The position numbers and the translations under genes are program-made. A stretch of 64,000 nt of DNA from the NCBI RefSeq assembly GCF_020991365.1, contig NZ_JAJLRA010000009.1:1-64000 (forward strand), given 5' to 3'. Shown here in pieces: positions 1-64,000 of the stretch (position 1 is its first letter; every line of letters starts with the position of its first letter). The notes below the pieces were generated by a model. That model saw nothing but the letters and a program-made list of their open reading frames with translations, made no database searches and was not told where the DNA came from. The stretch comes from Streptacidiphilus sp. ASG 303. Its GTDB lineage: Bacteria; Actinomycetota; Actinomycetes; Streptomycetales; Streptomycetaceae.

Positions 1-140
1 GCCGGCCGCTTCGCGGCCGTCCCGGCGGGGAGCTCCGCTTCGCTGCGCACCCCGCTGCTGACGTTCCCGCACCGCTACTGCCTGGGGGTGGTACTGGCCG
101 GTGGCGTCGGCCCTCCGCTTCGCTCCGGGCCGTGGGCTGG
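1..140. repeat. cluster of telomere-like short palindromes
   Basis: Three GC-rich hairpins are packed here. Arms 3-9/13-19 flank a TTC loop; arms 25-30/50-55 (GCGGGG/CCCCGC) enclose a palindromic GGAGCTCC; arms 109-113/127-131 (GGCCC/GGGCC) enclose a CCGCTTCGCTCC core. Runs of the CCGCTTCGCTCC type are characteristic of Streptomyces telomeres, and a helicase of the class found beside telomeres follows. The window edge could equally be an arbitrary cut inside ordinary GC-rich DNA, so this is suggestive only. Confidence 0.3.
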
Positions 141-477
141 CTGGGAGGGGGTGACCCGCTGCGTGCCGGGGGCGCCTGGAGTGGTGACGGGCTGTCAGGT
201 TGTCTTGTGCGATCCTGCCTCACTCGGGACCCGTCAGGCCGCAGTGCCGGTGTATCATTTTAAGGCGTCACCAAATCCCGCCTCACCGCTCCCCTGCCCC
301 CGGGCTTCATGCCCTATCTTCGACAGATGCCCGCCTCTTCTCCCGTCGACTCCTGACGGCTTCTTCGGTGCCGAAGGATTAGCCGGTTTCACCCGCCTGC
401 CCGGTGTATCAGAAATGCCTGCCGACGAAACCCGGGAAACGTGCTGTGCGGTCCCGGATGGACGAGGGGAAAAGCTG

Positions 478-3039
478 GTGACCATCATGCTCGACGGCCT
501 CGGTGATCCTGCGCCGTACCACCGGGTGCGGCTGCGCGGCCACCAGGAGGAGGCGGTGGCCGCGATCGTGCGGGCGCTGACCCCGGCCCCGGGCACGGGG
601 GTGCCGGCAGGCGGGCTGCGAGCCACCGTCCAGATGGCCACGGGGTCCGGGAAGAGCTTTGTGGGGGCGGTGGCCGCAGCCCGGCTGGCGCCGCGGGGGC
701 CGGTGCTGGTGGTGGTGCCCACCCTGGACCTGCTGACCCAGATGATCGGGGCGTGGCGGGCGGCCGGGCGCCAGGGTGAGGCGTATGCGGTGTGCTCGCT
801 GGGGCGGGGCGAGGTGCCGGCCGGGGTGGGGGTGAGTACGGCGCCGCTGATGGTGGCGTACTGGCTGCGGGCCCGCAGGCGGTCGGTGCCGGTCACCCTG
901 TACGCCACCTACGCGAGCGTGGGGGCGGTGGCGGACGCCTACGCGGCGGCCGCGGGGCGCGGGGAGGCGCTGGCGCCGTTGGAGCTGATGGTGTGTGACG
1001 AGGCCCACCGCACCTCGGGGTCGCTGGCGAAGCGGTGGGCGGTGGTGCACGACCAGACCGCGATCCCCGCGGTGCGCCGGCTGTACATGACGGCCACCCC
1101 CCGGGTGTGGGAGCCGCCCCGCTTCCGGGGCCGGGAGGGCGCAGCCCAGCCGCTGGGCGAGGGGATGGTGTGCTCCATGGACGATGCGGCCCTTTACGGC
1201 CGCACCGTCTACTGCCTGGGCTTGGCGGAGGCGATCGACCGGAGGTTGCTGGCGCCGTTCGAGGTGGTGGTGCTGGAGTTGCGGGCGCCCGAGCAGCACG
1301 CGGACCTGGCGGCGCGGCAGCCGGTGCCGTGGGGTCCGGGGGTGGGTGAGGACGAGGGCGGTGAGGAGGACGAGGTGCGGCCGGCGCGGGTGGCGGCCAT
1401 CCAGGCCGGCCTGCTGCGGGCCGCCGCCGAGCGTGGGCTGCGGAAGACGATCACTTTTCACAATCGCACGATCGAGGCCCGGTACTTCTCGGAGACGCTG
1501 AACCAGACCGCGGAGCGACTGTGGCTGGAAGACCCCGGCACATACCATGAGGAAGTGTGGGCGCAGTGGCTCGCCGGCGAGCACGACCCCGATTTCCGGG
1601 CGGCCATTATCCGCGAATTCGCGCATGCCGGCGAAGGTGACGGAATCCCGTACGCCGTGATGTCGAATTGCCGGGTCCTGGGGGAAGGGGTCGACATCCC
1701 GGCGGCGGACAGTGTCCTCCTCCAGGGGCGCGGGTCGATGGTGGACATCGTGCAGGCCATCGGCCGGGCCCTGCGGATGCAGCCCGGGGAGGGCAAAACG
1801 GCGTCGTTGATCGTGCCGGTGTTCCTGGCCGACGGCGAGGAGCCCGGTGACCTTCTCGGCTCCCGCAGCTACGAGCCGCTGGTGAGGATCCTGACGGCGA
1901 TCCGGGCGCACGACGCGAAGGTCGTGGAGATGCTCGCCGTGCCCCAGCGGTCCGGGAGGCGCACCACCGGGCGCAGCGCCGAGTCGGCTGTGGCTCCTGG
2001 TCAGGGTGCTCAGGGGGAGGTTGGGGGTGTGGTGTCGTTCACGCTGCCGGTGCGGTTCCAGACCCCGCCGGACCCGGATGTCCTGGCGCTGTTCGTGAAC
2101 CTGCGGGTGCTGACCGGGGAGAGTCAGTACTGGCGTGAGGGGATCGCCGCCGCCCGCGCCTGGCACGCCGAGCACGGGGGTCTGGACGTGCCCTACTCCG
2201 GTGTGGTCGGGGAGTTTCCGCTGGGCCGGTGGCTGTCGGAGAAGCGGGCGGAGCATGCTGTGGGGACCCTCGCCGGGCATCGCGTGCTCATGCTCGAGCA
2301 GCTGGGGATGATGTGGGATGTGGGCGATGTGCGGTGGGCGGCCGGGCTGGACTGGGCGCGGGAGTGGGCCGCCGCCCATCACGGCAGCCTCGCGGCTCCC
2401 GCGCGGGCCTGGTTGGGCGGGTATGCGGTCGGGGCGTGGCTGGCCGCCGCCCGGGCCGCCGCCGCCCGGCCGGTAGGGGCGCCTGGGACGCTGCCGGCCG
2501 GGCGGCGCCGGCAGCTGGAGGCGATCGACCCGTGGTGGTGCCCCGTCTGGGGCGTTGCGTGGCAGCGCGCCTACACCGCGGCGCGGGCGTGGTGGCTCGC
2601 CTGCCGGGGCCGGGTCGACTGGGCCGCCCTGCCGGCCGAGGCGGCCGTCGACGGGGAAGCGATCGGGCGGTGGGTGGCGGCGCAGCGCGCCGCCTGGTCC
2701 GACCTGGACCCTGGGCAGCGGGAGCTGCTGGCCGCCCTCGGCATCGAGGAGGACCCGCAGGCGGCGCGGGAGCGGGCACGGCGGGTGGCGAAGGCCGCCG
2801 CCCGGCCGGGCCTGAGCCGCGAGCAGCGCTTCGCCCAGGGCTTGGAGGCTGCCCGCGCGTTCCACGCGCGCGAAGGGCACCTGCGGGTCCCCCGCGCCCA
2901 CCAGGAGCCCGTGACGGGCCCGGACGGCGGCGTGACGACGGTGGCGCTGGGGGTGTGGGTCAACAACACCCGCGCCCGCCGCGACAAGCTCAGCCCCGAG
3001 CAGACGGCCGCCCTGGACGCCCTCGGCATCCGCTGGTAG
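478..3039 (+). CDS. DEAD/DEAH-box helicase with C-terminal helicase-associated (HA) repeats
   Basis: This is a superfamily 2 helicase of about 853 residues. Walker A (ATGSGKS) lies near residue 55 and the DEAH motif (VCDEAH) near 173. The helicase C-terminal half carries an IGRALR motif VI, followed by at least three HA-type repeats around residues 550, 700 and 790 (ARAWHAEHGGLDVPYSG, ARAFHAREGHLRVP). HA-domain helicases are common at Streptomyces chromosome ends (TtrA-like) and are implicated in terminal DNA functions or transfer. The frame is open from 88, but the first 130 codons look non-coding. The GTG at 478 has an excellent GAGGGG ribosome binding site at 464-469 with an 8-nt spacer. 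An ATG at 487 is also possible. The role in DNA transactions is inferred from family only. Confidence 0.85.
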   Translation: MTIMLDGLGDPAPYHRVRLRGHQEEAVAAIVRALTPAPGTGVPAGGLRATVQMATGSGKSFVGAVAAARLAPRGPVLVVVPTLDLLTQMIGAWRAAGRQGEAYAVCSLGRGEVPAGVGVSTAPLMVAYWLRARRRSVPVTLYATYASVGAVADAYAAAAGRGEALAPLELMVCDEAHRTSGSLAKRWAVVHDQTAIPAVRRLYMTATPRVWEPPRFRGREGAAQPLGEGMVCSMDDAALYGRTVYCLGLAEAIDRRLLAPFEVVVLELRAPEQHADLAARQPVPWGPGVGEDEGGEEDEVRPARVAAIQAGLLRAAAERGLRKTITFHNRTIEARYFSETLNQTAERLWLEDPGTYHEEVWAQWLAGEHDPDFRAAIIREFAHAGEGDGIPYAVMSNCRVLGEGVDIPAADSVLLQGRGSMVDIVQAIGRALRMQPGEGKTASLIVPVFLADGEEPGDLLGSRSYEPLVRILTAIRAHDAKVVEMLAVPQRSGRRTTGRSAESAVAPGQGAQGEVGGVVSFTLPVRFQTPPDPDVLALFVNLRVLTGESQYWREGIAAARAWHAEHGGLDVPYSGVVGEFPLGRWLSEKRAEHAVGTLAGHRVLMLEQLGMMWDVGDVRWAAGLDWAREWAAAHHGSLAAPARAWLGGYAVGAWLAAARAAAARPVGAPGTLPAGRRRQLEAIDPWWCPVWGVAWQRAYTAARAWWLACRGRVDWAALPAEAAVDGEAIGRWVAAQRAAWSDLDPGQRELLAALGIEEDPQAARERARRVAKAAARPGLSREQRFAQGLEAARAFHAREGHLRVPRAHQEPVTGPDGGVTTVALGVWVNNTRARRDKLSPEQTAALDALGIRW

Positions 3040-3195
3040 ACGCGGGTCAGGAGTGAGGCGGGAGCGGGCGCCGGCAGGGCGGCCCGCCCCTTGTCCGTCG
3101 TCACGCCGCCGGACGGGAGCCGAGCGGGTTGGGACCACCCCCCGCAGGCGCGGAGAGCGGTGCACACGGCCCGCCCCCGGGCCCGTGTGGGTGAG

Positions 3196-3447
3196 ACCAT
3201 CCCCGCGGGCGCGGAGATCCGCCGCATCGTCTGCACCACGAACGCGATCGAGTCCGTCAACGCGCGGATCCGCAAGGCGGTGCGGGCCCGGGGGCACTTC
3301 CCCAACGAGCAGGCGGTGCTCACGTGCGTCTACCTGGCCGTGATGAGCCCGGACCCGACCGGCCAGGGACGCAAACGCTGGACGATGCGCTGGAAGCCCG
3401 CCCTGCAGGCCTTCGACATCGCCTTCGACGGCCGACTCTCCATCGGC
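3196..3447 (+). pseudogene. IS256-family (Mutator) transposase, C-terminal fragment
   Basis: The translated stretch [20 protein letters not shown] through [17 protein letters not shown] matches the conserved C-terminal part of IS256-family DDE transposases (the TTNAIES motif and the terminal WKxALxxFDI segment). Everything before this, including the first two catalytic aspartates, is missing. The reading frame then runs on into unrelated sequence. This is a dead fragment; a second, separate IS256 scrap lies near 26 kb on the other strand. Confidence 0.85.
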
Positions 3448-3509
3448 CGCCGGCAACTCGCACAACCCGAGTTACACCGCTGGCTGCAGACCCCCTTCGC
3501 GGCGCAGTT

Positions 3510-3650
3510 CGTCGATTTCGTCGCCGAGGAGACCGGCGGAGGTCCGCGGACCCAACCGGACGACTCCGCCGCCTTCGTGGACGCGGCCCTGCACGTGACG
3601 GACGGGAATCCGCTGCTGCTCGACGCTCTCCTGCGACTTGGGTCGGGTGC
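3510..3650 (+). pseudogene. fragment resembling the ATPase part of a LuxR-family (LAL) regulator
   Basis: The peptide [21 protein letters not shown] resembles the segment after the AAA ATPase core of large MalT/LuxR-type regulators (HxxTGGNPxLLRELL). It is fused in frame to the IS256 fragment upstream and the IS701 fragment downstream, with no start codon or ribosome binding site of its own. Boundaries are approximate. Assignment rests on one short motif, so confidence is modest. Confidence 0.4.
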
Positions 3651-3679
3651 TCCCGGGGTCCTCGGTTCGTGGGCGGGCA

Positions 3680-4046
3680 GGGACGGGTCGGTAGCCGCGG
3701 CGCCGGATGCGGGACTACGTGCGTGGGCTGCTGGGCCAGGTGGGCCGCAGGAACAGCCGGCAACCGGCCGAGCGTGCCGGCCATTGGTCGCCGCACAGGT
3801 GGCAGCATCTGCTGTGCTGGGCCGGTGGGACGCCGACGGTGTCCGCGATGACCTGCAGGAGTATGTTGCCGGGCGACTCGGCGAGCCGGACGGCGTTTTG
3901 ATCATCGACGATACCGGCTTCATCAAGAGGGGCACCATCTCCGCCGGCGTGCAGCGTCAGTGCTCCGGAACCGCAGGACGCACGGAGAACTGCCGGATCG
4001 GCGTCTTCGCGGCCTGCGCCAGTCGCAAGGGCCATGCGGCGCCGCC
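3680..4046 (+). pseudogene. IS701-family transposase fragment, frameshifted
   Basis: Two frames together give [19 protein letters not shown] (frame of 3707) and then [31 protein letters not shown] and [15 protein letters not shown] (frame of 3828). These are in the order of the N-terminal third of IS701-family DDE transposases, including the first catalytic Asp in the IIDDTG block. The frame changes near 3826, and an in-frame TAG replaces the expected codon just before MRDY. Homology stops at about 4046, where a reversed oxidoreductase fragment begins, so the element is both frameshifted and truncated. Confidence 0.8.
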
Positions 4047-4244
4047 GTCCGTCGCCGTCTTGCGCTCCAACTCAGCGGCGGGTTCGGCACCGGACAGGCA
4101 GGAGAAGGCGACGCGGGTCCCGTCGGCGAGGAGGCGTTCGACCATCGACCGGCCGATTCCGCGGGGCCCACCGGTGACGATGGCGCCCATGCCGTGCAGC
4201 TTGGGCACGACGTCCGCGCTCCGGCGGTGAGTGCTGGTGTTCAT
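4040..4244 (-). pseudogene. short-chain dehydrogenase (SDR), N-terminal fragment
   Basis: Starting at ATG 4244 with a good AGAGGAACC ribosome binding site, the protein shows the SDR Rossmann start ([23 protein letters not shown]). This is the TGxxxGIG cofactor loop that binds NAD(P). After about 65 residues it runs into the IS701 scrap, so the catalytic Tyr-Lys region is gone. The surviving start signals suggest truncation of a once functional gene by the transposon or by a later deletion. Confidence 0.75.
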
Positions 4245-4651
4245 GGTTCCTCTCTGAGCAAGGTCGTCATCGACGTGTTCCCCCGGCGGCGATGTCAGGA
4301 GGGTGTGTCCAGGGCCTCGGGCGACGATGTGCTGCTCGCGTTGCCGACGGGCCGGGCCGGGCCGAGGACCGCGGAGGGACGGGAGCCCGGCGGTTTGCAC
4401 GCCCTGCTGCGGGCGGCACCTACGACGGTGAACCCGGTGCCCGTGAACGGTCGTTCCAGCTGTGGCGCGGGACCTTCGACGCGGGGTGCCATCCGGCGCA
4501 TTCCCCTCCCCAGGACGGCGGGGAAGGCCGGAAGGGACCCGGGCAGCCGCCTCGGCCGCCGGCGGCAGGCGAAGCCGCAAGGAGCGGGGGCGGCGTCCGG
4601 AGCGCCGCGGCCGGAGCCGGGCCGTCGAGCATCGGTGGCCCGTCGCGACGA
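4245..4651. other. intergenic, no gene recognised
   Basis: Open frames on both strands here have no recognisable domains and no convincing ribosome binding sites. The region contains the promoter side of the broken SDR gene and the downstream side of the L,D-transpeptidase-like gene. Confidence 0.5.
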
Positions 4652-5449
4652 TCAGCGGGCGAGGGAGGCCGCGTCACCCATGACGGCCACGGGGTGATCC
4701 GCGGGATCAAGCGTGCGCAGCAACTCCCGCATGTGGGCCTTCGAGAGGCTGATGCAGGCGTGTGTGGGGCCGCCGTGGTCGACGTGGATCCATATGCCCC
4801 CGCCGCGGCTCGCCCCCATGGGCTTCGTGCCGTCCATCGGTGAAGTTCCCGGCTGCCGGTTGTAGTTGAGGGCGATGACGTAGTCGAGGGCCCCGGCCAG
4901 CGGCTCGCCTTCGAAGCCGGTGCCGCTGGCCGAGAAGGCACCGGACTGGTGGTAGGGCAGCTTGGCGCCCGGATCGGCCAGTCGTCCGCCGGCGTCGGTG
5001 AGGCCGAACACCCCTATGGGACTGTGCAGATCGCCTTCGTAGTGTTTGTCCATCCAGCCCTTGTAGCCGTTGTGGGCCGCCCACACCTCTCCGCGGCGCC
5101 AGCCGCCGTCGGCACGCTGCCAGAGCACCACCCGCGAGGACGACGAGTTCTTGCCGGTTCCCGTGACGACGACGACCTGCCGGGTGTTGGCCGGGATGCG
5201 TGCCAGCGTCTTCGGGCCGAGCCCCGGCAACTGGGCGGGCAGTTGGGGCCGTGACTGAGCCGTCGCCGGCGGAGCGGCGGACGCGGGCGCCGACTCTCCG
5301 GTCGCCGCTCCGTGGGCCCGGACGGCGTTCGTGCCCTGGAAGTGGGTCCCAGAGGCGTCGCTGTCGGCCAGCTGGTGGTACGTGGTGAGCCCCAGCGCGG
5401 AGACGACGAGTGCTGCCGTCGCTGAGAGATGGACGATGTTCGGGCGCAC
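4652..5449 (-). CDS. secreted or membrane-anchored L,D-transpeptidase-family (YkuD) protein
   Basis: A hydrophobic N-terminal segment (IVHLSATAALVVSALGL) is followed by a linker rich in Ala and Pro. The C-terminal catalytic block is HVDHGGPTHACISLSKAHM. The HG...HACISL arrangement fits the YkuD/ErfK motif, whose Cys attacks peptidoglycan peptides to form 3-3 crosslinks or attach proteins, outside the membrane. The preceding region (SPIGVFGLTDAGG, YHQSGAFSASGTGFEG) is typical of actinobacterial secreted members. The start is uncertain: GTG 5449 puts the hydrophobic helix at the N-terminus, whereas ATG 5524 would add 25 residues encoded by a 20-bp tandem repeat. Neither has a strong ribosome binding site. 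It stands alone, with no evident operon. Confidence 0.7.
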   Translation of the reverse strand: MRPNIVHLSATAALVVSALGLTTYHQLADSDASGTHFQGTNAVRAHGAATGESAPASAAPPATAQSRPQLPAQLPGLGPKTLARIPANTRQVVVVTGTGKNSSSSRVVLWQRADGGWRRGEVWAAHNGYKGWMDKHYEGDLHSPIGVFGLTDAGGRLADPGAKLPYHQSGAFSASGTGFEGEPLAGALDYVIALNYNRQPGTSPMDGTKPMGASRGGGIWIHVDHGGPTHACISLSKAHMRELLRTLDPADHPVAVMGDAASLAR

Positions 5450-5470
5450 GAGTATCGGCTTTCTCGGGAG

Positions 5471-5530
5471 GTGCGGGGAGGTTCGAGGAGGTGTGGGGAG
5501 GTTCGAGGAGGTGTGGGGAGGCACAGGGAG
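5471..5530. repeat. 20-bp tandem repeat, about 2.5 to 3 copies
   Basis: The unit GTGTGGGGAGGTTCGAGGAG occurs at 5471-5490 (one base different) and 5491-5510, with a partial third copy from 5511. It lies just upstream of, or within, the 5' end of the L,D-transpeptidase-like gene. Confidence 0.9.
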
Positions 5531-5700
5531 GTGCGAAGAGCCCCGGGCGGGGGCGTGCGGTGCCGGACGGCCGGTTGCGGCCGCTTGTTGCGCGGCAGGG
5601 GAGCAGGCTCCGGCCGTGCCTCCGGAGCCGCGCCCCTGGCGGGGGGCGCGGCCCGGCGGTGTGGTTCTCGTGACTGCCCGACGGTGCGCGGGCGCCCGGA

Positions 5701-6918
5701 TCAGCCGTGGGCGTTCTTCGGCACGATGATCTGGTGTTCGCTCCAGCCCATCCGGCTGGTCGCCTGGTAGGTGACCACGGTGCCCGCCGTGAGGCCCGTC
5801 GCCTCGGCCTTGGCCGAGGGGTCGACGAGCAGGAGTTCGTCGCTGAGCATGTCACCGGTGGCGGCGTCGATGACCAGCTGCTGCTGCGTGGTCCCGAGCG
5901 CCGTGCGGTAGGTGCCGGGGAACTCCACTCCCACGCCCTCGCGTCCCAGCGGGTCGGTGACGTGACCGATCACCCGGACTCCGGGCAGACCGGCCATCAC
6001 CCGGTACGCCGCCGCCCGGACGGCGGGCTTCACGGGCATCGTGACGAGGTTGCCCGCCTGGCGCAGTATCCAGGCGCTGCGCCCCCGCGCGCCGGCGTCT
6101 GCACCGTTGTCCTGGGCGTACAACTCCTCCAGGTGGCGGCGCAGTCCAGCGCTGGTGGAGGGCAGCGCCTGCAGGTCCTTGTAGGAGACGTTGTCCGGGC
6201 CGACGGCGTAGATCTTGCCGCCGGTGTTCGTCCGCAGGACCGTCGGCCGTCCGGTCCCCATCTTGAAGACGATCGAATGGGAACCGGTCGGCTTCCAGAC
6301 CTTGAGCTGCACCGTGCGGGGCGAACCCGCCGCCTGCCACGCCGCCTTGTCCGCCGGCGTCCGCGGCTCGGTCTCGGAGTCCAGCCCGGAGACGATCAGA
6401 CTCTTCGTCCCGGGGCGCACACCCACCGACCAGTTCTCGGTGGACGAGGTGCGCACGGCGAAGAGCCGTCCGTTCGCCTCGGCGACGTCCACGTACTGCG
6501 CGTGCGTGGTGGTCTGCCAGTACGTCCCCTTTGCGGGCGAGGCTTCGGCCTTCATGGCCGCGCTGAGCAGTTCGACACGGCCGTCGACCCGCATGTCCGT
6601 GGCCCCGCCCGGTGCCTGGGCCTCGGCGGAGGTCCGGGGCCGCGCCGCGGACCCGTCGGCCGGTGCCTGCCGGTCGAAGGTGGCCACGGACACCACCACG
6701 GAGGCCGCCACCGCTGCGAGGGCGGCCGTTCTCACCGGACGGAAACGCAGGGATCGGCGCGGCACACGCCCGTCCACGGGCCAGGCGACGATGCGTGCGA
6801 GGTCCCGCTGTTGCCGCGCAGCGTTGGTCAGCCGTGCCGGGTCCAGCTCATCGGGCCGTGCGTCCGCGAGCACTTGCATGATGTCGGGTCGCTTCGACCG
6901 GTGCTGTGCGTTCTTCAT
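5701..6918 (-). CDS. CU044_5270-family membrane-anchored protein
   Basis: The protein has about 405 residues: a cytosolic N-terminal part, one transmembrane helix (RTAALAAVAASVVVSVATF, near residue 75) and a large extracytoplasmic domain. Proteins of this family are encoded directly after ECF sigma factors in Streptomyces and are thought to act in the same signalling unit, plausibly as anti-sigma or sensor partners. The start ATG 6918 has an AAGGAG ribosome binding site and overlaps the stop of the upstream sigma gene by four bases (ATGA), indicating translational coupling. In-frame sequence further upstream is sigma-gene antiframe and should be ignored. The exact biochemical role is unknown. 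Confidence 0.8.
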   Translation of the reverse strand: MKNAQHRSKRPDIMQVLADARPDELDPARLTNAARQQRDLARIVAWPVDGRVPRRSLRFRPVRTAALAAVAASVVVSVATFDRQAPADGSAARPRTSAEAQAPGGATDMRVDGRVELLSAAMKAEASPAKGTYWQTTTHAQYVDVAEANGRLFAVRTSSTENWSVGVRPGTKSLIVSGLDSETEPRTPADKAAWQAAGSPRTVQLKVWKPTGSHSIVFKMGTGRPTVLRTNTGGKIYAVGPDNVSYKDLQALPSTSAGLRRHLEELYAQDNGADAGARGRSAWILRQAGNLVTMPVKPAVRAAAYRVMAGLPGVRVIGHVTDPLGREGVGVEFPGTYRTALGTTQQQLVIDAATGDMLSDELLLVDPSAKAEATGLTAGTVVTYQATSRMGWSEHQIIVPKNAHG

Positions 6919-7490
6919 GCGGCTGCTCCTTCGCAATGCGGTCGGGGGGTGCCGACGGCGTGTGCCGACGCTGCCTCGGACGGCTCGGACGCCTGCGCCG
7001 CCTCCAGGGCCTTCTCCAGGCGCCGGCGCGCACGGTAGAGGCGCACGGCCAGTGCTGCGCTGGTGCATGTGAGGACCTGGGCGGCTTCCTTCGTGCTCAG
7101 GCCGTGCCAGGCGATCAGGGTCAGCAACTCCCGGTCGCTCTCCGGTAGACCCGCCAGGGCCTGCAGCGCGATTTGCCGATCGGCGACCACCGTCGCCACG
7201 TCACCGGCCTGGTCCTCGGCGCTGCCGGCGATGCGCCGTGCTTCCTCAGCAGCGAGGAGGTACCGCAGGGTGTCACGGCGGCGCATCTCCCGCACCAGGT
7301 TGCGGGTCACCCCCAGCAGCCACGGCAGGGTCGGGAGGGGGACGTCGCCGTGGATCCGCCGCCAGGCGATGGTGAACGTCTCGCTGGTGATGTCCTCGCC
7401 CACCTGGCGTCCCACCAGGCTCGTGGCATAGGCGAGGACACGCGGGTAGCACTCCTCGTAGATCTCGTGGAAGCGCTCGGCAGGTGTCAC
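6915..7490 (-). CDS. ECF-type RNA polymerase sigma factor
   Basis: This is a 191-residue sigma-70 family protein. Region 2 is RFHEIYEECYPRVLAYATSLVG, then GEDITSETFTIAWRR, then LPWLLGVTRNLVREMRR. Region 4 is LAGLPESDRELLTLIAWHGLSTKEAAQVLTCTSAALAVRLYRARRRL, the usual helix-turn-helix for -35 recognition. GTG 7490 is preferred because of an upstream AGGGGG, although GTG codons two residues upstream are also possible. It is translationally coupled to the CU044_5270-family gene, so the pair should form one stress- or envelope-responsive unit. Autoregulation is likely for ECF factors, but no clear promoter motif was identified. Confidence 0.88.
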   Translation of the reverse strand: MTPAERFHEIYEECYPRVLAYATSLVGRQVGEDITSETFTIAWRRIHGDVPLPTLPWLLGVTRNLVREMRRRDTLRYLLAAEEARRIAGSAEDQAGDVATVVADRQIALQALAGLPESDRELLTLIAWHGLSTKEAAQVLTCTSAALAVRLYRARRRLEKALEAAQASEPSEAASAHAVGTPRPHCEGAAA

Positions 7491-7751
7491 GAGCACCCCC
7501 TCATCTCGGCTTTCATACCTGGAAATGCGAGCAGCGGCCCTCTTCTTACGGGCAGGGCACGAAAGTCTCGTGTGATCAACGTCGCATTCCGGCGGGTGTC
7601 GCACGTACGCACACGTCCGGTTGGACCCCGGGGTGACCCGTCTCGTTGGGGTCGATGCAGACGCGTCCCCGTGGAGCCATCGGGCTTGATGGGGCGGTGC
7701 TCCGGGCGCCGCCCCGGCTGATGCGTCCTCGTCGGAGACCCGCAGCCGTGG

Positions 7752-8045
7752 TCAGGATGCGCCGGCTCGGGTGGCGGACGCGGTGGCGAGCGCCTTCAGC
7801 GCGGGCCAGTCCACCTGCGGCCGGTCCAGGTTGCGCTTGCGGAGGCAGCTGTTCGCCCCCCGACGGCTCGATGGCGCGGTGGGGCACCGGCAGCCAGCCG
7901 TCGTCGCCGGACCGCCGCAACTGGCCCCGCACCAGTGCGTTGTGCAGGCCGGCGAGCCGGTCGTCGTGGTGGTGCACGAGCAAGGAGGCCGGACCGGCCG
8001 CCACGTCGACATCGTCGGCGGTTTCCGCCGGGAATCCCTCGGGCG
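7752..8045 (-). pseudogene. broken gene resembling pyridoxamine 5'-phosphate oxidase-family proteins
   Basis: In one frame the minus strand reads DDVDVAAGPASLLVHHHDDR and LAGLHNALVRGQLRRSGDDG; in another it continues LRKRNLDRPQVDWPALKALA to a stop at 7752. Together these resemble the C-terminal part of a family of FMN-binding-fold proteins in Streptomyces (GPASLLxHHHDexL...RG.L...DGW). A frameshift lies near 7860, and no N-terminal part or start is visible. The remaining DNA between 7491 and 8275 shows no other gene. The family assignment is from memory of the pattern and is tentative. Confidence 0.4.
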
Positions 8046-8275
8046 GGGCCGGGCGCCGGCGGCCCCGGGCGCGGCGAGCCGTCCTGGTCCTGGGGTGGTG
8101 GTGCGGCCCGCACTCCACGGGGCGTCCGCAGGCCCGGTATGCGGGCGCGAGCTGCGGTGTGGCGCCGTTGCGACATGTCGCAGCTGTGCCACCGGAGGCC
8201 GGTGACATGCCCGGCGCGGCGGCGGATTCTGTCGGACGGCACGTGAACACCCGTTGTACGAGAGGTGCTTGGACG

Positions 8276-11200
8276 ATGGCATGGATCCGCCTGACGGCGG
8301 CGATATCGACAGGGCTGCTGCTGGCCGCGGGAGGCGTGCCGTCCGCGTTCGCCTCCGCGTCCCCGGCCGGTGCGGCGGCGCCGGTGGGCGGTGGCGGGGA
8401 GCCGGCCGCGAGCGTGCGGCTGGTGACCGGTGACCGGGTGACGGTGACGTCCGGGCCCGACGGGCGGCGTACCGCGTCGGTGGAGCCGGGGCCGGGGCGG
8501 CGGGGGATCGTCTTCCGCACCTTCGAGCAGGACGGCGGCGCCCTGACCGTGCTGCCGTCGGACGCCGCCGGCCTGGTCGCCGCCGGGACGCTGGACCGCC
8601 GTCTGTTCGACGTCACCGGTCTGATCGCGCAAGGGTACGACGAGGCCGGCGCCTCCGCGCTGCCGCTCATCGTCTCGGCCGCGCCGGTCCGCGACGTGGC
8701 CAGGACGACCGCGCAGAGCAGGAGGGCCGCGGCGGCCGTCGCGGACCGGGTCGCCGCGTTCAACGAGCCCTCGGCTCCCGAGCGGCGTCTGGACAGCATC
8801 GGGGCGCGCTCGCTGCGCGTCGCCGACGACGACCTCGGCGCCTTCTGGAAGACGCTGCGGCCGGGTGGTGCCGAGGGCGCCGCCCGTGTCGCGGCGACCC
8901 CGCGCATCTGGCTGGACGGCCGGGTGGCGCCGGTCCTGGACCGCAGCACGGCGCAGATCGGCGCGCCGACGGCGTGGAAGGCCGGGTACGAGGGCCAGGG
9001 CGTGAAGGTGGCCGTCCTGGACACCGGTGTGGACACCGGCCACCCGGACCTGGTCGGCCGGATCGCCGGGTCCAAGGATTTCTCCGGCAGTACCGGCATC
9101 GAAGACCACTTCGGTCACGGCACGCATGTCGCCTCGATCGTGGGTGGCAGCGGTGCGGCGTCCTCCGGTGCGCGGCGTGGCGTCGCCCCCCGGTGCGAGC
9201 TGTTGATCGGCAAGGTGCTGGGCGACGACGGCTACGGCTCGGAGTCGCAGGTCATCGACGGTATGGAGTGGGCGGCCGCCGAGCACGCCGAGGTCGTCAA
9301 CATGAGCCTGGGCTCGGACGCCTCGACGGACGGCACCGATCCGATGAGCCAGGCCGTCAACACGCTCTCCGCGTCGGGTCAGACCCTGTTCGTCGTCGCC
9401 GCCGGCAACAACGGTGAGCAGGGCGACTCCACGATCGGCTCCCCCGGTGCGGCCGACGCCGCGCTGACCGTCGGCGCCGTCGACCGCGACGACTCCCTCG
9501 CCGGCTTCTCCAGCCGCGGCCCCCGCCTCGGCGACAAGGCCGTCAAGCCCGACGTGACCGCGCCCGGTGTCGACATCGTCGCCGCGCGCGCCTCCGGCAC
9601 GACGATGGGCGAGCCGGTCGATGCCGACTACACCGCCGCCTCGGGCACATCGATGGCGACCCCGCACGTGGCGGGCGCCGCCGCGCTCCTGGCCCAGCAG
9701 CACCCGGAGTGGAACGGGCGGCAGCTCAAGGACGCCCTCATCAGCACCGCGCGCACGGTGCCCGGCACCAAGGTGAACGGGCAGGGCGGCGGCCGCATCG
9801 ACATCCCCGCGGCCATGGGCCCCCTCACGGCCACCGGCACCGTCACCCTGCCCGCCCTGCACACCGACGGCGCCGGCGGACAGGCACAGGCGGCGACCCT
9901 GCACTACACCAACACCGGTGACCACGCACTGGACCTGAAACTCTCCGTCACCCTGGCCGACGCCGACGGCGACGCCCTGGCGGCCGACGCGGTCACACCC
10001 GCCGCCGACACCGTGCACCTGGCCCCCGGCGCCGTCGCGGACGTGCCGCTGCGCACGGACCCCGCCCACGCGGCCCGCGGCTACTACTACGGCTACGCCA
10101 CCGCGACCGGCGCCGACGGCGCCGTGCTGGCCCACACCACCCTCTTCCTCGCGGTGCACGCGCCCGAGCACCGGATCACCGTGGTGGCCCGCGACCGCGA
10201 CGGCAAGGTGATCCCCTACGCCGCGCCGACGATCTGGGGCGCCGACGGCTTCGCGCCCTACACCAGCGTCGAACCGGCCGTCGCCGTCGTGGAGGAGGGC
10301 ACCTACCAGCTCAGCTTCGGCACGCTGGACGACGCCGCCGACGGCCAGGAACTGCGCGAGGTGGTCGATCCGCAGGTCGAGGTCACCAAGGACATGACGG
10401 TGACGCTGGACGCCTCCAAGGTCACCGAGGTGAAGATCCGCACCCCCCGCCCCGCCGAGCAGCGCGGCATCCTCAGCTACCAGACCTACCGCCGCATCTC
10501 GGGCAAGGGCCTGATCCAGGGCGTGATGTTCTTCGACGTCGGCAAGCGGCTCTACGTCAGCCCGACCGCCCAGGTCACCGACGGCACCTTCGAGTACGCC
10601 TCCCGCTGGCAGCTGACGGCCCCTCAGCTCAGGGCGGAGGTCTCCGGCAGCTCCCGGTTCACCCCGTACTACCTGGCCGCCTCCCCGGTCTTCGACGACA
10701 AGGGCGTACGGCTGACCGCGGTGGACGCAGGCGCCGGCACCGCCGCCGACCTCGAGGCCGCCAAGGTGCGCGGCAAGCTCGCCGTCATCCGCTACGACTT
10801 CGGGGACGACACCGCCCTCGCCCAGGCCGCCGCCCACGCCGGCGCCAAGGCGCTGATGCTCGTCATGCCCGAGGGCTTCTACCCGTGGACGCGGTGGGCC
10901 CCGGACGGGGACCGGCTGGCCCTGCCGGTCATGCGCGCCGGCACGGTGGAGGGCACCGCCCTGCTCGAGCAGGCCGCACAGCGCACCACGCGGGTGCACT
11001 TCACCGGCACGGTGCGCAGCCCCTACCTCTACGACGTGATGCAGGTGTCCAGGGGACGCATACCCCAGCACCTGGTGCACACCGTCTCCGCCCGCGAGAG
11101 CGCCGTCGTCACCAGCACCTACACCCGCACCGGTGCGTCGGCCTGGGGCAGCGAGCAGCGTTTCGGGTGGCGGCCGTACCAGGCCATCGCGTGGAACCAG

Positions 11201-12115
11201 TACACCCGCGACGTGCCCGTCGGCTTCAAGCGCGTGGAGTACGTGAGCGCCGGGGACACGCTGTGGAGCCACACCGTGCACCACGACACCGTCACCAGCC
11301 GCGACTTCCCCCTTCTGGCCGGCATGCGTGACGCCGCGCACACCTACCGGCCCGAGCAGGCGGCCGCCGAGCGCTGGTTCGCGGCGGCGGTGCGCCCCGC
11401 CCTCCCGCAGGGCGTGGCCGGCTGGCCGTCCTCGGCACGCCACGGCGACACCCTCTCCTTCCACGTCCCGGACTTCACCGACGGCGACGGCCACTGGTCG
11501 TTCGCCGAGAGCTCCGACTTCGGCGGCATCGGCTTCAGGGAGCCCGACGCGGGGGACACGGCCGTGGCCGAGCTCTACCGCAACGGCGAGAAGGTGGCGC
11601 GGTCCACCGCCGGCGCCTGGGGCGACTTCGAAGTGGCGGCGGGCATGGCCGACTACCGGCTGGACCTGCGGACCGCTCGCACCTCCGGCAACTGGCGCTT
11701 CGCCACGAACACCACGACGTCCTGGGCGTTCCGTTCGGACACCGCGGCCGACGTGGCCCTGCTCCCGCTGCTCGACGTCGACTACGCCGTGCCGGTGGAC
11801 GCGAACAACGCGGTCGGCCCGCAGCGGGCGCACACCTTCGGGCTCGACGTCCGGCTGCCCGACGGACTGCCCGCCCCGCGCGGGGTGAAGCTCACGCTCG
11901 AGGCCTCCTACGACGACGGACGGACCTGGGCAACGGCCGCCACCGCCGGGCAGGGCGGCGGCGGGCACTTCACCGCCACGGTCGAACGGCCCTCCCGGTC
12001 CCACGGCGATGCCTTCGTGACGCTGCGGGTGACCGCGACCGACGCCGCCGGCGACAGCGTCCGGCAGACGATCGACCGCGCCTACCTGCACCGCGGCAGC
12101 GACTCGAGGCGGTGA
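8276..12115 (+). CDS. large secreted S8-family serine peptidase (subtilase)
   Basis: The protein has about 1279 residues. A signal peptide (MAWIRLTAAISTGLLLAAGG...AFASASPAGA) precedes a propeptide-like region and the subtilisin catalytic domain. Catalytic Asp sits in VAVLDTGVDTGHPD (about residue 250), His in GHGTHVAS (about 281) and Ser in GTSMATPHVAG (about 458); the oxyanion Asn is in VVAAGNNG. A protease-associated-like segment (KLAVIRYDFGDDTALAQAAA) lies near 830, followed by a long C-terminal region likely for substrate or surface interaction. ATG 8276 is chosen because it begins the signal peptide and has GAGAGG upstream; the open frame reaching back to 7646 is not coding. It is followed by an imperfect hairpin and a regulator gene in the same direction. 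Confidence 0.92.
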   Translation: MAWIRLTAAISTGLLLAAGGVPSAFASASPAGAAAPVGGGGEPAASVRLVTGDRVTVTSGPDGRRTASVEPGPGRRGIVFRTFEQDGGALTVLPSDAAGLVAAGTLDRRLFDVTGLIAQGYDEAGASALPLIVSAAPVRDVARTTAQSRRAAAAVADRVAAFNEPSAPERRLDSIGARSLRVADDDLGAFWKTLRPGGAEGAARVAATPRIWLDGRVAPVLDRSTAQIGAPTAWKAGYEGQGVKVAVLDTGVDTGHPDLVGRIAGSKDFSGSTGIEDHFGHGTHVASIVGGSGAASSGARRGVAPRCELLIGKVLGDDGYGSESQVIDGMEWAAAEHAEVVNMSLGSDASTDGTDPMSQAVNTLSASGQTLFVVAAGNNGEQGDSTIGSPGAADAALTVGAVDRDDSLAGFSSRGPRLGDKAVKPDVTAPGVDIVAARASGTTMGEPVDADYTAASGTSMATPHVAGAAALLAQQHPEWNGRQLKDALISTARTVPGTKVNGQGGGRIDIPAAMGPLTATGTVTLPALHTDGAGGQAQAATLHYTNTGDHALDLKLSVTLADADGDALAADAVTPAADTVHLAPGAVADVPLRTDPAHAARGYYYGYATATGADGAVLAHTTLFLAVHAPEHRITVVARDRDGKVIPYAAPTIWGADGFAPYTSVEPAVAVVEEGTYQLSFGTLDDAADGQELREVVDPQVEVTKDMTVTLDASKVTEVKIRTPRPAEQRGILSYQTYRRISGKGLIQGVMFFDVGKRLYVSPTAQVTDGTFEYASRWQLTAPQLRAEVSGSSRFTPYYLAASPVFDDKGVRLTAVDAGAGTAADLEAAKVRGKLAVIRYDFGDDTALAQAAAHAGAKALMLVMPEGFYPWTRWAPDGDRLALPVMRAGTVEGTALLEQAAQRTTRVHFTGTVRSPYLYDVMQVSRGRIPQHLVHTVSARESAVVTSTYTRTGASAWGSEQRFGWRPYQAIAWNQYTRDVPVGFKRVEYVSAGDTLWSHTVHHDTVTSRDFPLLAGMRDAAHTYRPEQAAAERWFAAAVRPALPQGVAGWPSSARHGDTLSFHVPDFTDGDGHWSFAESSDFGGIGFREPDAGDTAVAELYRNGEKVARSTAGAWGDFEVAAGMADYRLDLRTARTSGNWRFATNTTTSWAFRSDTAADVALLPLLDVDYAVPVDANNAVGPQRAHTFGLDVRLPDGLPAPRGVKLTLEASYDDGRTWATAATAGQGGGGHFTATVERPSRSHGDAFVTLRVTATDAAGDSVRQTIDRAYLHRGSDSRR

Positions 12116-12141
12116 CGGCGGGCACACCACGCTGCTGAGAC

Positions 12142-12179
12142 CGGCGGGCGTCGGGGTGAAGGAGCCCCGGCGCCCGTCG
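12142..12179 (+). terminator. imperfect GC hairpin after the subtilase gene
   Basis: Arms 12142-12156 and 12165-12179 pair with two mismatches around an 8-nt loop. There is no T-run, as is usual for Streptomyces terminators. Confidence 0.5.
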
Positions 12180-12269
12180 GCGTTTGTGCACACACCCATG
12201 CCTGATACAAACTTCAACGACCCTGGTCCGAACGTCGAGGACCGGACGACGGCGAGAGGAGTTCCGGGG

Positions 12270-13271
12270 ATGCTCGAGGCGGCAGGCCTGACGGCGATCG
12301 AGGAAACCGTCTACCGCCTCCTCGTCGGCACCGCCACCGCCTCGGCCCACGAGATCGCCGACCAGACGGGCCTGCCCTACGAGAGCGTCGAGTTCGCCCT
12401 GACGTCCCTGCGCGGCAAACAACTCGCCAGTCCCACCGACCACGACCCCCTCCACTACGCCGCCGTGCCGCCCGACGTGGCGCTGCTGCCCCGCCTGCAG
12501 CAGCACGCAGACGCGCTCGACAAGGCCCGCACCGCCGTCACCGACCTGCTGGACAGCTACCGCAGCGCACGCCGCCGCGAGGACGCCGACCAGCTCATCG
12601 AGGTGATCACGGGCTCCGAGGCGCTGCGGCAGCACCTGCGGCAGATGCAGGACAACGCCCGCCACGAGATGCTCTGGTTCTGCAAGGCCCAGTACGTGGC
12701 CATGCCCTCGGGCACCAACCGGGCCGAGTACGACGCGCTCGCCCGCGGCGTGCGCTACCGCGTCCTGTACGAGCGGGCGTTCTTCGACGACGAGGGCGCC
12801 ATCGACAACGTCGTCGCAGGCGTCCGCGCCGGCGAGAGCGCCCGCAGCGTGCCCCATCTCCCGCTGCGCCTGGCCGTCGCCGACCGCGCCATCGCCATCT
12901 GCCCGCTCGTCCCCGGCGGGCCCCAGGGCGCCCCGAGCCAGCCGACTGCGGCCCTCGTCCGCGGCAGCAGCCTCCTGGAGGCACTCACGTCCCTGTTCGA
13001 ACGCTACTGGGAAACCGCCGTCCCGCTCGCCGTCAGCAGCTCCGGCGACGTCCACGGCATCAACGACTCCACGGACGGCGGTCTCCTCTCCGAGAGCGAC
13101 CGTCGACTCCTGTCACTCCTCGTCGCGGGCATCGCCGACAAGGCCATCGCCAGTCAGACAGGTATGAGCAGACGCACCGTGCAACGCCGCATCCACCACA
13201 TGATGACCCTCGCCGGAGCCGCCACCCGCATGCAACTGGCCTGGCAGGCCGCCCGCCGCGGCTGGCTGTGA
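12270..13271 (+). CDS. TrmB-like/LuxR-type helix-turn-helix transcriptional regulator
   Basis: The protein has about 333 residues. The N-terminal winged-helix region (LTAIEETVYRLLVGTATASAHEIADQTGLPYESVEFALTSL) resembles TrmB/sugar-type regulators. The C-terminal LuxR-type helix-turn-helix is LSESDRRLLSLLVAGIADKAIASQTGMSRRTVQRRIHHMM. The middle part resembles sensor domains of this actinobacterial family. ATG 12270 has a strong GAGAGGAG with an 8-nt spacer, better than upstream candidates (ATG 12198). Regulators of this architecture frequently neighbour secreted S8 peptidases in Streptomyces, so it may control the upstream subtilase; that is inference. Confidence 0.8.
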   Translation: MLEAAGLTAIEETVYRLLVGTATASAHEIADQTGLPYESVEFALTSLRGKQLASPTDHDPLHYAAVPPDVALLPRLQQHADALDKARTAVTDLLDSYRSARRREDADQLIEVITGSEALRQHLRQMQDNARHEMLWFCKAQYVAMPSGTNRAEYDALARGVRYRVLYERAFFDDEGAIDNVVAGVRAGESARSVPHLPLRLAVADRAIAICPLVPGGPQGAPSQPTAALVRGSSLLEALTSLFERYWETAVPLAVSSSGDVHGINDSTDGGLLSESDRRLLSLLVAGIADKAIASQTGMSRRTVQRRIHHMMTLAGAATRMQLAWQAARRGWL

Positions 13272-13542
13272 CGACAAGAGCCCGTGGCCTGACATCCGAC
13301 ACCTGTCAACCGCTGGTGCGGGGACACCACCGCCGGTCACACGCCGGAGGGCCGGCGCCCCGTCAAGCGTCCCGGGCCTCGCGTGGAGGAACCCGCGACC
13401 ACCTGGCCCCAGAGCTCGCCGGAACTCGCCGTCCCACGCGGGCCTGCCGGCCCACAGGTGGCCACCCCGACGGGTCACCCGGTGAGCGGGCCATCGTGAA
13501 CCGGCCTTCGGCTGCCGCCGGAAGGCGGTGGCAGCCCGGCGC

Positions 13543-14448
13543 TCACCGCGCCGTGACGTCGTGGGCCGTGCCGTTCGTGACAGCCTGCAGTTTGTCGGGG
13601 TTCGCGACGTTGTGGATGGCGGTGATACGGCCGTCGGCGGCGAAGTCGAAGGTGACGGTGGCGATCACCCGGCCTGGGGCGCTGAACACCATGCCCGGAC
13701 CGCCGTTGATCTCGACGAGCTCGGCGCTCATGCCGGCGGGCTGGACGCCCTCGTAGGTGAGCGTGCCGATGGCGGCGAACCACGAGGCCACCGTCTGCGC
13801 CCCCACGACCGGCTTGAGCGCCTGACGCACCTTGCCGCCGCCGTCGGTCCACAGAGTGACGTCCGGGGACAACAGCTCCATCAGGGCATTGATGTCACCG
13901 CCGGTCGCCGCGGCGAAGAACCGCTCGGTGACCTCACGCCGCCGGCCGCGGTCGGCGGCGAACCGGGGCCGCCGGGCCCGTACGTGCCCATGCGCACGGT
14001 GTGCGGCCTGCCGGACCGCCACCTCGGAACGTTCCACCGCCTGCGCGATCTCGGCGTGGCTGAAGCCGAACACCTCCTTCAGCACGAAGACCGCGCGCTC
14101 CAGCGGGCTCAGCGTCTCGAGCACCACCAGCATCGCCATCGACACCGACTCGGCGTCCGTGACGGCGTCGGCGGTGTCACCGCTGGTGAGGATGGGCTCG
14201 GGAAGCCATGGGCCGACGTAGTCCTCGCGCTTGTGCCGGGTGGAACGCAGGCGCTCCAGGGCCAGGTTGGACACGATCCGCGTCAAGTACGCCTTGGGAT
14301 CGGCGACGTGGGAACGGTCGGCGAATGACCACTTGATCCAGGTGTCCTGCACCGCGTCCTCGGCGTCAGCGGCGGAGCCGAGGAGGCGGTAGGCCACGGA
14401 GAACAGCAACCTGCGGTACTCATGGAAGACCTGCTCGTCGGCGCTCAC
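13543..14448 (-). CDS. SigJ/ECF41-like sigma factor with C-terminal SnoaL-like domain
   Basis: The protein has about 301 residues. Sigma region 2 (HEYRRLLFSVAYRLLGSAADAEDAVQDTWIKW) and region 4 (LSPLERAVFVLKEVFGFSHAEIAQAVERSEVAVRQAAHRA) are followed by a roughly 110-residue SnoaL/NTF2-like domain (FFAAATGGDINALMELLSPDVTLWTDGGG). In ECF41-type factors this C-terminal extension regulates activity in place of a separate anti-sigma factor. GTG 14448 overlaps the stop of the upstream oxidoreductase by four bases (GTGA), so the two are translationally coupled. Such sigma factors are typically paired with oxidoreductase or decarboxylase genes, as here. Confidence 0.9.
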   Translation of the reverse strand: MSADEQVFHEYRRLLFSVAYRLLGSAADAEDAVQDTWIKWSFADRSHVADPKAYLTRIVSNLALERLRSTRHKREDYVGPWLPEPILTSGDTADAVTDAESVSMAMLVVLETLSPLERAVFVLKEVFGFSHAEIAQAVERSEVAVRQAAHRAHGHVRARRPRFAADRGRRREVTERFFAAATGGDINALMELLSPDVTLWTDGGGKVRQALKPVVGAQTVASWFAAIGTLTYEGVQPAGMSAELVEINGGPGMVFSAPGRVIATVTFDFAADGRITAIHNVANPDKLQAVTNGTAHDVTAR

Positions 14449-15658
14449 TCGGCACCTGCTGCGCGGCGGGTGAAGCGACCGCCGTGCGGCCAGAACGCGC
14501 CCGAGGCGGGCATCTTCTTCATACGGCCGAAGGTCGGCCAGGGCGAGGCGCTCACCGTCTCCTTGTACCGGGCGGCCGGCCGACCGGTCAGATGAACGCG
14601 TCGCGGACTGTCGTCGGGGCGGGTGAACTGCACCACGGCGTCATGGCGGCCCAGGCTCACCGGTGTGTGGTAGTAGCCGAAGCGGAACCGCTTGGGCCGC
14701 TTGCCCCCGAGCATGCGGACGATGGACACCGCGGCGTGCACCCCGGTCGGCATGCCGCTCTGGCAGGTGCCGTGCATGACGCCGTACCCCTGACGGATCG
14801 CCGCGGCGTCACCGACGGCGAACACATCGGGGTGCGACACCGAACGCAGCGCGTGGTCCGTGACGACGCGGCCGCGTTCGTCGACGGCCAGTCCGGCGGC
14901 GGCAGCCAGGGGCGACATCCGCGTACCGCTCGTCCACAGGACGACATCGGCGGCAATGCTCTCGGCCCCCGCCAGTTCGACCGACCCGGGCAGCACCTTC
15001 ACCACCTCGACTCCGTGGCGCACCGTGACGCCGAGGCAGCCGAGCGCCGACTGCAGATACGTCCTGGCCCTCGCGTTCATGGCCGCACCGGGTTCGTCCC
15101 GGCCCAGCAGGACGACGTTCAGCTCGGGGTGCCGCTCGGCGATCTCGGCGGCCGACTCGACGCCGGTCAGACCGCTGCCGGCGACCACCACGGTGCCGCC
15201 GCCGAGCCGCTCCAGCCGGTCCGCCAGCGCCTGGGCGTCCTGGACACTGCTGAGGGTGTACGCGTGCTCATCGACGCCCGGCACCGAGGCGGTGTCGGCC
15301 ACGCTGCCCAACGCGTACACGAGCGTGTCGTACCGAAGGATTCGGTCGTCGTCGATCCGCACCGTCCGCGCGTCCGCGTCCACCGCCGTCACCCAGCCGC
15401 ACACGAACCGCGCACCCGTCCCCTCCAGCAGGCGCGGAACGCTCAACTCGGCGAGCTGCTGACCGGTCGCCGTCATGTGCAGCCGCAGCCGCTCGACGAA
15501 CCGCTCCTGCGCGTTCACCAGGTCACCTGCACGTCCTCGTGCCGCTTGACCCGGGACGGGAGCTGTACGGCCGCGGACATGCCCGCATACCCCGCGCCCA
15601 CAATCACCACGCGGTGCGCGGTGGCCGCCGCGCCCATTCCGTGCCGTGCTCTCATCAT
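14445..15658 (-). pseudogene. NAD(P)/FAD-dependent oxidoreductase (NDH-2-like) with a single-base frameshift
   Basis: From ATG 15658 (GGAGGAG ribosome binding site) the protein begins with a FAD Rossmann motif (HRVVIVGAGYAGMSAAVQLP) and would read on as VQVTLVNAQERFVERLRLHM. One base, a G on the plus strand, is missing near 15521-15522, giving a premature TGA. The rest of the frame is intact: the second dinucleotide fold (GGTVVVAGSGLTGVESAAEIAERHPE) and the FAD-binding HPDVFAVGDAA motif. The intact length would be about 404 residues, a normal size. Everything else looks functional, so this is either a recent mutation or an assembly error. It overlaps the downstream ECF41-like sigma gene by four bases. 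Confidence 0.75.
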
Positions 15659-15675
15659 TTCGTTCTCCTCCACCG

Positions 15676-15722
15676 GGCTCTTGGCTCTTGGTCTGGCTCT
15701 TGGCTCTTGGCTCTTGGCTCTT
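15676..15722. repeat. heptanucleotide repeat GGCTCTT, six copies
   Basis: Two copies (15676-15689), a five-base interruption, then four perfect copies (15695-15722). On the minus strand it lies in the leader of the frameshifted oxidoreductase, directly upstream of its ribosome binding site. Seven-base units outside the coding region can change promoter or leader spacing by slippage. Confidence 0.95.
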
Positions 15723-15755
15723 GATGGCCAGTGGATGGAGGCTGCGGATCAGTCC

Positions 15756-15786
15756 GTGACATCCCATCGATGTGGCGTGCGCCACA
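15756..15786 (-). promoter_or_regulatory. possible promoter region with palindrome upstream of the oxidoreductase/sigma unit
   Basis: A perfect 16-bp palindrome (TGTGGCG-TG-CGCCACA, 15771-15786) lies just upstream of a minus-strand TGTCAC at 15761-15756. TGTCAC matches most of the -35 motif recognised by ECF41-type sigma factors; no good -10 partner was seen at the usual spacing. Confidence 0.35.
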
Positions 15787-15884
15787 GCGGTCCTGATGGC
15801 TTGAGCACCCCGTGCCGAGCCCGCCGGCACGCGAAAAGCGTCGGCCCCAGCTCCTCCCCGCGACTACGGTGCTGCTGGTGGAGG

Positions 15885-16205
15885 GTCGCCGGCGAGGCCC
15901 TGCTCTGGGGCATCGACACACACAACCGGACGGCTCACATCGGGGTCGCCCTGCGCCCCGCGTTCCGCGGCCACGGGCTCGGCGTCGATGTGCTGCACAC
16001 ACTGTGCGAGTACGGATTCGCCGTACGCGGACTGCAGCGCCTGCAGATCGACACCCTCACGGACAACACCCCGATGCTCGCGGCGGCAACCAGGGTCGGG
16101 TTCACGCGGGAGGGAACGCTGCGACGTTCCTCCTGGGTGTACGGCACATACGTGGACGAAGCCATCTTCGGCCTCCTCGCCGACGAATGGACGCCCCGGA
16201 GATGA
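15885..16205 (+). pseudogene. GNAT-family acetyltransferase, 5'-truncated
   Basis: The frame reads AGEALLWGIDTHNRTAHIGV, LRPAFRGHGLGVDVLHTLCE, LQRLQIDTLTDNTPMLAAAT and RVGFTREGTLRRSSWVYGTY. It holds the acetyl-CoA loop (RGHGLG) and the C-terminal GNAT strand-helix pattern of RimJ/RimL-type N-acetyltransferases. The N-terminal quarter is absent: upstream sequence switches frame and has no homologous start or ribosome binding site. It is probably a remnant. Confidence 0.7.
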
Positions 16206-16547
16206 GCAGCTCGAGCCCGACCCCGCGGTAGAGATGTGGACAGGTAAGGGTGAGAGACGACTTCGGCGAAGCCCAGCCGTCCCGGAGCGTCGGCGACCGC
16301 ACCTGCCGGCCACTGCAGCGTGCGGGCCTTGGGCGGCGGACAGGAAGTAGATCTGCTCGTCCGACTGGCGCGTCGAGGCCGGCGAGGACGGCTTGTCCCG
16401 GGTCGACGCCTGAGTCCCGGGCCGGACAAACCGCGCGCAGGGGGGCGAGGGGCGGAGAGGGGTAGCGCTTCCCGCCCCTCCCCCAAGCCCCCGACCTCCC
16501 GCGGACGCCGGCCGGCGGTTGTCGCTGTGGGCTGCGTCCGAGGAGGG
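16206..16547. other. intergenic, no gene recognised
   Basis: Between the GNAT remnant and the 3' end of the aldehyde dehydrogenase gene. GC-rich open frames only, without motifs or ribosome binding sites. Confidence 0.5.
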
Positions 16548-17990
16548 TCAGACGGTGATGGTCTTGTACTCGGTGTAGGTGCCGAGGCCGACCGCGCCGT
16601 ACTCGCGGCCGATGCCGCTGGCCTTGAAGCCTCCGAAGGGGCCGTCGAAGGCGATCGATGCGCCGTTGACGGTGACGGTGCCGGTGCGTACGCGGCGGGC
16701 GACCGCGAGGGCGTGCGCCTCGTCGGAGGACCAGACGCCGCCGGACAGGCCGTACTCGGAGTCGTTGGCGATGCGGACGGCGTCGTCCTCGTCGTCGTAG
16801 GCGATGACGACCAGCACCGGGCCGAAGATCTCCTCCTGGGCGATCCGCATGGAGTTGTCGACGTCGGCGAAGACGGTGGGGGTGACGTAGTTGCCCTTCT
16901 CCAGGCCCTCGGGGATCTGCGGGCCGCCGGTGACCAGGCGGGCGCCTTCCTCGATGCCGAGCCGGATGTAATCGCGCACGCGCTCCTGCTGGTCAGGGCG
17001 GATCATCGGACCGATGAACGTGTCGGGCTCGTTCGGGTCACCGACCTTCAGCGACTCCACCAGCTCCTTCAGCGCCGTCACCACCTCCTCGTACTTCTCC
17101 CGCGGGGCGAGGATCCGGGTCTGCGCGATGCAGGACTCGCCGTTGTTGAGCAGGGAACCGAACTTCAGGCCCGCGACGGCCTTCTCGATGTCGGCGTCCG
17201 GCAGGATGATGGCGGCGGACTTGCCGCCCAGCTCGAGGCTGAACCGCTTGAGCTGCTCGCCGGCAATCGAGGCGATGCGGCGGCCCGCACGCGTCGAACC
17301 CGTGAAGGCGATCTTGTCGACGTCCTTGTGCGAGATCAGGTACTCGCTGGTCTCCCGGTCGGCGGGCAGGACGCTGACGACCCCCTCGGGCAGGCCGACC
17401 TGCGCCAGCAGCTCGGCCAGGAAGCCCATGCTGAGCGAGTTCTCCGGAGACACCTTGAGAACCACGGAGTTCCCTGTCACCAGGGCAGGGATGATCTTCG
17501 ACGTGGCCGAGGAGAACGGCGAGTTCCAGGGAATCACCGCGGCCACCACGCCGACCGCTTCGCGGCGTACCACGCTGCGGGTCGGGGAGGACGGGTCGGA
17601 GGGAACAAGGGTCTCCTCCCAGTCGAACTCCTCGGCGGCCTTGAGGTAGGCGTTCGCCTGCCGGGTCAGGCCGGCCTGGCCGGCGCGGGTGAACCAACCG
17701 GCGGAGCCGTTCTCCAGCGAGATCAGGTGGGCGATCTTCTCCGCGTTCTCCTCCCGCAGGGCGTTGAACCGGCGAAGAGCCGCGATCCGCTCGGCGGGCG
17801 GGGTCAGCCGCCACTCACCGGAATCGAAGGACGCCCGGGCCGCAGCGACCGCGCGGTCGATGTCGGCCGGCTGCGCCTGGGCCGCGCGGGCGACCACGGA
17901 CCGGTCGTGGGGTGAGGTGATGTCGAGCAGCTCGCCACTGCTCGGCTCGACCCAGGAACCTCCGATGAAAACCCGGTCGTAGGTGATCAT
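16548..17990 (-). CDS. aldehyde dehydrogenase (NAD(P)-dependent)
   Basis: This is a 480-residue ALDH-superfamily enzyme oxidising aldehydes to acids in the cytoplasm. The catalytic Cys is in LLNNGESCIAQTR and the general-base Glu in LELGGKSA; the cofactor-binding region shows IPWNSP and FTGSTRAGRRIA. Full length for the family. ATG 17990 is preceded by AGAGAGGC; an upstream in-frame start adds only 17 unsupported residues. It is transcribed away from a degenerate TetR gene, with a 24-bp operator-like inverted repeat 50 bp upstream of the start. Substrate cannot be told from sequence. Confidence 0.92.
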   Translation of the reverse strand: MITYDRVFIGGSWVEPSSGELLDITSPHDRSVVARAAQAQPADIDRAVAAARASFDSGEWRLTPPAERIAALRRFNALREENAEKIAHLISLENGSAGWFTRAGQAGLTRQANAYLKAAEEFDWEETLVPSDPSSPTRSVVRREAVGVVAAVIPWNSPFSSATSKIIPALVTGNSVVLKVSPENSLSMGFLAELLAQVGLPEGVVSVLPADRETSEYLISHKDVDKIAFTGSTRAGRRIASIAGEQLKRFSLELGGKSAAIILPDADIEKAVAGLKFGSLLNNGESCIAQTRILAPREKYEEVVTALKELVESLKVGDPNEPDTFIGPMIRPDQQERVRDYIRLGIEEGARLVTGGPQIPEGLEKGNYVTPTVFADVDNSMRIAQEEIFGPVLVVIAYDDEDDAVRIANDSEYGLSGGVWSSDEAHALAVARRVRTGTVTVNGASIAFDGPFGGFKASGIGREYGAVGLGTYTEYKTITV

Positions 17991-18039
17991 GTGCTGCCTC
18001 TCTCTTCCGCTTGCTCCGTACAGTTCGACGACTGCAATC

Positions 18040-18063
18040 AAATGCTACTTCACTGTAGCACTT
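18040..18063. promoter_or_regulatory. putative TetR operator upstream of the aldehyde dehydrogenase gene
   Basis: Inverted repeat AAATGCTAC-N6-GTAGCACTT, eight of nine base pairs symmetric. Twenty of 24 bases are shared with 20533-20556 in front of the MFS gene. Confidence 0.7.
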
Positions 18064-18132
18064 ATTAGCAGTATGAGCACATTGATGTGGTACTCAAGCG
18101 ACGTAATATTCGCATCCGCGACACTCTGGGTC

Positions 18133-18650
18133 ATGAGGGCCGAGGCAACCCGCAGACTCGAAGCCGTCCCGCCCACCGGGGCACGCATGCCGGCCGCCGA
18201 CCCCGGCGCGAGCATCGCGGCGGAGGCGGGCGTGGACCGGCGTACCGTCCACCGGCGCTTCGCCGGCCGCGAGGACCTGCTCGCGGCCATCCACGAGTCC
18301 CGCGTCTTTGCCGTCGAAGAGGCCGACGGGCCCGGCCCGGCCGGGCGAGGCGCCCGTCGCCGTCGCCCTGCACCGCTACGTCGAGGGCGTCATCGCCGTG
18401 AACCGGACCTGGCCCGTCGGCCTTGCCCGCTTGCTCGCCGACGGCACCATCCGCCGACGCCGTGACGCCTGCATCGCCGAGGTGGCCGCCTTTGCGGAGC
18501 AGGCCACGAGCGAGGGCCTCCTCAGCCGGGACCAGCGGGAGCGACGGGCGGGACCACTGCTCCCCGAACCGGTGCACCTGGCGGCACACCAGCAGACCCA
18601 CCCCACCCCCGGCCCGAACGCCCGACGTGGTGGTCGACACGTTTCCACGC
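18133..18650 (+). pseudogene. degenerate TetR-family regulator, paralogue of the 20.6 kb TetR gene
   Basis: The frame of 18133 gives MRAEATRRLEAVPPTGARMP and AAEAGVDRRTVHRRFAGRED, a TetR helix-turn-helix lacking three residues (ASI) seen in the intact paralogue. Near 18340 homology moves to another frame: EAPVAVALHRYVEGVIAVNR and TWPVGLARLLADGTIRRRRD, then fades out around 18650. Side by side with the gene at 20629-21171 the match is continuous, so this is a frameshifted, 3'-degraded duplicate. It is divergent from the aldehyde dehydrogenase gene, as the intact copy is from the MFS gene. Confidence 0.8.
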
Positions 18651-18967
18651 GGGATCGGCACGCCCCGCCGGCGGATCCAGGAACAGGCGCAGCAGGCACG
18701 ACTTCCCGGCGGCCGGGGCAGCGCAGTCGCGCAAGGCGCATGCAAGGGCCGAACCCCTTGCGGGGGGCCGGCGGCAAACCTGAACGCACTCCGGAACTGT
18801 GGCCCCTGGGCCCGCCACGGCGCGATCCGCACCCGGCACCTGGTCGCGGCGCACGGGTGAGCCCGGCAGCACGCCGAGCACGAGCGCGGGCGCCCGGCCA
18901 TGCGCCGCCGGCCGGCGCCCGGTGAGTGCGGCGGCCGGTCGAGGACTGGTGAGCGAGGCCGGAGGGG
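18651..18967. other. intergenic, no gene recognised
   Basis: Between the decayed TetR gene and the 3' end of the MFS gene. Probably further TetR debris; nothing identifiable. Confidence 0.45.
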
Positions 18968-20503
18968 TCAGGCGGCCGAGACGGGATCCTTGGCGGGCGC
19001 GGGGTCGGAGGCGGGTGTCGGTTCGGCGGTCCTCCGGGCCGGCTTGAGGAAGAGGGCCAGGCCGATGCCGACGGCGAGGGCCGGGGCGATCCGCAGGTAT
19101 CCCATGGCGGTGGCGTGGGCGAAGGCGTCCAGCGCGGTGTCGCGCACGGCGGCGGGCAGCAGGCCGATGGTGTCGGGGCGGGTGGCGTCGAAGCCGCCGG
19201 TGGTCGGCAGGTCGTGCGTGCGATCGGCGAAGCCGGTGTTCAGCAAGGTACCGAAGACGGCGACTCCGAAGGCCGCGCCGATGGAGCGGGCGAAGGTGAC
19301 GACGGCGCTGGCGGCGCCGAGGTCGGCGGTCGGGACGCTGTTCTGAACGGTGGTCAGCACGACCATGGGGATCATGCCGATGCCGACACCGGTGATCAGG
19401 AAATAGACGCTCAGCAGCAGGGTGCCGGTGGCGGCGCCGATGGTGCCCAGCAGGAGCAGTCCGGCGAGGTTGGCGACCAGCCCGGCCAGCAGGATCGTCC
19501 GGAGCCGGTCGACGTGCGCCGCCCAGCGCCCGGCCAGGGACTGGCTGATGACCAGGCCGGCGACCAGAGGCAGCATGTGGATGCCGGAGAGGGTGGCCGA
19601 GACTCCGTGAACGATCTGGAGGTAGGTCGGCAGGTAGACCAGGGCGGCGAACATCGCGGCGTTGGCGAGAAAGCCGATCAGCGAGGAGAAGACCACGGTC
19701 CGGGAGCCGAGCACGGCCGGCGGCAGGACAGGGGCGGTGGCCCGGCGCTCGACAGGGACCAGTGCGGCGGCCAGCGCGACGGTGGCGACGATCAGGGCGA
19801 TGCCGGCCGGCGATCCCCAGCCCCAGCGCTCGCCGAACGACGTGAGCAGAACCAGGCCGGTCGCGATGGCGGCGAGGACGGTCGCGCCGAAGTAGTCGAT
19901 GCGAGCCTTGACGCCACGCCGGGCCGTGGGCAGCGCGCGGGAGGCGACGGCCAGGGCGACGATGCCGACGGGCAGGTTGATCAGGAAGGCCCACCGCCAG
20001 GACAGCTGGTCGGTGAAGACCCCGCCCAGCAGGGGGCCGACGATGCTGGCCACGCCGTAGACGGAACCGAACATGGCCTGGTACCGGCCGCGCTCGGCCG
20101 GGGCGGCGATGTCACCGACCAGGGCGAAGGTCAGCACGATCATGCCGCCGCCGCCCACGCCCTGCAGGACCCGCGCGCCGATCAGTTCGGGCAGGTCTTG
20201 TGCCAGGCCGCAGGCGATCGAGGCGATCAGGAAGACGGAGGTCGACGCGAGGTAGAGCCGCTTGCGGCCGAACATGTCGCCGAGCTTGCCCCACAGCGGC
20301 GTCACGGCGGTGGAGGCGAGCAGATACGCGGCGCTGACCCACGCGATGTCGTCGAACCCGTTCAGGTCCTGCGCCATCCGGGGCAGTGCGGTCGAGACGA
20401 TCGTCTGGTCCAGGGCCGCCAGGAGGACCGCGAGGATCAACGCGCTCATGGCGGCGGCCACACCACCTGCCTCGGGTACTGCCGACTCGTGTGCCTTCGG
20501 CAT
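18968..20503 (-). CDS. MFS transporter, DHA2 (EmrB/QacA-like) drug:proton antiporter family
   Basis: This is a 511-residue integral membrane protein with about 14 hydrophobic segments. It carries the family motifs LDQTIVSTALPRMAQDL in helix 1, WGKLGDMFGRKRLYL (motif A) in loop 2-3, and RVLQGVGGGGMIVLTFALVGD. Such proteins export drugs or metabolites using the proton gradient. ATG 20503 has AAAGG upstream. It is divergent from an intact TetR gene, with an operator-like repeat in the spacer, so repression by that TetR with release by substrate is the likely logic. Confidence 0.92.
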   Translation of the reverse strand: MPKAHESAVPEAGGVAAAMSALILAVLLAALDQTIVSTALPRMAQDLNGFDDIAWVSAAYLLASTAVTPLWGKLGDMFGRKRLYLASTSVFLIASIACGLAQDLPELIGARVLQGVGGGGMIVLTFALVGDIAAPAERGRYQAMFGSVYGVASIVGPLLGGVFTDQLSWRWAFLINLPVGIVALAVASRALPTARRGVKARIDYFGATVLAAIATGLVLLTSFGERWGWGSPAGIALIVATVALAAALVPVERRATAPVLPPAVLGSRTVVFSSLIGFLANAAMFAALVYLPTYLQIVHGVSATLSGIHMLPLVAGLVISQSLAGRWAAHVDRLRTILLAGLVANLAGLLLLGTIGAATGTLLLSVYFLITGVGIGMIPMVVLTTVQNSVPTADLGAASAVVTFARSIGAAFGVAVFGTLLNTGFADRTHDLPTTGGFDATRPDTIGLLPAAVRDTALDAFAHATAMGYLRIAPALAVGIGLALFLKPARRTAEPTPASDPAPAKDPVSAA

Positions 20504-20532
20504 CGCAACGCGCCTTTCGGAGAGCAATCTTT

Positions 20533-20556
20533 AAATGACACTTTAATGTAGCACTT
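20533..20556. promoter_or_regulatory. putative TetR operator between the MFS and TetR genes
   Basis: AAATGACAC-N6-GTAGCACTT. One half-site is identical to the aldehyde dehydrogenase operator at 18040-18063 and the other half is partly decayed. Confidence 0.65.
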
Positions 20557-20592
20557 AAGTTCGCAAACTGCACACAGAGGTGGCAATAGTTG

Positions 20593-20621
20593 TGTCAGGG
20601 TGCACAGTCGCCCACTAGACT
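20593..20621 (+). promoter_or_regulatory. promoter of the TetR gene, leaderless type
   Basis: A TAGACT -10 (20616-20621) lies exactly 7 nt before the GTG start, so transcription should begin at or next to the start codon. The -35 is weak (TGTCAG at 20593-20598). Confidence 0.6.
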
Positions 20622-20628
20622 CGGCGTC

Positions 20629-21171
20629 GTGAGAGCCGACGCAGCACGCAACCTCGAAGCCGTCCTGACCACCGGAGCGCGCATGCTCGCCGCCGACCCC
20701 GGCGCGAGCATCGCGAGCATCGCGGCGGAAGCGGGAGTGGACCGGCGCACGGTCTACCGACGCTTCGACTCCCGCGAGGCCCTCCTCGCCGCCATCTACG
20801 AAGCCCGCCTCACCGCCATCGAGGACGCCATCGAGGACGCCCGGCTGCGCGAGGCACCCGTCGCAGTGGCTCTGCACCGCTACGTCGAGAACGTCATCGC
20901 CCTGAACCGCACCTGGCCCGTCGACCTCGCCGACATGCTCGCCGACGACAGCGTCCGCGTCCGCCGTGACGCCGCCGTCCGCGAGGTCGACGCGTTCCTG
21001 GCCCGGGCCACCGACGAGGGCCTGCTGCGTGCCGGCCTCCCCGAAGGCTGGGCGAGCGCGCTGCTTCCCCAGGTGGTGCACCTCATCTCACGGCAGCAGC
21101 CCGAGCTGAGCCCCGGGCAGGCAGCGGACGTCGTCGTCGACACTCTCCTGCACGGCCTGGGGACACGCTGA
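20629..21171 (+). CDS. TetR/AcrR-family transcriptional regulator
   Basis: The protein has 180 residues. The N-terminal helix-turn-helix is IASIAAEAGVDRRTVYRRFDSREALLAAIYEAR, followed by an all-helical ligand domain. The GTG start at 20629 has no ribosome binding site but a -10 seven bases upstream, fitting a leaderless transcript; the degenerate paralogue aligns from its equivalent codon. It is divergent from the MFS gene and probably represses it. The paralogous regulator at 18.1 kb is broken, so this protein may now control both operators (inference). The stop codon lies inside a 70-bp palindrome that serves as terminator. Confidence 0.88.
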   Translation: MRADAARNLEAVLTTGARMLAADPGASIASIAAEAGVDRRTVYRRFDSREALLAAIYEARLTAIEDAIEDARLREAPVAVALHRYVENVIALNRTWPVDLADMLADDSVRVRRDAAVREVDAFLARATDEGLLRAGLPEGWASALLPQVVHLISRQQPELSPGQAADVVVDTLLHGLGTR

Positions 21172-21231
21172 CGCACGGGTGCCCGGGACCACCTGTCCAG
21201 GTGGTCCCGGGCACCCGTGCGTCAGCGTGTC
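21162..21231. terminator. 70-bp perfect inverted repeat, bidirectional terminator
   Basis: Arms 21162-21195 and 21198-21231 are perfectly complementary over 34 bp with only TC between them. It contains the TetR stop codon on one side and abuts the stop of the convergent HAD fragment on the other. Confidence 0.85.
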
Positions 21232-21519
21232 AGGGCGTCAGGGTGTCACCTTGAGAAGTGACCCCATACGGGTCGCCGTCCGTCAGCGGAATGCCGAGCA
21301 GGTCTTCCAGCACCGCCACCGTCCGGGCCGGCTCCTTGGCATGGACGGTGGCGCATCCCAGTCCCGCCGCGGGCAGCAGGTACTGCTCGGTGTCGTCCAC
21401 GAACACGCACTCCTCGGCCCGCAGGCCGAGACCGTCCAGCACGATCTGGAAGATCTCCGGTTCGGGCTTGCGCGTACCGTGCTCCTCCGACAGCACCAGG
21501 GCGTCGAAGCGCTCCTCCA
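21230..21519 (-). pseudogene. HAD-superfamily hydrolase, C-terminal fragment
   Basis: The frame reads LEERFDALVLSEEHGTRKPE and then CVFVDDTEQYLLPAAGLGCA. These are HAD motifs III (KPEPEIF) and IV (VFVDDTEQ) of phosphoglycolate phosphatase-like enzymes. The N-terminal nucleophile motif DxDxT is missing; an in-frame TGA sits immediately before this stretch near 21520. Truncated and probably non-functional. Its stop is embedded in the big palindrome shared with the TetR gene. Confidence 0.75.
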
Positions 21520-21540
21520 GTCAGAATGAGGCCAAGGCGG

Positions 21541-21915
21541 TCACTCGTCGTCGAGGCGTTGGAGGATCTGGTGGAAGTCGCCGTCGTCGAGCAGGCCGGT
21601 GATCACTTGGGTCATGTTGTCGATGCCGGGGTCGCGGACGGTCAAGCCGTCCGAGCACCAGAAGCAGCGGCCGCCCAGGGCCTCGCCGCTCCGGGACCAC
21701 TTCTCCATCAGGCGCTGGACCTCGGCAACGGTGAAGACCGTCGCGCTCCAGCGCGATCCGTCGACCAAGCGGACTTCGACATCGACGTTGCATACCGCGT
21801 GCAGGTCCTCTCCGGCGCCGGGCAGGAAAGAGGCCTCGAAGCGGTCCGTACGGATCCGGTACCAGGGCCCGTCCCACCGCTGTTCGACGCTCCTGGGAGG
21901 CACACCGTTGGTCAT
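21541..21915 (-). CDS. hypothetical protein
   Basis: A protein of about 124 residues beginning MTNGVPPRSVEQRWDGPWYR, acidic, with WSATVFTVAEVQRLMEKW and RCFWCSDGLTVRDPGIDNMT. No transmembrane segment or known domain recognised. Codon use fits a real Streptomyces gene. The start ATG 21915 has only a weak GGGAT upstream. It lies between a truncated HAD gene and IS fragments. Confidence 0.6.
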   Translation of the reverse strand: MTNGVPPRSVEQRWDGPWYRIRTDRFEASFLPGAGEDLHAVCNVDVEVRLVDGSRWSATVFTVAEVQRLMEKWSRSGEALGGRCFWCSDGLTVRDPGIDNMTQVITGLLDDGDFHQILQRLDDE

Positions 21916-21979
21916 CGCGTGAGTATCCCGAGCCGGTCCCTGGGATCTCAACCGGCTTCTCGTGACAAGCTCCTGCGCC

Positions 21980-22108
21980 GTGAACACCGACCTCGTCTCC
22001 GATCTGCTGTGGGAGCGCACAGCTCCGCTGCCACCGGAGCCGCCTCCTCGCCGCCGTCGCCACCCAGGGCGGCTGCCGGTGCCGGACCGGATCGCACCGG
22101 CAGGCATC
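21980..22108 (+). pseudogene. IS5-family transposase, N-terminal fragment
   Basis: Reads VNTDLVSDLLWERTAPLPPE then RHPGRLPVPDRIAPAGI, the start of IS5-type transposases with a DUF4096-like domain (LVPDxLWExxxPLLPP...HPGRxRxPDRxALAGI). Homology stops abruptly at about 22108. Confidence 0.8.
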
Positions 22109-22123
22109 GAGGCTTTCCCCACC

Positions 22124-22330
22124 TCACGCCGAGGTGGCGAGCTCCAGGGCGAGGACGGCCTTGACCAGGTCGGTGATGCGGGTGGTGCTGCAGCGGAGCC
22201 CGCGCAGCAGCCGCCAGCTCTTGAGGGTGGCCATGGCCTGCCCGCCGACGGCGCGGATCTTCGCATGAGCGCGGTTGACGGCCTTCTGGCCTGCGGAGAG
22301 CTTCTCCCGGCGGCCGCGGCAGGGCACCCG
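22124..22330 (-). pseudogene. DDE transposase, C-terminal fragment
   Basis: Reads KAVNRAHAKIRAVGGQAMAT then LKSWRLLRGLRCSTTRITDL and VKAVLALELATSA. This is the conserved end of IS5-family DDE transposases (NRAHAxxRxxGExAxAxLKxWRiLRklRC). It points toward the N-terminal fragment at 21980 on the opposite strand, so the two are separate or rearranged remnants. Confidence 0.75.
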
Positions 22331-22573
22331 GACGGCCGGGCCGGCATCGCCGCCGCAGCCGGCCGCTGCCGGTCGCGCCCCCGGCGCGGCACCGCTCTCC
22401 TCGAGGTCAGCTGAGCTCTCCTCGAGGTCGCCTGCTGAGAACGCATCGTCCCTGCACGTGGCTGTCCTTGCCTGCGTGGAGCGGCCTCGTGCCGCACCTG
22501 GTCGATTCGGGGTGCGCCGCCGGTGCGGCCGTGTCCTTCCGCCGTCCGAGGACGCCGCCCCCTTCGGCCGGTC

Positions 22574-23278
22574 TCAGAAGTCGTCCGCGCCGTTGCGGAG
22601 TTCAGGCGTCCAGTAGCCGGTGAGGGTCTTCGCCGGATCGACGGCGACGCCGTCGCTGCCGGGCGCGGTGACGGCGATGACCGTGGAGTCGCCGTCCAGC
22701 ATGACGGAGAACGCCGACACGGGTTCGTTGTCCTCGTCGACCCCGCCGTCCGACAGCTTCACCAGGGCGTAGGCCGGGGCGCCCGCGGTGAGGACGACCG
22801 GCGCGGCGGGCCTGCTCTCGGCGACGGCCGGGACGTCCTGCTTGTGGCTCTCCAGGAACTGGATGTGGGGGAAGCCCGTCAGCCGGCAGGCGTGGCCGGT
22901 GGTGTTCTTCGCCGTGAGGACGAGGTGGGTGTAGGGCGGGCCGTCCTGCCTGGCGGCGGTGACCCGGAGGTCGTGCGCGGTGCAGGCCGGGGTGGAGGCG
23001 CTGCCCTGCTGGCCGGTCGTACCGGCCGGGCCCGCGGAGGCGCCGCTGGGGCCGGAGCCCGTCGGCTCCGCCGGACCGGCCGGGGCTGTCGCGTCGGATG
23101 TCCCGGTGCCCGTGCCGGCCGTCGGCGCGGCGGCCGCCGGGGACGATGCCGCCGGGGCCGAGGCGGTCGGCGCGGACGACGTCGTGCCGTCCCCGCCGCT
23201 CTGGCAGGCGGTGAGCGCCAGGGCGAGGACCGTGCCCGCGGCGGCGAGCAGCGTGGAGCGGTGACGCGCAGTGTTCAT
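22574..23278 (-). CDS. DUF4232-domain lipoprotein
   Basis: The protein has 234 residues. A lipoprotein signal peptide (STLLAAAGTVLALALTAC) with lipobox LTAC puts the acylated Cys near residue 25. A long Ala/Ser/Thr/Pro/Gly linker leads to a DUF4232 domain (CTAHDLRVTAARQDGPPYTH, LTAKNTTGHACRLTGFPHIQ). DUF4232 proteins are abundant surface lipoproteins in Streptomyces with unknown role. It is divergent from the XRE/NB-ARC/TPR regulator, with a 12-bp-arm inverted repeat in the spacer. Confidence 0.85.
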   Translation of the reverse strand: MNTARHRSTLLAAAGTVLALALTACQSGGDGTTSSAPTASAPAASSPAAAAPTAGTGTGTSDATAPAGPAEPTGSGPSGASAGPAGTTGQQGSASTPACTAHDLRVTAARQDGPPYTHLVLTAKNTTGHACRLTGFPHIQFLESHKQDVPAVAESRPAAPVVLTAGAPAYALVKLSDGGVDEDNEPVSAFSVMLDGDSTVIAVTAPGSDGVAVDPAKTLTGYWTPELRNGADDF

Positions 23279-23498
23279 GGAGGCTTCCCGGTGAGTGGTG
23301 CGGGCCGCGGCGCGGTGCCGTCGGCCGATGTGTGCGTGTGCGGGTCGAGGTGGTCGGTCGGTGCCGCCGGTCCGGTGGCCGGACGGCGGGGCGTGCGCGA
23401 CCGCACGCGGCGTGCGCACCCTGCGGCGGTGCCGGCGGGTGCGTTCGGTGTCTGACCTCAGTCGACCATGTCCGGTCTGCGCCGCCCAGGCGGTTCTT

Positions 23499-23532
23499 CC
23501 GGCAGAAGTACCGTCGGCGATACTTCTGCCGG
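23499..23532. promoter_or_regulatory. inverted repeat between the lipoprotein and regulator genes
   Basis: Perfect 12-bp arms CCGGCAGAAGTA (23499-23510) and TACTTCTGCCGG (23521-23532) around a 10-nt spacer. It is a likely operator or transcript hairpin in the divergent promoter region. Confidence 0.6.
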
Positions 23533-23575
23533 GGGCTCTCGATCGGGCGGGCCGGACGGATCGGGGACATCGACG

Positions 23576-25885
23576 GTGCGGGACGGCACGCCTTTCACGG
23601 GGGGCTTCGGACAGCGGTTGCGGCAGCTGCGGGTCGGTTCCGGGCTGAGCCGGGAGGCGCTGGCGCATGCGTCCGGAGTGAGCGTCAGGGCGCTGGCCGA
23701 CATGGAACGCGGACGCACCCGCGGACCGCAGCGCCGTACGGTGCAGGCGCTGGCCGAGGCTCTGGGACTGGCCGGTGACGAGGCGGCGGGCCTGGAGGAG
23801 TCCGCCGCCGGGGGCCGTCCGCGCCCCCGGACGGCCCCCGGGCCGGCCGGCTCCGGCCCCTTGGCGCTGCCGCGCGACATCCTGGACTTCACCGCCCGCG
23901 GCCCGGCGCTCGCCCGGTTGCTGGAGCTGGCGCAGGCGGCCGGCCGGGGGCTGCCGGTGGTCGCCGTGGTCAGCGGGCAGCCGGGGCTCGGCAAGACCGC
24001 GTTCGCGGTGCACGCCGCGCACCGCCTCGCGCCGTACTTCCCGGATGGGCAGTTCGCCCTGGACCTGCACGGCATGGATGCCGAGCCGACGACCCCCGGG
24101 GACTCGCTGGCCCGGCTGCTCGGTGCGGTGGGGGTCGCGGATGCGGCCATCCCGGCCGGTACCGAGGACCGTGCCGGGCTGTGGCGGTCCCTGGCCGGTG
24201 AGCGGCGCCTGCTGCTGCTCCTGGACAACGCCGCCGCCGAGTCCCAGGTCGCCCCCTTGCTGCCCGGGTCGGGCCCGTCCGTGACGCTGGTGACCAGTCG
24301 CCACGCCTTGGCGGGTCTGGAGTCCGTGCACCGTGTCGACCTGGCGCTGCTGCGGCGCGAGGAGGCGGTTGAACTGCTGGCCCGCATCATCGGCCCGGAA
24401 CGGGTGGCGGCGGAGGCGCAGGCCGCACGCGATCTCGCCGACCTGTGCGGGCACCTGCCGCTGGCCGTCCGGATCGCCGGCCAGCGTTTGATGAGCCGGC
24501 CGCACGAACGCCTCGGCAAGCTGGTCGCCCGTCTGGCTGCCGAGGGCCGGCGGCTGGACGGACTGCAGGCCGGAAGCCTACGGGTGCGGGCCGCCTTCGC
24601 GCTCTCCTACCGGCAGCTGCCGCCGCGCTCCCGGACGGTGCTGCGGCGCGCGGCGCTGTCGGCGGGGGCGGACTTCAGCCCCGAGACCGCCGCGGTCCTG
24701 GCCGGCCTGTCCTACGACGACGCCGTCGCCTGCGCCGAGGAGCTGACCGATGCCGGGTTGCTGCACAGCGATGCGGCCGTCGAGCGGTACCGCTTCCACG
24801 ACCTGCTCAGGCTCTACGCGGCCGAGCAGGTGGACACCGAGGACGGTCCCGAGGTCCGCGGCGCCGCGCTCGACCGGGCCGCCTCCTGGATGCTGCGCCG
24901 CGCCACCGCCGCCGCGCTGCACTTCGACGCCGATCACCAACGGGCCGTGCCGCAGGGCGACCCGGATCCGGAGACGGCGCCCGCCGGCCGGGACGAGGCG
25001 CGGGCCTGGCTCGAGGCCGAGCGGGCCCAGTGGCTCGCCGCGCTGCGCCGGGCCCATGGCACCGGCCGTCACCGGCAGGTCGTGGACGCGGCGGAGGCGA
25101 TGCACTGGTTCTCCGATCTCAACCAGCACTGGGAGCAGTGGGTGGAGGTGTTCCGGCTCTCCGCCGCCTCCGCCCGCCTGCTGGGCAGCAGGCGGGACGA
25201 GGCGGTTCACCTCAACTATCTCTCCTGGGCGCACAACTGCTGCACGCACGACGCAGGGGCCGCCCTGAGGAGCGCCGACGCCGCCCTCGCGGCGGCCCGC
25301 GAGTGCCGGGACGGGCTCCAGGAGGGCTGGGCACTGGGGTACGGTGCGGGCGCGCTCCAGCGGCAGGGCCGCATTCGGGAGGCCGAGGAGCGGCTGCGCG
25401 AGGGGGCACGCTGCCTCTCCAGCGAGAGCTCGCCGCAGGGCCGGCTGGCCGAGCTGACGCTCCTCAACACCCTGGGCACCCTGCTGCGCGAGACCGGCCG
25501 GGCGGCCGAGGCACTGGAGCTGCACCACCGCAGCGAACGCATCTGCCGCGCGGGCGTCCCCGGCCGGACGGACGGCGTGATCGGGCTGTACCTCGCCGTC
25601 ACGCGGCTGCACATCGGCAACGACCTCGCAGCCCTGGGACGCTGGCACGAGGCCGAGGTGACGCTGCGGCAGGCCCTCAGCGCCCTGGAGGCCGCCCAGG
25701 TGTCGTCGTGGGCCGAACGGACGCGCCTGCACCTGGGCCGGACCCTCGCCGCCCTGGGGCACCCGCAGGCCCGCGCGACCCTGCGCAGCGCCCGCGACGC
25801 GCTGGCCGCCCTGGGCAGCCCGCTGCACGCCGAGGCCGCCGAGGCGCTCGCCTCCCTCGAGGACGCCGGTCCGGCCACCACCTGA
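23576..25885 (+). CDS. XRE-type HTH / NB-ARC ATPase / TPR regulatory protein
   Basis: The protein has about 769 residues. The N-terminal helix-turn-helix is FGQRLRQLRVGSGLSREALA and HASGVSVRALADMERGR. A STAND-type NTPase follows with Walker A (SGQPGLGKTAFAVHAA) near 145 and Walker B (RRLLLLLDNA) near 215. The C-terminal half is made of tetratricopeptide-like repeats (GYGAGALQRQGRIREAEERL, LYLAVTRLHIGNDLAALGRW). Such proteins are signal-gated transcription factors related to AfsR/SARP regulators without the BTAD domain. GTG 23576 is preferred because ATG 23468 lacks a ribosome binding site and would place the 23499-23532 palindrome inside the gene. The target is unknown; the divergent lipoprotein gene is a candidate. 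Confidence 0.82.
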   Translation: MRDGTPFTGGFGQRLRQLRVGSGLSREALAHASGVSVRALADMERGRTRGPQRRTVQALAEALGLAGDEAAGLEESAAGGRPRPRTAPGPAGSGPLALPRDILDFTARGPALARLLELAQAAGRGLPVVAVVSGQPGLGKTAFAVHAAHRLAPYFPDGQFALDLHGMDAEPTTPGDSLARLLGAVGVADAAIPAGTEDRAGLWRSLAGERRLLLLLDNAAAESQVAPLLPGSGPSVTLVTSRHALAGLESVHRVDLALLRREEAVELLARIIGPERVAAEAQAARDLADLCGHLPLAVRIAGQRLMSRPHERLGKLVARLAAEGRRLDGLQAGSLRVRAAFALSYRQLPPRSRTVLRRAALSAGADFSPETAAVLAGLSYDDAVACAEELTDAGLLHSDAAVERYRFHDLLRLYAAEQVDTEDGPEVRGAALDRAASWMLRRATAAALHFDADHQRAVPQGDPDPETAPAGRDEARAWLEAERAQWLAALRRAHGTGRHRQVVDAAEAMHWFSDLNQHWEQWVEVFRLSAASARLLGSRRDEAVHLNYLSWAHNCCTHDAGAALRSADAALAAARECRDGLQEGWALGYGAGALQRQGRIREAEERLREGARCLSSESSPQGRLAELTLLNTLGTLLRETGRAAEALELHHRSERICRAGVPGRTDGVIGLYLAVTRLHIGNDLAALGRWHEAEVTLRQALSALEAAQVSSWAERTRLHLGRTLAALGHPQARATLRSARDALAALGSPLHAEAAEALASLEDAGPATT

Positions 25886-25914
25886 GGGTCTGCACGGCCG
25901 GCGGCGCAACTCAG

Positions 25915-26137
25915 GTGGGGGGACGTGCCCGCGGGCCCGGACGCACCTCGCGGATCCGCGCGTGCACGGGCGCGATGGCGTCCGTGGTGCAGTCGATGCG
26001 GCGGATCTCCGCGCCGAGCCGCAGGAGGGGCACGAACTCGGCCCGGGCGTTCTCCCGGAGCCGCACGACCGCCGGGTACGTGGCGCCCCAGGCCTCGGAG
26101 AACTCCAGGAACCGCTCCTCGGCGGCGTCCTGGGTCG
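25915..26137 (-). pseudogene. IS256-family transposase fragment
   Basis: Reads AAEERFLEFSEAWGATYPAV, RLRENARAEFVPLLRLG, then EIRRIDCTTDAIAPVHARIR. This is the segment around the TTNAIES motif of IS256-type transposases, here mutated to TTDAIAP. Both ends are missing. It overlaps the segment represented by the fragment at 3.2 kb but is more diverged. Confidence 0.8.
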
Positions 26138-26286
26138 GGGGCGGGTGGGCGGTGCGGGCCGGGCGGCTCGGCAGGGGGCGGGCCGGCATCGTCCGGGTTG
26201 TGCCGTCCTCGGACGTTGGCGCCTGCCGGTGCTCGGATGGTGCGTTGCCTCGTGCTGGTCTGCGGGCGGCTGGATACGGTGGCGTG

Positions 26287-26913
26287 GTGTTCACCGTGGA
26301 GGGACGGGACGGCGTCCGCACGCGTCTTTTGGGAAGCCGCGGAAGCCGACTCCTTGATCACGGGGGCGGCCGTCGTCGGGTCTGTGCGGTGGGAGGCGGT
26401 GACCGGTGGTCGGACATCGACCTCGCCTTCGCGGTCGGCGGTGACCTCGGTACGGCTCTGGAGTGCTGGATGCAGCGTCTGTATCGCGACTTCGCGGCGC
26501 TGCATCATGGGGGCCGCCGTCGGGGGCGGCGGTCTGGCGGGTGTTCCTGCTGCCGGGCCGGCTCGCGGTCGACCTGGCGTTCACGCCGGCCGGGCGGTTC
26601 GGCCCGCTCGGCCCGGCCTGGCGCACCGTCTTCGGCGCGGTCGTGGACCTGCGGCCGCCGGAGCGGCCGGCCGGGGGACCCTGGTGGGTCTGGCCTGGCA
26701 CCATGCCCTGCACGCCCGGGTGTCGATCGGGAGAGGGCGGTGGTGGGAGGCGGGGCACTGGATCAGCGCCGTTCGCGGTCAGGTCCTGGCGCCGGCCTGC
26801 CGCCGCCTGGGGTACCGCGCCGCCTGTGCCAAGGGGGCGCACCTGCTGCCGCCGGAGGCGGCCGCGCGCCTTAAAGGAGGCGCTGGTGGGAAGCGGTTGT
26901 CCTTCCGAAGGTG
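26287..26913 (+). pseudogene. nucleotidyltransferase-domain protein, multiply frameshifted
   Basis: Pieces in three frames line up in order: VFTVEGRDGVRTRLL; ADSLITGAAVVGSVRWEAV; GGDRWSDIDLAFAVGG with the GS...DxD catalytic pattern of minimal nucleotidyltransferases; LLPGRLAVDLAFTPAGRFGP; GLAWHHALHARVSIGRGRWW; EAGHWISAVRGQVLAPACRR. At least three frame changes separate them. The intact family transfers nucleotides to small molecules or proteins; this copy cannot make the full protein. Confidence 0.75.
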
Positions 26914-26959
26914 ATCACTGGGTTTCCGCTGGTCAGGCATAGTCCGGGTTGCCCTGCGG

Positions 26960-27257
26960 CAGAGACGGTGTGCGGTCGGTTCCGGGTCCCGTCCCTCCAC
27001 CGTGCGGAGGCGGTCGCGCAGCCGGTCGTGCAGTTCACCGATCAGGCCCATGTCGCGCCACCGCCGTCAGAAGGCGTAGACGCGGTCCCAGGAGGGGAGG
27101 TCGGCGGGCGTCGCCCGCCAGGTGATGCCGCCGGCGACGAGGGAGCGGCCCGCGTCGACGGTCTGCCGGTGGCAGTAGCCCTCCGGCCGGCCCGGCCCTC
27201 CGGCCGCCCCGGCACCGGCAGCAGCCGGCGCACCTCGGCCCACTCCGCGTCCGTCAT
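26960..27257 (-). pseudogene. IS5-family (DUF4096) transposase, N-terminal half, with stop and frameshift
   Basis: From ATG 27257 the frame gives MTDAEWAEVRRLLPVPG. Homology then resumes in another frame as SWDRVYAF, a TGA stop, and RRWRDMGLIGELHDRLRDRL before fading at about 26960. This matches IS5-type transposases in order; the catalytic C-terminal half is missing. Confidence 0.75.
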
Positions 27258-27692
27258 GTCGGACGGATGCCTCGGTCGCCTGTGCGGCCGGTCCCCGGCG
27301 TTACCGAACCGGTGAGCGAGGCCATCACGCTCACGAGCGGCCGAGGTGGAGCGGGCGGACGCGAAGACGTACAACTACGGCAACAGGTGCTCCTGGCGCG
27401 TTTGTGGTCTTCGACAACCCCGAGCTGCACCAGAGGCGCTGCCTTCATGCACGGCAGGCCGCGAGATCACCTCACTGAGCCGCCGCAGTCGAACCCACGC
27501 TCACCATGGTCGATAGAACAACGGCTCCTCACGGCAGGCACCCTGGCCTGCCGCCTGCCGGACGGGACCCGCTGCTTTGCGGCTGGTGTCCGCATCAGGG
27601 CTCCGGGGCCGTCGCTGCCGGGAGACGACGAGTCAGGGCCGCCGGGGCGGCCCGTTCCTTGGCGGGGGGACGGGTGGGCCGCGGGTGCTGTC
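27258..27692. other. intergenic with unidentified debris
   Basis: Short peptides such as VERADAKTYNYGNR (plus strand, near 27343) look like protein-coding debris but match no family I can name. No intact gene. Confidence 0.4.
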
Positions 27693-27698
27693 TATGCT
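27693..27698 (+). promoter_or_regulatory. -10 element of the VOC gene, leaderless type
   Basis: TATGCT lies 7 nt before the ATG at 27706 and there is no ribosome binding site, the arrangement of leaderless Streptomyces transcripts. Confidence 0.5.
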
Positions 27699-27705
27699 CA
27701 GGCCC

Positions 27706-28059
27706 ATGGCACTGGAATGGGAGCAGGTCATCGTCGACTCCGCCGACCCCGTCGCCCTGGGGCGCTGGTGGGCCGAGGCCCTCGGCTGGGTGGTGGTCGA
27801 CGAATCCGAGGAGATCATCGAGATCCGGCCCGAGCCGGACCGGATGCCGGGGCTGCTCTTCGTGCCTGTCCCCGAGGGCAAGGCGTCGAAGAACCGGCTC
27901 CACCCCGACTTCCGCCCCGACGACCAGGAGGCCGAGGTCGCCCGGCTGCTCGCCCTCGGTGCGCGGCGCGCCGACACCGTGCAGGACGAGCAGCACTGGG
28001 TGACCCTCCTCGACCCGGAGGGCAACGAGTTCTGCGTCCTGGGTGAGCGGAGGAGCTGA
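27706..28059 (+). CDS. VOC-family (glyoxalase-like) protein
   Basis: A single-domain protein of 117 residues: VIVDSADPVALGRWWAEALG, LLFVPVPEGKASKNRLHPDF, and HWVTLLDPEGNEFCVLG at the end. The pattern is that of the vicinal-oxygen-chelate fold (Glyoxalase_6 type), with possible metal ligands His (RLHPDF) and Glu (GNEF). Members include glyoxalases, dioxygenases and antibiotic-binding proteins; the substrate cannot be assigned. The start is supported by the leaderless promoter. It stands alone between IS debris and a non-coding stretch. Confidence 0.88.
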   Translation: MALEWEQVIVDSADPVALGRWWAEALGWVVVDESEEIIEIRPEPDRMPGLLFVPVPEGKASKNRLHPDFRPDDQEAEVARLLALGARRADTVQDEQHWVTLLDPEGNEFCVLGERRS

Positions 28060-28740
28060 GCGCAAGCGCCGGCGGAGGTGCGGCCCGGCAGGGCTTGCCG
28101 GCGGCGCGCGGCTCCGGGGCGTGGAAGGGGCCGGTCTGTCGGGCGATGGGTTCCGGCCTGCTTGACCGTGATCCCCTGCCGCCTGCGCGGTGCGGTGCGG
28201 CCCCGACCGGGAGGGGACGGTCGGTGCAGCACCCGTTCAGGGGTGATGGGCCGTCGGATGGGGGGCTGTCGTTGGGAAGCCTTGCCGTCTCGGTCCTCCT
28301 CCTGGGCAACGGCATGTCGGACCACCGCAACGGATCATCGCGTGGCCGGCCGCCGGCCGGAGGGGTTCTCGTCCTGCCTGCGGTCCGTGGGATCTGCCGG
28401 CAGGTCACCCGCCGCCGTCGACGGGTTCGGGCCGTTGCCGGGCCGTCCGGGGCGGATCAACGCTGACCTGCAGCGGTCAGGTCGACGGATGCCACCGCAC
28501 ACCTCCCACCGCCGGAACGGCGCACCCGGCCGGTCTTCCCGCTCAGCGCCCTCATGAGGGGTGCCGCGGGGGGGGGTCCGGCCCTCCGCGGGGGGTAGGG
28601 CCGGTTGACCGGGCGGGCCCGGCGGCGGTGGACTCCTGCCCATCCCCTCCCCCGCTGCTGCGTACGGGGGCGGGGGCGGGACCCGTGGGCGAGAAGGGAG
28701 CAGCCGGTGGCGGCAGCACAGGCGGGCGCGCGGCCCTGCG
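28060..28740. other. intergenic, no gene recognised
   Basis: Long GC-rich stretch with overlapping antisense frames but no motif. A small perfect inverted repeat (CTGACC-N6-GGTCAG) lies at 28463-28480. Confidence 0.45.
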
Positions 28741-29046
28741 GTGGCGCTGTGGGAGCTGCTCGGCGGCTGGCGTGCCCGTACCCGCCCCGAGGATGTGGGG
28801 CTGGTGCGGGGGCCTGGGCAGCGGCCGGGTGCGGGGGTGACGCAGGAGCAGATGGCCCGCGCGCCGGGGATCAGCCTGCGGCACTACGGCGCGCTGGAGG
28901 CCGGTGCCGGGCAGCCGTCGTTCGCCCTCCTGGCCGGCCTGGTGCGCCTGCTGCGGCTGGACGACGCCGAGCGACTGGCCCTCCTCGACGCCCTGCTGGA
29001 CGCCCAGGGGCCGGGCGGGCGGTGGGAGCTGCCCCACGCCTGCTGA
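28741..29046 (+). CDS. small XRE/MmyB-type helix-turn-helix protein
   Basis: The 101 residues contain WRARTRPEDVGLVRG and then GVTQEQMARAPGISLRHYGA and LEAGAGQPSFALLAGLVRLL. This resembles the N-terminal DNA-binding domain of MmyB-type XRE regulators. The ligand-binding domain that normally follows is absent, so it is either a stand-alone DNA-binding protein or a 3'-truncated gene. GTG 28741 has no good ribosome binding site. Its 3' 176 bp are antisense to the end of the convergent DUF2716-DUF6881 frame. Confidence 0.55.
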   Translation: MALWELLGGWRARTRPEDVGLVRGPGQRPGAGVTQEQMARAPGISLRHYGALEAGAGQPSFALLAGLVRLLRLDDAERLALLDALLDAQGPGGRWELPHAC

Positions 29047-29980
29047 CCGCCCGGCACCGTCCTGGGGTGTTGGAGGCGGCTCGTGGCGGGGGCGGGTCGG
29101 GCCAGGGCGAGGACGGTGGCGTGCGTCCGGTGCGGCGGGCGGCCGTCCATGCCTGCTCGAAGGCGGCGGCGGTCATCGGGCGGGCGGTGAAGTCCTCCAG
29201 GGCGTCGATGGTTTCCAGCGGTGGGAAGGGCACCTCGCCCAGGCCGGTGGCGGCAGCCTCGTGGGAGGCGTCGGCCCACGCCAGGCGGCCGTCACGGAAG
29301 ACCTCCACCTTGCGCACCTCCCGGTCCTCCTCGTCGAGTTCGCTGAGGATCTCCACCGGCTCGTCCGCGAAGTCGTGGGTCCAGGTGACCCTCACGTGCC
29401 GCACGGCACGCTCCTCCTCCGCCGGCCGGGCCTGCTCCCGGGGACGTGCGGGTCGGCCGTCGCGGCGCAGCACGGTGGGCAGCAGGCGGTTCAGGGCGCC
29501 GGCGGCCCGCTGCAGCAGAGGGGTGCCGAACAGGCACAGGGAGGGTTCCCCGGGGTGGCCGAAGGTGCCGTAGCCGAGGTCCTCGGCGAGGAAGAGGTAG
29601 TAGTCGTGGTCGGGGTAGGGGCTCAGGGGCCGGCCCGGACGGGCGCGGCCGTCCAGGACGCGGGGCAGGAAGATGTCGGTGGAGGGCAGGTCCGTGCGTA
29701 GCGTCCAGCAGGTGTGCTGCCAGTTGAGGAGCAGCAGGGAGGCGCCGGGCGGGGTGCAGGCCGTCAGGGCGTCCTGGACGGTGTCGATGAGCCGGTTGCG
29801 GCGGTGTCCGCGCGGGTCGTCCTCGCGCGGCTCCCGCAGGCTCCAGGTGACCGAGGGGGCGGGTTCGCGGATGCCGGGGAAGTGGGTCAGGCTCGGGCGG
29901 AAGCCCAGCGACGCGTCCACCCGGTCCCACACCTGGTCGTCCTCCGCACGGCTCAGGCGGCGCAGGGCGGCATCGGTCAC
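28871..29980 (-). CDS. DUF2716-like plus DUF6881-like two-domain protein
   Basis: The first half (VWDRVDASLGFRPSLTHFPG, DHDYYLFLAEDLGYGTFGHP, CLFGTPLL) resembles DUF2716. The second (HVRVTWTHDFADEPVEILSE, VFRDGRLAWADASHEAAATG, MTAAAFEQAW) resembles DUF6881. They are in one uninterrupted frame from GTG 29980. However, GTG 29404 at the start of the second domain has a strong GGAGGAGGA ribosome binding site with a 6-nt spacer, so a separate shorter product is possible. The last roughly 75 codons are Arg/Pro-rich, lie antisense to the XRE gene and look non-native, hinting that the original stop is lost. Both families occur as small stand-alone proteins, some near toxin-immunity genes. Function unknown. 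Confidence 0.65.
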   Translation of the reverse strand: MTDAALRRLSRAEDDQVWDRVDASLGFRPSLTHFPGIREPAPSVTWSLREPREDDPRGHRRNRLIDTVQDALTACTPPGASLLLLNWQHTCWTLRTDLPSTDIFLPRVLDGRARPGRPLSPYPDHDYYLFLAEDLGYGTFGHPGEPSLCLFGTPLLQRAAGALNRLLPTVLRRDGRPARPREQARPAEEERAVRHVRVTWTHDFADEPVEILSELDEEDREVRKVEVFRDGRLAWADASHEAAATGLGEVPFPPLETIDALEDFTARPMTAAAFEQAWTAARRTGRTPPSSPWPDPPPPRAASNTPGRCRAVSRRGAAPTARPAPGRPAGRRGGPVARRRPAAAGAPGRPGGRTTAARHRPPARRSAAG

Positions 29981-30090
29981 CCCCCGACCCTGGACCCACG
30001 CACCGCACCGTGGTCGGCGCCGGACAGCCGGGACCCGGCAGGCGGACACGACGCGGCCCGGCCCGGCCCGGCCCGGGGCGGATGGTCTAT

Positions 30091-30115
30091 CGGCCCCGCC
30101 CCGGGACCTCCCCCG
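30091..30115. repeat. 25-bp direct repeat, copy 1
   Basis: Identical to 30806-30830 (begins CGGCCCCGCCCCGGGACC); similarity continues a further 15 bases with small gaps. The two copies bracket the SUKH-like gene. Confidence 0.85.
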
Positions 30116-30158
30116 CCCCGGGCGCGGACCGACCCGATACGGCGGGGGTGGCCTGGTG

Positions 30159-30689
30159 TCACAGGGTGCCGGGATCGCCGGTGCGGGTGAAGCGCAGGAC
30201 GGTGTGGCGTACCAGGTCGAGGAAGGCGGGGAAGGTGTCGGCGACCTGGTCGAGGTCTGCGGTGTCGGTGGAGGCGGTGCGGGTGCGGTGGACCGCGCCC
30301 CGGTGGTCGACGATGTACTGCTGTCCGCCGCCGTTGGAGGCGATGACCAGGCCGGGGAGCTCACCGGTGGGTGAGAGGTGGACGGGGCCGTCCTCGGAGA
30401 GCCGGTGCAGGACGTCGCCCGCGCGGTGGAGGAAGAAGCCGTTTGCGACGTCGGGCAGGCAGACCTCGCCGACCGTGTCGTAGAAGACGGCCAGGTCCTC
30501 AAAGCCCAGCAGGCCGCCGGAGAACTGCTGCGCCGCCCGCCGTCCCGCCTCGTCCGGCGGCCGCACCTCGTTGACGCCCGGCGGGTAGCCGTGCGTGCTC
30601 TCGAAGCCTGCCGGCAGGGTCTGCACCGCACCGCTGAGATCCGCACGCCACCGCGCCAACCACGCGGCCGAGAAGGAGGACCGGTCCAC
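30159..30689 (-). CDS. SUKH (SMI1/KNR4)-like protein
   Basis: A protein of 176 residues including LLGFEDLAVFYDTVGEVCLP, GLVIASNGGGQQYIVDHRG and VADTFPAFLDLVRHTV. The phrase (I/V)ASNGGG..Y.VD with a late FxxFLDLV segment is the signature of SMI1/KNR4-type SUKH folds. SUKH proteins often serve as immunity proteins against contact-dependent or polymorphic toxins; no toxin gene is visible nearby. The start GTG 30689 has AGGA nine bases upstream; an ATG/GTG further upstream (30707) is weaker. Confidence 0.6.
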   Translation of the reverse strand: MDRSSFSAAWLARWRADLSGAVQTLPAGFESTHGYPPGVNEVRPPDEAGRRAAQQFSGGLLGFEDLAVFYDTVGEVCLPDVANGFFLHRAGDVLHRLSEDGPVHLSPTGELPGLVIASNGGGQQYIVDHRGAVHRTRTASTDTADLDQVADTFPAFLDLVRHTVLRFTRTGDPGTL

Positions 30690-30801
30690 AGCCCAGGATC
30701 CTGCCACCCCCGGCCGGACAGGACCGCGCCACCCGGGGTTGCCTCCTCAAGCGCTGCCCTGCCACGGTCCGCAGGGCCGCAGGGGGGCGAACCGGGAGCG
30801 G

Positions 30802-31125
30802 CTACCGGCCCCGCCCCGGGACCTCCCCCGGCCCCGGCCCCGGGCGCGGGCCGTCCGGGCGCGACCGGGCGGCGGTGCGGGCGCGGCGTTCGGTGGTCTC
30901 GCGGTCGGCGGCGGTGCGGGCGGTCTGCTGCAGGCGGGCGCGGTCGGTGGCGGCGCGGGCGCGGATGCGCTCCAGCCGGTCGGTGATCCGCGCCTGCCGG
31001 TAGAGGTCCGGCGCGTGGGCGAGGTGCTCCCGTTCGGCGCGGGCGGCGCCGGTGCCGGACGCGGGGCCGAGGGGGTCGGTGCCGGTGAGGTGGCGGCGGG
31101 AGCGCCCGTGGGCGAGCGCGGCCAC
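30802..31125 (-). CDS. hypothetical Arg-rich coiled-coil-like protein, start uncertain
   Basis: The frame encodes LAHAPDLYRQARITDRLERI and RARAATDRARLQQTARTAAD, probably an alpha-helical, charged segment. The open frame and coding character extend upstream to about 31300 (LLEAEALARSALRRALSEQ, PDPCDKGEQDLCTHLVAALA) without an ATG or GTG. Either the true start is in another frame beyond a frameshift, for example ATG near 31383, or a rare start is used. No family recognised. Confidence 0.35.
   Translation of the reverse strand: MAALAHGRSRRHLTGTDPLGPASGTGAARAEREHLAHAPDLYRQARITDRLERIRARAATDRARLQQTARTAADRETTERRARTAARSRPDGPRPGPGPGEVPGRGR
30806..30830. repeat. 25-bp direct repeat, copy 2
   Basis: Second copy of 30091-30115, upstream of the SUKH-like gene and overlapping the 3' end of the hypothetical gene on the minus strand. 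Confidence 0.85.
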
Positions 31126-31378
31126 CAGGTGGGTGCAGAGGTCCTGCTCGCCCTTGTCGCACGGGTCCGGGGCCGGGATCTGCCCCGGCCACTCCTGCGG
31201 CGGGCCCTGCTCGCTCAGCGCCCGGCGGAGGGCGCTGCGGGCGAGGGCCTCGGCCTCCAGGAGGTGACCGGGAGGCGGCGGTGCCGCTGCGCCTGCGTAC
31301 CCGCGGCTGGTTCCGGGTCCGGGCGCAGGACCGGGGCCGGGGCGGTGGTGCCGGTGCGGGTGCCGGCTCGGCGGCAGC

Positions 31379-31843
31379 TCATACGCCGGTGGTGGAGCCG
31401 GGCCGGATGATCATGAGGATGAGGACGGCGGTCCACAGCAGGGAGAACAGGCCGGTGGCTGCGGACAGGCTGCGCAGGGCCGTGGTGGTGGCGGGGTGCG
31501 GCGGGGTGCGGTCCAGGGCGGCGACGGCGTCGTGCTGGGCGGGCAGGATCCGCGCGATCAGGACGGCCGCGGCCACGGCGGTCAGGACGAGGGAGGCGGT
31601 CACCCAGGCGTCGCCGATGGCGCCCATGGACTGGGCGGTGGCGATGCCGAGCACGGGGACGGCCGCGCCCACGAGGGCGTAGACGCGGGTGATGCGGTGC
31701 AGCAGCCGCACCGCGGGCGCCTGGTCCGGGGCGCCGTCCAGGGCGGCGCGGGCGCGGGCGGGGAAGAGGCTGGCGGCGACGGTGACCGGGCCGACGGCGA
31801 GGACGGCGGCCAGGACGTGGAGGCTGAGCAGGAACGCGGACAT
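31379..31843 (-). CDS. four-helix membrane protein (DUF2269-like)
   Basis: The 154 residues contain four hydrophobic helices: LLSLHVLAAVLAVGPVTVAA, VYALVGAAVPVLGIATAQSM, VTASLVLTAVAAAVLIARIL, and LFSLLWTAVLILMII. The length and the His in helix 1 fit DUF2269-type integral membrane proteins of unknown function. ATG 31843 has a GAAGGG ribosome binding site. It is divergent from a MarR gene, with a palindromic operator in the spacer overlapping a TAATAC -10-like element on the minus strand. Confidence 0.75.
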   Translation of the reverse strand: MSAFLLSLHVLAAVLAVGPVTVAASLFPARARAALDGAPDQAPAVRLLHRITRVYALVGAAVPVLGIATAQSMGAIGDAWVTASLVLTAVAAAVLIARILPAQHDAVAALDRTPPHPATTTALRSLSAATGLFSLLWTAVLILMIIRPGSTTGV

Positions 31844-31871
31844 GCGGGGGCCCTTCGGGGACGGCCATGTA

Positions 31872-31884
31872 TTAGGCAGGCTAA
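31872..31884. promoter_or_regulatory. putative MarR operator
   Basis: TTAG-N5-CTAA dyad between the divergent membrane-protein and MarR genes. On the minus strand it abuts TAATAC, a plausible -10 of the membrane-protein gene, so a bound MarR would block polymerase. Confidence 0.5.
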
Positions 31885-31947
31885 AACTACACCCGGCCCG
31901 GCACCCGGTACGGCACCCGGTACGGTCGGGTACCGAGGAGGCACCCG

Positions 31948-32433
31948 TTGAGCGACGACCCCGTGCAGGGCGCAGCCCCCGGCGACGGCCGCACGCCCGA
32001 CCCGGCGTCCGCGCCGGTCGCGATGCTGCTGGCCGGCCTGGGGCGGCTGGCGCGCTCCGCCCTGGACGGGGCGCTGGCCCGAGACGGCCTGTCCCTGCGC
32101 CACATCGGCGCCATCGGCCACCTGGCGGCCCGCCCGGGGCTGTCCCTGACCGAGCTGGCCCGCCGCGCCGACGTCAGCGCGCCCAGCATGCTCGCCACCG
32201 TCCGCCGCCTGGAGGAGGCCGGACTGGTGCACCGCGTCACCCCGCCCGGACGGGGCCGCACCGCCCGCCTGGAGGCCACCGACGCCGGCCGCAGCGCCCT
32301 GGCGGCCGCCCGCCGGCACGCCGCCGCCCTCGACGACCGCCTCCTGGCCGGCCTGGGCCAGGACGACCGGAGCACCCTGACCGCCCTGCTGCTGCGGGCC
32401 GCCGCGAACGCCCGCGACGAGATGCGCCCCTGA
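31948..32433 (+). CDS. MarR-family transcriptional regulator
   Basis: The protein has 161 residues with a winged helix-turn-helix: HIGAIGHLAARPGLSLTELA, RRADVSAPSMLATVRRLEEA, then the wing VHRVTPPGRGRTARLEATDA. TTG 31948 is the start because a GAGGAGG ribosome binding site precedes it by about six bases; no ATG fits. It is likely a ligand-responsive repressor of itself and the divergent membrane-protein gene. Confidence 0.85.
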   Translation: MSDDPVQGAAPGDGRTPDPASAPVAMLLAGLGRLARSALDGALARDGLSLRHIGAIGHLAARPGLSLTELARRADVSAPSMLATVRRLEEAGLVHRVTPPGRGRTARLEATDAGRSALAAARRHAAALDDRLLAGLGQDDRSTLTALLLRAAANARDEMRP

Positions 32434-32914
32434 CCGGACCGGCGCGCCGCCCCGGGGGCCGCCCGCACGGGGCGGAGCCGCGGCGGCCGGCCGGGCGCCC
32501 GGAGCGGGTCCGCGCGGGTCCGCGGGTCCGCCGGCCCGGCGACAGGCGGCGGGCGGGCGGCGGGCGGCCGGGGCGACAGGAGGAGCGGCGGTTCCGGCGG
32601 CGCAGCCGTGCGCGGTTCGCCGCCCGCCCGGCCGATCCCTGCGACGCAGGCCCCGCGGTGCACGACCGGTGCACGACCGCGGGGTGGGGCCCGGGGCGGG
32701 GGCCTGGTTGCCGTCCGCGGCGAGGGTGTTCATCGCACGGACCGCCGGCTGCCCAAAGATCCCGGCCGCGCACGGGATCGGCTGCCGGACGGCGTGCTCA
32801 CCGCGCCCCGGACGGGATTGCGGAACCGGCGCCTGCGCGGACGGCCGCCGCCCCGGTCACTCCGGCCTGCCGAGCGGCGGCCGGGGGGCGGCGCCCGCCG
32901 CGGCGGGTGGGGTG
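32434..32914. other. intergenic, no gene recognised
   Basis: Non-coding GC-rich DNA between the MarR gene and the 3' end of the PEP-mutase-family gene. Only short direct repeats (GTGCACGACCG, twice near 32657) are visible. Confidence 0.5.
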
Positions 32915-33676
32915 CTACGGGCGCCAGGGCCTGAGCATGTCCTTGACCGCGTCCGTCACCGCGAGCTGCAGCAGCGGGCCGTTGGTGACGCGGCCGACGC
33001 CGAGGCGGCGGAAGCGGTCGAGGTCGCGCCGGGCGGGGTGGGCGGTGGAGTTCACGGGAACGGCGACGGCGCCGGTCACCGCCGCGAGCAGCTCGTCGTC
33101 GTCCTGGATGGCCACCGGGTAGACGCTGTCGGCGCCGGCCCGCTCCAGGGCCCGCAGCCGCTCGATCACCTCGTCGAGGACGGCGGAGGCGTCCTGGGCG
33201 TGCTTGAAGAGGTCGGTGCGCGCGTTGACCCACACCGGGACCCCCGCGTCGTCGGCCGCCGCCCGCAGACCGGCGACGTAGTCCGCGTGCTCCTGCGTGC
33301 TGCGGACCCGTCCGCCCTGCGAGTGGACGGTGTCCTCGACGTTGAGGCCGGCGCCGCCGACCTCGGTGAGCCCGGCGATCAGGTCCGCGGGCTTCTGCCC
33401 GTACCCGGACTCCAGGTCCACGGAGACCGGGACGTCGACCGCGGCGATGATCGGCCGGACGGCGGCGAGCACCTCCTCGAAGGTCTGCCCCTCCTGGTCG
33501 GCGGCGCCCCGGGAGTCGGCGAGCGGGTGACTGCCGATCGTCAGCGCGGGGAATCCGGCGGCGGCCGCCGTCCGCGCGGACCAGACGTCCCAGACGGTCG
33601 GAAGCACGAGCGGCTTGTACTCGGCGTGCAGCTGCCCGAGGCGCCGGGCGCGCTCGACGGCGGTGCGGAAGTCCAT
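32915..33676 (-). CDS. isocitrate lyase/PEP mutase-family protein
   Basis: The 253-residue TIM-barrel protein shows LPTVWDVWSARTAAAAGFPA, the metal-binding region PVSVDLESGYG, GAGLNVEDTVHSQG and VNARTDLF. This is the family of 2-methylisocitrate lyases, oxaloacetate decarboxylases and PEP phosphonomutases. The C-C lyase KKCGH active-site motif is absent, so a non-lyase or divergent activity is likely. ATG 33676 has GGAGACACC upstream. No phosphonate genes are nearby. Its leader shares a 33-bp element with the ABM gene upstream. Confidence 0.82.
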   Translation of the reverse strand: MDFRTAVERARRLGQLHAEYKPLVLPTVWDVWSARTAAAAGFPALTIGSHPLADSRGAADQEGQTFEEVLAAVRPIIAAVDVPVSVDLESGYGQKPADLIAGLTEVGGAGLNVEDTVHSQGGRVRSTQEHADYVAGLRAAADDAGVPVWVNARTDLFKHAQDASAVLDEVIERLRALERAGADSVYPVAIQDDDELLAAVTGAVAVPVNSTAHPARRDLDRFRRLGVGRVTNGPLLQLAVTDAVKDMLRPWRP

Positions 33677-33706
33677 GGGGTGTCTCCTTGTACATGGGTG
33701 GGTGCC

Positions 33707-33739
33707 GGACCGGCGGCCGCCGGCGTACTGCGGTGCCGG
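33707..33739 (-). promoter_or_regulatory. shared leader element, copy 1
   Basis: Contains the palindrome CCGGCGGCCGCCGG (33710-33723) followed by a 16-bp tail. Matches 34439-34471 at 29 of 33 positions. Both copies lie 30-35 bp upstream of a start codon. Confidence 0.65.
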
Positions 33740-33969
33740 CGTGCGGGGCGGCGGGATGGGGATCGGGCGCCGGTCGGGGACCGCCCAGCGGGCCGGGGAG
33801 CCGGGCCGGGATGGTGGAGCTGCCGCCCGGTGCTCGTGCGGAGAGTGCTCCTGCGGACGGGGGCCCGGCCGGACCCGTCCCCGGTGTCCGGCGGGACGCC
33901 GGTCCCGCCCCGGCGCCGGACCCGCACGTCCACCGCTGCCACCGGCGGCGCAGGCGTGCCCCGGGGGGC

Positions 33970-34032
33970 GCCGTCTCTGCGGCCGCGGGGGGCCGGGCGG
34001 GGCACGGCCCGCGCCGCGGCCGCAGAGACGGC
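33970..34032 (-). terminator. hairpin with 19-bp perfect arms downstream of the ABM gene
   Basis: Arms 33970-33988 and 34014-34032 (GCCGTCTCTGCGGCCGCGG and its complement) enclose a 25-nt GC-rich loop that can itself pair. It lies past the ABM stop and before the PEP-mutase-family leader. Confidence 0.6.
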
Positions 34033-34104
34033 GGGGAGGTTCCCGCTCCGGCGCCCCCGGGCGGGACGGCCGGGCCGGGCGCCTGCGGGTACGGGGGTGC
34101 CGGG

Positions 34105-34407
34105 TCAGACCGGGAGCTTGGCGGCGAGGAGCGGGACGGGGGTGATCACGGGCGGGGCGGCGAGGAGTTCCCCGGCGTGGGCCTGGATGGCCTGGGGCAC
34201 CTTGCCGTCCAGGTGGGCCTGGCGGGCCTCCTCGGTCTCGAAGGTGTCGAAGATGCGGAACGAGGTCTGCGAGACGCGGATGGCGTACCAGGTGAGGGTG
34301 CCGGGCTCGTCGTCGACCACGGCCTTCGCGCCGGCGAGGAACCGGGCGAGGTCCTCCTCCTTCCCGGGGCGGGCTTCGAACTCGGCGAGGATCGCGTAGG
34401 ACGGCAT
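34105..34407 (-). CDS. antibiotic biosynthesis monooxygenase (ABM)-family protein
   Basis: A protein of 100 residues: MPSYAILAEFEARPGKEEDL, ARFLAGAKAVVDDEPGTLTW, SFRIFDTFETEEARQAHLDG. This is the dimeric ferredoxin-like fold of ABM/YgiN quinol monooxygenases and related heme-degrading or unknown enzymes. ATG 34407 has an AAGGAG ribosome binding site. It is transcribed in the same direction as the PEP-mutase-family gene but separated from it by a strong hairpin, and both have the same leader element. Open frame upstream of 34407 is leader, not protein. Confidence 0.88.
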   Translation of the reverse strand: MPSYAILAEFEARPGKEEDLARFLAGAKAVVDDEPGTLTWYAIRVSQTSFRIFDTFETEEARQAHLDGKVPQAIQAHAGELLAAPPVITPVPLLAAKLPV

Positions 34408-34438
34408 GACGTGCTCCTTGAGTGCGTTGACGGGTGGC

Positions 34439-34471
34439 GGGCCGGCGGCCGCCGGCGTGCTGCGATACCGG
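34439..34471 (-). promoter_or_regulatory. shared leader element, copy 2
   Basis: Second copy of the 33707-33739 element, in the leader of the ABM gene, with the 14-bp palindrome at 34442-34455. Confidence 0.65.
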
Positions 34472-34636
34472 TTTGCCGGCTCTGCGGACGCGCCGTGCAC
34501 CGGGACGACGGCGGGCCCGGCACCAGCGGGCAGCGGCGGACGGCGGGGCACGGTCGGCTCGCCCATGATCAGCCCCTCGTCAGGTCCCGGTGTCTGCGGT
34601 CCCGGTCGGACCGACACCCAGAAACCTAGACCACCA

Positions 34637-34656
34637 TTAACTCGCACGCAAGCTAA
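34637..34656. promoter_or_regulatory. near-palindromic AT-rich site upstream of the ABM gene
   Basis: TTAACTCGCA-CGCAAGCTAA is symmetric at 14 of 20 positions and stands out in GC-rich surroundings. It is a plausible MarR/HxlR-type operator at the ABM promoter, about 230 bp before the start. Confidence 0.4.
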
Positions 34657-34669
34657 TAGTACGTGATGA

Positions 34670-35042
34670 AATGATGGAGAAGTTCACCGGCCATCCGCAC
34701 GAAGGGCGCTCCCCGGCGCCAGGACCGGCCCGGCCCGGCGCCCGACACCCGGCCGGACGCCGGGCCGGCGGATCGGCCGGCCACCGCGGGCGGGCCGCCG
34801 CGGAGCCGGACGGTCCCCGGCCCCGGCCCCGGTGCGCCGTCGGACCTCCGCGACCGGCCGGGCGAGGACGGCCCCGCGGACCAGCCCCTCCCCCGTTGTC
34901 TTTTTCGCGGTCCTGCGACAGGGCCGCCGGCCTCCGGGCCCGGCATGACCGTTGCCCCCTGTCGATCGGATGACCTGGGGGGTGGTGTCACCGGGCCCGA
35001 GGGGTGCCGTCAAAGACGCTGATGAGAGGTCCGACCACCGCC
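34670..35042. other. intergenic, no gene recognised
   Basis: Divergent spacer between the ABM promoter and the IS110 element; the element's left end probably lies in its right part, but IS110 ends lack inverted repeats and cannot be read off. Confidence 0.4.
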
Positions 35043-35077
35043 CGGCCGGGCGCAACGCCCGGCCGCCTGCGGGCGGC
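35043..35077 (+). other. structured leader of the IS110 element, possible bridge-RNA remnant
   Basis: Hairpin with perfect 10-bp arms (35043-35052 and 35056-35065, CGGCCGGGCG/CGCCCGGCCG, CAA loop), overlapped by a second stem-loop (35062-35077), in the non-coding DNA before the IS110 transposase. IS110 elements encode a bridge RNA from a non-coding end; this placement fits, but no guide loops were identified. Confidence 0.3.
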
Positions 35078-35159
35078 AGGTCTGCATAACGTGGATGCGC
35101 GCGCACGACACCGCCGCCGGGGCCGGCACGGCAAGCGACCCGCCGGGGAGAGGGAAGCG

Positions 35160-36364
35160 ATGACGTTCGACACCACCGACGTGGGCGTCTGCCTGGGCCT
35201 GGACGTCGGCAGGAGCACCCACCACGGCCACGGCCTGACCCCGGCCGGGAAAAAGGTCTCCGACAAGCCGCCGCCCGACAGCGAGCCCAAACTGCGGGCC
35301 GCCTTCGCCGAACCCGCCGCGAAGTTCGGCACCGTCCTGGCCGTCGTGGACCAGCCCGCCTCCATCGGCGCCCTGCCGCTGACCGTCGCCCGCGACACCG
35401 GCTGCCAGGCCGCCTACCTGCCCGGGCCCGCCATGCGGCGGATCGCCGACCTCCACCCCGGCGAGGCCAAGACCGACGCGAAGGACGCGGCCGTGACCGC
35501 GGACGCCGCCCGCACCCTGCGCGCACCGCAGCCGGCCGACGAGACCACCGCCGAGCCGACCGTCCTGGTCGGCTTCGACCAGGACCTCGCCGCCGAGGCC
35601 ACCCGCACCTCCAACCGGATCCGCGGCCTGCCCACCCGGTTCCACCCCAGCCGGAGCGCGCCCTGGGCCCCCGCCTGGACCACCCCGCCGCCACCTGGCC
35701 CCTGGAGCGCCACGGCTCCCCGACATCCCTGCGCAAAGCCGGCCGCCGCAAGCCCCTCGAGCCGGTCCGGCCCAGGGCCCCGCGCATGGCCGCCCGGCTG
35801 ATCGACGAGGTCTTCGCCGCACTCGACGAGCAGACCGTCACCGTCCCCGGCACCGCCACCCCGGATGGGGTGATCCCCTCCCCGGCCCGCTCCCTGGCCG
35901 CCGTCCACGACCAGCGCCGGGCCCTGGAGGCCCGGATCGAGGCCCTGCCGGAGGCCCACCCTCCTTCCCCGGTCCTGACGTCGCTGCCCGGCATCAGCGT
36001 CAGGACCGCCGCCGTCCCGCCGGCCACCGTCGGCGACGCCACCGGCCTCCCCGCCGCCGCCCACCTCGCCTCCTACGCCGGCCCCGCCCCGACGACCAAG
36101 TCCTCGGGGACCTCGATCCACGGCGAACACGCACCCCGAGACGGCACCCGGCAGCTCAAACGCGCGATGTCCCTCTCCGCGTTCGCCGACCTGCACGACC
36201 CCGCCTCCCGCACCTACTACGAGCAGTGCCGGGCCCGCGGCAAGACCCACACCCAGGCCCTCCTCCGCCTGGCCCGCCACCGCATCAGCGTCCTGTTCGC
36301 CATGCTCCGCGACGGCACCTTCGACCAACCCAGAACCCCACACCCCGCTCGACGAAAGACATAG
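35160..36364 (+). mobile_element. IS110-family transposase gene, inactivated by a one-base deletion
   Basis: ATG 35160 has a GAGAGGGAAG ribosome binding site. The first frame carries the RuvC-like DEDD part (VGVCLGLDVGRSTHHGHGL, IADLHPGEAKTDAKDAAV). Near 35655 one T is missing (expected AGC-CTG-GAG), after which the protein continues in another frame: RALGPRLDHPAATWPLERHG, then MAARLIDEVFAALDEQTVTV. The Transposase_20 domain with the nucleophilic Ser region (SYAGPAPTTKSSGTSIHG) follows, ending at 36364. Otherwise complete, so inactivation is recent or an assembly error. Element ends not determined. Confidence 0.82.
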
Positions 36365-36856
36365 AGGCACCCCCCGACGCAGCCACGGCAGTCCCGGCGG
36401 GTGCCGCGGCGGACGTCCCGGCCGAGGCCGTGGCCGGCAGGGGCCCGGAGACTGCCGTGGCCGCGCAGGCACGGATGCCGGAAGGCACAGCGGTGGCCGC
36501 CGGCGTCCCCCGGGGCCCGGTCGTCCAGGCCGAACGGCGCGCAGGCCCTCGCCGGCGGCCCGCACCCGCTCGGCGTTCCGCAGCCGGCAGCAGCGCCGCC
36601 GACGCGGCCCGGGACGTCGCACCGCACGGCGCAGGTCCACCCGCGGACCCCGGTCACGGCCAGGCCCCGCATCAACGGCGGCAGAGGCCGCGAGGGCCGG
36701 GACTGCGGGGGTGCCGGGCAGGAACCGGGGGCGGACATCGGGTCGCGACCCGCGCAGCCGAACGACGGCACGGGGAACCGGAGCGCCACGGGCCGCCCCC
36801 GGCAGCGGCGGTGGACGCCGCCGCAGACGGCGCGCACGAACCGACCGCCGGCGAGG
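36365..36856. other. intergenic, no gene recognised
   Basis: Ala/Pro/Gly-rich pseudo-frames only; likely the right flank of the IS110 element and unidentified debris. Confidence 0.45.
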
Positions 36857-36998
36857 GCGGCGCAGCTCCGCGGCGCACTTCCCGTACGCCTGGGCCCGCT
36901 CATCAGTCAAAGACTCCACCGGCGCGAGCGGCGCAGCTCCGCGGCGCACTTCCCGTACGCCTGGGCCCGCTCATCAGTCGGAGGCTCCACCGGCGCGA
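36857..36998. repeat. 71-bp tandem duplication
   Basis: 36857-36927 and 36928-36998 are identical except for three positions. On the minus strand each copy encodes LTDERAQAYGKCAAELRR in a different frame because 71 is not a multiple of three. The peptide looks like the start of an HTH-type protein, so this is a duplicated gene fragment. Confidence 0.9.
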
Positions 36999-37143
36999 GC
37001 GGACCGTGGCCGGCCCCGCACCGGCCCGGCGATCCTTCCGCGAACCCCGGCGGGGCCCTTGGCCGGCGCGCCGGCCGACCATGATCGTCCTCAACCCCCC
37101 GCGGCCGCACCGACGTCCCCCGAGGCCGACGAGACAACCCTTT

Positions 37144-37179
37144 CCTATAGGGTGTAGGTTAATCCATGCTTCCCATAGG
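37144..37179 (+). promoter_or_regulatory. AT-rich promoter/operator of the TetR gene
   Basis: An interrupted inverted repeat CCTATAGG...CCCATAGG (7 of 8 pairs) surrounds TAGGTT, a plausible -10 (37155-37160). Confidence 0.4.
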
Positions 37180-37196
37180 CAAAGCGAGAGCAGGTG

Positions 37197-37772
37197 ATGG
37201 TTGTGGTTCGGGCGGGACTGAGCCCGGAGCGGCTGACGCTCGCCGGTGCGGAACTCGCCGACGAGGCCGGCTTCGGCCAGGTGACCCTGTCCGCGCTCGC
37301 CCGGCGTTTCGGCGTGAGGCCGGCAAGCCTGTACGCGCATGTCGAGAGCTCCCACGAGCTGAGGACCCGGATCGCGCTGCTCGCACTGGCGGAACTCGCC
37401 GACCGGGTCGCCGAAGCCGTCGCCGGGCGTGCCGGCAAGGACGCCCTGACGGCCTTCGCGAACGCCTACCGGGACTACGCCCGGGCGCACCCGGGCCGGT
37501 ACGAAGCGGCCCGGTACCGGCTCGACCCGCAGACCGCCGCGGCCAGCGCGGGTGTCCGGCACGCGCAGATGACGCGGGCGATCCTGCGTGGTTACGACCT
37601 GGACGAGCCGGACCAGACGCACGCGGTCCGCATGCTGGGCAGCGTCTTCCACGGCTACGCCTCCCTGGAGGCGGCCGGCGCGTTCGACCACACGGACATC
37701 GCCGCGCAGCAGTCCTGGGCCTGGACCCTGGACTGCCTCGACACCGCCCTGCGGAACCGGTCCACCCCCTGA
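37197..37772 (+). CDS. TetR/AcrR-family transcriptional regulator
   Basis: The protein has about 191 residues. The helix-turn-helix is LADEAGFGQVTLSALARRFG and VRPASLYAHVESSHELRTRI. The ligand domain contains ANAYRDYARAHPGRYEAA and LGSVFHGYASLEAAGAF, typical of the WHG/TetR_C_33 group. ATG 37197 is preferred over the adjoining GTG 37194; GAGAGCAGG lies upstream. It is in the same direction as the SGNH hydrolase gene 76 bp downstream and probably regulates that gene and itself. Confidence 0.88.
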   Translation: MVVVRAGLSPERLTLAGAELADEAGFGQVTLSALARRFGVRPASLYAHVESSHELRTRIALLALAELADRVAEAVAGRAGKDALTAFANAYRDYARAHPGRYEAARYRLDPQTAAASAGVRHAQMTRAILRGYDLDEPDQTHAVRMLGSVFHGYASLEAAGAFDHTDIAAQQSWAWTLDCLDTALRNRSTP

Positions 37773-37848
37773 CCGGGCCGCGCCACCCGCACCGGCCCCC
37801 GTGCGGACCCGGCACCTCCCCCCTGCGGATCACCAGAGGCCCGACGCC

Positions 37849-39018
37849 ATGAGCAACGGACAGAACCTGATCACCACCCCCCTCACCGCGGACTTCCTGC
37901 GCGGACACCTCGACGTGGAGGAGACCGCCCACGGCCTGCTGCCGCACCGGCTGCCCGCCCGGGCGCGCCGGCAGATCCCCGACGACCGGCTGGCCACGGC
38001 CGAGGCCCAGCCCTCCGGGGTGCGGCTGGCCTTCCGCACCCGGGCCACCGCCGTCGAACTGGACACCCTGCCCACCAAGCGCGTCTACCGGGGCTTCCCG
38101 CCCCCGCCGGACGGCATCTACGACCTGCTGGTCGACGGCCGCCTCACCGCCCAGGCCACCGTGGCCGGCGGGAACCTGCGCACCATCACCGACATGCAGA
38201 CCCAGGCCGCGGAATTCACCCCGGGCCCCGTCGGCACCGCCCGCTTCACCGGCCTGCCCGCCGGCGAGAAGGACATCGAGATCTGGCTCCCGCACGCGGA
38301 GGCCACCGAGGTCGTCGCCCTGCGCACCGACGCCCCCGTCGAGCCCGCCCCGGACCGGGGGCGCCGGGTGTGGCTGCACCACGGCAGCTCCATCAGCCAC
38401 GGGTCCAACGCCGCCTCCCCCAGCACCATCTGGCCCGCCCTGGCCGCCTCCGCAGGCGATGCGGAGCTGGTCAACCTCGGATTCGGCGGCAGCGCGCTGG
38501 TCGACCCGTTCACCGCCCGCGCGATGCGCGACACCCCCGCGGACCTGATCAGCGTCAAGCTCGGCATCAACGTCGTCAACAGCGACGCCATGCGCCTGCG
38601 CGCCTTCGCCCCCGCCGTCCACGGCTTCCTCGACACCATCCGCGAGGGCCACCCCACCACCCCCCTGCTCCTGGTCTCCCCCCTGCTGTGCCCGACCCAC
38701 GAGCACACCCCCGGACCCCTCATGCCAGACCTCTCCGGTGGAACCCTGAGGTTCAGGGCCACCGGCGATCCGGCCGAGACCGCCGCCGGACGGCTGACGC
38801 TCACGGTCGTCCGCGACGTCCTGGCCGACATCGCCGAGCAGCGGTCCGCCGAAGACCCCCACCTCCACTACCTCGACGGACTCGACCTCTACGGCGCGAG
38901 CGACCACGACGAGTTCCCCCTGCCGGACGCGATCCACCCCAGCCCCGAGGGACACCGCCGCATCGGCGAGAACTTCGCCAGGCTCGTCTTCGCGAACGAC
39001 GGGCCCTTCGCCACGTGA
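37849..39018 (+). CDS. SGNH/GDSL-type esterase with N-terminal accessory domain
   Basis: The protein has 389 residues. An N-terminal beta-rich domain (about 1-160) is followed by an SGNH hydrolase. Its blocks are WLHHGSSISHGSNAASPSTI with nucleophile Ser, NLGFGGSALVDPFTARAMRD (block II Gly), SVKLGINVVNS (block III Asn) and PDAIHPSPEGHRRIGENFAR (block V Asp-x-x-His). Two-domain members of this type act on O-acyl groups of sugars or lipids. No signal peptide is visible, so it is likely cytoplasmic. ATG 37849 has AGAGG nine bases upstream. Probably co-transcribed with the preceding TetR gene. Confidence 0.87.
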   Translation: MSNGQNLITTPLTADFLRGHLDVEETAHGLLPHRLPARARRQIPDDRLATAEAQPSGVRLAFRTRATAVELDTLPTKRVYRGFPPPPDGIYDLLVDGRLTAQATVAGGNLRTITDMQTQAAEFTPGPVGTARFTGLPAGEKDIEIWLPHAEATEVVALRTDAPVEPAPDRGRRVWLHHGSSISHGSNAASPSTIWPALAASAGDAELVNLGFGGSALVDPFTARAMRDTPADLISVKLGINVVNSDAMRLRAFAPAVHGFLDTIREGHPTTPLLLVSPLLCPTHEHTPGPLMPDLSGGTLRFRATGDPAETAAGRLTLTVVRDVLADIAEQRSAEDPHLHYLDGLDLYGASDHDEFPLPDAIHPSPEGHRRIGENFARLVFANDGPFAT

Positions 39019-39801
39019 ACGCGGAGACGACCGCCCCGGACCGCCCCGGACCGCCCCGGACCGGCCCGGCCCGGCCCGCCTGCCCGCCTGCCCGCCGCGG
39101 GCGACGCGGGCGACGCGGGCGACGCGGGCGACGCGGGCGACGCGACCATCGGCCGGGCGGCGGCCGTCCGGTCCCCCGCCGCGCGCGGGGAAAGGCTGCC
39201 GCCGTGCGGCACCGGGCAGGGCACGCACGAGCCGGCCGGTCCCGGACCCCGGGAAGACCGCGGCAGGGGCGGCCGGCCGCGCCCCCGCCCGCACACCGCG
39301 GGACCCCGCCCCCTCCCGGCAGACCGCCGCCGGCGGGCGCGCCTTCGCCGCGCAGTGCCACCAGGCCACCGGCCGCCCCTGACCCCCGGGCGCCCGCCCC
39401 CCGGGACGCACGCCACCGGACACGGCCCGGCAGGCGGGCCGCCCGCAACGCTGCGCCCGGCCCCACCACCCCCACCCCCGCCCCCGCCCGAGGCCGAGGC
39501 CGAGCCGCCCCCCTGTGCGAGGGCACCGCAGCAAGCGCCCACCGGCCGCCACGCGGGCAGGCCGGACGGGCAGGGCGGGCAGGCCGGGCAGGCCGGGCGG
39601 GCGGGCAGGCGGGGCCGCCCGCCGGACCGGGGCGGCGGCCCCACCACCCGCCGGGCCGCCCGGCCCGGCACGGGGGACGGGACCGCCCGGACCGGAAAAC
39701 AGGAGGAACCGGCCCCGGACCACGCGCCGGCGCGAGGGGCCCCGGGGCCGGCGCCCGGACCCGGTCCGGCGGCAGCGCGCCGCCGACCGCGGGCGGGGAC
39801 G
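39019..39801. other. long non-coding stretch with short tandem repeats
   Basis: Contains CCGCCCCGGA repeats (39031-39060), the 9-bp repeat at 39097-39141 and G-rich GGGCAGGCC-type repeats around 39560-39615. No gene recognised on either strand. Confidence 0.6.
39097..39141. repeat. 9-bp tandem repeat GCGGGCGAC, five copies
   Basis: Five perfect head-to-tail copies followed by a partial sixth. Confidence 0.95.
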
Positions 39802-39807
39802 TAGGGT
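39802..39807 (+). promoter_or_regulatory. -10 element of the TmrB-like gene, leaderless type
   Basis: TAGGGT lies six bases before ATG 39814, with no ribosome binding site. Confidence 0.5.
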
Positions 39808-39813
39808 CGGCCC

Positions 39814-40446
39814 ATGCTCCTGTGGATCAACGGGCCGTTCGGCGGCGGCAAGACCCAGACCGCGCACGAGATCCAGCGGCGGCTCCCCGGCAGCGTCATC
39901 TGCGACCCCGAGCACGTCGGGTTCGGACTGCACCGGATGACACCGCCGTCCCTGCGCGGGGACTTCCAGGACCTCCCCGCCTGGCGGCAGGGCGTCTACG
40001 AGGTCCTGGACCGCGCCCTGAACGGACACGACGGCGTGGTGGTCGTGCCGATGACGGTCGTGGAACCGTCGTACCTCGACGAGACCGCCGGCCGGCTGCG
40101 CGAACGCGGCCACGACGTGCGGCACTTCGCGCTGCTCGCCGACCGCGAGACGGTCCTGCGACGGCTGCGCGAACGGGGCCTGGGACACCTCCTGCGGTCC
40201 GCCGCCGGGAAGGACGCCCCCCTGCGCCGGGAGAGCTTCGCCCTGTCCAGGCTCGACCTGTGCCTGGAACGCCTGCACGGGCCGGAGTTCGCCGAACACC
40301 TCGCCACCGACCACCTCACCGTCCCCCAGGTCGCCGACCGCATCGCCGCCCGCTGCGGACTGACGCTCACCGCGAACACCGACAGCGCCCTGCGCGGACG
40401 CCTGCGCCGCACCTGGACCAGCGCCCGGCACATCCGCTTCGACTGA
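39814..40446 (+). CDS. TmrB-like AAA-type ATPase (tunicamycin-resistance family)
   Basis: The 210-residue protein starts MLLWINGPFGGGKTQTAHEI with Walker A GPFGGGKT, then VICDPEHVGFGLHRM, DFQDLPAWRQGVYEVLDRAL and VVPMTVVEPSYLDE. The order and spacing match Bacillus TmrB (INGAFGSGKTQTA...DPExxGF...DFQ...W), a protein that confers tunicamycin resistance. Related P-loop proteins include chloramphenicol phosphotransferase-like kinases. The leaderless promoter supports the start. It could give natural-product resistance; the substrate is not proven. Confidence 0.8.
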   Translation: MLLWINGPFGGGKTQTAHEIQRRLPGSVICDPEHVGFGLHRMTPPSLRGDFQDLPAWRQGVYEVLDRALNGHDGVVVVPMTVVEPSYLDETAGRLRERGHDVRHFALLADRETVLRRLRERGLGHLLRSAAGKDAPLRRESFALSRLDLCLERLHGPEFAEHLATDHLTVPQVADRIAARCGLTLTANTDSALRGRLRRTWTSARHIRFD

Positions 40447-40648
40447 ACCGCAACCCGGCCACCCCCGCGCGCAGACGCCGTGACGGAGGACCGGGGCCCG
40501 GCGGGGTCCCGGCGCCACCGGCCGGCCGGCCCGGCCCCCGCGGCGCACCGGGACGAAGGGGCCCGTCCCGGTCCCGGTCCCGGCCAGGTCCCGGCCGGGC
40601 CGGGCGGCAGGCGGGCCGGCGCGCGACGGCCGCGCGGCGTGCGGACCG

Positions 40649-41707
40649 TCAAGGCCCCACCCCCCGCTCCGGGGCCGTCCCGGGGCCCGTCCGCAGGCGG
40701 CCCGAGGCCCGGTCGGAGGCGGTCCGGAGGCGGCCCCGGGGCCCGGTCGGTGCGACCGGGCCGGTGAGGGCGGGCCGGTGAGGGCGGGCCGGTGAGGGCG
40801 GGCCGGTGAGGGCGGGCCGGTGAGGGCGGGCCGGTGGGGGCCGCCACGGGGCCGCGCGGACGGCGCCCCCGGTCCGGGCGAACACCGGGCCCTCGGGCGC
40901 CCCGCCCCCGCCCCGGCGGCGCGGGCGCCGGGGCGGGGCGGGCGCCGGGGCGGGGCGGGCGCCGGGGCGGGGCGGCACGCCGACGCGGGGATCCGCCCGC
41001 CCCCGGGCATCCCCGGCACCCCGCCCACACCCGCTGGGCCGCACGCCACGGCGCCGCCGCCGATCCCGCCCCACGGGCGCCGACAGCCCCGGGGGGGGGC
41101 GACCTTCCGGCCGCGCGACCGCGGGGAAGGCGCTCCCTCCCCCGCGGTCCCGCCCGGCCCCCGGCTGCCGGCCCGGCCCTGCCCACCCTCCCCCGGGCCG
41201 GTCCGGCAGCCGGCGGACGGGGGCGGCCGGTACGGGCGTCCGCGGTGCGCCACCGGCCCGGGCCACCCGTCCGCCGCGCCCGCCCGGGACCGCCGGCAGG
41301 CCGGTGTGCCGGTACTCGGTGCCGCCCAGGGCGCGGATGTTGACCAGGAGCGCGGCCCCGGCCAGGGCGAACAGCGGCACGGACGGGCCCGGCCCGGCGG
41401 CCAGGAGGCCGGCGGCGGCGCCCGGGGCGGCACCGGCCAGGGCGGGCGCGGCCGCGCGCCGCAGCCAGGACGCGGGCTGCGGGGGCGGCGCGCCGGCCGG
41501 GGCGGTGAAGGAGTCGCGCAGGGCGGCCCGCACGGCCGACCGCTCCTGGAGCAGGAACCGCCCCGGGGGACGGCGGCGCAGCCGCCCGACGGGGACCAGG
41601 AGGGTGCCGTCGGGCAGGTGCGGCACGACGCGCCGGCGGGCGGCCGGGTCGCCGTGGACCACGGCGTCGAAGGCATCGGGCAGCTCGTCCGGGGCGGGGT
41701 GCCCCAT
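40649..41707 (-). CDS. hypothetical protein with hydrophobic segments, C-terminus doubtful
   Basis: From ATG 41707 the first 140 residues look like a real protein: MGHPAPDELPDAFDAVVHGD, HLPDGTLLVPVGRLRRRPPG, RSAVRAALRDSFTAPAG, and two Ala-rich membrane-like helices ending VPLFALAGAALLVNIRALGG. After about residue 150 the frame turns into Arg/Pro/Gly-rich sequence running through two tandem-repeat tracts to a stop at 40649, which is unlikely to be native. The true end is probably near 41280, with a frameshift or repeat expansion beyond it. No family recognised. Confidence 0.4.
   Translation of the reverse strand: MGHPAPDELPDAFDAVVHGDPAARRRVVPHLPDGTLLVPVGRLRRRPPGRFLLQERSAVRAALRDSFTAPAGAPPPQPASWLRRAAAPALAGAAPGAAAGLLAAGPGPSVPLFALAGAALLVNIRALGGTEYRHTGLPAVPGGRGGRVARAGGAPRTPVPAAPVRRLPDRPGGGWAGPGRQPGAGRDRGGGSAFPAVARPEGRPPPGLSAPVGRDRRRRRGVRPSGCGRGAGDARGRADPRVGVPPRPGARPAPAPAPPRRPRRRGGGGAPEGPVFARTGGAVRAAPWRPPPARPHRPALTGPPSPARPHRPALTGPVAPTGPRGRLRTASDRASGRLRTGPGTAPERGVGP
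40761..40840. repeat. 14-bp tandem repeat CCGGTGAGGGCGGG, five copies
   Basis: Five perfect copies (40761-40830) followed by a diverged sixth. Confidence 0.95.
40925..40975. repeat. 17-bp tandem repeat, three copies
   Basis: Three perfect copies of GCGCCGGGGCGGGGCGG. The runs of four Gs on one strand could form G-quadruplex structures. Confidence 0.95.
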
Positions 41708-41762
41708 GACGCGCCGCCGGCGCGCTCCGGCGCGCGGCACGCCGGCGCCCCGGCCGGCCGGG

Positions 41763-41802
41763 TCGACATCCCCGCCACAACTGTTTATCCTTCAACCAGT
41801 TG
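41763..41802 (+). promoter_or_regulatory. wrbA promoter with overlapping operator
   Basis: The -35 TCGACA (41763-41768), a 17-bp spacer and -10 TATCCT (41786-41791) form a good sigma-70-type promoter. A dyad CAACTG-N13-CAGTTG (41778-41802) brackets the -10, ideal for repression. Confidence 0.65.
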
Positions 41803-41935
41803 GCACGGCGGCGCCCCCGCGCCCCACCGCGCCCACCCGCCCCACCGGCCCGCACACAGAGAAGCCACCCCCATGGGCCTGTTCCGCCGCACCCGCACCA
41901 CCACCGCCCCGCACACCCCCCAGGAGGGAACCGCC

Positions 41936-42553
41936 ATGACCACCCCCGTCAAGCTCGCCGTCGTCTACTACTCCTCGACCGGCACCATCACCGAGATCGC
42001 CAAGGAGATCGCCCAGGCCGCCGAGAAGGCCGGCGCCGAGGTCCGCCTGGTCAAGGCCGCCGAGCTGGCCCCCCAGGCCGCCATCGAGTCCAACCCCGCC
42101 TGGGCCGCCAACCACGCCGCCACCGCCGACGTCGCCGAGGCCACCGCCGCCGACATCGAGTGGGCCGACGCCGTGATCTTCGGCTCCCCCACCCGCTTCG
42201 GCAACATCGCCTCCCAGCTCAAGCAGTTCATCGACACCCTCGGCGGCCTGTGGGCCCAGGGCAAGCTCGCCGACAAGGTCTACAGCGGCTTCGCCTCCTC
42301 CGCCACCACCCACGGCGGCCAGGAGTCCACCCTCCTCGCGCTCTACAACTCCTTCCACCACTTCGGCGGCATCATCGTCGCCCCCGGCTACACCGACCCC
42401 GCCAAGTTCGTCGACGGCAACCCCTACGGCACCTCCCACGTCGACGCCCAGGGCAACAACCCCGTCGGCGACGCCACCCGCACCGCCGCCCGCATCCAGG
42501 CCGAACGCGTCATCAAGATCACCACCGCCCTCAAGCACGGCCGCACCGCCTGA
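41936..42553 (+). CDS. wrbA: NAD(P)H:quinone oxidoreductase, WrbA type (flavodoxin-like)
   Basis: The protein has 205 residues, the usual WrbA size. It has the flavodoxin FMN-phosphate loop (VVYYSSTGTITEIAKEIAQA), the insert region NPAWAANHAATADVAEATAA, GSPTRFGNIASQLKQFIDTL and SATTHGGQESTLLALYNSFH. WrbA reduces quinones by two electrons, limiting redox cycling, in the cytoplasm. ATG 41936 is chosen over in-frame ATG 41873 because an AGGAGGGA ribosome binding site precedes it. A regulated promoter lies at 41763-41802. GC-rich repeats flank the gene. Confidence 0.92.
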   Translation: MTTPVKLAVVYYSSTGTITEIAKEIAQAAEKAGAEVRLVKAAELAPQAAIESNPAWAANHAATADVAEATAADIEWADAVIFGSPTRFGNIASQLKQFIDTLGGLWAQGKLADKVYSGFASSATTHGGQESTLLALYNSFHHFGGIIVAPGYTDPAKFVDGNPYGTSHVDAQGNNPVGDATRTAARIQAERVIKITTALKHGRTA

Positions 42554-42870
42554 CACCCCCCCACCCCCACCCCCGCACCCCCGCACCCGCCACCCCCGGC
42601 AGGACGGGACAGGACGGGACGGTGCGGAGCGGTGACCGGCCCCCCGGCCCCCGGACCCTCGGGCTCCCGGCCCGCCCCACGGCCCCCGGCCGGACGACGC
42701 CCGGGGGCCGGACGACGCCCGGGGGCCGGACGACGCCCCGCGGGACCGGGACGCCGCCCTCCGGCGCAGCCCGCCGAACGGCGACGAGCAGGTGACCGGC
42801 GGCGGCCGGACCCGGGGCGACGGGCCCCCGCGCACCGGCCCCGGCCCCGGCCGGCCCGCGGGGCCGGGGC
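42554..42870. other. intergenic, GC-rich, no gene recognised
   Basis: Begins with a C-rich tract just after the wrbA stop and includes short repeats of GGGACGGGACA and GGGGGCCGGACGACGCCC types. Confidence 0.5.
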
Positions 42871-42874
42871 CCGC

Positions 42875-43512
42875 AGCTCTCGGCGCGCTTCCAGGACCGC
42901 CACCGGGGCGGCCCTCGGACCGGGTGCAGGCAGACCACGGCGGCCATGACCGCCCGCCGCCCCCAGGGCCAAGGCCCTGCGCCCGACTCGGGCGGCGCAG
43001 CGCCGCGCGCCGGTGAGGCCCCCCACCGTGCCGACGGCGACCGCGCCGAGCACGGCGCCCGCCCCGTCCTCGACGACCCGGCCCGACCACGGCCGGTCCT
43101 CAAGGACGAGGCCCAGCGACGCCCCCTGCGCCGTCCGGACCGACAGCCCCCCGGACCGCCGGACCGCGTGCCCCGGCCTCGCCTCCCCCCGCAGCGGCCC
43201 CCACCGTCCGTGAAGCGCAACCACGGCCGCCCGACCCCGCACCGCCCGGGAACCGCCTCCGCGCGCAGCAACGGGACACCGCACGCACCCCGCACCGGGA
43301 ACACACGCCCCGCCCCCGCCCGCAGCCGCCCGGACAGCGCGCCCGGCGGCACCTCCTCCCCCACGGCGCCCCACACCGTGCCGCCGGCCGCGGACCCGAG
43401 GACCACCCGCGAACAGCAGACCCGGAAGGCCGACCACTTGGGCTGGGAAAGAAGGACACAGGGGGCGGCGAACAGCTCGGCAATCGCCCCGTGCTCCGCT
43501 CCGGAATGCGTC
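42875..43512 (-). pseudogene. possible LURP-one/scramblase-like gene, frameshifted
   Basis: From ATG 43512, preceded by GGAG six bases upstream, the frame gives MTHSGAEHGAIAELFAAPCV, LLSQPKWSAFRVCCSRVVLG and GTVWGAVGEEV. Near 43170 coding character moves to another frame: GHAVRRSGGLSVRTAQGASL, GLVLEDRPWSGRVVEDGAGA, VLGAVAVG. The alternation of short strands with G-x-x-L-G turns recalls LURP-one-related or phospholipid-scramblase-like beta-barrel proteins. This identification is weak, and the region might simply be GC-rich noise. Confidence 0.22.
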
Positions 43513-43811
43513 ATAGCCGCTCCATCCGTGTCGTGAGCCATCCGACGCACGGCGCCGCTCAAGGGTTGCATCCCACAAGAAGCGGCCCGCCTGTCGTCGC
43601 GCCCGGGCCCTGCCCGAGGCTGCCGGCCCGCCGTCCCGGATGCGGCGGCCGGACAGGCGGCGCGGCGGGCCGGCCGCGGCGACCGGCCGGCGCCGGGGAT
43701 CCGGCAGTGCAGGTCCTCCGGCCGGACGACGGCCGACGGCCCACCGCCCCCCGACGCAGCCACGCCCCGACACGCAGGCGCCGCCGGCGGTGCGGCCAGG
43801 GGGGAGATGGG

Positions 43812-44381
43812 TCACGGGGTCATCGAGAAGCAGCGGCAGACGTGGACGCGGTCGAACTCGCCGCGCAGCTGCCCTTCGCGGTCGAGTGGTGCGTGCAGGA
43901 AGGCGGTGACGGGCCGCAGCCCGGGGCGGCGGCTGCCGACGGCCCGGTCCGGCTCTGCCGGGTCGGCGTAGTAGTTCGCGTAGACGTGCAGGTAGTGGCC
44001 GCTCTCGGCGAAACCCATGGCGCGGTACCAGCCCACGGTGTCCGGATCCTCACGCGTCCAGGCGTCCAGCGTGGTGGCGCCCCGGGCCCGCGCGCGGGCC
44101 CGCGCCTCGGCAAGAAGGGCCCGGCCGAGCCCTCGGCGCTGGTGGTCGGGGTGGACGGCCACGGTGTCGATGGTGGCGAGGCCGCCCTCCACGGTGACGT
44201 CCATGACCGCGGCGATGCCGCCGCCGGGCCGGGCGGCGACCAGTTCGAAGCCCGGCCGGGGAATCGGCGGCTTGGCGCGGCGCACGTCGTCGTAGTAGGC
44301 CGTGGCCAGGAAGGAGAGGACCCGGCAACGGAGCCAGGAGGACTCGTCGGCCGGCGTGTAGTCACGGATGGCGTAGCTCAC
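43812..44381 (-). CDS. GNAT-family N-acetyltransferase
   Basis: The 189-residue protein contains IRDYTPADESSWLRCRVLSF, MDVTVEGGLATIDTVAVHPD, the acetyl-CoA pyrophosphate loop HQRRGLGRALLAEA, and LDAWTREDPDTVGWYRAMGF. GTG 44381 has GAGGG eight bases upstream and begins the typical N-terminal strand; the frame upstream is not supported. It acetylates an unknown amine in the cytoplasm. Confidence 0.85.
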   Translation of the reverse strand: MSYAIRDYTPADESSWLRCRVLSFLATAYYDDVRRAKPPIPRPGFELVAARPGGGIAAVMDVTVEGGLATIDTVAVHPDHQRRGLGRALLAEARARARARGATTLDAWTREDPDTVGWYRAMGFAESGHYLHVYANYYADPAEPDRAVGSRRPGLRPVTAFLHAPLDREGQLRGEFDRVHVCRCFSMTP

Positions 44382-44986
44382 GATGATGACCCTCGAAGGT
44401 TGCGGTGGTGTGCGGGCGAACGCGGTCACAACGCCGAGAGATCACACCCGCAGATCCTGGACCGGACAGCGCACCGGGGCAAACCCTTTTCCGGCGCGGA
44501 GCCCGGCACCGACCCGCCGCAGCACTCCCGCCCGACCAGCGCGGCGGGACCCGGGACGGCGGGCCGCCCGGCACGCAGGCAGGGAGGTGCGTGCCGGGCC
44601 GCCGGGCCCGGCCGGCAGCAGCAGCCGCCCCGGGACCGACGCCGACGAGGCCGGGCGGACCGAGGCGGAGACGGACGGCACCGCGATCCACCCAGCCCCC
44701 GCAAGGCGGCGGCCTCCTCACCCCCGTCCCGCCGCGTCCGGTGCCGCGGACGGGCCGGCTTGCGGCCCACCCGCGGCCGCCGCGCAGCCTGCGGCGGCTC
44801 GGCCTTCCGGGGAACGGTCTCACCGCCTGCATCCGCACGGCGTCCCGGCGCCGGCGCGCCTCCGGCGCTGATCCACCCCCGCCCGCACGCCTCGTGCACC
44901 GCGGACCACAGCCGACGCCCCATCAGCACGGGCCGCCTCCGCGGACGCCTCCCTGACGGGCCGAAGCCGGCACCGCCGTGACGTGG
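44382..44986. other. intergenic, no gene recognised
   Basis: Non-coding GC-rich DNA between the GNAT promoter and the 3' end of the DinB-like gene. Many overlapping pseudo-frames, none with motifs. Confidence 0.5.
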
Positions 44987-45502
44987 TCACCGCGCGGCCC
45001 GGGCCGGGGCCCGGTCGGGGAGGAGGGCGAGGAGCTGCCTCGTGTGGCCGGGCAGCTCCGCCTGCGCCAGCCCGGTGACGATGTCGCGCAGCGGCATGGG
45101 CTGGTCGACCAGGAGGGTGGCGTGGGACAGGAGCCGGGTGGGCACCAGGGTGCCGAGTTCGGGGTCGCTGAGCGCCGCACCGCGGACGAGCGCGCACAGG
45201 GCGGCCGCCTGGCTGCTGATGCGGTCCCGGAGCCCGGCATTGCCGCCGGCGTGGGCGACGGCCTGCTCGATGGTCCAGGCGTCGAGGGCGATCCGGTTGT
45301 CGTACGTCGTGTTGGCCCCCGCTGTGATCCCTGCGACGGCGGCGATGGTGGCGGCGCCGACGAGGGAGACGTGCGCGAGGATCCGGTCGGCGTCCCATTC
45401 GCCGTCCGGCGGGGCGGGGCCGGGGTCGCCGGCGTCGGCCACGGTGGCGGCGGCGTCGAGCAGCGCCCGGTAGGCGTCCTGGAGCGGGGCGGTGTCCAGC
45501 AT
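44987..45502 (-). CDS. DinB/mycothiol-dependent maleylpyruvate isomerase-like protein
   Basis: A protein of 171 residues: LQDAYRALLDAAATVADAGD, GEWDADRILAHVSLVGAATI, NRIALDAWTIEQAVAHAGGN, RLLSHATLLVDQP. The W..D.ILAH phrase and later histidine fit the four-helix DinB/MDMPI metal-binding fold. Such proteins are often thiol-dependent S-transferases or of unknown function. ATG 45502 has GAGAGG eight bases upstream. It is in the same direction as, and 58 bp downstream of, the ArsR-SRPBCC gene, so probably co-transcribed. Confidence 0.7.
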   Translation of the reverse strand: MLDTAPLQDAYRALLDAAATVADAGDPGPAPPDGEWDADRILAHVSLVGAATIAAVAGITAGANTTYDNRIALDAWTIEQAVAHAGGNAGLRDRISSQAAALCALVRGAALSDPELGTLVPTRLLSHATLLVDQPMPLRDIVTGLAQAELPGHTRQLLALLPDRAPARAAR

Positions 45503-45560
45503 GCGGTGCACCTCTCTGTGCAGGCGTGCGCGGAACGGAGCAGAGGCGGCGGGGCGCGGC

Positions 45561-46382
45561 TCAGGTGTGGGCGCGGGACATCTCCCAGGGCGCCTGGGGC
45601 AGGACCTCACCGGTCTCCAGCATCGACTTGAGGTTCGCCAGTACGGCCGGCCAGCCGGCCGAGATGCCGCCCAGCATCTCCTGGTTGGGGAGGTTCTCGT
45701 GGGTCACGGTGAGGCGGACGATGTCCTGATGCGGTTCGACGAGGAAGGTGACGACCGACGGCTCCCTCCGCGGTTCGGCGTCGGGGGAGTCCTCGAAGGT
45801 GACGACCAGCCGGGTCGGGGGCTCGGCCTCCAGGACGCGGCCCACGACGTCGACCCTGCCCGAGCCGTCGGCCCGCCGGTGCTCCCAGGCCGAGCCGGGC
45901 TGCCAGTCGGAGACGTTGAGGTGTCCCCAGTAGCGCGCCGTCAGGTCGGCGTCGGTCAGGGCCTGCCACACCTGCTCGGCACCCGCGCGGATGTAGGTGA
46001 CGTAGACGTAGTCCGGCACCGGCGCGGGCGCGGGTGCGGGTGTGCTGGTCATGGCGTACTCCTCTGTCTGGTTCCTGATGGCGCTGATCGCCTGCAGGCG
46101 GGGCCTGTCGAAGCCGGAGATCCAGCGTTCCTCGATCTCGTGGATCGGGGCCGGGTTGAGGTAGTGCAGCCGCTCCCGGCCGCGCCGCACGACGGTGACG
46201 AGGTTGGCCTGCACGAGGACGTCGAGGTGCTGCGTCGCGGACTGGCGCGCCATGTCGAGGCGTTGGCACAGTTCGCGCAGCGTCTGCCCGTTGTGCTCGC
46301 GCAGCCGGTCGAGCAGGAGTCGCCGGGTGGGATCCGCCAGCGCCTTGAACACCGGGTCCATCGCTGTTGCTTCGAGGCTCAC
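45561..46382 (-). CDS. ArsR-type regulator fused to an SRPBCC (AHSA1-like) domain
   Basis: The protein has about 273 residues. The N-terminal ArsR winged helix is MDPVFKALADPTRRLLLDRL and LCQRLDMARQSATQHLDVLV with VRRGRERLHYLNP. A Pro/Ala linker leads to a SRPBCC/AHSA1 domain (YVYVTYIRAGAEQVWQALTD, RYWGHLNVSDWQPGSAWEHR, TVTHENLPNQEMLGGISAGW). In many actinobacteria these are two adjacent genes; here one uninterrupted frame joins them. The start is GTG 46382, because a strong promoter ends seven bases upstream (leaderless). The ArsR part probably autoregulates, with the SRPBCC pocket sensing a hydrophobic ligand (inference). Confidence 0.8.
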   Translation of the reverse strand: MSLEATAMDPVFKALADPTRRLLLDRLREHNGQTLRELCQRLDMARQSATQHLDVLVQANLVTVVRRGRERLHYLNPAPIHEIEERWISGFDRPRLQAISAIRNQTEEYAMTSTPAPAPAPVPDYVYVTYIRAGAEQVWQALTDADLTARYWGHLNVSDWQPGSAWEHRRADGSGRVDVVGRVLEAEPPTRLVVTFEDSPDAEPRREPSVVTFLVEPHQDIVRLTVTHENLPNQEMLGGISAGWPAVLANLKSMLETGEVLPQAPWEMSRAHT

Positions 46383-46389
46383 GCCCGCC

Positions 46390-46420
46390 ATTATGCAGGC
46401 ATTCACCTGCCTATCGTCAA
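46390..46420 (-). promoter_or_regulatory. promoter with embedded ArsR-type operator
   Basis: Minus-strand -35 TTGACG (46420-46415) and -10 CATAAT (46395-46390) are 19 bp apart. An inverted repeat AGGCA-N6-TGCCT (46397-46412) fills the spacer, so a bound repressor would cover the promoter. The -10 is 7 nt from the GTG start. Confidence 0.7.
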
Positions 46421-46723
46421 GGGTGACGGCCGGCCTCGGGCGCCGAGCACAGCGACGGGCGCCCACGTCCGGGGCGGGGCGGGACGCCGGGGCCTCCCCG
46501 CCCCCGGGAGGACGCAGGGTCGCCGGACCCGCCCCCGCAGACGACGCGCGACCGCCGCGGCCGTGGTCGTGGCCGCCGCGGCCCTCCCGGGCGCCCTCGG
46601 ACGCGGCACCGGCCGCCCGAACCCGGCAGGCCCGAGGACCGGGGCGCACCCCCACGGCGGCCGCCGCGTCCCCGGGCGGCGCGACCGCCCGCCCGGGGAC
46701 GCGGCCCTGCACACCGCACGGCG
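46421..46723. other. intergenic, no gene recognised
   Basis: GC-rich spacer between the ArsR-SRPBCC promoter and the 3' end of the S53 peptidase gene. Confidence 0.5.
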
Positions 46724-49700
46724 CTACCGGACGCGGCGCCCCGCCACGCGCAGGCGGACCGGGACGGCCGGCACCCAGTAGGGGGTGTCGCTGCACAGGA
46801 CCAGGGAGGCCGACCAGTCACCGGGCCCGCCGGCCGCCCGCGCGCTCAGCCTCACCGTGAACGAGGCGCTCCGCCCCGGCCGCAGCGTGAGCCGGCGCGG
46901 ACTCTCCGACAGCCAGCGCACGTCCGACTCGGTCCCGTCGTACCCCGGGAGCAGGTCCGCCGAGGCCACCGGGACGGGGAAGCGGCTCTGGGCGCTGCCG
47001 CCCACCCGGTACAGGCCGGGGGCGCCCCCGCCGCGGTAGACCGCGGTGGGCGCGTCCGGCAGCGCGCTCCAGGCGTCCGTGCCCGGGTCGTAGGCGTACC
47101 CCTGCGCGGTGAGGACCCGGTTCGCCCCGACCCGCTTGAAGCCCCCGGACACCAGGAGCTGCCCGTCCGCGGCCGCGTAGGCGCCGGCGGCCAGACCCAC
47201 CGGCATGTCCGCGATGGGCCGCCAGCTGTCGGACCCCGGGTCGAGGACGTACCCGGCACCGGTCTCGACGTAGTCGTGGATGCCGCCGGCGCAGTACAGC
47301 CGGCCGCTGACCGCGCCGCACGAGGCCCAGCTGACCGACTGCGGATAGTCCGCGGCCCTGGACCACCTGCGCGAACCCGGGTCGAAGACGTACACCGTCC
47401 TCGAGCACTGGGCGTTGGTGCATCCGCCGACCACGTAGAGCCGCCCGTCGAGCACCGCGCCCGCCGCCCCGAAGCGCCCCTCGGGGATGTCGGGGCCCCG
47501 GGTCCAGGTGCCGCCGGCGACGTCGTACACCTGCATGGTGCGGCTCACGACCTCCCCGGCGGCCCAGCCGCCCACCGTGTAGAGACGGCCGCCGATGAGG
47601 CCGTGCGCGGCGGCCTGCCGGGGCTCGGGGGCGTCGGCACCCCGTGTCCAGGCCCCCGCCGACGGGTCGTAGACGTAGAGACCCGCGGTGGGAGTGCGGC
47701 CGTCCGACGACCCGAGAGCGGAGTAGACCCTGCCCCGGTAGCTCTCCACCGCGTTGTCCATCACCGGGACGGGCAGGTCGGGCAACCCCCGCCAGGCGGC
47801 GTCCGGAGCCGCGGCGCCGGGCCCGGCCCCGGTGCGCTCGCCGATCCGCAGCGTCGCGGGAGCGGTGCCGCTGTTGCGCACCGTGACCCTGCGCACCACC
47901 ACGCCGTGCGCGCTGGTGGCCGCCTCGATGCGGGCGGCCCCGACCGACAGTCGGCCCGCTGCGAGGACGAAGGAGGCCGCGGCGGCCCGGTCGTCGGCCA
48001 CGGCCACCGTGCGGGAGGCCGGACGGTAGGCGGGCGCGGACGCCGTGAAGGTACGGCGGCCGCCGCCGGGGACGAACAGCCGGTACAGGCCGTCGCCGAC
48101 CCGCGGATCACCGGCGGTCGCCGCCGTCACCGCCGAGGGCCCGTCCGGGGAACCGGTGCGCACGACCGCGCCGACCAGTCCCCGTCCGGTGTTCGCGTCG
48201 GTGACGGTGCCCGTGAGCACCCCGCCGCGGACGGGCGTGAGGACCCGCTCGGCGACCGTCACGTCGTCGACGGCCCACAGCATGCCCGGCCCGGTGTAGT
48301 GGAAGCGCACCCGCACCGCGCTCTTCCCGGCGTAGGCCGTCAGCGGGATCTCCACCCGGCCGCCCGTCCACAGCTGGTCCTGGTGCCACACCGCGGTCCA
48401 GGTCCTGCCGCCGTCGGCGGTGACCTCCACGTCGCCGGACTGGTCGGCGGCCCCCTCGTAGTCGGTGCTGAACGCCAGCTCGGGGTCGCCCGCGCGGCGG
48501 AAGTCGTACACCGGGCTCACCAGCAGGGTGTCCAGGGGCGTGTCCCAGCCGGCGTGGTCGTTGTCGGCGACGGCGAACCCGCCGGAGCCCCCGGTGGTGT
48601 TGCCCCGGCCGCCCGGGTCGTCGAAGGCCCAGCCGTGCCCGGTGCCCGCGGCGTCGACCACCTCCCAGCCCCGCGGGGCCCCGGCGGGCGAGTCGAAGGA
48701 CTGGGTGTCCAGGGTGTCCACCCTCAGGGTGTACGCCGGGTTCCCGTCCGCCCAGGTGTCGGCGGGCAGCGCCAGCCCGAGGGTCCGGTCCGCGTCCCGC
48801 ACCGCCACCTGCCGGACGAGGGAGCGGTAGTGGATGTCGTCGCTGACGACCCGCAGGGTGTAGGTGTGGTCCTCGGGCAGGTCCAGGCGGTACGCCCCGG
48901 TCAGGGCGTCGGACCACACGGGGGCGCCCGGCACCCCGTCCACGGTGATCCTCGCGTGGAGCGGCCAGCCGTGGCCCGACCCGTCGGTGACGGTGCCCGA
49001 GACACGGTGGGTGGCGAGCCTGCGCAGCGCGAAGTCCCGGGTCGTGGCGCCGCCGTCGGCGACGGGGACGTCCGGCGCCCCGCCCGGCGCGTAGCCGTAG
49101 GCGGTCACCCGGACCCCGGGGCTGCCGGCCGGCAGCGGCAGGGTGTAGCGGCCCCGGCCGTCGGTGGTGGCGGTGTGGATGCCCGCTGTCACCAGGGCCG
49201 CGGCGACCGGCGCGCCGGTGGCGCCGTCGGTGACCGTTCCGGAGAGCGTGCCGTGCGGTCCCATCCGGAAGGCCGCCGTCCCGTCCGGGGTGCCCAGGCC
49301 CGTGGGGCCGTCGTAGCCGGCGCCCGCGGTGCACAGGTACGCCGGCGCGCACCTCCCGTTCGACCCCGTCGTCACGTCGTGGAGTCCGGAGCCGCCGGCG
49401 GCGTACGGGTAGACGGCGGGGTAGGTCCCGGCGACCGGGGTTCCCGCGTCCGCGTACACACCCGCGATGATCGGCGCCGAGGCGCTGGTGCCGCCGGCGA
49501 CGCCCCAGCCGCCGGACGCGCCGTAGGTGTCGTAGACGGCGACACCCGTGGCCGGGTCGGCCACCGCGGAGACGTCGGCGACGGTGCGTCCGGGGCAGCC
49601 GGTGTCCCGCTGGAAGGCCGGCTTGGGCTCGTACCGGGAGCAGCCGGAACCGGTGCCGCCGCCGTCGTGGCTCCACACCGACTCGGACCAGCCGCGCGAG

Positions 49701-50542
49701 GCGGACGGGTCCCTGGCGAGCGTGGTGCCGCCGACCGCCGTGACGTGCGGGGAGGCCGCGGGGTAGGCGACGCCGTAGCGGTTGTCGCCGGAGGAGGCGA
49801 CCACCGCGACACCGGGGTGGTCGTAGTGCGCGTCCGCCGCGGACTCCGCGGGGTCCTCGGGGTAGTAGAGGTAGTTGGAGCCGTAGGAGTTGGAGACGTA
49901 CCGGGCGCCGAGGGCCACCGCCCGGTCCACGGCGCTCCCCAGCGCGTCGATGCCGGCCGTGTCGGCCTCGACCAGCAGGATCCGCGCACGGGGGGCCGCG
50001 GCGGAGACCATGTCCAGGTCGAGCGAGATCTCGCCGGCCCAGCCCGGGTCCGGGGCGGGGTAGCCGGTTCCGCCGCGCTGGTCGACCTTGGTGAAGCAGC
50101 CGTTCGCGGTGGTGCAGGCGGGCAGCCCGTACTGCGCGCGGTAGACGGCCAGGTCGGCCTCGGCGTTCGGGTTGTCGAAGGCGTCGACGATCGCGATGGT
50201 CGCACCCGCCCCTCCGTCGGCGGGCAGGCCGTAGGCGCTGCGCAGGTCGGCCGGGCCGAATCCCTGGGGGGCGTCCTGGGCGGACCGAAGGCCCTTGCGC
50301 GGGGTGAGGCCGGTACGGCGCAGGCCGAAGCAGGTGAACTCGTGCGGCCTGGGCGGACCGCACAGCCGCTCGACACCACCGGACGGCCCACCGGCGGCCA
50401 CCGGCGGCTCCGCGCTCCCCCCGGTGCCGACCGGGTCGGGGGCCGGGGCGCCGAACGCGGTCAGGACAGCGGTGCTCAGCAGCGCCGCACAGGCGGCCGG
50501 CCAGCCCCGCCGACGCGACACGGATCTCCGAAATATCGACAA
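46724..50542 (-). CDS. secreted multidomain S53 (sedolisin-type) peptidase with Kelch repeats
   Basis: The protein has about 1272 residues. The signal peptide is RRGWPAACAALLSTAVLTAFGA. The S53 domain has the Glu/Asp pair in WAGEISLDLDMV (about 171/175) and the Ser in GGTSASAPIIAGV (about 351), the serine-carboxyl triad. Three carboxypeptidase-regulatory-like/CNA-B-type segments follow (GTLSGTVTDGATGAPVAAAL, RVSGTVTDGSGHGWPLHARI, GVLTGTVTDANTGRGLVGAV), with a MAM-like jelly-roll region. A C-terminal Kelch propeller has repeats such as GGRLYTVGGWAAGEVVSRTM and DGRLYVVGGCTNAQCSRTVY. TTG 50542 is preferred for its AGGAG with a 7-nt spacer; GTG 50521 is an alternative. Likely an extracellular acid-active peptidase with substrate-binding propeller. 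Confidence 0.88.
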   Translation of the reverse strand: MSIFRRSVSRRRGWPAACAALLSTAVLTAFGAPAPDPVGTGGSAEPPVAAGGPSGGVERLCGPPRPHEFTCFGLRRTGLTPRKGLRSAQDAPQGFGPADLRSAYGLPADGGAGATIAIVDAFDNPNAEADLAVYRAQYGLPACTTANGCFTKVDQRGGTGYPAPDPGWAGEISLDLDMVSAAAPRARILLVEADTAGIDALGSAVDRAVALGARYVSNSYGSNYLYYPEDPAESAADAHYDHPGVAVVASSGDNRYGVAYPAASPHVTAVGGTTLARDPSASRGWSESVWSHDGGGTGSGCSRYEPKPAFQRDTGCPGRTVADVSAVADPATGVAVYDTYGASGGWGVAGGTSASAPIIAGVYADAGTPVAGTYPAVYPYAAGGSGLHDVTTGSNGRCAPAYLCTAGAGYDGPTGLGTPDGTAAFRMGPHGTLSGTVTDGATGAPVAAALVTAGIHTATTDGRGRYTLPLPAGSPGVRVTAYGYAPGGAPDVPVADGGATTRDFALRRLATHRVSGTVTDGSGHGWPLHARITVDGVPGAPVWSDALTGAYRLDLPEDHTYTLRVVSDDIHYRSLVRQVAVRDADRTLGLALPADTWADGNPAYTLRVDTLDTQSFDSPAGAPRGWEVVDAAGTGHGWAFDDPGGRGNTTGGSGGFAVADNDHAGWDTPLDTLLVSPVYDFRRAGDPELAFSTDYEGAADQSGDVEVTADGGRTWTAVWHQDQLWTGGRVEIPLTAYAGKSAVRVRFHYTGPGMLWAVDDVTVAERVLTPVRGGVLTGTVTDANTGRGLVGAVVRTGSPDGPSAVTAATAGDPRVGDGLYRLFVPGGGRRTFTASAPAYRPASRTVAVADDRAAAASFVLAAGRLSVGAARIEAATSAHGVVVRRVTVRNSGTAPATLRIGERTGAGPGAAAPDAAWRGLPDLPVPVMDNAVESYRGRVYSALGSSDGRTPTAGLYVYDPSAGAWTRGADAPEPRQAAAHGLIGGRLYTVGGWAAGEVVSRTMQVYDVAGGTWTRGPDIPEGRFGAAGAVLDGRLYVVGGCTNAQCSRTVYVFDPGSRRWSRAADYPQSVSWASCGAVSGRLYCAGGIHDYVETGAGYVLDPGSDSWRPIADMPVGLAAGAYAAADGQLLVSGGFKRVGANRVLTAQGYAYDPGTDAWSALPDAPTAVYRGGGAPGLYRVGGSAQSRFPVPVASADLLPGYDGTESDVRWLSESPRRLTLRPGRSASFTVRLSARAAGGPGDWSASLVLCSDTPYWVPAVPVRLRVAGRRVR

Positions 50543-51164
50543 ATCACCACTCCTGTCGGCAACGTGACGGCGGCCGCACACGGCGGCCCCGCACCAGGGA
50601 GTTGCAGACCCGACCGGAAAAGTTCACGCGCGGCCCGCCGCGGCCACCCCCGCCGAACCGGAATCCCGGAACCCCCGGCGCACGACACCCGGGACCCCCA
50701 CCCTGCCTGTGGCCCACCGGGCCACCCGCCGGCCCGGAACACGCCCAGCCCACCGGACCGCCCACCGGCCCGGAACACCCCAGGCCCCAGCAGCGCGGCA
50801 GCGGCCTCCCGGCCCCTCTGCCCGCCCTCGACACGCTCCACGGCCTGAGGCCGGACCCGCTCCCGCACGCCCCTCCCGGCGTCGGCCGACCCGCCGACCC
50901 ACGCCTGTCCCACCGCACCAGGACCAGGACCACCGAGGACGCCCCTCGGCCGCCAGGTGAACAGCCCCGACCCCACGCGATCACGTCCAGTCCCGCGCGG
51001 GCGCGCGGAACCGGACGGCCGTGCCCGGGATCACCGGCCGAGTCGCTCCGTATCTGCGCCCGCGAGGTGAGAGTTCCACCGACCACGCGGTGAGAGTTTT
51101 TGCCGCGACGGACGAAAGGGAATTTCGTGGCGCGCACGGCCCGTCCCGGCGTGCTACCGTCGAT
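50543..51164. other. intergenic, divergent promoter region
   Basis: Between the S53 peptidase and cold-shock genes, which are divergent. Contains Pro-rich repeats (GGCCCGGAACAC repeated near 50735 and 50770) and a GGTGAGAGTT direct repeat (51067, 51090). No gene recognised. Confidence 0.5.
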
Positions 51165-51328
51165 CTCGGTTGCAGTTGTGGTTCCCAAAACTTCAAGTGC
51201 CCCCTCCCGGCTCCTGCCGGCGGGAGCGCTCCTGTATTTCCGGTCGTTTTCCGGGCGGGGTAATCATCGCGGCGACACGGTGTCCTCACAGTGTGGATTC
51301 CGATGTATTTCCCCAAAGGAGAAATGAC
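51165..51328 (+). promoter_or_regulatory. candidate structured 5' leader of the cold-shock gene
   Basis: A possible -10 (TACCGT, near 51161) precedes roughly 150 bases of unusually AT-containing, non-coding sequence before a strong ribosome binding site. It includes a hairpin CTCCCG/CGGGAG (51204-51226). Long structured leaders that regulate translation by temperature are typical of cspA genes. Confidence 0.4.
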
Positions 51329-51532
51329 ATGGCCACTGGTACCGTGAAGTGGTTCAACGCGGAAAAGGGCTTCGGCTTCATCGAGCAGGACGGCGGCGGC
51401 GCCGACGTCTTCGCCCACTACTCGAACATCGCCGCCCAGGGCTTCCGTGAGCTTCAGGAGGGCCAGAAGGTGAACTTCGACATCGCGCAGGGCCAGAAGG
51501 GCCCGACGGCCGAGAACATCGTTCCGGCCTGA
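51329..51532 (+). CDS. cold-shock protein, CspA family
   Basis: A 67-residue OB-fold RNA/ssDNA chaperone. RNP1 is KGFGFIEQ and RNP2 is [25 protein letters not shown] is the canonical start. ATG 51329 has an AAAGGAG ribosome binding site. A terminator follows at 51553, then a DEAD-box helicase gene. CspA and DEAD-box helicases together melt RNA structure in the cold. Upstream in-frame codons are leader. Confidence 0.95.
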
Positions 51533-51552
51533 CGCCCGCGCACCATCTGCAG

Positions 51553-51586
51553 CTGGGGCCCGCATCCTCCGGGGTGCGGGCCCCAG
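51553..51586 (+). terminator. terminator after the cold-shock gene
   Basis: Perfect 12-bp stem (CTGGGGCCCGCA 51553-51564 with 51575-51586) and a 10-nt loop. Confidence 0.75.
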
Positions 51587-51876
51587 CCGCACGCGCCTCC
51601 CGCAGCGGCCTCTCCCGCGGGACGATCCGGAGGAATCCGCGGCCCCACCGCGCGCGGCGCCCCTTCGGGAATGCAGGCGCACCCTGAGGGGCTGCGCCGC
51701 AGCCGGCGCCCGGATCCCGAATCCCCCGTCGCGTCACCCGTGCCGGCACCTGCGCCCCCGGAGGTCCCCGCCGGCCGGATCCGCATTCTTTTGCCACCGG
51801 TCCATACTTGTCGTTCTCCATGCCGTTCATCGCAGCGGGAATTCCTTGATATGTGCCGCATCGAGGAAGGCTCCGC

Positions 51877-53370
51877 ATGAACCGCACACGCACGAACGAC
51901 CGCTCCGCCCGCACCCGCAACGGCAGTGACGACGCCGGGAAGGGCGGCAGCCGCTTCGGCTCGCAGGCGCCGCGCCGTTCCGGCGGTCCGGCCCGCTCCG
52001 GCGGTCACGGCCGCCGGCCCGCCGCGGTGCAGGGTGAGTTCGCGCCGCCCGGGACCATCACCCCCGCGCTGCCCGCCGCCGAGGGCTTCGCCGAACTCGA
52101 CATGCCCGCGCAGCTGCTGGCCGAACTCGGCAGGCAGGGCGTGACCGCACCGTTCCCGATCCAGGGCGCGACGCTCCCGAACTCCCTGGCGGGCCGGGAC
52201 GTCCTGGGCCGCGGGCGCACCGGTTCCGGCAAGACCCTCGCCTTCGGCCTCGCCCTGCTCGCCCGCACCGCCGGACAGCGCGCCGAGCCGCGGCAGCCGC
52301 TGGGCCTGATCCTCGTACCGACGCGTGAGCTGGCGCAGCAGGTGACCGACGCGCTCACTCCGTACGCCCGCTGCGTCAGGCTGCGGATGGCCACGGTGGT
52401 GGGCGGGATGCCGATCGGCAGGCAGGCCGGCGCGCTGCGAGGCGGAGCCGAGGTCGTCGTCGCGACCCCGGGCCGGCTCAAGGACCTCATCGACCGTGGC
52501 GACTGCCGTCTGGACCATGTGGGCACCACGGTGCTGGACGAGGCCGACCAGATGGCCGACATGGGATTCATGCCCCAGGTCACCGCGCTGCTCGACCAGG
52601 TGCGCCCGGAGGGGCAGCGGATGCTGTTCTCCGCCACCCTCGACCGCAACGTCGACCTCCTGATGCGCCGCTACCTGACCGACCCCGTCGTGCACTCGGT
52701 CGACCCCTCGGCCGGTGCGGTCACGACCATGGAGCACCACGTCCTGCACGTCGACGGCGCCGACAAGCACGCCACCACGACCGAGATCGCCGCCCGCGAC
52801 GGTCGGGTGATCATGTTCCTGGACACCAAGCACGCCGTCGACCGGCTGACCCAGGACCTCCTGAACAGCGGGGTGCGCGCCGCCGCCCTGCACGGCGGCA
52901 GGACCCAGCCCCAGCGCACCCGGACCCTCGACCAGTTCAGGACCGGCCACGTCAGCGTGCTGGTGGCGACCAACGTCGCGGCACGCGGCATCCACGTCGA
53001 CAACCTCGACCTCGTCGTCAACGTCGACCCGCCGACCGACCACAAGGACTACCTGCACCGCGGCGGACGCACCGCCCGCGCCGGCGAGTCCGGCACCGTC
53101 GTCACCCTCGTCACGCCGAACCAGCGCCGCGGCATGGTCCGCCTCATGGCGGACGCCGGGATCCGGCCGCAGACCACGCAGATCCGCTCGGGCGACGAGG
53201 CCCTGAGCCGGATCACCGGCGCCCAGGCCCCGTCCGGCATCCCGGTCGTCATCACCGCACCGGCGGTCGAGCGCCCCAGGCGCAGCTCCTCCTCCCGAGG
53301 CCGACGCCGCCCCGCTCCGGCCGCCCGGCGGGCGCCCGGACGCCCGCCCGTTTTTGATACTGCGGCCTAG
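51877..53370 (+). CDS. DEAD-box ATP-dependent RNA helicase
   Basis: The protein has 497 residues. An Arg/Gly-rich N-terminus (1-65) is followed by the Q motif (FAELDMPAQLLAELGRQGVT), Walker A (GRGRTGSGKT), PTRELA, TPGR, DEAD (VLDEADQM), SAT, and the C-terminal domain with ATNVAARGIHV and HRGGRTARAG. The basic tail suggests RNA binding. ATG 51877 has a GAGGAAGG ribosome binding site. It unwinds structured RNA, probably during cold or growth transitions. It is followed at 276 bp by a SCO5918-family gene. Confidence 0.95.
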   Translation: MNRTRTNDRSARTRNGSDDAGKGGSRFGSQAPRRSGGPARSGGHGRRPAAVQGEFAPPGTITPALPAAEGFAELDMPAQLLAELGRQGVTAPFPIQGATLPNSLAGRDVLGRGRTGSGKTLAFGLALLARTAGQRAEPRQPLGLILVPTRELAQQVTDALTPYARCVRLRMATVVGGMPIGRQAGALRGGAEVVVATPGRLKDLIDRGDCRLDHVGTTVLDEADQMADMGFMPQVTALLDQVRPEGQRMLFSATLDRNVDLLMRRYLTDPVVHSVDPSAGAVTTMEHHVLHVDGADKHATTTEIAARDGRVIMFLDTKHAVDRLTQDLLNSGVRAAALHGGRTQPQRTRTLDQFRTGHVSVLVATNVAARGIHVDNLDLVVNVDPPTDHKDYLHRGGRTARAGESGTVVTLVTPNQRRGMVRLMADAGIRPQTTQIRSGDEALSRITGAQAPSGIPVVITAPAVERPRRSSSSRGRRRPAPAARRAPGRPPVFDTAA

Positions 53371-53646
53371 ATCCTCCGTGACCCGGACGATCAGGGCACC
53401 GGCCTCGCCGCCGTCCGCGACGGCCCCGCGTCCACGGCTCGCGCCCGCCCGCGCGGCCTCCTCGGCGGTCCCGGGTCGTCCACCTCACCCGTGGCCACGA
53501 CGGGCGAAGCCGAGCACGCGATGCTCCCCCGCCGTCCCGGCGCCCTGTCCGCAGCCGACGCGGAGGGCGGCACCCGGGGCGTCCTCGCCCTCCCCCGCCG
53601 ACCCCACCCCGGTCGGACGGTTCCCCTCCTCTCGCTGTGAGGTCAC

Positions 53647-53955
53647 ATGCGCTGCGTCATCGCCCGCTTCCCCTTCGAACTCACCAGGAGCGGCGTGCTG
53701 GAATCGATGAAGGGCGTCAAGCCCGAACCGGGTACCGGCGCGTCGGTGATCATCGGCCGCCGCCACTACCCCGTCAAGCAGGTCGGCCAGGTCATCACCC
53801 GCCAGGACCGCCGTGATTTCAGCGCCGCCGAAGTGATCCGGGCCATGACCCGGCTCGGCTTCACCTGCCGCACCCTCCCCGAGGCCGCCCCCGCGCGCGT
53901 CCTCAGTCCGCTCCAGCAAGCCTCCGTGACGCTCGGCGCCCCTGTGCCCGTCTGA
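53647..53955 (+). CDS. SCO5918-family protein
   Basis: A protein of 102 residues: MRCVIARFPFELTRSGVLES, MKGVKPEPGTGASVIIGRRH, YPVKQVGQVITRQDRRDFSA, AEVIRAMTRLGFTCRTLPE. This matches the Streptomyces SCO5918 family, which lies beside cold-shock and DEAD-box genes there too. Function unknown; the conserved linkage suggests a role in RNA or ribosome metabolism. ATG 53647 follows a short AGGTC; the gene is probably expressed with the helicase. Confidence 0.85.
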   Translation: MRCVIARFPFELTRSGVLESMKGVKPEPGTGASVIIGRRHYPVKQVGQVITRQDRRDFSAAEVIRAMTRLGFTCRTLPEAAPARVLSPLQQASVTLGAPVPV

Positions 53956-53994
53956 CCGGCGGGACAGGCGACGAGCCGGCACCCGAACCGCACT

Positions 53995-54028
53995 GGGGGC
54001 CCGACCGGCGTGTGCCGGCCGGGCCCCC
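53995..54028 (+). terminator. terminator after the SCO5918-family gene
   Basis: 15-bp stem with one mismatch (53995-54009 with 54014-54028), GTGT loop. Confidence 0.75.
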
Positions 54029-54344
54029 GCTGCGGCTTTTCCGCCCTCGGGCCGACGCCGCCGGGTGCAGGGCGAGGGCGGCTCTGCCCAGGCCCGGTCA
54101 CGCAGGTGAACGCCGGTGGCGCTCCAGCGGGGGCTGCACGGCAGCCGCCAGGGCCTCGGGGCGGCCACCTCCTGCCCGCCGACCGCGCGGATACCGGCGC
54201 GGAGGACGCCGCCGTGCCCCGGGGCGGGGCGGGGCGGGGCGCGGCGGGCGGGAAGGCGCTCCGGACGGCCGGTGGTCCGCGCGTGCCGGGACCGCCCGCC
54301 GGCGCCGCCGGGAATGCGGGACCGGTGGATGCCGTTGTGCAGCG
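54029..54344. other. intergenic, no gene recognised
   Basis: Spacer between the terminator and the L33 promoter region; includes a GGGGCGG-repeat tract near 54220-54240. Confidence 0.5.
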
Positions 54345-54373
54345 TGACTGACATGCTCGAGTCAGCAGACTCG
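54345..54373 (+). promoter_or_regulatory. nested palindromes upstream of the L33 gene
   Basis: CGAGTC-AGCA-GACTCG (54358-54373) overlaps TGACT-N10-AGTCA (54345-54364), 24-50 bp before the L33 start. Candidate operator or -35 region; it does not look like the Streptomyces Zur consensus. Confidence 0.4.
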
Positions 54374-54396
54374 GGTGCACGTGAAAGGGGCACCTC

Positions 54397-54561
54397 ATGG
54401 CACGCAGCACCACGCGGCCCGTCGTCACGCTGAGGTCGACGGCCGGCACCGGCGTCACCTACACGACCCGCAAGAACCGCCTCAACGATCCCGACCGGCT
54501 GGTCCTGCGCAAGTACGACCCGGTGGCCGGCGCGCACGTCGTCTTCCGTGAGGAACGCTGA
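54397..54561 (+). CDS. rpmG: 50S ribosomal protein L33, zinc-independent type
   Basis: A 54-residue basic protein: [54 protein letters not shown]. Normal L33 size, but with no cysteines, so it lacks the CxxC zinc-ribbon pairs of the C+ form. Such paralogues replace the zinc-containing L33 when zinc is scarce, sparing metal. ATG 54397 has AAAGGGG seven bases upstream. It is too short for routine ORF filters. Close to the cysteine-free L36 gene downstream. Confidence 0.93.
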
Positions 54562-54934
54562 CCTTCTGCCTCTGCCCCCACCCCTGCCCCTGTCGCCCGG
54601 CGACGGAGGCATCCGGGAAGGGCACCGCCACACGGCACGGCACTCACCCTGCCTCCCGCACCGCCGCTCTCCGCGGCCGTGCGGCAGGCTTCGCACGGCC
54701 CGTACCCCCACCGTCGCAGCGCAGCGCACGGCCGAGGGGAAGGGCCACGGCACGCATCCGGTCGTCGACGTCGAGGTCTCGTCGGCGAGCCACCCGCTCC
54801 CCCACGGCAGCTGCCGTGTCGCGGACACCGCGACACCGCGGGACGGGTGCAGCGGCTCGGGCGGCGCTGCGGAGGCACCGCCCAGGTCCGCCGTTGACGG
54901 CGGTCCTGGTTCGATCGCACGGAAGGAGACCGCA
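54562..54934. other. spacer between the L33 and L36 genes
   Basis: A 373-bp spacer with no motif-bearing frame; may hold the L36 promoter. Confidence 0.5.
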
Positions 54935-55057
54935 GTGAAGGTACGCAAGTCGTTGCGTTCGCTGAAGAACAGGCCCGGCGCCCAGGTGGTGCGGCGGCGC
55001 GGAGTGACGTTCGTGATCAACAAGAAGGACCCGCGGTTCAAGGCCCGCCAGGGCTGA
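54935..55057 (+). CDS. rpmJ: 50S ribosomal protein L36, zinc-independent type
   Basis: A 40-residue protein reading [20 protein letters not shown] then [20 protein letters not shown]. It has the normal L36 length and basic character but no Cys, so the CxxC...C...H zinc site is absent (C- paralogue). GTG 54935 has GGAAGGAG six bases upstream. Like the L33 paralogue it would be used in zinc limitation or a special growth phase. A strong terminator follows. Confidence 0.93.
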
Positions 55058-55092
55058 CAGCCGGCGCTCCGCACACGAGCGGCCCGGCACAC

Positions 55093-55130
55093 GAGCGGCC
55101 CGGCACCGGCGACCCGGTGCCGGGCCGCTC
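55093..55130 (+). terminator. terminator after the L36 gene
   Basis: Perfect 17-bp stem (55093-55109 with 55114-55130) around a CGAC loop. It may also serve the convergent rph gene. An 18-bp direct repeat overlaps its left side. Confidence 0.85.
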
Positions 55131-55366
55131 GGCGTCCCGGTGGGCGAAGGGCGTCACCGAGGCGTCGGCGGCCCGGCAGGCCCGGCCGACAGCCCGGCCG
55201 AGAGGCCGGCCGCCCGGTGGAGCTGCGGTCCGCGGTTCCGGACGCGGCCCGGCCTCAGCGCCCTCACCCCGACCCGGTCACGATCGTCCTCGGCACGAAC
55301 GGCTGCCCCGATGTTCCCCCGGGCCGGTCCTCGGAAGCTGCGGACAGGGCTCGTCGGTGGGGTCGG

Positions 55367-57964
55367 TCAGGGCAGGATCTCGACGTAGCCGTCGGTTCCG
55401 TGCACGCGGATCCGCTGCCCGTCCCGGATCAGCCGGGTGGCACCCTCCACGCCCACGACGGCCGGCAGGCCGTACTCCCGGGCGATCACCGCGCCGTGGG
55501 TCATCGGACCGCCCACCTCCGTCACCAGGCCCGCGACCGCGACGAACAGCGGCGACCAGCTGGGGTCCGTGAAGGCCGTGACCAGGATGTCGCCCGCTTC
55601 GAGGTCGGCCTCCGCCATGTCCAGGATGACGCGGGCCCTCCCCTCGACGGTCCCGGCGGAGACCGGCAGGCCGGCCAGGGCGCCGGCCGGCACGTCGTCG
55701 CGCCGGTGCGCCCCGGTGACGGCCTCACCCTCCGATGTGAGCACCCGGGGCGGTGTGAGCGCGTGGTACGCCCGGAACGCGTCCTTGCGCTGCCGGATGA
55801 GCCGCTCGTCCGCCTCGTTCGAACGCACGACGTCGCGGAGTTCCTGGAACGTGAGGTAGAAGATGTCCTCCTTCTCCGCGAGCACGCCGTCCTGCACGAG
55901 GCGCTCGGCCTCCCTCAGCAGGGCCTGCTTGTAGACGAAGAAGCGGCTGACGATGCCGTACTTCGGGTACTCCCGGTACCCGATGAAGGTGCGGACCCGG
56001 TCGATCATCCGCTTGGCCTCGTCGGCCTTCCGCTCCCCGTCCGGCAGCGCCCGCAGGCGGGACAGCACGTCCTGTTCCTTCTTCTGCGCCTTCCGCAGCC
56101 CTTCCTCGAAGCGCCGCCGGGCGGCGCCGGGCTCGAAGTTCCTGACGTTGTCGAGGATCACGGGCACGAGCGTGGTGGGGCGCTCGCGCCAGCGCGGCCT
56201 CGTGATGTCGATCTCGCCGACGCAGCGCATGCCGTACCGGTCGAGGTAGGCCTCGATGGCGTCGCGGGCCTCGGTCCCGCCCGCGAGCTTCGCCAGCCCG
56301 TCCAGGAAGCCCTCGTCCTCGACGTCCTGCAGGAACGCCACCACCTCCGGGTGCGGGCGGATCACGTCCGCGACGTCGAGCAGCGCCAGTCCCATCTCCG
56401 AGGTGACGTTGCCGGGGGCGGACAGCGTGAGGGTGTCGGCCGCGTTCTTCTCGCCCAGCCACTCCTGCAGCTTGTCGTTGAGCCACCACGTGGCCTCCAT
56501 CCCCGCCATGATCGCCTGCAGGTTCCGTGGATCACCGAGGACCCGCTTGTGCTCCTCGAAGGCCTCCGGCAGGAAGTCGAACAGCGCCGGTCCGGACTTC
56601 GTCCGGATGTCGCGCTCCAGGGCGGCGACGGACGCCCGGCTGCGCTCGATCAGTTCGGTGACGACGGCCGGATCGGTCTCGACCGGGGCGGACGCGCCGA
56701 GGAGCGGGGGCCCGCCGGGAGCGGCGTCCGGGAGCGACGGGACGAAGGCGTCGCGGTCGAGGACGGTCTCCAGGGCGTCCCTCGTCAGCGGATCGCCCCT
56801 CCCCATGAGGTCCAGGAGGGCGGCGCGGCCCGTGGCCGAGCCCAGACGCCGGGTGACGTCGACGAACAGCCTCCCGCCGGCCGTGTGCATGGGCACCATG
56901 GCGGTCAGCTGCCACACGGAGAGCCCCAGGGGCCTCATGGGGTCGGTCATCATCTGCCCGTGGCCGACGGAGACGTAGACGTGGTTCTCCTGGTCGTCGG
57001 CCTCGGGGACGGGGAACAGCGTCGTGATCGGCCGGCTCTGCACGATCTGGAAGCCGTCGTCCACCAGGCACCACTCGATGTCCTGCGGGCGGCCGAAGTG
57101 CGCCTCGATCCGCCGCCCGAGCTCCACGAGCCGCACGACCTGGGCATCCGTCAGGGCCGGCTGCCCCTGCAGCTGCGCGTCGATCGCCACCTCCTGCGTG
57201 CCGCCGGCCGGCAGGGCGCGAACGGCACGCTGTTTGGCGGCGACCGTCCTGGCGACGACTTGGCCGTCGCGGACCTTGAAGACGTCCGGGTTCACCAGGC
57301 CGGAGACCAGGGCCTCGCCGAGGCCGAAGCCGGCGTCCACGGTGGCGACCTTCCGGTTGCCCGTGACGGGGTCGGCCGTGAACAGGACGCCGGCCGCCTG
57401 CGGGAAGACCATCCGCTGCACGACCACGGCCATGCGGACCGCACGGTGGTCGACGCCGCTGCGCCGGCGGTAGGCCACGGCCCGCTCGGTGAACAGCGAG
57501 GCCCAGCACCGGCTGACGTGCCGGAGGACGGCCGCCGGACCCACGACGTTGAGGTACGTGTCCTGCTGGCCGGCGAAGGAGGCCGTCGGGAGGTCCTCCG
57601 CCGTCGCGCTGGACCGGACGGCGTAGGCGGCCCGCTCACCGTGCCGGGCGAGTGCGCGGGTGATCGCCGCCGCGAGGTCGTCCGGGACGGCGGTCTCCTC
57701 GATGGTCCGGCGAATCTGCGCGCTGAGGGTGCGGACCGCCTCCCGGTCGTCCGGGTCCAGGCGCGACAACCGGTCGAGCAGATCGTCGATCGACGGCGCT
57801 TCCGCCGTGATCCGCCGGAAGGCGTCCGTCGTCACGCAGAAGCCGTCCGGCACGCGGATGCCTTCGATCCGCGCCAGCCCGCCCAGGTGCGCGCCCTTGC
57901 CGCCGACGACCGCGGCCTGGGTCTCGTCGACCTCGTGGAGGTCCAGCACGTACTGCTCAGTCAT
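55367..57964 (-). CDS. rph: rifamycin-inactivating phosphotransferase
   Basis: The 865 residues match the size of RPH enzymes. The N-terminal ATP-grasp-like domain (1-about 320) contains VVGGKGAHLGGLARIEGIRV, YAVRSSATAEDLPTASFAGQ, VLFTADPVTGNRK and the RPQDIEWCLVDDGFQIVQSR block. A central rifamycin-binding domain (about 330-750) includes HVYVSVGHGQMMTDPMRPLG. The C-terminal swivelling domain holds the catalytic His in VGGPMTHGAVIAREYGLPAV (about 820). The enzyme transfers the beta-phosphate of ATP to the rifamycin C21 hydroxyl, inactivating it, in the cytoplasm. ATG 57964 has GGGGGAAC upstream. An RAE-like palindrome lies at 58308-58328, implying rifamycin-inducible expression. Confidence 0.93.
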   Translation of the reverse strand: MTEQYVLDLHEVDETQAAVVGGKGAHLGGLARIEGIRVPDGFCVTTDAFRRITAEAPSIDDLLDRLSRLDPDDREAVRTLSAQIRRTIEETAVPDDLAAAITRALARHGERAAYAVRSSATAEDLPTASFAGQQDTYLNVVGPAAVLRHVSRCWASLFTERAVAYRRRSGVDHRAVRMAVVVQRMVFPQAAGVLFTADPVTGNRKVATVDAGFGLGEALVSGLVNPDVFKVRDGQVVARTVAAKQRAVRALPAGGTQEVAIDAQLQGQPALTDAQVVRLVELGRRIEAHFGRPQDIEWCLVDDGFQIVQSRPITTLFPVPEADDQENHVYVSVGHGQMMTDPMRPLGLSVWQLTAMVPMHTAGGRLFVDVTRRLGSATGRAALLDLMGRGDPLTRDALETVLDRDAFVPSLPDAAPGGPPLLGASAPVETDPAVVTELIERSRASVAALERDIRTKSGPALFDFLPEAFEEHKRVLGDPRNLQAIMAGMEATWWLNDKLQEWLGEKNAADTLTLSAPGNVTSEMGLALLDVADVIRPHPEVVAFLQDVEDEGFLDGLAKLAGGTEARDAIEAYLDRYGMRCVGEIDITRPRWRERPTTLVPVILDNVRNFEPGAARRRFEEGLRKAQKKEQDVLSRLRALPDGERKADEAKRMIDRVRTFIGYREYPKYGIVSRFFVYKQALLREAERLVQDGVLAEKEDIFYLTFQELRDVVRSNEADERLIRQRKDAFRAYHALTPPRVLTSEGEAVTGAHRRDDVPAGALAGLPVSAGTVEGRARVILDMAEADLEAGDILVTAFTDPSWSPLFVAVAGLVTEVGGPMTHGAVIAREYGLPAVVGVEGATRLIRDGQRIRVHGTDGYVEILP

Positions 57965-58307
57965 TGCGGTTCCCCCGAGGAGCAGCCGTGTTCCGTTGCC
58001 CTGCGGTGGCCGGCCGGACCGCCGGTGCCCCCACCTCTGCCGAACCTCTCATCGCGCATGTCCTCATCCCTGGCAGCCCTCCCTCTGACGAGTCGGCCGG
58101 TCGCTGCGCCTAGGCGGGCGACGCGCACCCCGTACCCCGCACCTCCGCGCCGAGCATCCGCAGCCGCGTCCGCACCCGCACCCGCACCGGGAGTCCCGCC
58201 GACGGTCTCACATCCTGCAGAACCCGGAGTCGGCAAAGGTGCATGTACTTCGCGAATCTCCGATTTCCCCAGGTTACGGCCTCGGCCGACGATTCTGCGT
58301 CACGACC
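57965..58307 (-). other. long leader/spacer between the RAE-like site and rph
   Basis: 343 bp with no recognisable gene; possibly the rph 5' untranslated region. Weak TTGCGG/CAGAAT-like promoter boxes (19-bp spacer) overlap the RAE itself on the minus strand. Confidence 0.4.
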
Positions 58308-58328
58308 GGGGCCTTGCCGCAAGGCCCC
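58308..58328 (-). promoter_or_regulatory. rifamycin-associated element (RAE)-like inverted repeat
   Basis: Perfect arms GGGGCCTTG and CAAGGCCCC around a 3-bp centre; on the minus strand the core reads CTTGCGGCAAG. This resembles the element described upstream of rifamycin-resistance genes in actinomycetes, and the neighbouring gene is rph. Confidence 0.75.
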
Positions 58329-58488
58329 CCTCGCGCTGTACGTTAAGAGTGGCAAGGAGTGCGTGCTGTCCTCCGTTGCCACGCTCGACACCCCGCGCCA
58401 CGTCGTGGACCACCCCTCCCGTCTGTCGGCCGTGCATCGGCGACGGCTCGGCAACCCTTCCGACGGCCGGACGGCCGTCCGCCAGCCC

Positions 58489-59016
58489 TCACGCCTGCTT
58501 CCTGTCGCGGGAGGGGTGGAGCACCGCCTCGGCGATCTCCCGTACACGGTTCCGGGTGATTCCCGTGCGCTGTTCGACGGCGAGGGGGTGGTCGGTGGGT
58601 TCGAGCTCGACGAAGGGGCGTTCGCCGACCGGCCGGGTGTGGACACGGGTCCTCAGGTGAAGAGTCGTGGGCGAGTAGGCCGCGAGGTCAGTGGTGAGCC
58701 AGCCGAAGTACGGCTTCTCCGCTTCCCGGCCGGCGGTGTCCCACAAGTCCGCCGCACGGAAGAAGTTCTCGCGGCTGAGCGAGACCCAGACAGCCCAGGA
58801 GAACACCTCGCCGCTGCCGATGACCGGTATCTCGATCAGACCCTTGACGAAGTAGTGCTGTGCCCGGATCACGCACTGGTCCGACGAGAGCAGGCAGTCA
58901 TCCGCGTCTGCGAAGGCCGGATCCCATACGGCCGGGGCCTCGGCCGTGTAGTCCATGGGCAGCTCAGTGTGGTGCGACCCGCAGCACGAGCAGAGGAATC
59001 CAAGATCACTGGTCAT
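58489..59016 (-). CDS. DUF2199-domain protein
   Basis: The 175-residue protein begins MTSDLGFLCSCCGSHHTELP with a CxCC/H cluster that may bind metal. It continues YFVKGLIEIPVIGSGEVFSW, AVWVSLSRENFFRAADLWDT, YFGWLTTDLAAYSPTTLHLR and HPLAVEQRTGITRNRVREIA, the standard DUF2199 order and length. Function unknown. ATG 59016 is the natural start; upstream frame is not coding. Transcribed toward rph but separated from it by the RAE region. Confidence 0.85.
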   Translation of the reverse strand: MTSDLGFLCSCCGSHHTELPMDYTAEAPAVWDPAFADADDCLLSSDQCVIRAQHYFVKGLIEIPVIGSGEVFSWAVWVSLSRENFFRAADLWDTAGREAEKPYFGWLTTDLAAYSPTTLHLRTRVHTRPVGERPFVELEPTDHPLAVEQRTGITRNRVREIAEAVLHPSRDRKQA

Positions 59017-59285
59017 GGCGTGAAGCCTACTGATCACCGGGTTTCCGGCAGGCGGTGAAGGCCCCCTGCGCAGCGCGAGCCCGGCCGCGGTGTCGCCGCC
59101 GCTGCCGACGCCGGGCGGACCCTGATCGGGTGGGTCACGAACCCTCGCCATCCTGGCGGTCCGTCAGCCGAACAGACTCCAGGGCCGCACGATACGACAG
59201 GCGCGCGGTCCGTTTCCTGGCCACTGCGCTGGTCGCAGCGATCAACGAATGGCTGTGACCAGGACAGTCCCGACACGCTCTGATC

Positions 59286-60185
59286 TCAGCCCTCCTGCAG
59301 CACCGTCCGGATCACATGCCGGGCGTTGCGCGCCATCGCCGGGTTCGTCTTCCGGTAGTACGGCAGCGCGATCAGTGCCTGCGAGAGTGTCCGTCCCCGG
59401 CCGCGGATCCAGGTCGCGTCGTCCACGCTCAGCGCCTCGCGGAAGACTCCCCTCGCCTCGGCCGGCAGCAGATTCCACGCTGGGAACAGATCGCAGGCCG
59501 GATCGCCCACCCCCAGGCACCCGAAGTCGATCACCGAGGTGAGCCTGCCACCGTCCACCAGCAGGTTGCCCGGCATGAGATCGGCGTGCAGCCACACCGG
59601 CGGCCTGTCCCAGCCGGGGGCCCGCAGCGCCTCCTCCCACACGGCTGTGGCGGCATCGCAGTCGACGCCCTCCTGTGGGATCCCGCGCAGCTCCTCGATC
59701 GCCGCCCGGGTCTCCGCGTCGAGCGAGGCGGCCGGCCCCCCGCGGTGGGCCTGCGGCGCACCCGGCAGGGTGATGCTCCGCATCGCCGCCACGAACCCGG
59801 CCAGATCCTCAGCCAGCAGTGTCGGCTCGCCCAGGGCTCCCGCCTCGGGATTCTCCCCCGCCAGCCACCGGTACACCGACCACGGCCACGGGTACCCCTC
59901 CGCGGGCTCCCCCTCCCCGAGTGCCTCGGGAATGGTCGTGGGCAGGTGAGGCGCGAGCCGGGGCAGCCACGTCCGCTCCACCGAGACGTCGCTGGCCCCG
60001 CCCTGCACGAGCGGCAGCCGTACGACCATGTCATCGCCCAGCCGGTACAGGGCGTTGACTGTCCCGCCGGACGGGAACCGCTCGACCGCCAGCGCCGCCC
60101 ACTGCGGGAACTGCCCGGCGATCAGCCGCCGTACAAGGTCGACGTCGATGGCGTGCATACCGGGATGCATCTGCCCTGTGTCCAT
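59286..60185 (-). CDS. aminoglycoside phosphotransferase (APH)-family protein
   Basis: The 299-residue kinase-fold protein shows FPSGGTVNALYRLGDDMVVR (nucleotide loop and lysine-equivalent strand), catalytic WLHADLMPGNLLVDGG (HxD...N Brenner motif) and metal-binding SVIDFGCLGVGDPACDLFPA. Length and motifs fit the APH/choline-kinase superfamily. The family includes antibiotic and metabolite kinases; nothing fixes the substrate. ATG 60185 is used; a second in-frame ATG six residues in is possible, and the ribosome binding site is weak (GGATGACG). Confidence 0.85.
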   Translation of the reverse strand: MDTGQMHPGMHAIDVDLVRRLIAGQFPQWAALAVERFPSGGTVNALYRLGDDMVVRLPLVQGGASDVSVERTWLPRLAPHLPTTIPEALGEGEPAEGYPWPWSVYRWLAGENPEAGALGEPTLLAEDLAGFVAAMRSITLPGAPQAHRGGPAASLDAETRAAIEELRGIPQEGVDCDAATAVWEEALRAPGWDRPPVWLHADLMPGNLLVDGGRLTSVIDFGCLGVGDPACDLFPAWNLLPAEARGVFREALSVDDATWIRGRGRTLSQALIALPYYRKTNPAMARNARHVIRTVLQEG

Positions 60186-60224
60186 GGCACGTCATCCGAC
60201 CGCCGGACACCGGTGAGCGTCAAT

Positions 60225-60664
60225 CGCTTTTCCCGTCCGCGCCTCGGCCGGATGGAGGAACGACGGCGCCGCCGGCGCCTTCGCGGTGCTTCCGGCCGTG
60301 CCCTCGGCTCCGAGCCCGACGGCGGGGTCGGGCAGCACCAGCCGGCGTGCCCGTTCGGGTGCCTGCCGGGCCAGGTGCAACGACACCGCAGCGCCGAAGG
60401 AGAATCCGGGCACGTCGACCTGCTGGAGACCGGGCACGTCCGTCGTGGCCACGACGTCGGCGACGTGCTGCTCCAGCGTCCACGGCGGAGACCACGGCGA
60501 CCGGCCCTGCCCGCGGAGGCCGGGCGCGTACACGCAGAAGTCGGCCAGGTGCCCCGCAGTCAGCTCCCGCCGGCGGCCCCGTGCCCGTACACACCGTGCA
60601 CGGCGACCACCGGCGGGCCCGTGGGGTCGCCGAAGGTCCGCACGTGAAGCGTCTCCCCCGCCAT
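60225..60664 (-). pseudogene. alpha/beta hydrolase, frameshifted and truncated
   Basis: From ATG 60664 the frame gives MAGETLHVRTFGDPTGPPVV and AVHGVYGHGA (oxyanion HG), then meets a stop. Shifted by a base near 60580 it continues RRELTAGHLADFCVYAPGLR, GQGRSPWSPPWTLEQHVADV, and the nucleophile elbow VPGFSFGAAVSLHLA. The Asp/His end of the fold is missing. Non-functional remnant of a lipase/esterase-like enzyme. Confidence 0.8.
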
Positions 60665-61142
60665 GGGAGCGCAGTCCGGGTCCAGCCCACCGGCTGCTCA
60701 GCCTCCAGGGTCAAGGCTGAGCGTGCGGGGCCTTTCTGAGACCCGGTCACCGCATCGCGGCCATGCCTCCTGAACACCGGGGGTCCTTCGGACCGCAGAC
60801 CGCTGCTGCACCTCATCGGCACACGCTGCCGCTGGAGGTGAACGAGGGCCGGGCGGCCCTGCGGGTCGAGGGCGACGACCAGGACGTTGCGGCCGGCCGC
60901 GACGGGTACCCCGGCGACGTGGATCGTCGTCGGGGTCCTCCCGTCGCCGCCCTTCCGGTGCGTCACCGCGGCGGCACGAGGGCTCAGGTGGACGGTGCGG
61001 GCCGGGCCGGTGCTCCTGACCGTCCTCGGCTGAGCCGTGGCGGCGCGCGGCGGCGGTGGGCGTACGGCGTTCCGGTGGTCAGCAGGCGGCATTCAACCGC
61101 TGTACACGCCGTTTCAAGGTTGCGCCACCAGAGTTCGACCCC
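60665..61142. other. intergenic, no gene recognised
   Basis: The minus-strand frame contains a protein-like stretch (RTPTTIHVAGVPVAAGRNVL, VVALDPQGRPALVHLQRQRV near 60830-60930) that may be debris of an unidentified gene. No start or family found. Confidence 0.4.
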
Positions 61143-63113
61143 GTGCCTATCTCACACTCGCGTGCCGGCATCGCCTCCGTGTGCGCCTCGGCCTTGACGT
61201 TTTCAGGACTGGTCGTCACCGGGATGGTTGCGGCGCAGCCCGCGGCCGCCGCGGACCCGGCCGGCTACCAGAATGTTCGGATCAACGAGGTCACCTCGTC
61301 GAACAACGACACGGTGGAGCTGTACAACACCGGGTCGACCGCGGTGAGCATCAGCGGCTGGAGGATGTCCGACGACGGCTTCTCACCTCAGGCGTTCAGC
61401 CCGTCCGCCGGCACCATCCCGGCAGGCGGCTTCGTCACCTTCAACTCGCCCAAGGGGCTCGGCGACTCCGACAAGCTGGTGGTCTACACCTCCGACGGCA
61501 CGGTGGTCGACCGTGTCGAGTGGGCCACCGGCCAGGCGAAGCCGGCCATGGCGCGGTGCGGCGGCGACGGCACCGGCGCATGGGTGACCACCACCGCGGC
61601 GACCACGTTCGGCGCCGCGAACGCCTCGGGCTGCCCGTCCTCGGTCCCGGCGGCGAGCCGGGTGCGGATCAACGAGGTCACCTCGGACGGCGCGGACACC
61701 GTGGAGCTGTACAACGGCGGGACGAGCACGGTCAGCATCGGGTCGTGGAAGTACGTCGACAACGACACCAGCCACTCCCCGGCCTCCATCTCGTCCTCCT
61801 CGCCGAGCACGACCAGCATCCCCGCGGGCGGCTACGCCACGTTCGGCTCCACCCTCGGTCTCGGTGACAACGACTCGCTCTTCCTCATCGACAGCAACGG
61901 CACCACCGTCGACTCGGTGACCTGGGCCGTCGGCGGCGCCAAGCCGTCGGACGAGCGCTGCGGCACCGGCAGCGGCTGGTTCCAGACCGCCACGACCGCC
62001 ACCCTCGGCAGCGCCAACTCCTGCTCGGGCACCGGTGGCACCGGCGGCGGCACCGGGCATCTGCTGGGTGGCGGCGGCTCGCTCACCAGCGGCTGCACCC
62101 CCGAGGCGCCCACGGGCACGGGTTCCACCCCGGCGGGCACCTCGGCGTGGCCGGGCGGCCTGGACGTCACGATCGCCGACAACGTCTGCGCGTTCACCAC
62201 GTCCACCGGCCCTGAAGGCCGTGACCTGAGCGGGCTGGCGTTCGACCCGGCGAACCCGTCGGTGCTGTGGGCCGCGAAGAACAAGAACTGGCTGTACAGG
62301 CTGGTCAAGAGCAACGGCAGGTGGATCCCGGACCCGTCGTGGAGCGCGACCGGCAAGCAGATCCGCTTCGCGGGCGGCACCGGCCAGCCGGACTCCGAGG
62401 GCCTGACGGTCGGCGGCAACGGCCACCTCTACGTGACCTCCGAGCGCGACAACACCGACAACACGGTCCCCAAGGACACGATCATGGAGTTCGACCCGGC
62501 CGCGGCCGGCTCGACCCTCACCCCGGTGCGCCAGTGGGACATGACCGCGCAGTTCCCGCAGCTCGACACCGGCAGCAAGGACGACGCCAACCTGGGCTTC
62601 GAGGGCGTCGGCTACGTGCCGGACAGCTGGCTGACAGCGAACGGCTGGGTCGACCCGCTGACCCACGCCGCGTACAACCCGGCGGACTACCCGCTGCACG
62701 GGTCGGGCCTGTTCTTCGCCGGTCTGGAGTGGGACGGCACGCTGCACGTCTACGGCCTGAACTCCGACGGCACGTTCACGACGTTCGGCACGGTCCCGAC
62801 CGGCAAGGGCGCCGTGATGGACGTGACGTTCGACGCCGGAACGCAGCGCATCGTCGCGACCTGCGACAACACCTGCGGCGAGACGCACACCTTCATGAAG
62901 GTCGACGCCAACGGCACGATCGTTCCGGACGTGACCTACACGAACCCCGCCGTCATGCCGGTCGACAACCTGGAGGGCTTCGCGATCGCACCGGCCTCGA
63001 CCTGCGTCAACGGCCTGCGCGAAGCGGTCTGGAGCGACGACGGCGTCTACGGCTTCGGCTCGGGGAGCTCCTCCTACGGACACGCGCTGTACAGCGGCAC
63101 CCTCCCCTGCTGA
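61143..63113 (+). CDS. secreted protein with two lamin-tail domains and an esterase/SdiA-regulated-like C-terminal domain
   Basis: The protein has about 656 residues. The signal peptide is GIASVCASALTFSGLVVTGM with cleavage after AAQPAAAA. Lamin-tail domain 1 (about 40-150) has VRINEVTSSNNDTVELYNTG, STAVSISGWRMSDDGFSPQA and GGFVTFNSPKGLGDSDKLVV. Domain 2 (about 170-290) repeats this: RVRINEVTSDGADTVELYNG. A Gly-rich linker precedes a propeller-like domain (DLSGLAFDPANPSVLWAAKN, SEGLTVGGNGHLYVTSERDN, DNLEGFAIAPASTC) similar to SdiA-regulated or phytase-like proteins. GTG 61143 opens the signal peptide; ribosome binding site weak. Likely extracellular or cell-wall bound. Catalytic function is not clear. 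Confidence 0.82.
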   Translation: MPISHSRAGIASVCASALTFSGLVVTGMVAAQPAAAADPAGYQNVRINEVTSSNNDTVELYNTGSTAVSISGWRMSDDGFSPQAFSPSAGTIPAGGFVTFNSPKGLGDSDKLVVYTSDGTVVDRVEWATGQAKPAMARCGGDGTGAWVTTTAATTFGAANASGCPSSVPAASRVRINEVTSDGADTVELYNGGTSTVSIGSWKYVDNDTSHSPASISSSSPSTTSIPAGGYATFGSTLGLGDNDSLFLIDSNGTTVDSVTWAVGGAKPSDERCGTGSGWFQTATTATLGSANSCSGTGGTGGGTGHLLGGGGSLTSGCTPEAPTGTGSTPAGTSAWPGGLDVTIADNVCAFTTSTGPEGRDLSGLAFDPANPSVLWAAKNKNWLYRLVKSNGRWIPDPSWSATGKQIRFAGGTGQPDSEGLTVGGNGHLYVTSERDNTDNTVPKDTIMEFDPAAAGSTLTPVRQWDMTAQFPQLDTGSKDDANLGFEGVGYVPDSWLTANGWVDPLTHAAYNPADYPLHGSGLFFAGLEWDGTLHVYGLNSDGTFTTFGTVPTGKGAVMDVTFDAGTQRIVATCDNTCGETHTFMKVDANGTIVPDVTYTNPAVMPVDNLEGFAIAPASTCVNGLREAVWSDDGVYGFGSGSSSYGHALYSGTLPC

Positions 63114-63201
63114 TCCGCCCGACCGCTGGACACCGCTCACGCAGGGGGCGGCCGCCGGGGCGAGGCGGAACGGGGACTGCCGGCGCCCCGGACGGAACGC
63201 C

Positions 63202-63262
63202 GCGACGAAGCTCCCGCCAGTCGGGGTCACGACCACCCCCTGACTGCCGGGAGCTTCGTCGC
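63202..63262 (+). terminator. long hairpin after the lamin-tail protein gene
   Basis: Arms of about 26 bp (63202-63227 with 63235-63262) pair with few mismatches; the outer 14 bp (GCGACGAAGCTCCC) are perfect. Confidence 0.75.
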
Positions 63263-63851
63263 ACTCGTCCCCGGCCTGCTCCCCGGCCGTCTCCGCCAGG
63301 TGCGCTCCCGCCTGCCGGCGGACAACCGTCCGCCGGCAGGCGGGGATACCGGGGAGGTGAGGGGGCCCGAAGCCCGCGCCGGAGTTGCGGCGCAGGGCGG
63401 ACCCGCCGATGCGCAGGGGGCCGGGCGGTCCCTCCTGGCGGGGAGGACCGCTCCGCCGCGCTCTGCGGCCCGGTCGTCCTCCAGCACCGGGCCGGTGGTG
63501 CGTACGCTGCAGCGGTTCCCGTCGGTGTGCACGGCGCCACCGCTGCCGCCGCCGGGAGCCCCAGGGCGCGCGGGGATGGCGCTGTGCCCGACGGCCGCGT
63601 TGCGGGTCAGGGGCGAGGGCGCCGCAGGAGACCCCGACGCTGCCGGGCGCCCCAGCGCCACAGGAAGATTTTGCGATGTCATGGAAGCGCCTTGACTGCC
63701 TTACGACCTGCGCGTTGTCCTCTTTGTCCACGTGCAGGGCCAACCGGTCACGCCACGTTCACCGCACCGACCTTCCTCGGCGTTCTACGCGCGTGGTGTC
63801 ATGTGCGCGCCCACTCACCCCCGTGGGAGTCCACCTGACCGGGAGTCACGC
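63263..63851. other. intergenic with a second hairpin
   Basis: A perfect 14-bp-arm hairpin (63310-63323 with 63328-63341, loop AACC) follows the terminator. No gene recognised in the remaining roughly 500 bp; the last part must hold the promoter of the gene at 63852. Confidence 0.55.
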
Positions 63852-64000
63852 ATGCCGTCGAAGGTCCTCAGCCGTGCCGGTGCCGTCCTGGCGGCCGGCG
63901 CCGCCGTCCTCACCACCGCCGCCCCCGCGAACGCGGCCACCTACTCCGCGTTCGCCTTCTCGCAGAGCGGCAGCCAGCCCACCATCTACGACTTCATCAA
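63852..64000 (+). CDS. secreted protein, N-terminal part only (cut by window end)
   Basis: ATG 63852 with GGGAG seven bases upstream starts a clear signal peptide: SKVLSRAGAVLAAGAAVLTT then APANAATYSAFAFSQSGS. Cleavage is likely after ANA (about residue 29). Only about 50 residues are in the window, so the family cannot be told. Confidence 0.75.
   Translation, partial: MPSKVLSRAGAVLAAGAAVLTTAAPANAATYSAFAFSQSGSQPTIYDFI

Follow-up and report, generated by a model that had tools for sequence, protein, structure and literature searches.

LfrR of Mycobacterium smegmatis is a TetR repressor of the MFS multidrug pump LfrA. Among the TetR regulators of Streptomyces, the divergent gene is as a rule the target, as described by Ahn et al. 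(2012, PMC3511530). The window analyzed here, a stretch of 64,000 nucleotides from the 7.0-Mb draft assembly (200 contigs) of Streptacidiphilus sp. ASG 303, holds two such arrangements side by side between 16.5 and 21.2 kb, in the order aldehyde dehydrogenase (ALDH; minus strand), predicted operator 1, broken TetR gene (plus), MFS pump (minus), predicted operator 2, and intact TetR gene (plus). This layout bears out the first-pass annotation, which had placed the ALDH and MFS genes each opposite a divergent TetR gene. Judging from the comparison with relatives, we consider it very probable that the locus is a two-operator regulon served by one TetR, in which a regulator-operator module was duplicated, its ALDH-side copy decayed, and the surviving MFS-side TetR binds both predicted sites and represses the ALDH as well as the pump. 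A search of the full-text literature, judged by titles and the beginnings of abstracts, returned no paper on a TetR/ALDH/MFS regulon.

The ALDH (480 aa; 16548–17990, minus strand) carries a full-length Aldedh domain (PF00171 positions 1–461 of 461; Pfam Aldedh, 1.5e-154), and its likelier start is the ATG at 17990, the TTG at 18041 merely opening the longest ORF. The DHA2-family MFS efflux pump (18968–20503, minus strand; Pfam MFS_1, 1.2e-56; likely start ATG 20503) passes the DHA2 EmrB-type model TIGR00711 with 237.5 bits against a curated cut-off of 230.2. As genes, the two earlier calls stand; their starts probably lie elsewhere than first given. Identification of the ALDH as the phenylacetaldehyde dehydrogenase StyD was rejected at 423.5 bits for NF045736 (curated cut-off 800), and neither the ALDH nor the pump could be assigned a substrate by the equivalog cut-offs among its 25 best NCBIfam rows. 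The intact TetR-family repressor (180 aa; 20629–21171, plus strand) begins with GTG, with a possible upstream TTG start at 20590. It has an N-terminal TetR-type helix-turn-helix (Pfam TetR_N, PF00440, 35.7 bits against a cut-off of 24), and its AlphaFold2 model (mean pLDDT 91.7) contains 9 helices, in keeping with the all-helical TetR fold of about 9 helices; the top 50 Foldseek rows for this model are regulators that we take to be TetR-type, or close to it.

Several further features surround these genes. The end of the intact TetR gene is covered by a perfect inverted repeat (21162–21231; arms of 34 bp, gap of 2 bases), perhaps a bidirectional terminator. Directly behind that gene is a C-terminal HAD-type hydrolase fragment (21230–21496, minus strand), just below the cut-off, which may be a truncated neighbor, since genes that look HAD-like by eye lie near the TetR gene in some relatives (L118, L135, and L169, where L numbers denote neighborhood loci and, below, G numbers denote genomes). 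A GNAT acetyltransferase fragment without its first part (15850–16205, plus strand) sits inside a long spurious ORF, and the GNAT, TetR, and HAD fragments together suggest that the stretch is decaying. Farther out, an ECF-type sigma factor (13543–14448, minus strand), with a weak SnoaL-like match below the cut-off, adjoins a pyridine-nucleotide oxidoreductase (14445–15830).

Predicted operator 1 (AAATGCTACTTCACTGTAGCACTT; 18040–18063, plus strand) lies between the ALDH and the broken TetR gene, 49 bp from the ALDH start, and predicted operator 2 (AAATGACACTTTAATGTAGCACTT; 20533–20556, plus strand) lies between the MFS and the intact TetR gene, 29 bp from the MFS start, which on sequence evidence places a dyad site in the divergent intergenic region of the TetR gene. 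The two are identical at 20 of 24 positions. Within the window, a dyad pattern allowing up to 3 mismatches matched at these two sites alone (at the first, on both strands) and gave 0 matches in 100 shuffles, upholding the claim of a 24-bp sequence common to both spacers. The genome scan for additional copies that the first-pass annotation had proposed was run with a looser pattern, again at up to 3 mismatches, and returned the same two places alone in the 7.0-Mb assembly, both with 0 mismatches; the reversed control reached 3 matches in the assembly at the 3-mismatch tolerance, so matches with 3 mismatches would carry little weight. A matrix built from 31 distinct sites upstream of TetR genes, with the window excluded (consensus AACTGTCACTTTAATGTAGCACTT), scored the MFS site at 40.1 bits and the ALDH site at 34.6, the next best place in the window reaching 4.9. 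The ALDH site thus falls below both the MFS site and the training mean of 42.2 bits, and control of the ALDH may be weaker. The perfect dyad TGCTAC-N6-GTAGCA was rejected as a specific marker, with matches in 48 of 394 genomes; among the matches listed, known module positions account for no more than those of the window and a single one in G157. On these comparisons it is the asymmetric 24-mer that is specific to the module, not the perfect dyad alone.

Within the genome, the best match of the intact TetR in a six-frame search is the ALDH-side copy (18133 to approximately 18665, plus strand), which persists as two pieces in different frames, 74% identical to the intact protein over 18133–18327 and 58% over 18332–18619. 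This match agrees with the earlier description of the two genes as paralogues. Alignment with intact ALDH-side copies from other genomes reveals a 9-bp in-frame contraction in the helix-turn-helix, frameshifts at about 18330 and about 18610, and the lack of a stop codon where one would normally lie, the last part shifting frame again; the gene had been described as frameshifted, and it carries more than that one lesion. Errors of assembly are an unlikely source of the frameshifts, given the several lesions, the long branch (0.52), and the decay that this gene shows in other genomes. Three genomes besides that of the window contain remnants of an ALDH-side TetR, namely G082 (start lost, internal stop, internal deletion), G254 (internal deletion and a 9-bp contraction identical to the window's), and G266 (first part lost), which supports the view that this copy is decaying.

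Relatives of the TetR were found in 59 of 394 family genomes (E ≤ 1e-35) and relatives of the ALDH in 49 of 394 (E ≤ 1e-180), 46 of the latter being among the 59 TetR genomes (not G055, G230, and G369). Around these matches 60 neighborhoods were fetched, leaving out the TetR matches of G242, G312, G326, G356, G357, and G370, the ALDH matches of G055 and G369, and, in some genomes, second ALDH or TetR matches on other contigs. Together with 12 of 17 further loci (five weak partial matches omitted) and 24 kb of the window, they made 73 loci, and removal of two duplicates left 71 (934,755 bases). Matrix matches of at least 15 bits in these 71 neighborhoods all lie within 160 bp upstream of module genes (TetR, ALDH, MFS, SDR, or hydrolase; 70 of 70), a count in which the TetR-proximal sites are partly training data and the independent part consists of 18 ALDH sites and one MFS site with no TetR opposite. 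A strict motif occurred at 36 sites in 26 of the 62 genomes holding TetR or ALDH and was absent from the other 36 (reversed control, 0), these places being assigned to the module by position and, for G050:C42, by reading. Among genomes without TetR and ALDH (62 of 332, taken in list order), it occurred at 1 site in 1 of 62, scoring 10.3 bits. Confinement of the motif to the module supports the earlier description of a duplicated regulator-operator module.

The placement of the sites bears on what they are. Thirty of the 34 TetR-proximal sites with up to 5 mismatches to the seed consensus (the window's two included, duplicate loci removed) lie 93–98 bp upstream of the TetR start, as do 56 of 69 over all rows, good site or not, and the TetR-proximal site is present in Saccharopolyspora and Nocardia too. 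Its position 17–59 bp upstream of ALDH starts would suit a promoter, but it is highly improbable that the 24-bp element acts as a promoter or RNA element instead of an operator, as it forms a dyad at a mostly fixed distance from the TetR gene, precedes genes of several unrelated kinds, and hardly occurs in genomes that lack the TetR. A promoter and terminator scan of 17900–20700 found nothing, no sigma-70-type promoter matching in the region in a scan that covers Streptomyces promoters poorly. All 27 TetR genes of at least 62% identity that face an ALDH or MFS gene have a site of at least 25 bits. Only 3 of the 20 that face neither have their own, and the others lack one even where the ALDH elsewhere retains a strong site, so autoregulation is not general; the site seems to be kept for the target gene more than for TetR autoregulation. 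ALDH genes have their own site in 35 of 51 cases. Of the 16 without, 14 accompany a TetR of the 51–56% clade, in 13 cases with an SDR gene between TetR and ALDH, and the remaining ones are in L165 (a split ALDH, in fact with a 48.4-bit site) and G230. MFS genes have a site in 12 of 16 cases, and the 4 without sit just downstream of an ALDH on the same strand.

Two related arrangements appeared in the same neighborhoods. A second TetR clade, most of whose members show 51–56% identity, stands opposite an SDR gene close to this ALDH in L023, L119, L151, L168, L173, and others, and partly uses the related dyad TGCAAC-N6-GTTGCA. In L150, L157, L162, L166, and L171, the module is linked with two alpha/beta hydrolases, and the leader of one of them looks twin-arginine-like by eye. 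The alpha/beta hydrolase that is often module-linked in relatives has a 75% homologue in the window genome on another contig, and the 4-kb locus of this homologue contains no site (best 5.4 bits), so the hydrolase is not added to the regulon in this genome.

At 22 loci, the window included, there is no confirmed intact TetR divergent from the ALDH, yet the ALDH site persists. Twenty-one are clear, and in L143 the opposite TetR runs off the contig end; L140 and L172 have an intact TetR nearby, but in the same direction as the ALDH. The 22 sites lie 17–59 bp upstream of the ALDH starts in one orientation (22 of 22), with a mean pairwise identity of 81% versus 30–38% in the flanks, in an alignment whose rows were anchored on the best-scoring place and so are biased towards operator identity. 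At 15 of the 22 no TetR remnant was detected within 900 bp of the ALDH (tblastn E ≤ 0.01, blastn E ≤ 0.001), meaning that the ALDH-side TetR there is lost or was never present; the whole-protein TetR tree gave no resolution on whether single-TetR relatives formerly had two copies. These loci speak to the reading in which the ALDH site is a passive remnant, its regulator having died so recently that the site has not yet decayed, and the ALDH is unregulated. The weaker ALDH site of the window (34.6 versus 40.1 bits) and its still recognizable pseudogene would fit such a history, yet at the 15 loci without a remnant the site is conserved and the flanks are not, and G230, which has the ALDH at 86% and no TetR match at E ≤ 1e-35, is also without a site before the ALDH; we regard this reading as unlikely. 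Control of the ALDH through the 18040 site by a different regulator, for instance a TetR paralogue less closely related, would draw on the further TetR-type proteins of the genome (29–44% identity over spans of varied length), but no site lies near the TetR gene at any of five such loci (best −2.6 bits) and the strict motif is nearly absent where this TetR is absent (1 of 62 genomes), making it very unlikely. The suggestion that the surviving TetR may serve both sites gains support from the comparison, the ALDH site being kept in 22 loci and the motif confined to the module.

The history of the TetR copies themselves points to how one could come to act for the other. In G289 the two copies differ at 5 positions in nt 1–320 and at 63 beyond, the synonymous distance rising from 0.028 in the first half to 0.47 in the second. 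Third-position identity over nt 1–270 within a genome is 97% in G289 (90 sites), 91% in G240 (90), 91% in G082 (68), and 93% in G254 (45), against a cross-genome mean of 72% and maximum of 94%. No such excess was seen within G327 (67%), G066 (77%), or the window (75%), and the copies in these three genomes show no recent conversion. Because the whole-protein tree mixes two histories, it was replaced by half-gene trees. In the ligand half, all 7 ALDH-side copies form one group (97.2/99), the pseudogenes of the window, G082, and G254 among them. Forcing this group is without cost in the ligand half. In the DNA-binding half the penalty is 68.8 log units (AU p 0.0018), and 59.9 (AU p 0.0006) when the 4 intact ALDH-side copies alone are forced together; internal branch support in the DNA-binding-half tree is mostly weak. 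Gene conversion of the DNA-binding half, clear in two genomes, is the best reading of this pattern. What is new here is that the DNA-binding halves appear homogenized by conversion where both copies survive, with the ligand halves in separate groups. Conversion that keeps the DNA-binding halves alike would explain how one TetR copy can replace the other at the operator, and the recognition region VDRRTVYRRF is nearly identical in ALDH-side and MFS-side copies. Mean dN/dS in the two halves is 0.20 and 0.32 for the intact ALDH-side copies (6 pairs) and 0.11 and 0.28 for the MFS-side copies (15 pairs); the intact ALDH-side copies look constrained and are thus probably working regulators.

With near-identical recognition regions, the same operators, and an operator that outlasts the ALDH-side copy, the simplest reading is that the MFS-side TetR acts on both operators. 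We propose that a TetR gene beside the ALDH would have been duplicated in streptomycetes, leaving one copy facing the ALDH and the other an MFS pump with a common operator, and that conversion in some lineages has kept the DNA-binding halves alike as the ligand-binding halves diverged. In the window genome and others the ALDH-side TetR has decayed, while its operator persists. Both sites are most probably bound by dimers of the surviving MFS-side TetR, which would repress the ALDH and the pump, perhaps itself too, with ligand binding by the TetR releasing both together. Binding, repression, shared induction, the order of duplication then loss, and a role against toxic aldehydes or xenobiotics are what we infer from the sequences, the gene families alone pointing to detoxification. 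Tentatively, we speculate that the earlier state may have been a two-sensor, one-operator circuit, in which two repressors with different ligand pockets, their DNA-binding halves held alike by conversion, could each occupy both operators and made full induction depend on both ligands, and repeated loss of the ALDH-side sensor left one ligand in charge with both operators kept. If so, that repeated loss would be a replicated natural experiment in the collapse of duplicated regulators, and conversion confined to the DNA-binding half would let paralogous regulators stay on a common operator while sensing diverges. The locus offers a small actinobacterial regulon whose predicted operator and targets are defined from sequence alone, and a graded series, running from two intact regulators through broken and remnant copies to none, along which the operator survives the loss of its local regulator. 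It also offers a clear example of gene conversion limited to the part of paralogous repressors that binds DNA, which is relevant to the ways in which duplicated regulators escape cross-talk or turn it to use.

Among known systems, the MFS protein has its best NCBIfam matches in the tetracycline efflux proteins OtrB (261.6 bits against a curated cut-off of 999) and Tcr3 (246.1 against 1000), scores so far short that by this test it is neither pump. LfrR is second among the PDB sequence matches of the intact TetR and the best fold match of its model (2v57_B, 29% identity, TM 0.72). A modeled TetR fold with LfrR as its nearest solved relative fits a repressor that a small ligand would release from DNA; the identity of 29% with the best LfrR chain would speak against orthology. 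The LfrR–LfrA system is not known to include an ALDH, a duplicated regulator, or a second operator. The terms "aldehyde dehydrogenase," "duplicat," "paralog," and "pseudogene" have 0 occurrences in the main text of PMC3511530, and the window system likewise pairs a TetR with a divergent predicted target gene, following the rule given there for the Streptomyces regulators.
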